From IMG/VR virus record IMGVR_UViG_3300025642_000028, positions 1-24,283 of that record: 24,283 nucleotides of DNA, one strand, 5' to 3'. Positions 1 through 24,283 of this stretch are shown here, piece by piece (the first letter of the stretch is position 1; every line of letters begins with the position of its first letter). Position numbers and translations under genes: made by a program. The stretch comes from a virus. The notes beneath the pieces were generated by a model, which ran no database searches, was not told the origin of the DNA, and worked only from the letters and a program-made list of their open reading frames with translations.

Positions 1-2
1 AA

Positions 3-269
3 ACTGAAAAAGCAGGCAAGAGAATGCCAACAGATAGTGAGTTTACAGAATTATTAAAAACTAAAGAAGATATGCCTAATCTTGTTTTTTCAGGCTACCG
101 CGATACTAGTGGTGCTTTCGGCGGTTCGGCCGCACACACTCACTTTTGGTCGTATTCCATGGATGGGGCTACTTCTTGGCTACGCTACCTGCTCTCTAGT
201 AGTTCCACTGTCACCTGCCGTTTGCATGACCAGGCGCACGGCTTTTCGGTTCGTTGTCTTAAAAAATAA
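3..269 (+). CDS. FISUMP-domain protein, C-terminal fragment (5' end outside window)
   Basis: The frame is open from the left edge and ends in TAA at 267-269, so this is the last 88 residues of a longer protein. The residues 'AGKRMPTDSEF', 'SGYRDTSGAF', 'HFWSYS', 'WLRYL' and the ending 'GFSVRCLKK' match the end of the FISUMP domain, a C-type-lectin-like fold in secreted and surface proteins of Bacteroidetes, Fibrobacter and Patescibacteria. ATG 24 lies inside the conserved domain, so it is unlikely to be the true start. From about base 91 to 260 the coding sequence becomes GC-rich and adenine-poor, unlike all neighbours, and most codons there end in C or T. That is the signature of a diversity-generating retroelement target, so this is probably a hypervariable ligand- or receptor-binding protein. 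The domain call is firm; whether the protein is on the virion or the host surface is unknown. Confidence 0.8.
   Translation, partial: TEKAGKRMPTDSEFTELLKTKEDMPNLVFSGYRDTSGAFGGSAAHTHFWSYSMDGATSWLRYLLSSSSTVTCRLHDQAHGFSVRCLKK
91..260 (+). other. Candidate DGR variable repeat (VR)
   Basis: By hand count this 170-base stretch is about 55% G+C and has about 23 adenines (13-14%), while flanking DNA is strongly A/T-rich. It sits at the extreme 3' end of a C-type-lectin-like gene and ends in an A-free run (241-260), like the initiation-of-mutagenic-homing end of known VRs. Codons are mostly NNY, as expected if AAY codons in a template were mutated at both A positions. No template repeat or reverse transcriptase was seen in the window, so the rest of the cassette would lie upstream, outside it. 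Confidence 0.55.
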
Positions 270-283
270 AGAATAAATAGATA

Positions 284-292
284 TGATATAAT
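284..292 (+). promoter_or_regulatory. Extended -10 promoter (TGATATAAT)
   Basis: A perfect TGN-TATAAT extended -10 lies just after the FISUMP stop and 49 bases before the 74-aa gene at 341. No convincing -35 is visible, which is normal for extended -10 promoters. Predicted transcription starts near 299, so the leader would begin almost exactly at the inverted-repeat arm at 301. Confidence 0.55.
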
Positions 293-300
293 TGGGTAAG

Positions 301-638
301 TAGTTCATTGAAATCACGAGTCAGTTAGTTAATCAAAAATATGTCAGAAATAAGAAATATTCGTTGTGAGTTAGTTAGTGGGGAAGATGTTAGCCATTTT
401 GAAGGGAAATTAAAAACTTTTATTGAGTCATTAGGGCTTGATGTAAGTCAAAGTAAAGCGGCAAAAGATATGTCGCAAACAATACTATGGGATTGGTTTA
501 ATTATATAACCAACCATATCACAGACCATTTATCTGAAAAGAAAAAATGGTATTCTGAAAAATAGAACATTATCTACAAAAGTTGGTTCTGGTTCAGAAT
601 AATTATTAGAATTATTGACTCGTGATTTTAGTGAATTA
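301..638 (+). repeat. Long inverted repeat bracketing the 74-aa gene
   Basis: Bases 311-323 (aaatcacgagtca) are the exact reverse complement of 616-628 (tgactcgtgattt). Allowing G-U pairs, the pairing runs on through 301-310 with 629-638, giving about 23 pairs. One arm is in the 5' leader of the gene at 341; the other is 50 bases past its stop. Two small hairpins (587-599 and 598-616, which overlap and may be alternatives) lie just before the 3' arm. In RNA this would join the 5' and 3' untranslated regions of the message. Confidence 0.5.
341..565 (+). CDS. Small protein of unknown function (74 aa)
   Basis: Hydrophilic protein starting 'MSEIRNIRCELVSGEDV' and ending 'LSEKKKWYSEK', probably mostly helical, with aromatic residues in 'TILWDWFNYI'. 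It has no membrane segment, signal peptide or catalytic motif that I recognise. The start is ATG 341; no Shine-Dalgarno site is evident in the A/T-rich leader. It is probably transcribed alone from the extended -10 at 284-292 and lies between the arms of the 301/638 inverted repeat. Its position just after a possible DGR target invites comparison with the accessory protein Avd, but it is much shorter than Avd (about 110-130 aa). Coding status is likely; function is not inferred. Confidence 0.6.
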   Translation: MSEIRNIRCELVSGEDVSHFEGKLKTFIESLGLDVSQSKAAKDMSQTILWDWFNYITNHITDHLSEKKKWYSEK

Positions 639-756
639 ACCAAATAACAAAAACAACTTATGGAAAAAATGAGAATTTTAGATAAATTAAAAACTAAATA
701 AACAATAGATATATGACCTACAAGTCAGAAAACTGTAATTGTCCTTTGAAAGTTTA
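566..756 (+). other. Gene-poor interval (566-1009 overall): hairpins only before 757
   Basis: No convincing gene lies between 566 and 1009. The first part holds hairpins at 587-599 (ttctg/cagaa) and 598-616 (aataatt/aattatt), the 3' arm of the long inverted repeat at 616-638, and a 13-codon ATG frame at 660-701 with no ribosome-binding site that I do not call. The second part (757-950) is the structured-RNA candidate. I found no tRNA or CRISPR array here. Confidence 0.5.
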
Positions 757-950
757 GTTCTTAATATATAGGTTAGTTTTTAAAACTTAGTAAGTTAAAA
801 TCACAAATCGTAGAAGTGAACTCTGCAATAAGCACCTGCGAAAGGAAACCCTTGCAAGGTCAGGTTGGAATAACCAGTTGAACTTACTATCCATTATGAT
901 TGAGTGCAGTTCATACATGGTAAAAAGTGATTTATCTATATATTAAGAAC
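757..950 (+). ncRNA. Candidate structured RNA, nested multibranch fold
   Basis: The element is closed by a perfect 15-base inverted repeat (757-771 gttcttaatatatag with 936-950). Inside, nested in order, are 798-804 with 927-933 (aaatcac/gtgattt), and 817-822 plus 825-827 with 905-913. The core then holds two hairpins: 834-860 (acctgc/gcaaggt stem, then aagg/cctt, AAAC loop) and 863-875 (ggtt/aacc). A further match of 789-796 (agtaagtt) with 881-888 would make a pseudoknot or an alternative fold. I do not recognise an Rfam family. It ends directly before the leader of the HNH-like gene, so it may be a cis-regulatory leader or a separate RNA. The strand is assumed from the neighbours. Confidence 0.5.
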
Positions 951-1001
951 CGAGCTTTTATAAGCAATTGTTCTTTTAAAATTAAATATCAAGAAAGGAG
1001 G
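949..1001 (+). repeat. Repeated leader element, copy 1
   Basis: The block 'accgagctttt...attgttctttt...atatcaag' followed by AAGGAGG occurs here and again at 1441-1489, each time directly upstream of a small gene (1010 and 1495). Copy 1 has a few extra bases after the first T run. Its SD (994-1001) is 8 bases before ATG 1010. It is probably a shared 5'-leader or protein-binding element; no good -35/-10 pair is visible in it. Confidence 0.6.
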
Positions 1002-1009
1002 AAACTACA

Positions 1010-1255
1010 ATGGCTAAAAGAAGAAGAAGGCGTAAACCTCGGAAGAAACGCAAAGGTTGCACTAGACACCATATCGTCAATAAAGTTTTTGGTGGCAAAG
1101 GTGATGTTGAGAACATTATCTGGCTACACGAAAAAAGACACGATATGTGGCACAGGGTTTTCAATAACCTTAACTTCTTACAGGTAGCAATGATTTTGGT
1201 TCGTGCTAACAATATGGTCAAGGGAACTAACCTAACTATTACGGAGGTAGACTAA
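1010..1255 (+). CDS. Small HNH-like protein (81 aa)
   Basis: After a very basic N-terminus (residues 2-17, mostly K/R) comes 'CTRHHIVNKVFGG', then 'DVENIIWLHEKRHDMWHRVF'. The HH, the GG turn, the central N and the later H...WH follow the layout of small HNH/beta-beta-alpha-metal proteins common in Patescibacteria and phages. Catalysis is not shown: the usual third-strand residues are only loosely matched, and it may be a nucleic-acid-binding or recombination-associated protein. A strong SD (aaaggagg, 994-1001) fixes the start. It is the first gene of a three-gene set with 1257-1391 and 1495-1812, behind the structured RNA at 757-950. It is much shorter than IscB/IsrB, so a HEARO-type element is unlikely though the RNA-plus-HNH layout is reminiscent. 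Confidence 0.65.
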   Translation: MAKRRRRRKPRKKRKGCTRHHIVNKVFGGKGDVENIIWLHEKRHDMWHRVFNNLNFLQVAMILVRANNMVKGTNLTITEVD

Positions 1256-1256
1256 A

Positions 1257-1391
1257 ATGAACACAGCTATAACCTGTGAGGAATGTAACAAACCACACCC
1301 AGATTTAGTGGAGGTTAAGGTAACTGCTATCTTCAAAGGCAGAACTAACGATTTGAAGGTTCAGTTAGAGAATAAAATAAAACCACAGTAA
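1257..1391 (+). CDS. 44-aa CxxC peptide
   Basis: ATG 1257 follows the previous stop by one base and has an SD (ggagg, 1243-1247) nine bases upstream. The peptide begins 'MNTAITCEECNKPHPDLVEV' and ends 'LENKIKPQ'. The single CxxC plus a nearby His could bind one metal ion, perhaps as half of a zinc site completed by a partner. The strong SD and tight spacing support translation. No family recognised. Confidence 0.6.
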   Translation: MNTAITCEECNKPHPDLVEVKVTAIFKGRTNDLKVQLENKIKPQ

Positions 1392-1440
1392 ATTGAAGGA
1401 CAAGGTTATGGTGCTTCTTAATCCCCTTTTTTATTCTCTT

Positions 1441-1489
1441 ACCGAGCTTTTAAATTGTTCTTTTACATAATAATATCAAGACAAGGAGG
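1441..1489 (+). repeat. Repeated leader element, copy 2
   Basis: Second copy of the block described at 949-1001. It shares 'accgagctttt', 'attgttctttt' and 'atatcaag', and ends in aaggagg (1483-1489), five bases before ATG 1495. A T-rich stretch (1424-1433) lies just before it without a clear hairpin. Confidence 0.6.
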
Positions 1490-1494
1490 TGCTT

Positions 1495-1812
1495 ATGAAA
1501 GAACAAGAAGGAAGAAAATCGGCTTCTAAAGAAATAAAGATTTATCCAAAGGGGTACGATATGTTCTGCGAAAATTGCAACGAGAAAACATATTGTCTTT
1601 ATTTAACCAGAATTGGAAACTTTTGTGGTAAATGTGAAGATGAAAGGAGGAAATTTATGGAAAGAATAGATACCAAATGCGAGTTCTGTAACATTCCATT
1701 AACTATCCGATTTGTGAGTGGTGGTAAAGTTTACTGCTATTGCCACAGATGTGGACTTCTTGTGGTACTTCCATTGTCAGCCGAAGCTAAGGAGCTGGTG
1801 AAAGGTAAGTAA
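1495..1812 (+). CDS. Double zinc-ribbon protein (105 aa)
   Basis: Four CxxC-type knuckles form two ribbons: 'FCENC' with 'FCGKC' in the N-terminal half, then 'CEFC' with 'YCHRC' in the C-terminal half. Such small treble-clef/ribbon proteins usually bind nucleic acid or act as adaptors. I chose ATG 1495 rather than GTG 1489 because the SD aaggagg (1483-1489) overlaps that GTG and is correctly spaced from 1495. An equally strong internal SD (1644-1650) sits before an in-frame ATG at 1657, so the second ribbon alone could also be made as a 51-aa protein. The gene ends 29 bases before an intrinsic terminator. Confidence 0.75.
   Translation: MKEQEGRKSASKEIKIYPKGYDMFCENCNEKTYCLYLTRIGNFCGKCEDERRKFMERIDTKCEFCNIPLTIRFVSGGKVYCYCHRCGLLVVLPLSAEAKELVKGK
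1644..1659 (+). promoter_or_regulatory. Internal Shine-Dalgarno and in-frame ATG
   Basis: The SD aaggagg at 1644-1650 lies six bases before ATG 1657, in frame with the zinc-ribbon gene. Initiation here would give a 51-aa product starting 'MERIDTKCEFC' that carries only the second zinc ribbon. Most late genes in the window lack any SD, which makes this one stand out. Confidence 0.45.
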
Positions 1813-1840
1813 TCCTATGGGCTTGATATTTAATTTAGGT

Positions 1841-1876
1841 AAAAGGGTAAGGCTAAACACCTTGCCCTTTGTTTTT
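1841..1876 (+). terminator. Intrinsic terminator after the accessory genes
   Basis: Stem 1842-1852 (aaagggtaagg) with 1860-1870 (ccttgcccttt), 11 pairs including one G-U, loop ctaaaca, followed by gTTTTT (1871-1876). It separates the small-gene cluster from the packaging genes. Confidence 0.85.
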
Positions 1877-1890
1877 GTTAAGAAGTGTAG

Positions 1891-1896
1891 TATAAT
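1891..1896 (+). promoter_or_regulatory. Probable promoter of packaging genes (TATAAT)
   Basis: A perfect TATAAT directly after the terminator and 65 bases upstream of the terminase small subunit. It lacks the exact TGN of the other promoters here (tgtagTATAAT) and no strong -35 is evident. Its position at a transcriptional boundary supports the call. Confidence 0.5.
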
Positions 1897-1960
1897 TATA
1901 GGTAACAGACATCAACTATAAACTATAAAACTCTTACAAGTTAATTTTAAAAGACAAAAA

Positions 1961-2314
1961 ATGGCTACAAAGAAACAAAAAACAGCAGTAGAAAACCTGG
2001 TTGGAAATGGTGGGAATGTAACCAAGGCTATGAGAGATGCTAAATACAGTGAAAATACACTAAATACTCCTAAGAAATTAACTGATAGTAAAGGGTATGA
2101 AGAACTAATGGAAGAATACTTACCTGATGATATGTTATTGAAAGCTTTGGAATCTGATATTAAAGGAAAAAAATTAAACAGGAAAGCAGAACTAGAACTA
2201 GCTTTTAAACTTAAAGGAAAAATGACAGATAAAGTAGATGTTACTTCTAAAGGAGAAGTTATAAAAGGATTTAATTTTACAAAGCCAGATGACTCCAACA
2301 ATAAAACCAACTAA
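1961..2314 (+). CDS. terS: Terminase small subunit
   Basis: At 117 aa it has a usual TerS length. The N-terminal part, 'KKQKTAVENLVGNGGNVTKAMRDAKYSENT', reads as the helix-turn-helix of phage small terminases (tandem helices, then Ala/Tyr-Ser). The C-terminal half is charged and helical, suited to oligomerisation. TerS recognises phage DNA and loads the large subunit. It overlaps the large subunit by 26 bases, the usual pairing. No SD is seen before ATG 1961, only A-rich leader. Confidence 0.8.
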   Translation: MATKKQKTAVENLVGNGGNVTKAMRDAKYSENTLNTPKKLTDSKGYEELMEEYLPDDMLLKALESDIKGKKLNRKAELELAFKLKGKMTDKVDVTSKGEVIKGFNFTKPDDSNNKTN

Positions 2315-3695
2315 AAAACAATACGAGGCTTGGAAAACTTTAAAGGTAGAAGATGAATGTAAATATCCAGTGTTCGGGGGAGGAGCAGGCGGAGGAAAAA
2401 GTTGGATGGGTTGTGAATGGTTATTAACTAACTGTTATTTTTACCCGTTAAGTAAATGGTTCATAGGTAGAGAAGAACTATCACGATTAAAGAAATCAAC
2501 TTTTGTTACATTTCAAAAGGTTTGTAGATTTCACAACATACCAAGAGATGATTGGAAGTTTAACGGACAAGATAATTACATAGAGTTTAAAAATGGAAGC
2601 AGGATTGATTTACTTGATTTAGCTTATAAACCTTCAGACCCTTTATATGAGAGATATGGTTCGTCAGAATACTCAGGAGGTTGGATAGAAGAAGCAGGAG
2701 AGGTAAACTTCCTTGCTTTTGATGTTTTAAAGTCAAGAATAGGACGACATATGAACAAGGAAGATAATATCCCTATCAAGATGTTGATTACTTGTAACCC
2801 AAAGAAGAATTGGTTATATAAATATGTTTATAGACCCTGGAAAGACGGAACACTGGAAAAAGACTTTAAGTTCATTCAAAGTTTATACAACGACAACCCT
2901 TACACAGCAGATGATTATGGAGAACAATTAGCCAGTATTAAAGATAAATCAACCAAAGAAAGATTAATGTTCGGTAATTGGGAATATGATGACGACCCTT
3001 CAATCTTAATTGAATACGACGCTATTATAGATATGTTTACTAATACTGTTGAGGATAGTGAAGAAAAGTTTATGTCAGTTGATGTAGCAAGATATGGACA
3101 AGATAAGACTGTATTTATGTTTTGGAAAGGTTGGAGAGTATATGATATTAAAGTTTTCACGAAGCAAGGAGTTGATGTGACATCTAATAAATTAAAGGAA
3201 TTTGCAAAAGACGAACAAATACCATTTAGCCACGTTATTGTAGATGAAGACGGAGTTGGTGGTGGAGTAGTTGATACCGTGAAAGGTGTTAAAGGCTTTG
3301 TAAACAACAGTAGGCAGATAGTTTCAAGGGAACAAGAAAGAAATAAAATAGAGATAAACTATCAAAACTTAAAGGCACAGTGTTATTACTTACTGGCTGA
3401 TAGGATAAATGAACATAAAATTGCAGTTAGAACTAGTGATGAGAGTATAAAAGAGCTTTTAACAGAAGAATTAGAATATGTTAAATCAAAAGATATAGAT
3501 AATGACGGTAAATTAAAGGTTATAGGCAAAGATGATGTTAAAGAAGCTATTGGAAGAAGTCCAGACTATTCAGATGCACTAATGATGAGAATATACTTTG
3601 AACTACAACCACAATCAATGTTTTCTCAGGAAGAAATAAGGAGAACACAGGAAATACGATACAATCGTGTTATGAGCAACGATACAGGGCTATAA
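2289..3695 (+). CDS. terL: Terminase large subunit (packaging ATPase-nuclease)
   Basis: At 468 aa this is the motor that pumps DNA into proheads and cuts it. Walker A is GGGAGGGKS (residues 30-38), Walker B 'WIEEAGE' (132-138, catalytic Glu at 134/135) and the coupling motif 'TCNP' (168-171). The RNase-H-like nuclease follows with 'SVDVARYGQDKT' (Asp265), 'VIVDEDGVG' (Asp319/Asp321) and 'SPDYSDALMMR' (Asp429). All expected acidic residues are present, so it should be active. The next Met is at residue 40, after Walker A, so ATG 2289 is the only sensible ATG start even though it overlaps terS. Translation is probably coupled to terS. Confidence 0.95.
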   Translation: MTPTIKPTKKQYEAWKTLKVEDECKYPVFGGGAGGGKSWMGCEWLLTNCYFYPLSKWFIGREELSRLKKSTFVTFQKVCRFHNIPRDDWKFNGQDNYIEFKNGSRIDLLDLAYKPSDPLYERYGSSEYSGGWIEEAGEVNFLAFDVLKSRIGRHMNKEDNIPIKMLITCNPKKNWLYKYVYRPWKDGTLEKDFKFIQSLYNDNPYTADDYGEQLASIKDKSTKERLMFGNWEYDDDPSILIEYDAIIDMFTNTVEDSEEKFMSVDVARYGQDKTVFMFWKGWRVYDIKVFTKQGVDVTSNKLKEFAKDEQIPFSHVIVDEDGVGGGVVDTVKGVKGFVNNSRQIVSREQERNKIEINYQNLKAQCYYLLADRINEHKIAVRTSDESIKELLTEELEYVKSKDIDNDGKLKVIGKDDVKEAIGRSPDYSDALMMRIYFELQPQSMFSQEEIRRTQEIRYNRVMSNDTGL

Positions 3696-3716
3696 TTTGT
3701 AGTTTATTATTAAAAG

Positions 3717-3725
3717 TGGTATAAT
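3717..3725 (+). promoter_or_regulatory. Extended -10 promoter (TGGTATAAT) before portal
   Basis: TGG-TATAAT lies between terL and the portal gene. A weak -35 (TTGTAG, 3697-3702) sits 17 bases upstream of TATAAT. Predicted transcription starts near 3732, leaving only a few bases before ATG 3736, so the portal message would be nearly leaderless. Confidence 0.6.
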
Positions 3726-3735
3726 GTAAGTAATT

Positions 3736-5502
3736 ATGGAAACAAAATCAAAACTAAAAAGTCAGATTTCGCGGGAGGTAGAACAATTTCTCACCGAAGA
3801 TGCTAAAATCTCTGATAATTACAACTTCTCACAATACAAGACATCTAACAGGATAACTCTGTTTGAAACACATACCTATCCTACAGGTAAAATAGACTCT
3901 CTAGGCAACTATAAATACTGGTATGACATTATCTCTCCAAGAGTAGATAGCGAAGTAAAGAACATAGATTTTGATACTAAAGATATAACCATTTACTCAC
4001 CTCGTCCAATAGACGAGTTACCTTGCATTATATCTAACCTTAAACTAAAGGAATACCTACGAGAAACAGGACAAGCAGAAGAAATCAACTCAGCTATTGA
4101 AGAAGGAAGTGGTTGGGGTAATGTTGTATGGAAGAAAATAAAAGGAGGCTATGAAAGAGTTGACCTTTCAAACTTCTATGTAATCAACCAAACAGCTGAA
4201 ACACTAGACGATACACCAGTTATTGAACGACATCAGATGACTTCTTCAGAGTTAAGAGCCAAAGCTGATGTATGGGAGAATGTGGATGAAGCCTTAAAAG
4301 AATGTAATACCAAGACCTATAAGACAGATATAGGAACTACTGAGACAGAAACAACTGTGCCTTATTATGAAATCTATGAAAGAAACGGAGAAATAAGTGT
4401 TGCAGACCTTAAAGAAAGCAAAGGTAAGAAACCAACAAAAGGAGATGAAGACAAATATATCCTTGCTAAAGTAATAGGAGCAGGAACTAAAGGAAACGCC
4501 GCTGGGGTTGATATTAAATACATCTTATATGCAGAAGAACTTACAGGAAAGAAGATGTCTGATATTTACAAGGAATTTCACAGAAGCCGTTACAAAAAGA
4601 GATGGTGGAGAGAAGGTATCTATGAATTACTATTTGACCTACAAGTTAGAGCTAACCAGATAGGAAATCAGATAGCACAAGGGCTAGAATTAGCGTCTAA
4701 GACGATTTTAAAGTCAGGTGACCCGCTTATACTACAAAACGTTATAACCGACTTACAGAACGGAGATATCATTAAGTCAGAAGACCTAAGCCAAGTAGTA
4801 TTAAGAATGGATGCTTTCGACCAACTTATAGCAGATTGGAATAGAATACTAGAACTTGCTAACGATTTAACCAACTCAAGAGAGATAGTGCAAGGAGTAA
4901 CACCAGCTTCAGGAACTCCGTTAGGAACTTCCCAATTACTTAACCAAAATGCAGGTAAACTGTTTGACTTCATAAGAGAGAAGTTTGCAATACCTTTTTC
5001 AGAGATATTTGAAAAGTTTGTTATTCCAGAGTTAATCAAAGACCTTAAAGGACAAGAAATACTAAGACTAACAGGCGATAGTGATATGTTAGGACGACTT
5101 CACATCTTATTAGTAGAAGATTGGTATATGCAAAACCTTGCTATATTACCACCACACACCAACGAAATAGCAGTAACCTTAAAGGAAGACAAGCTAAAAG
5201 AGTTGAAAGAACGACCAGAACTACTAATGAAAGCCACTAAGGACCTATTTAAAGGCTTTAAACCTCATATTTCAGTTGTTATCACAGGAGAACAGGTTAA
5301 TTTAGATGCAGATTTACAGACTTTAATGGGATTTGCTCAATTAGAGCAAGACCCTGTAAGAAGAACAGCTATGATAGAACTTGTAATGAAGAAAAAAGGC
5401 ATCGACGTTGGAAGTTTGCCAAAAAGTGACCCCCAACAGGTTCAACAGCAACAACAACAACAGCAACCAGTTAAAAAAGAAAATAATGAAAAAAGAAACT
5501 AG
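3736..5502 (+). CDS. Portal protein
   Basis: At 588 aa, directly downstream of terL and upstream of scaffold and coat, this has the size and position of a podovirus-type portal, the dodecameric DNA channel at one capsid vertex. Features in line with that include the N-terminal 'DSLGNYKYWYDIISPRVDSEVKNI'-type region, the Trp/Arg-rich 'RYKKRWWREGIYELL' (about residues 280-295) and a long helical segment rich in Gln/Asn ('ANQIGNQIAQGLE'), as seen in portal stems. The C-terminus is low-complexity polyglutamine (CAA/CAG run at about 5438-5466) and a basic tail, likely a disordered crown extension. No SD; the near-leaderless promoter at 3717-3725 serves it. The last 17 bases overlap the next gene. 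Confidence 0.8.
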   Translation: METKSKLKSQISREVEQFLTEDAKISDNYNFSQYKTSNRITLFETHTYPTGKIDSLGNYKYWYDIISPRVDSEVKNIDFDTKDITIYSPRPIDELPCIISNLKLKEYLRETGQAEEINSAIEEGSGWGNVVWKKIKGGYERVDLSNFYVINQTAETLDDTPVIERHQMTSSELRAKADVWENVDEALKECNTKTYKTDIGTTETETTVPYYEIYERNGEISVADLKESKGKKPTKGDEDKYILAKVIGAGTKGNAAGVDIKYILYAEELTGKKMSDIYKEFHRSRYKKRWWREGIYELLFDLQVRANQIGNQIAQGLELASKTILKSGDPLILQNVITDLQNGDIIKSEDLSQVVLRMDAFDQLIADWNRILELANDLTNSREIVQGVTPASGTPLGTSQLLNQNAGKLFDFIREKFAIPFSEIFEKFVIPELIKDLKGQEILRLTGDSDMLGRLHILLVEDWYMQNLAILPPHTNEIAVTLKEDKLKELKERPELLMKATKDLFKGFKPHISVVITGEQVNLDADLQTLMGFAQLEQDPVRRTAMIELVMKKKGIDVGSLPKSDPQQVQQQQQQQQPVKKENNEKRN

Positions 5503-5626
5503 AAAAAGAGAGCTTGATAAGATGTATAAAGAACTAACAGACCCAGTAAAACGTCAAGAAGCTCAAAGAAGAACAAGAATAGAGAAAATGTTATCAGATA
5601 AAAAAAAAGACACTGGATATGCTTAA
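5486..5626 (+). CDS. Small basic protein of unknown function (46 aa)
   Basis: It starts at ATG 5486 inside the portal's 3' end and ends overlapping the ATG of the next gene. The sequence is highly charged and helical ('RKRELDKMYKELTDP', 'AQRRTRIEKML'). The frame extends upstream of 5486 but there overlaps the portal polyQ region, so the short form is preferred. Overlaps on both sides imply coupled translation. No family recognised. Confidence 0.5.
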   Translation: MKKETRKRELDKMYKELTDPVKRQEAQRRTRIEKMLSDKKKDTGYA

Positions 5627-5786
5627 AAAACAACTAGAAAGCCGAATATTTGACCAAGATAGAAGAATATGTGAATTAGAAGAGTTTGAAAAGATAGGAG
5701 ATGAGAAGTTATTAGAAGCTTATAAAATCGTTGATGCTAAACAAAAGGTTATCAATAATATTAAGAAATTATTAAATAATAAATAA
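5619..5786 (+). CDS. Small helical protein of unknown function (55 aa)
   Basis: ATG 5619 overlaps the preceding stop by eight bases. The protein ('MLKKQLESRIFDQDRRI...' to 'NIKKLLNNK') is charged and predicted helical, likely coiled coil. Support is the intact frame, the overlap typical of this cluster and codon use like its neighbours. Function unknown. Confidence 0.5.
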   Translation: MLKKQLESRIFDQDRRICELEEFEKIGDEKLLEAYKIVDAKQKVINNIKKLLNNK

Positions 5787-5791
5787 CAACT

Positions 5792-6172
5792 ATGACAAAA
5801 ATGTCAGAAACAAAGAAAGTTAAAAAAGGGATTGTAGAGAAACCTATTAAAAGGAGAAACTTAACAAGGACAGAACTACAAGAGTTTATAGCTTTAACTT
5901 CGTTAGTTAATTCAGAAATGTGGAAAGCTATGCAAATAGCAGGAAACACAGCCCTTATAACAAATGGGATAGAGTATGCTAAACAACTAGAAGATACTTC
6001 AAAAGTGCTTTTAAATGCTAAAAACAACTGGACTAACCAGAAATTAATGGAATGTGGAGTAAAACCAGGAGTTGCTTGCTCAATCAATTCAGAAACAGGA
6101 CAAATCGTTGAAAATGTTAAAGAACCTAAAGTAAAGGTTGAAGTAAAGAAAGGTAAAGCTAAAATCAAATAA
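5792..6172 (+). CDS. Unknown small head-region protein (126 aa)
   Basis: Basic N-terminus ('KKVKKGIVEKPIKRRNLTR'), a central helical part ('SEMWKAMQIAGNTALITNGIEYAKQLEDT') and a Lys/Val-rich tail ('KVKVEVKKGKAKIK'). There is no membrane segment or catalytic motif. It lies in the run of small genes between portal and scaffold, where phages often carry head accessory genes. The stop is followed by T and the next ATG (TAATATG junction), so it is translated as part of a chain. Confidence 0.6.
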   Translation: MTKMSETKKVKKGIVEKPIKRRNLTRTELQEFIALTSLVNSEMWKAMQIAGNTALITNGIEYAKQLEDTSKVLLNAKNNWTNQKLMECGVKPGVACSINSETGQIVENVKEPKVKVEVKKGKAKIK

Positions 6173-6173
6173 T

Positions 6174-6419
6174 ATGGATAAAAAAGAAATAATTGAAAAC
6201 ATAAAAGGTGCATTAGAAGCTGATTTTAATGTAAGAGTTGATATATTGTTAAATACAGACCATTTTGGATACAATATATGTCTTTCTTATCTTTATTACA
6301 AAAGCTCAGAGAAAATGTATCACGAAGTGATTTTTTTAGTTACTGATTTGGAAAAATGGTATGAGAATGATTACACTAAAAAGAGAAAAGAGATTTTTAA
6401 GAAGTTATCAATCAAATAA
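6174..6419 (+). CDS. Unknown small protein (81 aa)
   Basis: Begins 'MDKKEIIENIKGALEADFNVRV' and has an aromatic centre ('GYNICLSYLYYKSS') and a charged helical end ('YTKKRKEIFKKLSIK'). A compact alpha/beta fold is plausible. It joins both neighbours through TAATATG junctions without SD sites. Not recognised. Confidence 0.55.
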   Translation: MDKKEIIENIKGALEADFNVRVDILLNTDHFGYNICLSYLYYKSSEKMYHEVIFLVTDLEKWYENDYTKKRKEIFKKLSIK

Positions 6420-6420
6420 T

Positions 6421-6684
6421 ATGCAACCAGAACTAGCACAAAAGTTAATGAAGAACAAAGATATAGTTGATTTTGTTGATTTTCTTACAAAGAAAGTAGG
6501 AGAATTAGACACAATTACAGATATTGACTTTGATAAACCAGAAATAGAGCTAGATAAAGACAAAATGATAATAGAAGTAAGAGCTAGAAAGCTAGCAAAC
6601 ACCAAATTGAAAGAGATATTAGCACCCTTGCTTAATAGTCGTGAGGAGAGAGGGGAAATTAACAAACAAGAATATATAACATAA
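6421..6684 (+). CDS. Unknown small acidic protein (87 aa)
   Basis: I chose ATG 6421, directly after the previous stop, over the upstream in-frame ATG 6361 that overlaps the previous gene by 59 bases. The protein has 'NKDIVDFVDFLTKKVGELDT' and an acidic strand-like segment ('DIDFDKPEIELDKDKMII'), then a helical end. Linked to both neighbours by TAATATG junctions. Function unknown. Confidence 0.6.
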   Translation: MQPELAQKLMKNKDIVDFVDFLTKKVGELDTITDIDFDKPEIELDKDKMIIEVRARKLANTKLKEILAPLLNSREERGEINKQEYIT

Positions 6685-6685
6685 T

Positions 6686-7021
6686 ATGAATAAAAAAGAA
6701 AAAGAAGTTAAAGAAGTTAAAGAAGTAGAAGTTAAAGAAGTTAAAGAAGTAGAAGTTAAGGAAGAAAAAGAAGTTAAAGAAGTTAAAGAAGTAGAAGTTA
6801 AGGAAGAAAAAGAAGTTAAAGAAGTTAAAGAAGTAGAAGTTAAGGAAGAAAAAGAAGTTAAAGCTCCTAAAAAAAGTAAAGTGGAGTCAGTAACAGTATT
6901 ATCAGCAACTGGTAATGTTGTAAGAACTTATACAGAAGAAATGACTGATAAAGACAAAGGGTTTGAGGAAAAAGCTAAGGGTTACGCCAAAAAGATTGGA
7001 GGTTCAGTCAGGGAAGCGTAA
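6686..7021 (+). CDS. KEV-repeat protein (111 aa)
   Basis: Residues 8-59 are almost wholly K, E and V, including three exact copies of VKEVKEVEVKEEKE (residues 16-29, 30-43, 44-57). This should form a rigid charged helix or stay disordered. After 'APKKSK' comes a small C-terminal domain ('VESVTVLSATGNVVRTYTEE' ... 'AKGYAKKIGGSVREA') that looks globular. The layout, a variable-length charged stalk plus a small head, suggests a spacer or tether. It is the last gene before the structured RNA and terminator at 7041-7144. No family recognised. Confidence 0.65.
   Translation: MNKKEKEVKEVKEVEVKEVKEVEVKEEKEVKEVKEVEVKEEKEVKEVKEVEVKEEKEVKAPKKSKVESVTVLSATGNVVRTYTEEMTDKDKGFEEKAKGYAKKIGGSVREA
6731..6856 (+). 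repeat. Three identical 42-bp tandem repeats
   Basis: Units at 6731-6772, 6773-6814 and 6815-6856 are identical base for base and encode 14 residues each. A shorter partial unit precedes them. The absence of any synonymous difference points to recent expansion, so copy number probably varies between relatives. Confidence 0.9.
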
Positions 7022-7040
7022 ATTGAAAAATAAATAATAG

Positions 7041-7115
7041 AAGCACTACAAACATTTAGGGATGTCAGTTAGACGTCTAAATCATTCGGTAGTGCTTATG
7101 ACTTAGACGACTAAC
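7041..7115 (+). ncRNA. Pseudoknot-like RNA before the scaffold gene
   Basis: An 18-position stem pairs 7068-7085 with 7098-7115 (two mismatches). Its 12-base loop contains gtagtgctt (7089-7097), the exact complement of aagcactac at 7041-7049. Together these form an H-type pseudoknot with a 9-bp loop-upstream helix. An intrinsic terminator follows with no spacer. This could be an attenuator or riboregulator, or a protective 3' end of the upstream message. There is no gene between 7022 and 7178. Confidence 0.6.
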
Positions 7116-7144
7116 CGACCTCCTTAAATGGAAGTCGGTTTTTT
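7115..7144 (+). terminator. Intrinsic terminator after the small-gene cluster
   Basis: Stem ccgacctcc (7115-7123) with ggaagtcgg (7130-7138), one mismatch, loop ttaaat, followed by six T (7139-7144). It begins at the last base of the preceding pseudoknot stem, so the two structures may compete or stack. Confidence 0.8.
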
Positions 7145-7178
7145 AAAATTAAGCTCAAATGAGCAAAAAAATATTCCA

Positions 7179-7787
7179 ATGGAAAACGAAACAAAAAAAG
7201 TTCCTGTAGAGGAACAGGCAAAATTGCCACAAGAGGAGGACGTTAGAGAAAATATCATCACAGAATTTGGCTTCGACGAAGATACAGACTCTGACCGAAT
7301 TGACAAGTTAGTAGAAAAGGAGATGGACAATTCTAAAAAGTTATCCGATGCTATTGGTCAAAAGATTAAGCACCGAGATAGAGTTAAGGAATTAGAAAAT
7401 AACGGTGTTAAACCTCCTGTTAAAGGAGAAGTTAAAATTGACGACGACTTTGACAAGAAACTAGATGCGAAACTTCAAGAAAAGTTAGAAATGAAATCTT
7501 TAGACGAATTAGATTATTCTGATGACTTAAAAGAAGAAATTGATAAACTTTCCAAGTTAAAAGGAGTTTCAATCAAACAGGTATTAAGAGACCCTTATAT
7601 TGTTTCAAGAGTTGAAGCATTTGAGAAGGAATCCGAAACCGAGGAAGCCAGCATTAGTAGAAGTAAAAAATCACGAGGCAAGAAAACATTCTCAATGGAT
7701 ACCACGCCAGATTGTGATATGAACACTGAAGAAGGAAGAAAAGAGTGGGCAGACTACAAAGCTGAAATGATAAAAGCAGGTAACTAA
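7179..7787 (+). CDS. Probable capsid scaffolding protein
   Basis: An acidic, Lys/Glu-rich, mainly helical 202-aa protein directly upstream of the coat gene, the classical position of a scaffolding protein that templates prohead assembly and then leaves. The C-terminal part has 'SRSKKSRGKKTFSMD' (basic, a plausible coat-binding patch) and 'TEEGRKEWADYKAEMIKAG'. The frame opens at ATG 7128, but that ATG is in the terminator stem, so I place the start at ATG 7179 ('MENETKKVPVEEQ'). Scaffolds diverge fast, so the call rests on position, charge and helicity rather than on a motif. Confidence 0.65.
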   Translation: MENETKKVPVEEQAKLPQEEDVRENIITEFGFDEDTDSDRIDKLVEKEMDNSKKLSDAIGQKIKHRDRVKELENNGVKPPVKGEVKIDDDFDKKLDAKLQEKLEMKSLDELDYSDDLKEEIDKLSKLKGVSIKQVLRDPYIVSRVEAFEKESETEEASISRSKKSRGKKTFSMDTTPDCDMNTEEGRKEWADYKAEMIKAGN

Positions 7788-7815
7788 AGAGATAATATTT
7801 TGACCTCAAAATTTA

Positions 7816-9036
7816 ATGGCTAATTCAGTAGGAGATTTAAAACCAGAATTTTGGGCTAAGGAGGCACAAGAATCATTGTTTGTAGCAAACAAAGCAATGG
7901 CTATTGCTAACACACGTCTAAGAAATTTGGTGGCTGGAGAAGGAGATACAGTGCATAGAACAATCGTTTCTTACCCTGCATCCTCAACTTATGTTCCAGG
8001 AACAGACATTTCTACACAAGCTGTAACAGGCTCAAGTGAAGAATTGTCTATCGCAACTTGGTTGTCCTCATTGGTAACAATCGATGACACCGAAAAAGTC
8101 CAAAGTATCATAGAACTTGGCTCAAACATTGCTAAGAAAATGATGCACGACCATAACAACCGTATAGAACAAGCAGTATTAGCAGAAGTTTCAAATGCAA
8201 ATCACTCATTAGATGATGGAAATGTTGGAGGAACATCTGGTTCAAATGCCGTTGTTTCAACAAACACAGTTCCTCAATTCTTTATCGCTGCAGATACTAA
8301 ATTAGATGCACAAGATGCACCTAAAGCAGGTAGAACAGCTGTAATTGGGGGTCACTTCTTAGGTCAGTTGAAACTACAACAAGCAGCTAGAGCAACTGAA
8401 TTTGGAGACGGAGTAAACACAAGAGGTGTTGTAACCAATCTATTCGGTTGGGATATTCTGTATTCAAACAACTTGCCTTACGAAGCAGTATTAACAATTG
8501 CAACTAACCCTACAACTACAGATACGATTACTATTGCAGGGGTTACTTTCCGATTTATCGCAGCATTAGCTTCAGCAGGAGACCTTCATATTGGTTCAGA
8601 TGCAGCCGCAACTGTAGCAAATATGGTGGTAGCAATAAACGCACCAGCAACTGCTATTACAGAAGCAACAGACACTGGATACCAAGTGTTGTCAGCTGAA
8701 AACATCTTTATGTTGAGAGACAAAAGGAGAGTTACTGCTACAGTTACTTCGGCAACTGTTACTACAATCGCAGGTTACGGAGACATCGTTGTTTCTGAAA
8801 CTTTGACTGCAGATGCAGATGCTTGGAGTGGACAAAAGCAAACTTCATTATTCTGTGTTAAAGGATGTGTGGACTTAATTGTTCAAATTCCTCCTAAGAT
8901 AGAAGTTGTGAGAGACCAAGACCAATTCTCAGATATTGTTAAATCATTACTAGGATATGGTAAAAAGACTTTCGCAGATGGAGCTAGAAAAATGGTATCT
9001 GTGAGCATAGATGCATCTACTTCGGACTGGTCATAA
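7816..9036 (+). CDS. Major capsid protein
   Basis: A 406-aa protein after the scaffold-like gene. 'MANSVGDLKPEFWAKEAQESLFVANKAMAIANTR' and the 'EGDTVHRTIVSYPASSTYVPGTDI' region look like the N-arm and E-loop of HK97-fold coats. 'TDTITIAGVTF...SAGDLHIGSDAAATVANMVVAIN' (about residues 228-280) resembles a small accessory domain often inserted in phage coat and structural proteins, placing an insertion at roughly residues 225-337. The C-terminal part resumes the coat ('VVRDQDQFSDIVKSLLGYGKKTFADGARK'). There is no adjacent protease gene, in keeping with a P22-type scaffold-driven assembly. No SD precedes ATG 7816. Confidence 0.8.
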   Translation: MANSVGDLKPEFWAKEAQESLFVANKAMAIANTRLRNLVAGEGDTVHRTIVSYPASSTYVPGTDISTQAVTGSSEELSIATWLSSLVTIDDTEKVQSIIELGSNIAKKMMHDHNNRIEQAVLAEVSNANHSLDDGNVGGTSGSNAVVSTNTVPQFFIAADTKLDAQDAPKAGRTAVIGGHFLGQLKLQQAARATEFGDGVNTRGVVTNLFGWDILYSNNLPYEAVLTIATNPTTTDTITIAGVTFRFIAALASAGDLHIGSDAAATVANMVVAINAPATAITEATDTGYQVLSAENIFMLRDKRRVTATVTSATVTTIAGYGDIVVSETLTADADAWSGQKQTSLFCVKGCVDLIVQIPPKIEVVRDQDQFSDIVKSLLGYGKKTFADGARKMVSVSIDASTSDWS

Positions 9037-9047
9037 TGTAAAATCTG

Positions 9048-9056
9048 TGGTATAGT
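9048..9056 (+). promoter_or_regulatory. Possible extended -10 promoter (TGGTATAGT)
   Basis: An extended -10 with five of six TATAAT bases, between the coat gene and the small anchored protein at 9103. It runs into the hairpin at 9055-9072, which would be at or near the 5' end of the transcript. Confidence 0.35.
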
Positions 9057-9072
9057 TTGTTTTATAACAAAC
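9055..9072 (+). other. Short hairpin downstream of the coat gene
   Basis: Perfect 7-bp inverted repeat gtttgtt/aacaaac with loop ttat. It has no T tract on the + strand and is A/T-rich, so it is not called a terminator; it may be an operator or mRNA hairpin. Confidence 0.4.
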
Positions 9073-9102
9073 AAAGATTATTAGATTTAATAGAAAAACA
9101 TT

Positions 9103-9453
9103 ATGATTAAAAACATAGTTATAGGATTACTAGGTTTAGTAATCATCGTCGGTGGGTATGCTCTTTCAAGAGACAATGTGGGTGCTCCTTCGGGACCAGC
9201 TCATTGGCAAATGGAATCATTCCTACAAGGTGTTAGTGCAGGTGCTAGAGACCAATTTAGCGTTTCTAACACTGGTGTAATGACTACACAACTAAACATC
9301 TTAGAAGCAACAGGAACATCAACTATTTCAGTTAAAGCTACAGCAGCTTCAACTGGTGCAAGATTAATTCTTGAAGATAGTGATGGAGCAGGTTGTTCAG
9401 AGTTATATGTTCTTAACGGAACATTAACTACTGCAACAGTTACTTGTCCATAG
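9103..9453 (+). CDS. Membrane-anchored small protein (116 aa)
   Basis: Residues 4-22 ('NIVIGLLGLVIIVGGYALS') form one hydrophobic segment after a Lys, typical of an uncleaved signal anchor. The remainder is Ser/Thr/Ala-rich and beta-like, including 'FSVSNTGVMTTQLNILEATG' and a C-terminal pair of Cys ('GAGCSELY', 'VTCP') that could form a disulfide outside the membrane. It is next to the coat gene, where decoration or head-completion proteins usually lie. A membrane anchor there is unusual. It is related in architecture, not obviously in sequence, to the gene at 9529. Confidence 0.65.
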   Translation: MIKNIVIGLLGLVIIVGGYALSRDNVGAPSGPAHWQMESFLQGVSAGARDQFSVSNTGVMTTQLNILEATGTSTISVKATAASTGARLILEDSDGAGCSELYVLNGTLTTATVTCP

Positions 9454-9500
9454 TGTTCTAACTCAGACTTTCAGAAATGGAGGTTTGAGATTAGGACATT
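9452..9500 (+). other. Long hairpin covering the stop of the 9103 gene
   Basis: About 17 pairs: 9452-9461 with 9491-9500 and 9462-9468 with 9483-9489, with one bulged A (9490), three G-U pairs and a 14-base loop. No T tract follows, so it is more likely an mRNA-processing or stability element than an intrinsic terminator. It sits between two head-region genes. Confidence 0.55.
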
Positions 9501-9528
9501 ATCAAATTATTAATTTATTAAAAACATA

Positions 9529-9930
9529 ATGAAAAATTTAAAAACAATAGGAATAACAACACTTGTATTAATAGGAATAATCTTTATAGGATATTCTCTT
9601 AAAACAAGTAATACAGGGGGAGCTTACACTTACCAAAACTGTAATGTAACAACCACAACAGCAGTAAACATTGATGACATCACAAGAACAATGCTTACAG
9701 CTACAAGTGGAAGAACTTGGGCTAGACTTCAATTAGGAGCAAACGAAACAGACAACTTCTATATTATGTTAGGAGCAACAGCCACAGAAGAAAACGGTTT
9801 AATGTTATCTTCTTCAACAGTAGATTACATTGATATAGGATTTGCAACAGATATTCCTTATTCAGGGATAATCACTGGGATTACAGACGGAACAGCTAGT
9901 TCAACTTTACTTTTGACAGAGTGTCGTTAA
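9529..9930 (+). CDS. Membrane-anchored small protein (133 aa)
   Basis: 'MKNLKTIGITTLVLIGIIFIGYSL' gives a single N-terminal transmembrane or signal-anchor segment (about residues 7-24). The rest is Thr/Ser-rich and beta-like ('NCNVTTTTAVNIDDITRTML', 'ARLQLGANETDNFYIMLGATATEENG') with Cys near both ends, so an exported, disulfide-closed domain is plausible. Like 9103, it occupies a head-accessory position. No SD precedes it, only an A/T-rich leader. Confidence 0.65.
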   Translation: MKNLKTIGITTLVLIGIIFIGYSLKTSNTGGAYTYQNCNVTTTTAVNIDDITRTMLTATSGRTWARLQLGANETDNFYIMLGATATEENGLMLSSSTVDYIDIGFATDIPYSGIITGITDGTASSTLLLTECR

Positions 9931-9950
9931 TAACTAATTAAAAAAACAAA

Positions 9951-10712
9951 ATGCGAATTTCAGGAGAAACGAACAATCTCGATTTATACAGCGATGCAAG
10001 ATTTCTTTGCGGTATTCTTTTAACGGATACTACAACCTATCCACTAGCAGACTTCGTAAGAAATGCTAATTTTGGGCTTGATAAGGTAAATGCTTTGGCT
10101 ATGAAAGCTGACGGCAAGTGGAAGTTCATAGATAATAACAGTGCTACAGGAATGATTGATACTTCTGTTGCATTAGAGTCGGGAACTCCCACTTATGCAA
10201 TTCCTATTACTTGGCTTAAAATGGGTAGAGTTAGAGCTAAAGACGCACAAGGTAATTTTAATACACTAACTCCAGTAGATAGACGACAATTATCTGATAG
10301 TAAGTTAAATGACTCAACAGGTGGAAATCCTAAATATTATGTTCAAGAAGGCACAGTGGTTCGTTTATTACCTACACCAAACTATGCTTCAACAGGAGGT
10401 TTAGAAGTTCAGCAACAAATGGGTTCAACTTACTTTGCTTATGACGCTACAACGACAGTTCCAGGCTTTGACTCACGATTTCATAGACTAATATCACTTT
10501 ATTCGGCTGAAGATTACTGTGAAGCCAACGAATTAGATAGAAAAGTGCAGAAAATACAAACTAAATTACTTGTAATGGAACAAGAGTTTATGATTGCAAT
10601 AAGAACAAGAGATAATGACCAAAAGATAAGTCTTATCCCTAAACGAGAAGACTATGGGCAAAATAGGTTATCAAGTAATAGTAACTTTGGCGGAGGTCAA
10701 AATGGATTTTAA
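9951..10712 (+). CDS. Head-to-tail adaptor-like protein
   Basis: A 253-aa protein. The mid-region 'VQEGTVVRLLPTPNYASTGGLEVQQQM' followed by 'PGFDSRFHRLISLYSAEDYC' and a C-terminal helix ('QTKLLVMEQEFMIAI') is the layout of phage adaptor (P22 gp4-like / gp6-like) proteins that ring the portal and connect to the tail. Position after the head genes and before tail genes agrees. It lies two bases upstream of the next gene. No enzymatic motif. Confidence 0.6.
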   Translation: MRISGETNNLDLYSDARFLCGILLTDTTTYPLADFVRNANFGLDKVNALAMKADGKWKFIDNNSATGMIDTSVALESGTPTYAIPITWLKMGRVRAKDAQGNFNTLTPVDRRQLSDSKLNDSTGGNPKYYVQEGTVVRLLPTPNYASTGGLEVQQQMGSTYFAYDATTTVPGFDSRFHRLISLYSAEDYCEANELDRKVQKIQTKLLVMEQEFMIAIRTRDNDQKISLIPKREDYGQNRLSSNSNFGGGQNGF

Positions 10713-10714
10713 TT

Positions 10715-12166
10715 ATGGCAACAAAAGATAACAACTTCATCACAAAATTTTCAGATTTCAATCAAGGTCAAGCACCTTTGGCTCATTTAGATAGTCTTTC
10801 AACAGTAGGAAACTCAGGACAATATACTGTGGCTACAAATGTGGATATTATCTCAAAACCAGGTATATTATCACAAGGTCCAGGACTAGCTACTCTCACA
10901 GCAGGAACACAAGCTGGAGCAGTATCAGACCAAATCAATTTTATAATAGACAAAGCAGTAGCAAATAATCAAACTTATGGGGTATCAGATACACTTTTAC
11001 ATAGAATAACCCCAACAGCAGTAACTAATACAGGTATATTCCCTCACACTATTACAGATGCAACAGCAGGAAACTCAGCAATTCACTTTCAAGGTGATTT
11101 ATTCTACTTTTTTAACAAAGCAAGTGGTGGAGATATAGGAAAATATGACCTATCAAGCACTTTTGACGATAATTGGGGTTCAACAGTTCCAACTGGAGCT
11201 TCAGCACTTCAAAAAGCACCACACCCAGTAGCTAAAAAGGAAGATATTATGCTATTTGGTAATGGAAGATATGTTGGAACATATATTTCAAGCACAACAA
11301 CTCTTGCACCGACTAAATTAGACTTTGGAGAAGATACAGAAGTAGCTGATGTAGCTTTTCACGCTAATCAATGGTGGATTGCTGTTAATGGAAGCAGTCT
11401 AACTGGTTCAAACAGAACAAGCAGTCAAGTATATCTTTATGACGGAAGTGCAGTAAGCACTTTACTTTCTGATGAGGTGGCTGTTGGAGTTCAAAAGATA
11501 GGATTTATTTACCCAGTAAATGGAATAGTTTATATAGCATATCAAGATACAGGTGGCTCAAATGTAATCGGATATATAGCGGGCAGACAAGTCAAACCAC
11601 TTCGTTTCTTTTCAGGAGATTTACCTGATTTTTCACAAAAAACACTTTATCAAAATACAATCGCTTTCGTGTCAAGTGGGTTAATCTACTCTGTAGGAGC
11701 AGTAGTAGAACAATTACCTTTACAAATTTCACAATTAGCAGACGGAGGTTTTGCAACAGTAGGAGCTTTAGCAAGTCCGTTCGGCACTCCTATGGTAGCA
11801 AGTAATCTAACAACAAGTTTTAAATTAGCAAAATTCAGTGGTTTAGATGTAAACTGCACTTTCAAATCACTTGTTATCCCCACAATAAACAGTGATGTAG
11901 TTGGAATGATAGATAAAATCGTTGTAATGACTAATGTTTTAAAAGCAAATGCTTCTTGTTTATTAAAAGTAGAAAGTAATCAAGGAGTAACATCAACCAC
12001 GATAGGAACGATAACAACCACAGGTAAAACAAGACATTCTTTTTCAGTTCCAGTAAATAATATAGAAGATTATAGATTTTTCCTTGATTGGTCGGGAGGA
12101 AATGCAGTAAACGGAGTAGATATTAAGTCCATTTATGTCAAAGGACATTTTAAAGAAATAAAATGA
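10715..12166 (+). CDS. Beta-propeller-like tail hub/nozzle protein
   Basis: A 483-aa protein rich in short beta repeats with Gly/Ser/Asp turns and aromatic ends ('LFYFFNKASGGDIGKYDLSS', 'QWWIAVNGSS', 'QVYLYDGSAVSTL', 'IVYIAYQDTGG'). These resemble propeller blades of podovirus tail hub or nozzle proteins (P22 gp10, T7 gp12 position). The C-terminal part ('RFFLDWSGGNAVNGVDIKSIYVKG') is a beta-sandwich-like end. It overlaps the fibre gene by an ATGA junction (12163-12166), implying coupled translation. Assignment is by fold-like pattern and position, not by a diagnostic motif. Confidence 0.5.
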   Translation: MATKDNNFITKFSDFNQGQAPLAHLDSLSTVGNSGQYTVATNVDIISKPGILSQGPGLATLTAGTQAGAVSDQINFIIDKAVANNQTYGVSDTLLHRITPTAVTNTGIFPHTITDATAGNSAIHFQGDLFYFFNKASGGDIGKYDLSSTFDDNWGSTVPTGASALQKAPHPVAKKEDIMLFGNGRYVGTYISSTTTLAPTKLDFGEDTEVADVAFHANQWWIAVNGSSLTGSNRTSSQVYLYDGSAVSTLLSDEVAVGVQKIGFIYPVNGIVYIAYQDTGGSNVIGYIAGRQVKPLRFFSGDLPDFSQKTLYQNTIAFVSSGLIYSVGAVVEQLPLQISQLADGGFATVGALASPFGTPMVASNLTTSFKLAKFSGLDVNCTFKSLVIPTINSDVVGMIDKIVVMTNVLKANASCLLKVESNQGVTSTTIGTITTTGKTRHSFSVPVNNIEDYRFFLDWSGGNAVNGVDIKSIYVKGHFKEIK

Positions 12167-13959
12167 CAAAACCAGCAGATTTAACACCAAAATTTCATAC
12201 AATAAGTGCAGAAGAAGAAATATTTATTCCAGAAGCTTCAGACTTGTCACAATTAGTTGGTGGACAATCTTTAAATCAACCAGTAGTAGTTAATCAAGGA
12301 CATTTACAATCGCCTGATTTCAAAACAGGAACTTCAGGCTGGCAAATCAAAGCAGACGGCACAGCAGAATTTCAAACAGTAATCGCTGGGGCTTATGTTC
12401 AAATCTTCGTTCAAGCAGGAATTCCAACTTCATTACACATAAACGATATTTGGTATGATAGTGATGATGGAAACAAACCTTATCGTGCAGCGATAGTTGG
12501 AGCAGACCAAATCACAGCGGGAGAATGGGAATTAATAGACAATCCAACAGAATGGGCTGATGTAGGAAATACAGCAGGAACAAAACCAGATGATAGTGCT
12601 GATGTTACAGGAGATAATACGGCGGCCGCAATACTTAATCAAGGTAATTTAGCCTTATTAGATACAGTTGATTCAGTTCAAATAGCTGCAGATGCCGTTA
12701 CAGCAGCCAAGATAGCAGTTAGTGGATTAGACGGAACAACTGGAGATGTAGCTACAAATCATATCATCGCAGGAATGATACAGACAAATGCTGTCACAGC
12801 AGATAAAATACTTGCAGACTCTGTTACCGCATCTAAAATAGATGTTACAGACTTATCGGCTATAAATGCTAATCTTGGAACTATAACAGCAGGAAGTTTA
12901 AGTATAAATAGTGGAGTAGCTAGTATTGATAGTGATGGAGATGCTGTCTTCAAATCAGTGCAAGTTGGTGGAACAACCAAACAATACAGTTTAGGCGATG
13001 ACGGGATATTCTCTTTCGGGGATGGCTCGGACGGTGCTCACACAACTTCAGGAAATGAAACTTTAACAAGTGATAAATATTATACAAATTTAACAATAGC
13101 AACAGGACATACTTTAAATACAGGAGGTTATAGAATATTCGTAAATGGAACTTTAACTTTAGAGGGGACAGGGAAGATAGTGAGGAATGGGAATAATGGT
13201 GGGAATGGAGGAACTGGAACTGCAGCTGGTGCAGGTGGTGGTGCTTTATCTGACGGTTATCTTAAAGGTTCAGTCGCTGGAGGAGCGGGTGGACAATATG
13301 GAAGTGGTGCTCAAGACCCGACAGCAGGGGCTAATGGAACCGCTACAAGTAATTCTCTTGGAGATAACGGTGGAGCAGGCGGGGCAGGTGGAGATGATAA
13401 TGGTGGAGATGGACAATCCCCAGGAGCTGGCGGAGCAACAGGAGTAGCAACATCTTCAAATGTAAAACTTATTGCAAACTGGCATTTACAAACTCTTTTA
13501 GATATTGGTTCAACTGGAGCAACTGTTAAATATGATAATTCAGCAGGAACTGGTGGAGGTGGTGGTGGAGTTAGAGCAGATGGTGCTGGAAGTCCACCAG
13601 GTGGTAGTGGTGGAGGAGGTGGTTCAAATGGTGGGATTATCGCTATTTATGCAAAGGTTATTGTTATTGGAGCAAGTGCGGGAATTGAAGCAAATGCTGG
13701 CAATGGTGGAACGGGTGGCGATGGTTCAAATAGTGCTACATACGGTGGCGGAGGAGGTGGTGGTGGTGGTGGAGCAAACGGAGGACAAATCATCTTAGTT
13801 TATAATGAATTAACAAATAGTGGGACAATTTCCGTAACAGCAGGAACAAAAGGTTCGGGAGGAAATGGAGGAACAGGTGGGACAGCCGCTGGAGATAATG
13901 GAGTTGATGGAGTTGACGGTTCAGTAGGAACGATTAGACAATTTAAACTTTCCCTTTAA
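12163..13959 (+). CDS. Glycine-rich tail fibre / receptor-binding protein
   Basis: A 598-aa protein. The N-terminal part has 'FKTGTSGWQIKADGTAEF' and 'HINDIWYDSDDGNKPYRA', motifs common in phage fibre stems. Residues ~170-260 repeat A-V-T-A-x-K-I ('DAVTAAKIAVSG', 'NAVTADKILADSVTASKI'), a trimeric stalk signature seen in host-specificity proteins. Then comes 'YYTNLTIATGHTLNTGGYRI', a short beta domain that precedes polyglycine heads. Residues ~340-590 are dominated by GGxGG runs, like the polyglycine-II sandwich of T-even-type gp38 adhesins. It is the best candidate for the host-recognition protein. The G-rich tail makes long but spurious frames in other phases. Confidence 0.75.
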   Translation: MTKPADLTPKFHTISAEEEIFIPEASDLSQLVGGQSLNQPVVVNQGHLQSPDFKTGTSGWQIKADGTAEFQTVIAGAYVQIFVQAGIPTSLHINDIWYDSDDGNKPYRAAIVGADQITAGEWELIDNPTEWADVGNTAGTKPDDSADVTGDNTAAAILNQGNLALLDTVDSVQIAADAVTAAKIAVSGLDGTTGDVATNHIIAGMIQTNAVTADKILADSVTASKIDVTDLSAINANLGTITAGSLSINSGVASIDSDGDAVFKSVQVGGTTKQYSLGDDGIFSFGDGSDGAHTTSGNETLTSDKYYTNLTIATGHTLNTGGYRIFVNGTLTLEGTGKIVRNGNNGGNGGTGTAAGAGGGALSDGYLKGSVAGGAGGQYGSGAQDPTAGANGTATSNSLGDNGGAGGAGGDDNGGDGQSPGAGGATGVATSSNVKLIANWHLQTLLDIGSTGATVKYDNSAGTGGGGGGVRADGAGSPPGGSGGGGGSNGGIIAIYAKVIVIGASAGIEANAGNGGTGGDGSNSATYGGGGGGGGGGANGGQIILVYNELTNSGTISVTAGTKGSGGNGGTGGTAAGDNGVDGVDGSVGTIRQFKLSL

Positions 13960-13963
13960 TATT

Positions 13964-14131
13964 ATGCAAATAGATGAAACAAAAATAAAAGAAAAGTTAG
14001 AAATACTTTTAAATAGGAAACCAAAAAAGAATGAGATTATAAATGCTCAGACAGATTTTAATATAACAAACGAGATACTTTTTGACGAAGTAGAATTATT
14101 AAAAATAGAGATTATTAACTTAAAAAAATAA
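13964..14131 (+). CDS. Small helical protein of unknown function (55 aa)
   Basis: ATG 13964 lies four bases after the fibre stop; the TAA ends three bases before the next ATG. 'MQIDETKIKEKLEILLNRK' and 'NEILFDEVELLKIEIINLKK' are two charged, likely coiled-coil helices. It fills an otherwise empty 175-base gap with matching codon use, so I consider it real. It may be a chaperone or tail-completion peptide; nothing in the sequence decides. Confidence 0.55.
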   Translation: MQIDETKIKEKLEILLNRKPKKNEIINAQTDFNITNEILFDEVELLKIEIINLKK

Positions 14132-14134
14132 AAT

Positions 14135-16234
14135 ATGGCAACACAATATTATAAAATCACAAAAACAGGAGAAAGTTATGCTTTAGATAAAGCGACAGGA
14201 AAGGCAAGTAAAGTTAGTTCTATTCCAACTGGTGGAGCAACTATTACTTGGGGTGGTTCAAGTTTGCCATCTGCTCTACAAAATATACAAACAACTACTC
14301 CAACACCAACTGAACAACCCGCTTCTACCTATACTCCACCAACAACCGTAATACCCCCAAAGAAAGTCCAACCAATTCCAACTTTTCTAATAGACCAACT
14401 CCGAACAAATATCCAAAGTGGAATGTTCACACCAGAACAAGCCTTAAATGCTATGAAAGGAATGGTAACTTCAGGTGGATATTCTGCCCCAGCAGGTGGA
14501 AGTGAGAAATCATTATTTAGTGGATTAACTGGCATTAAACAATCTGACGGCTCAATAGGAGATTTTGCTCCATTTACAGGAGGAATACCACAAATAATAA
14601 CAACAGCACGACCAAATCAGGTAACTCAAGTAACAGCAGACGGAGTGCAACGACAATCAGGAGTTTTAACCCCAAGCCAACAAACAGAATACTTTTCTAC
14701 ACAAGGACAATCAGCAAATCCCCTATCTCCAACCGACTGGCTAAAATCACAAACAGTTATAAACAAAGACTCAATTTCAAAGATGCCCTCAGTAGTAGAT
14801 ACCCCAACTCCCTCCACAGGAACAACTCCTGAACTACCAATCCCACAAGCAGGGAATATTCAAGATGCCTTTGGTGTTTCAATGCAAAGTAAAGTAGATA
14901 CAGCACGAACTACATTAGAAAATACATATAAAACACAATTAGAAGATTTACAAAAAAGAATAGACGAAAGTAATCAAAGTATGGACGAACTTACTTCTTT
15001 ACAAGGAGAAGGAGTTGAAGATGTAGAAAATCTAATGCAACCTTTTAGAGAAAAACTAGAAAATGCAGAAAGAGAAAGACTTTATATAAATGAAAACTTT
15101 GAAGCAAATCAAGCTCTAACTAACGAATTAGAAAGTTTACTAACAGAAGGTAACGAACTTATAAGACAACAAAAAGAAATCACTGGCTTATCAGCAATCA
15201 GAAACCCACGAATAGATAAAACTATTTCAGATGTAAATTCTAGAGCTGGTGTTATTCAAGCTGTTATGAGTGCTAGGAATGGTCAAATCTCTCAAGCATA
15301 CAATATGATAGATAGAACAGTTGATGCTATCAACGCAGACAAACAAGACCAACTAACATATTACAGCACTTTATTTAACTTCTATGAAAGTCAAAAAGAT
15401 ACAGAGGGTAATAAACTCACTACACTAACAAATGAAAAGAAATCTTTCTTAAATGCTCAAATAGGACTATTAGAAAACGATATGGCTCAAGCACAAAACA
15501 ATGCAGATTATATTAAAGAGTTAATGCAAGACCCAGACTCAGCTTCGTTTATGGCTAAAGCAGGAGTAACACTAAACGACTCTCCAGAAACAGTAAACCA
15601 AAAAATGGCTCAAGAAAGTCAAAGACAAGAAGTAGAAAACTTTAAAAATAATAGGATAGCAGAAGGATATGAATATGTACCTTATGGAAATGGGGATACT
15701 AATTTCAGTGTAGGAGGTAAGAACTTGAGTTTTAACACGACAGAAAATGTAAAAGGAGTAGATACACCAGATACACCAACTGAAACCGATGATAAACCAA
15801 TGTCCACAAATCAAATAGAACAGTTTAGAAGAAGTTACGGTTGGACACCTCCTTTCGGATATTCACAAAGTCAATTACTTCAATATATGGACGATAACCC
15901 AAATGCTACTCCTGAACAACTAGAAGAAGGAGCGAAACAACAAGCATCAGATACACCACCAGATACACCTACAGATACACCAATTGAAACAACCGAACCA
16001 AATCAACCAACTCAAACAGTAGAAGAACTTATCCCTAATATAATGTCATCTATTACAGATGCTCAATTAAAATCTTTGAAAACAAAAGCAGATACAGCAG
16101 GTATTTCAAGTATGTGGAAAAGTAAAACTACTGATGTTGAAAATTACCTAAATTCAATTAAAGCAGACTTACAAGAAGCAATAAATTACGGTTATACTTT
16201 AGAAGAAACAATAACAGGCATAATAAACTTCTAA
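14135..16234 (+). CDS. Coiled-coil virion protein, possible ejected protein (699 aa)
   Basis: The N-terminal 'MATQYYKITKTGESYALDKATGKA' is followed by a Pro/Thr-rich linker (about residues 50-80). The middle (about 250-480) is long helical coiled coil ('TYKTQLEDLQKRIDESNQSM', 'PFREKLENAERERLYI'). The C-terminal third has Thr/Pro/Asp repeats ('DTPPDTPTDTPIETTE') and a helical end. There is no membrane segment or enzyme motif. Its place between the fibre and the giant polyvalent protein is where podoviruses encode internal proteins that are injected with the DNA; a structural linker role is also possible. Confidence 0.55.
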   Translation: MATQYYKITKTGESYALDKATGKASKVSSIPTGGATITWGGSSLPSALQNIQTTTPTPTEQPASTYTPPTTVIPPKKVQPIPTFLIDQLRTNIQSGMFTPEQALNAMKGMVTSGGYSAPAGGSEKSLFSGLTGIKQSDGSIGDFAPFTGGIPQIITTARPNQVTQVTADGVQRQSGVLTPSQQTEYFSTQGQSANPLSPTDWLKSQTVINKDSISKMPSVVDTPTPSTGTTPELPIPQAGNIQDAFGVSMQSKVDTARTTLENTYKTQLEDLQKRIDESNQSMDELTSLQGEGVEDVENLMQPFREKLENAERERLYINENFEANQALTNELESLLTEGNELIRQQKEITGLSAIRNPRIDKTISDVNSRAGVIQAVMSARNGQISQAYNMIDRTVDAINADKQDQLTYYSTLFNFYESQKDTEGNKLTTLTNEKKSFLNAQIGLLENDMAQAQNNADYIKELMQDPDSASFMAKAGVTLNDSPETVNQKMAQESQRQEVENFKNNRIAEGYEYVPYGNGDTNFSVGGKNLSFNTTENVKGVDTPDTPTETDDKPMSTNQIEQFRRSYGWTPPFGYSQSQLLQYMDDNPNATPEQLEEGAKQQASDTPPDTPTDTPIETTEPNQPTQTVEELIPNIMSSITDAQLKSLKTKADTAGISSMWKSKTTDVENYLNSIKADLQEAINYGYTLEETITGIINF

Positions 16235-16235
16235 T

Positions 16236-19200
16236 ATGCTTAACTTAACAGCATTAAAAAAAAATAAACTTAATACATCAGCTTTAGGTGGTAGAAAACC
16301 TGTTGGCGACTTTATTAGTCAAGCTCCAGAGCAATCATTCTTTCAAAAACTAGCTTCCAAGATACCAAGTGCTTTAAGAGAGCCTTTTGTAGGAACAGGA
16401 CAAACTGTTGATTTAGCAGGTAGAACTAAGTTTGATACAGGACTTATGGGAATGTTTAGACCTTTAGGATTTGGAAAATCAAAAGAAGAAAAAGCATCAG
16501 ACAGAATTGATTTATTAAGCCCTTTAGTTGCACAAGGAACTATCACACAGGAACGAATGAATGAGATTATAAAAGATGTAGTTACTCCTAAAGGTATTCA
16601 AGCTATACCAAAAGGATTACCAATAGATAAATTAGAACTTACAAGACCTGAAAAGATAGCCCTAAGACCAGTTAGAATTGAAGAAACTTTAGACCAAATT
16701 TTTGGTGTTTTAGATATATTCTCTTTTGGAACATTAAAACCTATAAGCAAATCAGCCGCTAAACTTATTTCAAAAAGTAAAGTATCAAGTGAAATAATAT
16801 CTATTCTTAAAAAGGAAATACCAGAGATTTCAGACGAAGCATTACCTGTATTTGGTAGAGCTTTAATGGATATTGATGATGTAAATGATGTTCAGAGAGT
16901 TATGAATAGAGCAGAATTAGCATTAAAGAAAGCAAAACAAACTGCTGGTAAAGTAGATACAACAGCATTAAAACCTGTTGGGTTTGGGAAGAAAGATATA
17001 TTACCAAAAGATGTTTCTATTATAGAAGAATCAAAATTAACTGGTGCAAAAAGAATATCTCCTGAGAATATAAAACATCAACAAGTAACTCCAGAAGCTA
17101 GTATAAATACAATAAAGAATGATATAACTTCTACTATTAAAATTCTTGATAATGCACCTCAAATGTCTAGTGCTTCTAAAAGAGTAATAGATAGTTTCCA
17201 CAGCATTGAGAAAAAGATAAAAGAAAATAAAGCTTCTGATAGAGAAGTAGCTTGGTATAATAGAGCTAAGGACAATATGCAAATCGCGATTGCGAACGAC
17301 AATTTAAAAAAGATATTAGGTAGTGATAAATTGAAATATGGAAAAGATAATTTAGAACTTATAAAGAAACTAATGTTAGATGATTCTTATATAAATAATA
17401 AATATATTGATTTAGTTAAAAAGGATATAAGCAAAGGTTATAAATTTCCAGAAGAAGTATTAAATTATGACAAGTCTTTTAAAACAGCAATAAACAATAG
17501 GGAAAGATACGAAAAAGGTTTAAGAACTTCATTTGGTGCAGATGACCAGAGAATTGTATTTGAAGATATTGAAACAATAGGTGCTGGTATGAAACGACAA
17601 GACGGGAAAGAACTAACAGACCTACAAAAATCAGATATAAGAGAGGGTGTAATAGATTTCTCAGAAACACTTGGTTTAGATATGAGGAAATTAGCCAAAG
17701 ATGATAGGTGGGTTTATGTCCACTTAAACGAAAAAAATCCATTTCTAATGAAAGATGTAGCTGGACTTTACAGAAAAGATATAACTAATAAAAGTGTTAG
17801 TGTTTCTGTTGGTGGAAAAGAAGGTTATTATGTAATAGTTAATGGAGAAAAGGTTAAAAAATTTACAAATACTACAATGGCTCACGAATTAGGACACGCT
17901 ATTGATTTTAAAATTGGGGAAAAATTCTTATCTGGCGATGAGTTTTTAACTTTGAGAAGAAATTATAACAAGGTTGAGAATAGTTATCGTGGGGAGAAAT
18001 ATTGGAGTAGTAAAAAAGAAGTAACAGCAAGAATGATAGAGGAATATATTGCAGTAACAAAAGGAAATAAAAACTTCTTTGATAAACAAGGATATTGGAA
18101 AAAAGATATTTTTGAAAAGGATATAAAGCCTGTAGTTGAATCAAATATAAAAGAAAAGTTTTCAGAATATAAATTACAACCCAAACCAACCACAACCCTA
18201 CAACAAGAAGCAAAGAAGTTTAAGAGTGTTGATGAGTTTATAGAGGCACAACCTAAGGTTTATCACGGAAGTTTAGAAGGTCGTGTAACTAAGTTAGAAG
18301 ATAAACCATTTTTTGTATCACCAGATAAAAATATGGCTAGAAGTTATGGAAAAGAAATTAGTAACTTTTATTTAAAAGATGGTAAGAAAGCTGATTTACA
18401 AGATGTGGAACTTCTAAAAAAAGTTGTTGGAATTGAAAATTATAACAAAGGAGAAAGTATATTTAAAAAATTAAATATTCAGACACAAGAAAAAGTATTA
18501 AAGAATAATTTAAGTGGATTAAAAAGAGATTTTCTATCAAAGAGTGATGAAAGTTTATTGAGTGATTATTTGTTTGTTGAAAAACCAACTAATACAGCAG
18601 TGGTTTTCAGACAAAAACAAATTCAAGATAAGTTAAAAAAGCTTGGTTTTGATTATTATGAAAATCGCACAGGTTATGGAGATACAGATTTCGGTGCTTC
18701 TTATATGGGAAGTCAAAAACCAGAAATAATTGTCTTAAATAAAGATATATTAAAAACAAAATCCCAACTAAAAGATATATACAATAAAGCGAAAGGAGTT
18801 AAAGAAGTCCCCAGTAAGAAGCCACAAGTAAAAGAAACAAAACAAATAGGCAGTAAGCCAAAAAAGGATGTTTCTGTTGAAAAGATAAAAGAAAAGTTTT
18901 CAGAATATAAATTACAACCCAAACCAACCACAACCCTACAACAAGAAGCAAAGAAGTTTAAGAGTGCTGATGAGTTTATAGAGGCACAACCTAAGTTATT
19001 TCATGGGACATCTGCTGAATTTGATACTTTAAAAAGCACACAACAGCTTCGTAATAAAACAGGTGATTTTCAACCATCAAATATTGGTGGTAATAGTCCT
19101 TTTATTCATATTACAGAAGATATAAATCTTGCAAATAGTTACTCTAAAGCACGTGTATTAAATATGGGAGGAAAAGCAAACACTATGGAAGTCTATATAG

Positions 19201-21275
19201 ATGGAAAGATATTAGATAAAACTAGAAATTTGTCAACAAATTTTGGAACAATGGAACGTGGAGGTAAAGAAATATTGGAAGAAATGAAAGAGGGAGGATT
19301 TGTTGGTGTTAAATTTAGAGATAAAGGTAATTATGGTCAAGATGTAAATACATTGGCTGTATTACCAGATGCAGTAAAAACAAAATCCCAACTAAAAGAC
19401 ATATACAATAAAGCACGGGGGGTTACAGAAGTCCCCAGTAAGAAGCCACAAGTAAAAGAAACAAAACCAGTAGGCAGTAAGCCCAAAAAGGATGTTTCTG
19501 CTGAAATTCCAAAAGATAGTCCATCATTAGTTAAAAAGGATACAGTAAAAAAAGAATTAAGTAAAGTAAAAGTTGAAACTGCTAAGATAGAAAAACTACC
19601 TCCTGCAGATACAACACAGACAATTCCAAATAATTGGAGGGGTGAATTTGTGTTACCTAAAGAAACTAAATTACAATCTGTTAGGAGAGTAGCAGAAGAT
19701 TTTAATATAAGACTAAAAGTATTAAATGATAAAATTGAAGAAGTTGCTGGTTCTAAAATAGAAGAACATCTTAATTTGTGGGTGCAAAAAGATATGCTCC
19801 CAAGAAAGCAATCTGATTTACTTCGTAGAGTAAGGGATAAAAAACAAGATTTTGTTAAAAGACTAACTGAGAATGATGTAGATATAGAAGAATTTGATAA
19901 ATATTTACACGCTAACCACGCTATTGAAAGAAACAAACAAATGAATTTGTTACGAACAGAAAAAGGTAAAGAAGCCATTGATGGACTTTCTGGAATGACA
20001 GACAAAGAAGCAAAATCAATTCTTGCTAAAGATAATAAACAATATGAAAGTTTTACAAAAGAAATTCAAAAAATGAATGATGAAACTTTGAAATTTCAAT
20101 TAGACCAAGGATTACTAAAACCAAAAGAATACGAAACTATAAAAGGAATGTATAAAGATTATGTGCCTTTGTTTAGAGATGTAGAAAATGACTTTATAGG
20201 AATAGGACAAGGTATTGATATTAAAGGAAAAGAAATAAAACGAGCTAAAGGAAGTGTTGAAAGGAGAGTTGTTTCTCCTGTTGGTAATGTTTTCTTTCAA
20301 GCAGAAAAAGCACAGGTCAGAGCATTAAAGAACGAAGTAGGAAAAACTATTATTGATTTAACAAAAACACACCCTGAAACAAAAGATATTTTCAAGATAG
20401 AAAAACAACAATATTCTCCAAGATATAACAGTGATGGTGAGTTATTGTATTTAGACCCCAAAACAAAATTAGGAGATAATGTTATTGGAACTAAAATTGA
20501 AGGAACTCAACACTTTATAACAATTAAAGACCCAAAATTAGCCCAAGCATTAAAAAATCTTAACATAGCAAGAATACCCAAAGGAATGCAATTTTTAAGG
20601 TCAGCACTGGGGATATGGGGTAGTTTCAAAACAAGGTGGCGACCAGAGTTTTTATTGACTAACTTTCAAAGGGACTTGGGGGAAGCATTACTTAACTTAG
20701 GAGTTGAAAAATCGTGGTTAAAAACAAAAGGTAAAGGACTACGAACATCTATTGTTAAAGACTTGTTCCCTTCACAGAAAGCAGTTTGGAAGTATTTAAG
20801 AGGTAGTGAGAATAAACAAGTTGATGAATTCTTTACTTTAGGAGGAGATGCAGGACACTTTTGGTTAGATGACATAAACACAGCAGAGAAATCTTTAATA
20901 CACCTTCAAAAAGAAATTCAAAACGTAGGAATTGAGAAGTTAAAAAACCCTATAAGAAAACTGGGGCAGTTAACCGATGATGTTAACTCAATGGTTGAAT
21001 TAGGAGTAAGATATTCTACTTATAAAAATTTAGTCGTAAGAGGTTTCAGTAAGGAGAAAGCAATCCAAAGTTCCGCTGATTTAACAGTAAACTTCTCAAG
21101 ACAAGGAGAATTCTCTCCATTCTTGAAATCATTTTATGGATTTATAAACCCAACTATTCAAGGTGGCTCAAAAGTTATTCGTTCTCTTTCAAGCAAAGAG
21201 GGTGGTAAAAGTGTTTTAAAAGGAGTTGTATTTTTGACAGCATTAGGTTTTATGACAAGAATGATGTCAATATGA
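16236..21275 (+). CDS. Giant polyvalent protein: zincin peptidase, two ART-like domains, LPD38-like part
   Basis: A 1679-aa protein. Residues ~430-620 hold a zincin metallopeptidase: HELGH (550-554) with a likely third ligand Glu595 in 'SSKKEVTARMIEEY'. Two ADP-ribosyltransferase-like domains follow, starting 'KVYHGS' (674) and 'KLFHGT' (920), each with an F[FI].[ST].D.N.A.SY segment. They are joined by near-identical linkers (see repeats). From about 1150 to the end is an LPD38-like region ('ANHAIERN', 'RPEFLLTNFQRDLGEALLNL'). This architecture matches phage polyvalent proteins, which are packaged and injected to modify the host. The LPD38-like domain is cut off at the stop and continues in the overlapping gene at 21272. 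The start at 16236 follows the preceding stop through a TAATATG junction without SD. Confidence 0.85.
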   Translation: MLNLTALKKNKLNTSALGGRKPVGDFISQAPEQSFFQKLASKIPSALREPFVGTGQTVDLAGRTKFDTGLMGMFRPLGFGKSKEEKASDRIDLLSPLVAQGTITQERMNEIIKDVVTPKGIQAIPKGLPIDKLELTRPEKIALRPVRIEETLDQIFGVLDIFSFGTLKPISKSAAKLISKSKVSSEIISILKKEIPEISDEALPVFGRALMDIDDVNDVQRVMNRAELALKKAKQTAGKVDTTALKPVGFGKKDILPKDVSIIEESKLTGAKRISPENIKHQQVTPEASINTIKNDITSTIKILDNAPQMSSASKRVIDSFHSIEKKIKENKASDREVAWYNRAKDNMQIAIANDNLKKILGSDKLKYGKDNLELIKKLMLDDSYINNKYIDLVKKDISKGYKFPEEVLNYDKSFKTAINNRERYEKGLRTSFGADDQRIVFEDIETIGAGMKRQDGKELTDLQKSDIREGVIDFSETLGLDMRKLAKDDRWVYVHLNEKNPFLMKDVAGLYRKDITNKSVSVSVGGKEGYYVIVNGEKVKKFTNTTMAHELGHAIDFKIGEKFLSGDEFLTLRRNYNKVENSYRGEKYWSSKKEVTARMIEEYIAVTKGNKNFFDKQGYWKKDIFEKDIKPVVESNIKEKFSEYKLQPKPTTTLQQEAKKFKSVDEFIEAQPKVYHGSLEGRVTKLEDKPFFVSPDKNMARSYGKEISNFYLKDGKKADLQDVELLKKVVGIENYNKGESIFKKLNIQTQEKVLKNNLSGLKRDFLSKSDESLLSDYLFVEKPTNTAVVFRQKQIQDKLKKLGFDYYENRTGYGDTDFGASYMGSQKPEIIVLNKDILKTKSQLKDIYNKAKGVKEVPSKKPQVKETKQIGSKPKKDVSVEKIKEKFSEYKLQPKPTTTLQQEAKKFKSADEFIEAQPKLFHGTSAEFDTLKSTQQLRNKTGDFQPSNIGGNSPFIHITEDINLANSYSKARVLNMGGKANTMEVYIDGKILDKTRNLSTNFGTMERGGKEILEEMKEGGFVGVKFRDKGNYGQDVNTLAVLPDAVKTKSQLKDIYNKARGVTEVPSKKPQVKETKPVGSKPKKDVSAEIPKDSPSLVKKDTVKKELSKVKVETAKIEKLPPADTTQTIPNNWRGEFVLPKETKLQSVRRVAEDFNIRLKVLNDKIEEVAGSKIEEHLNLWVQKDMLPRKQSDLLRRVRDKKQDFVKRLTENDVDIEEFDKYLHANHAIERNKQMNLLRTEKGKEAIDGLSGMTDKEAKSILAKDNKQYESFTKEIQKMNDETLKFQLDQGLLKPKEYETIKGMYKDYVPLFRDVENDFIGIGQGIDIKGKEIKRAKGSVERRVVSPVGNVFFQAEKAQVRALKNEVGKTIIDLTKTHPETKDIFKIEKQQYSPRYNSDGELLYLDPKTKLGDNVIGTKIEGTQHFITIKDPKLAQALKNLNIARIPKGMQFLRSALGIWGSFKTRWRPEFLLTNFQRDLGEALLNLGVEKSWLKTKGKGLRTSIVKDLFPSQKAVWKYLRGSENKQVDEFFTLGGDAGHFWLDDINTAEKSLIHLQKEIQNVGIEKLKNPIRKLGQLTDDVNSMVELGVRYSTYKNLVVRGFSKEKAIQSSADLTVNFSRQGEFSPFLKSFYGFINPTIQGGSKVIRSLSSKEGGKSVLKGVVFLTALGFMTRMMSI
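18147..18257 (+). repeat. ART module linker repeat A, copy 1
   Basis: A 111-base stretch encoding 'KEKFSEYKLQPKPTTTLQQ' and on to 'DEFIEAQPK', directly before ART-like domain 1. It is repeated at 18885-18995 with one T/C difference (codon GTT vs GCT). Confidence 0.9.
18751..18881 (+). repeat. ART module linker repeat B, copy 1
   Basis: A 131-base stretch after ART-like domain 1, encoding 'LKTKSQLKDIYNKAKG' and 'EVPSKKPQVKETKQ'. It matches 19375-19505 after ART-like domain 2 with a modest number of differences. Confidence 0.85.
18885..18995 (+). repeat. ART module linker repeat A, copy 2
   Basis: Second copy of the 111-base linker, offset 738 bases from copy 1, directly before ART-like domain 2. 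Confidence 0.9.
19375..19505 (+). repeat. ART module linker repeat B, copy 2
   Basis: Second copy of the downstream linker, offset 624 bases from copy 1. The two cassettes differ in length because the ART-like domains between the linkers differ. Confidence 0.85.
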
Positions 21276-22264
21276 TAGACGAAGAAGGCGACGAGCAAAT
21301 TTCAGATTGGAATAAAAATCACAAATTAGCATTTTCAATAGGTAACGGAAAACAAATAAGTCTTTGGAATATGCCCTATGGTTTTACTGCTTTTTATTCA
21401 ATGGGAAGTAATATGGCTGAATTAGTAATGGGTAAAAAAACATTTGGTGAAGCAACAAGGAATGTTTTGGGGACGACTATTGATAGTTTCTCTCCTTGGG
21501 GAACCTCATTAAATGATATGATACCAACACTTGCAAAACCTATCTTTGAAGTTAATCAAAATAAGGCTTGGTATGACGGGAAGATTTATCCTGACCAAAT
21601 TTTTACAAAGACACCTGAACCTGATGTAAATTCTTATTTTAAAAGTGCAACAGAAACCTCAAAGTTTATAACTGCTTTTATGAATGATATTAGTGGAGGA
21701 GATACAAAGAATGGTAAAGCAGGACTAATTGATATGCACCCTGATAGTTTAAAGTATTTATATGACCAGTATTTTGGAGGTCCATTTGAATTTGTAACAT
21801 CATCTATTGAAACAGGAGCAAGAGGAGTTAATGGAGAATTTGAACCAAATAAGACACCTTTTGTTAGACAAGTTTTCAGAGAAAACACTTCCGCCCAATT
21901 CTCTTATGGGGTAATTTATGACACCTTAGAAAATGCTTATAAAAAAGACTTATCTAAAATGGAAATAGATAGATTTTATAGGGCTGTGGATATCGGATTA
22001 ACAGAAGAAATTTTTGACCAAGAAAGAGCAAATGGATATATAAGAGACTTTATTAAGGCAAGATTTAGAGTTTCTGGTTCAATTTCAAGTGATGAAACTA
22101 TACTTCAAATATCAAAATTACCACAAGAAGAACAAGATATGTTAGTAAATACTTATGCAGAAACTACTCAGAAAACAATAGAAAGAAAATTAAAAGAAAC
22201 CCCAAAATCCTCAAAAATGTTCGCACCAAAAGGAGTTTCAACTGGAATGTTTGCTCCAAAATAA
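21272..22264 (+). CDS. LPD38-like domain, C-terminal part as a separate gene (330 aa)
   Basis: The ATG overlaps the stop of the giant gene (ATGA, 21272-21275), in the -1 frame. 'MPYGFTAFYSMGSNMAELVMG', 'FSPWGTSLNDMIPTLAKPIFE' and 'IDMHPDSLKYLYDQYFGGPF' are the motifs that normally follow, in one polypeptide, the region at the end of the preceding gene in LPD38-like phage proteins. It therefore looks like the second piece of a split polyvalent protein, made by coupled re-initiation or joined by frameshifting. It should act with, and perhaps bind, the 1679-aa product. The C-terminus ('SKMFAPKGVSTGMFAPK') carries a duplicated MFAPK. The frame is intact, so this is not simple decay. Confidence 0.7.
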   Translation: MIDEEGDEQISDWNKNHKLAFSIGNGKQISLWNMPYGFTAFYSMGSNMAELVMGKKTFGEATRNVLGTTIDSFSPWGTSLNDMIPTLAKPIFEVNQNKAWYDGKIYPDQIFTKTPEPDVNSYFKSATETSKFITAFMNDISGGDTKNGKAGLIDMHPDSLKYLYDQYFGGPFEFVTSSIETGARGVNGEFEPNKTPFVRQVFRENTSAQFSYGVIYDTLENAYKKDLSKMEIDRFYRAVDIGLTEEIFDQERANGYIRDFIKARFRVSGSISSDETILQISKLPQEEQDMLVNTYAETTQKTIERKLKETPKSSKMFAPKGVSTGMFAPK

Positions 22265-22284
22265 TTTATTAAACTTCGAAAATA

Positions 22285-22293
22285 TGTTATAAT
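22285..22293 (+). promoter_or_regulatory. Extended -10 promoter (TGTTATAAT)
   Basis: Perfect TGN-TATAAT just after the LPD38-like gene and 23 bases before ATG 22317. Predicted transcription starts near 22300, with a short A/T-rich leader and no SD. Confidence 0.6.
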
Positions 22294-22316
22294 ATTACTA
22301 ATTAACTAAAAACAAT

Positions 22317-23204
22317 ATGCAATTATCACCCAACGAAAATTATCCTATTTTTCACGGAATAATAAACCACTTAGACACAGGCACTTATTATGTCCGAACT
22401 GTTATTTATGATGCAGATTATAATTTACTTGCTACAGTTGATTTAGAAGACCAAGGTAGTCAAAACTTTCTTAAAATGTGGAAAGTTCCTTATGATAATG
22501 TATTCCAAAAAGGAAAGTTTATATTGTTAGTTACATCTACCTACACGGATAGTTCTTACACAACTAAAAGTGAAAACTATGGAGATGAATTTCAAACTCA
22601 CCTAGTCCAAGAGCGGTGGAATTTAGCTACAAATGCTAGTTTAGGAGGAGGTAGTAGTAGTTATTCAGGAATTACAGCCAGTGATGTTAGAAAAGTTATA
22701 AAAAAAGAATTAGAGAACATTAAGTTCCCCGAAGTAGAAGAAATCAAATTTCCTAAACAAAAAGAGTATGAAGCTAACTTTAAAGATATTACAAAAGGTT
22801 TGACTGATATCAAGGCTTTAGTAGGCACTTTACCGACTCAAAATTCAAATTTAAGCCCGTTAATAGATAGACTTGATGATATTATCGAAGATATACAAGC
22901 AAAGCCTGTAACAAGAGAAACAGACATTAAACCTATCTTAAAAGTAATTAAAGAAGCACAATCAGAAAGAGCAGGAAATAGCAAAGAAACAGCAAAGATT
23001 TTAGATAAAGTAGATTCTAAATTAAGTATGGTAGAAAAAGAACTTGTGAAAGTAATCAAGAAAGAAATTTCAGATATTCTACCAACAGCTATTAAAGAAA
23101 CCATGAAAAAAGCAAACTTCTCAATCCCTATGAATATGGGTAACGAAGAAGATGATAAAAAATCCAGCATTAATAAATTAAAATCTAAATACGGTATAAA
23201 ATAA
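22317..23204 (+). CDS. Coiled-coil protein with beta N-terminal domain (295 aa)
   Basis: Residues ~1-105 look like a beta-sandwich ('FHGIINHLDTGTYYVRTVIYDADYNLLATVDL', 'GKFILLVTSTYTD'). A Gly/Ser linker ('LGGGSSSYSG') then leads to a long helical part with heptad-like segments ('SKLSMVEKELVKVIKKEI'). This fits a virion accessory or fibre-attachment protein that oligomerises through coiled coils. It has its own promoter (22285) and is joined to the next, FISUMP, gene by a TAATATG junction, so the two may work together, for example as scaffold and adhesin. No family recognised with confidence. Confidence 0.6.
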   Translation: MQLSPNENYPIFHGIINHLDTGTYYVRTVIYDADYNLLATVDLEDQGSQNFLKMWKVPYDNVFQKGKFILLVTSTYTDSSYTTKSENYGDEFQTHLVQERWNLATNASLGGGSSSYSGITASDVRKVIKKELENIKFPEVEEIKFPKQKEYEANFKDITKGLTDIKALVGTLPTQNSNLSPLIDRLDDIIEDIQAKPVTRETDIKPILKVIKEAQSERAGNSKETAKILDKVDSKLSMVEKELVKVIKKEISDILPTAIKETMKKANFSIPMNMGNEEDDKKSSINKLKSKYGIK

Positions 23205-23205
23205 T

Positions 23206-24283
23206 ATGAAAATAAAATCAATAATCATCGCTATATTACTTCTAACAGCCTCAACTTGTAATGCAGGCTTCTTTGACTGGCTAGGCTTTGGAGATAATGT
23301 AGGAGGTGGAATGGGAACGTTAGAAATGTTAAATCAGTGGAGGTCTACAACAGACGGAATAACTACAAATTCATCAGGGAAGACCATCTATACACCCCTC
23401 TCAGACGCTTATTTTGCCAATCTAACAGTAGGAGGCATAGCAACTACTACTACGCTATGTTTTGCAGATAATACTTGTCAAACAACAGCAGTGGGTGCAT
23501 TAACCCCGTGGACAGAAAACATAGACGGAGGTGGCTTTAATCTAACAAATGTCGGCTATATATCTGCAGACACAGGGACTTCTACAATAAGCAATTTGAA
23601 TGTTACAGGAGATTTAACCGTAGGTGCTAATATCTATGGTTCTTTTACTTTTGTAACCAGTGGAGATTTACAAGTAGATAATATAAAACTATCAGGCAAC
23701 ACAATAGAAGCTACAAACGACAGTGGATTAAATATTTTTGATAATGCAAGTAATGGAATAACTGTTAAAGACGGTGGCAACGTCGGCATCGGGACGACAA
23801 CCCCACTTTCAACCTTAGATGTATATGGTAATGGAATATTTAGTGGATTAACCAACAACTCTCGTTATCTAAACTTTGGAGATATAGTAGGAGAAACAGG
23901 CTATGGTCTTCGTAATAGATTAGGAGTGATAGAAACTAAAGACAACGGTGACACTAATTGGCAAGCAGTAGGAACAATTTGTCCTGCTACCATGGTAGAC
24001 ACTGATGGTAATGTTTACGATGTGGTAAAAATAGGAAACCAATGCTGGATGGCTGAGAACCTTAATGTTGGAACTAGAATAGATGGAGTCGATGAGATGG
24101 CAGACACAGGAACAATAGAAAAATACTGTTATGGTGACGACGAAGCCAATTGTACAACTTACGGAGGTCTCTACCAATGGGATGAAATGATGCAATACAC
24201 AGAAACTGAAGGAACCCAAGGAATTTGTTCCATTGGTTGGCATCTACCCACCGATGCAGAATGGTACATTCTAGAAAATTACC
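23206..24283 (+). CDS. Secreted FISUMP-domain protein, N-terminal part (3' end outside window)
   Basis: The frame is open from ATG 23206 to the right edge (359 residues). Residues 1-20 ('MKIKSIIIAILLLTASTCNA') are a signal peptide with a likely cut before Gly21; there is no good lipobox. A middle region of beta-repeats ('TGTSTISNLNVTGDLTVGAN', 'GNVGIGTTTPLSTLDVYG') is a fibre-like stalk common in Patescibacteria surface proteins. The FISUMP domain begins near residue 256 ('GTICPATMVD', 'IGNQCWMAENLNVG', 'YGGLYQWDEMMQY', 'GWHLPTDAEWY'). A signal peptide on a phage gene suggests display on or export from the host cell. Its missing C-terminus is where a DGR variable repeat would lie. It differs from the fragment at 3-269, so it is a paralogue. 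Confidence 0.8.
   Translation, partial: MKIKSIIIAILLLTASTCNAGFFDWLGFGDNVGGGMGTLEMLNQWRSTTDGITTNSSGKTIYTPLSDAYFANLTVGGIATTTTLCFADNTCQTTAVGALTPWTENIDGGGFNLTNVGYISADTGTSTISNLNVTGDLTVGANIYGSFTFVTSGDLQVDNIKLSGNTIEATNDSGLNIFDNASNGITVKDGGNVGIGTTTPLSTLDVYGNGIFSGLTNNSRYLNFGDIVGETGYGLRNRLGVIETKDNGDTNWQAVGTICPATMVDTDGNVYDVVKIGNQCWMAENLNVGTRIDGVDEMADTGTIEKYCYGDDEANCTTYGGLYQWDEMMQYTETEGTQGICSIGWHLPTDAEWYILENY

Follow-up and report, generated by a model that had tools for sequence, protein, structure and literature searches.

A putative diversity-generating retroelement target in a small FISUMP-type phage gene, possibly diversified in trans

The small FISUMP-type gene and its adenine-poor 3' end

The stretch of DNA analysed here (the window) is a 24,283-base IMG/VR virus record, classed as linear, whose left end cuts into a small gene (Table 1). 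Its reading frame ends ...GYRDTSGAFGGSAAHTHFWSYSMDGATSWLRYLLSSSSTVTCRLHDQAHGFSVRCLKK* and matches positions 126-187 of the FISUMP family PF09603 with an E-value of 2.6e-6 and a score of 28.3 bits; this is under the Pfam cut-off of 33.9 bits, the gathering score below which the small FISUMP proteins as a group fall (25-29 bits). The match is in line with the initial annotation, in which bases 91-260 were taken as the end of a FISUMP-type gene. Full-length homologues of the cut gene encode 165-233 amino acids. Close ones were found on two IMG/VR contigs, L001 and L002, a homologue of 59% identity is common to L016 and L034, and those of L066 and L067 are more remote. In L001 the gene follows early-type genes such as SSB, and in L016 and the window it precedes the terminase genes; it is outside the tail module. 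A PDB sequence search with the small protein returned only weak lectin matches (E about 0.1), and its AlphaFold model (pLDDT 51) was of too low a quality to be compared with known folds. With the window fragment as query, the small protein was absent from annotated phages; it was also absent from the plasmids searched.

Table 1. Features of the window
Feature	Position	Strand	Basis
Conserved upstream flank, identical to L001 7689-7779	1-91	+	First difference at base 92
Small FISUMP-type gene, 3' part (last 88 codons), cut by the left end of the contig	3-269	+	ORF list, Pfam, alignment with L001, L002, L016, L066 and L067
Putative DGR variable repeat (VR): adenine-poor, GC-rich, NNY codons	92-257	+	Composition and alignments
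3' terminus of the VR, invariant (SVRCL codons), expected place of an initiation-of-mutagenic-homing site	246-260	+	Alignment; position presumed
Short A-rich intergenic motif between small genes, holding junction base 267	261-285	+	Sister contigs L022/L023
Inverted repeat pairs	301-323/616-638; 749-771/936-958; 1347-1377/1429-1459		
Probable tail protein, N-terminal half of FISUMP domain	23206-24282	+	Pfam 66.7 bits, over the gathering score; DNA match to L020

The end of this gene had been described as about 55% GC with some 23 adenines in an otherwise A-rich genome, and the counts agree: bases 91-260 hold 23 A, 50 C, 44 G and 53 T (170 bases; GC 55.3%), which puts their A content at 13.5% against 39.5% for the window overall, where GC is 34%. 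No 170-base stretch of the window has a lower A count, and counts close to this minimum are confined to stretches that start at 54-111. The two longest runs free of A anywhere in the window both lie inside 91-260, one of 25 bases from 109 and one of 22 from 239; the latter is the terminal run that had been noted, although at a length of 20. Codons were likewise correctly described as mostly NNY, with a pyrimidine at the third base in 42 of the 55 codons of 93-257, against 12 of the 30 directly upstream and, in comparison genes of the window, 209 of 468 (terminase) and 247 of 588 (portal). When the A content of a FISUMP C-terminus is expressed relative to that of its own contig (the A ratio), values of 0.33-0.49 are obtained across the window, L001, L002, L020, L016 and L066, with 0.34 in the window itself; the ratio is 0.65-0.67 for L067 and L074. 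FISUMP composition alone was considered as a cause of the deficit and rejected, since L077 and L079, FISUMP phages that lack the adenine-poor signature, have a smaller deficit, with an A ratio of 0.74-0.86, and show no sign of the repeat that marks a diversity-generating retroelement (DGR) target.

The small FISUMP gene behaves like an exchangeable cassette, because in two sister contigs (L022 and L023), whose identity to the window is 98.8-99.5% starting at base 267, a different gene takes its place at the same junction. That the join at base 267 is an assembly chimera is possible in principle, but the FISUMP gene is found whole inside contigs L001, L002, L016/L034 and L066. The junction falls in a short A-rich motif of which further copies separate small genes in L001 and L002 as well as in the window. 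Near-identical copies of this 25-base motif, AAAAACTAAAGAATAAATAACTATG, lie at 261-285 and 689-713 in the window, at 7438 and 7949 in L001 and over 754-3154 in L002; it precedes several small genes and may act as both leader and recombination point of a gene-cassette array. Window bases 991-1351 are 98.9% identical to L002 3782-4142, although the terminases of the two are unrelated, and a small HNH-like gene is found at 1010-1255 (HNH 19.4 bits, just under the cut-off); the near-identical HNH segment in two phages is a further sign of cassette exchange. Short segments between the small genes are flanked by long inverted repeats (arms of 23-31 nt, 81-87% complementary), with similar motifs, CTTTGAAAGTTT...CCGAGCTTTTAAA, at about 3430-3760 in L002. 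They resemble structured RNAs or else small mobile elements; the inverted repeats had no Rfam match, nor had any other part of the window. Further along, at 16236-21275, a 1679-aa polyvalent protein is encoded, with weak LPD1 and ART-PolyVal (ADP-ribosyltransferase-like) matches, and within its gene a segment is duplicated in part (about 18183-18795 and 18921-19415).

Variation among copies of the repeat and a second type of target

The window and L001 are without a single difference over bases 1-91, whereas 42 of the 170 sites differ in 88-257; the first difference is at base 92 and the last within the repeat at 245, after which only 266 and 280 differ. Comparison of L001, L002 and L020 identified 32 variable sites among the 170 of the VR, of which 25 are at codon positions 1 or 2. 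An A is present in at least one copy at 26 of these 32 sites, against 12.6 +/- 2.7 under a null in which bases were redrawn from the VR composition (none of 20,000 draws reached 26), an indirect test made on these three copies only. Template codons of the form AAY would give variable codons of the form NNY. Inclusion of the window as a fourth copy gives 28 codons with variation at position 1 or 2, of which 23 have the NNY form in every copy; the contrast with the conserved VR codons (NNY in 17 of 27) is not significant by itself (P 0.14), because these are often NNY too. The window VR fits the same frame, but at 21 sites it has a base different from the one common to the other three, and 12 of the 21 are without A. 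It therefore needs another template allele, and we read it, tentatively, as reflecting a second one.

The terminases of the window, L001, L002 and L020 have no significant mutual similarity. In the case of L001 and L020, the only common DNA at E < 1e-10 is the 176-base VR (85% identity), and it lies in different genes; since the VR alone matches, and in two different genes, a common template acting on both would be the best account of it. The L020 gene encodes a full FISUMP domain (106.9 bits) within a protein of at least 1014 aa that contains repeated GIGTT motifs, which we take to be phage tail-fibre-like, and this large VR-carrying protein is probably a tail protein. The gene at the right end of the window is 94.7% identical to L020 635-1125 at the DNA level over 491 bases; its product is probably a tail protein of the same kind, and a tail role suits it better than it does the small FISUMP protein. 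The VR of L020 is at 1242-1417, and the window contig stops about 110 bases before the corresponding place. At both ends of the window (1-91 and 24283), the contig terminus lies some 90-110 bases upstream of where a VR starts or would be expected to start, a pattern that might come from breaks in the assembly at a hypervariable segment with branching paths.

The region 91-260 is well supported as a DGR target. Its variation is confined between conserved flanks (window versus L001), its variable sites correspond, by indirect evidence, to template adenines (the window's own VR fitting less well), and its variable codons are of the NNY type in 23 of 28 cases. The target half of the DGR reading given in the initial annotation is accordingly upheld by bounded, adenine-linked NNY variation with identical flanks, located at the C-terminus of a FISUMP, putatively lectin-like, domain, but the reverse transcriptase (RT) and template were not found. 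As for the proposed diversification of a surface or receptor-binding protein, the small protein is encoded outside the tail genes and is at most a candidate for a receptor role.

Searches for the reverse transcriptase, template and host

The RVT_1 profile, which recovered the BPP-1 RT as a control, had no match in the window and 56 other virus records (57 in total, mostly fragments). An adenine-tolerant template scan of the window and 82 loci (many overlapping) recovered the BPP-1 template as a control and otherwise returned other VRs only, with no repeat in the scanned DNA that matched the VR except at template adenines. The expectation that both would be present on the contig was therefore not confirmed in the window or the 56 other records, and the phage-borne element first envisaged is less well supported than an arrangement in which the phage carries the target alone and RT and template are encoded elsewhere. 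Neither component is present in the 37.6-kb record of L020, and in G031 (39.5 kb, the record of L034) the small FISUMP gene is present and RT and template were not found. Both ends of G031 lie within one gene, at 83-94% identity, so that it appears to go about once round its genome, unless that end gene is duplicated.

No host was found in GTDB genomes by either a DNA-pattern scan or an alignment scan. The pattern GGYTTYTCGGTTCGTTGT was tried in IMG/VR and rejected, as its matches were mostly unrelated, and stricter VR/TR patterns yielded only the three known VRs and chance matches. A GC-rich hairpin with a GRNA loop was sought 3' of the VR, and no stem of at least 5 bp was found in the window, L001, L002, L016 or L066; in L020 such a stem occurs only inside the VR, together with two weak ones. 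In these phages the evidence therefore covers the target half of a DGR, and a complete one is not shown.

Possible diversification in trans

We consider it probable (roughly 60%) that bases 92-257 are the VR of a DGR, located in a small phage FISUMP protein and reliant on an RT and template outside the phage. The A content of this stretch is depleted, its variation is sharply bounded, adenine-linked and of the NNY type, the VR occurs in different genes of unrelated phages, and the records searched contain no RT or template. The RT and template would be encoded outside these phages, most likely in a common host; the error-prone RT would miscopy adenines of the template RNA, and the mutated cDNA would then take the place of the VR in any phage gene with a matching segment, be it that of the small FISUMP protein or that of the tail protein. 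Retrohoming, trans action and the host as source are all three what we infer from these patterns, and trans action is argued from absence, as RT and template were found nowhere in records that are mostly fragmentary. Further points against this reading are the failure of both GTDB scans to yield a host, the departure of the window VR from the other three copies, the missing BPP-1-type hairpin and the small number of copies behind the adenine test. The broader proposal, that several unrelated phages sharing one host bear targets for its DGR and that this would act in trans on a tail protein as well as on a small lectin-like non-tail protein, is more tentative, and we would place it slightly short of even odds.

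An ordinary phage-encoded DGR, with its RT and template in unassembled parts of the genomes, is unlikely, though the strongest of the alternatives. All records are classed as linear and most are fragments, and the contigs of both the window and L020 stop within or close to the tail region, the usual location of phage DGRs; however, no RT was detected in 57 records, L020's 37.6 kb and the 39.5 kb of G031 with its ends in one gene included, and fragmentation would have to have removed the same part from four phages with dissimilar terminases. Less likely again is that the VRs are fossil or passenger copies, acquired by recombination from diversified FISUMP genes of a host or phage, and no longer targets of retrohoming. 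Such an origin would suit a gene that acts as an exchangeable cassette, and recombination among diversified genes also yields bounded, adenine-linked differences, but the identity of the window and L001 reaches the VR start, and L001 and L020 match in the VR with no flanks at E < 1e-10, which counts against recombination because this would often carry flanks along. An explanation that needs no DGR, namely normal divergence or positive selection acting on a GC-rich FISUMP domain, is very improbable: signature-free FISUMP C-termini are mildly A-poor as well (0.74-0.86 of their contig), but the ratio is 0.33-0.49 in the window group, the variable sites are adenine-linked and near-identical VR DNA is present in otherwise unrelated genes.

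A target served from outside the phage has partial counterparts among known DGR systems. As in Bordetella phage BPP-1 (brt, TR, mtd VR), the VR is adenine-poor and closes a phage gene whose product is, here putatively, of lectin-like fold, variation is linked to template A and the targets include a phage tail protein, here a probable one. Unlike in BPP-1, where RT and TR adjoin the target, neither was found in the present phages, a small non-tail protein is also a target, and the downstream hairpin reported for BPP-1 (PMC3240598) was not found. VRs without an adjacent RT, with several targets fitting one template, occur in Thiohalocapsa PB-PSB1 (PMC10907252) and Treponema denticola (PMC4891356); in those cases a single bacterial genome holds both RT and target, whereas here the targets are in several phages and the RT was not located. 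Target-only DGR fragments of nanoarchaea (PMC4372165) similarly comprise a target gene and VR without RT, and were interpreted by their authors as fossils or as remotely diversified, but these are cellular genomes in which complete DGRs also occur, and none was found in the present phages. DGR clade 2 of aquatic Patescibacteria resembles the present case in its aquatic setting and in targets typically without recognisable membrane or other conserved domains; for these phages it is a lead only. The same survey, by Roux et al., states that VRs away from the RT are undetectable by it (PMC8144416).

Trans action has been published for targets within one genome (PMC10907252) and, in E. coli, for engineered plasmids (PMC12875486). 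A search of open-access papers, with few subscription papers covered, returned none that describes the diversification of phage targets by a host DGR. Phage DGRs are normally detected through their RT, and RT-less phage targets are for that reason invisible to surveys. If phages borrow an outside mutator, this would be a route for the evolution of host range and of phage-host conflict that is undescribed in the literature found, and a single cellular DGR could then serve to diversify a whole pool of mobile targets.
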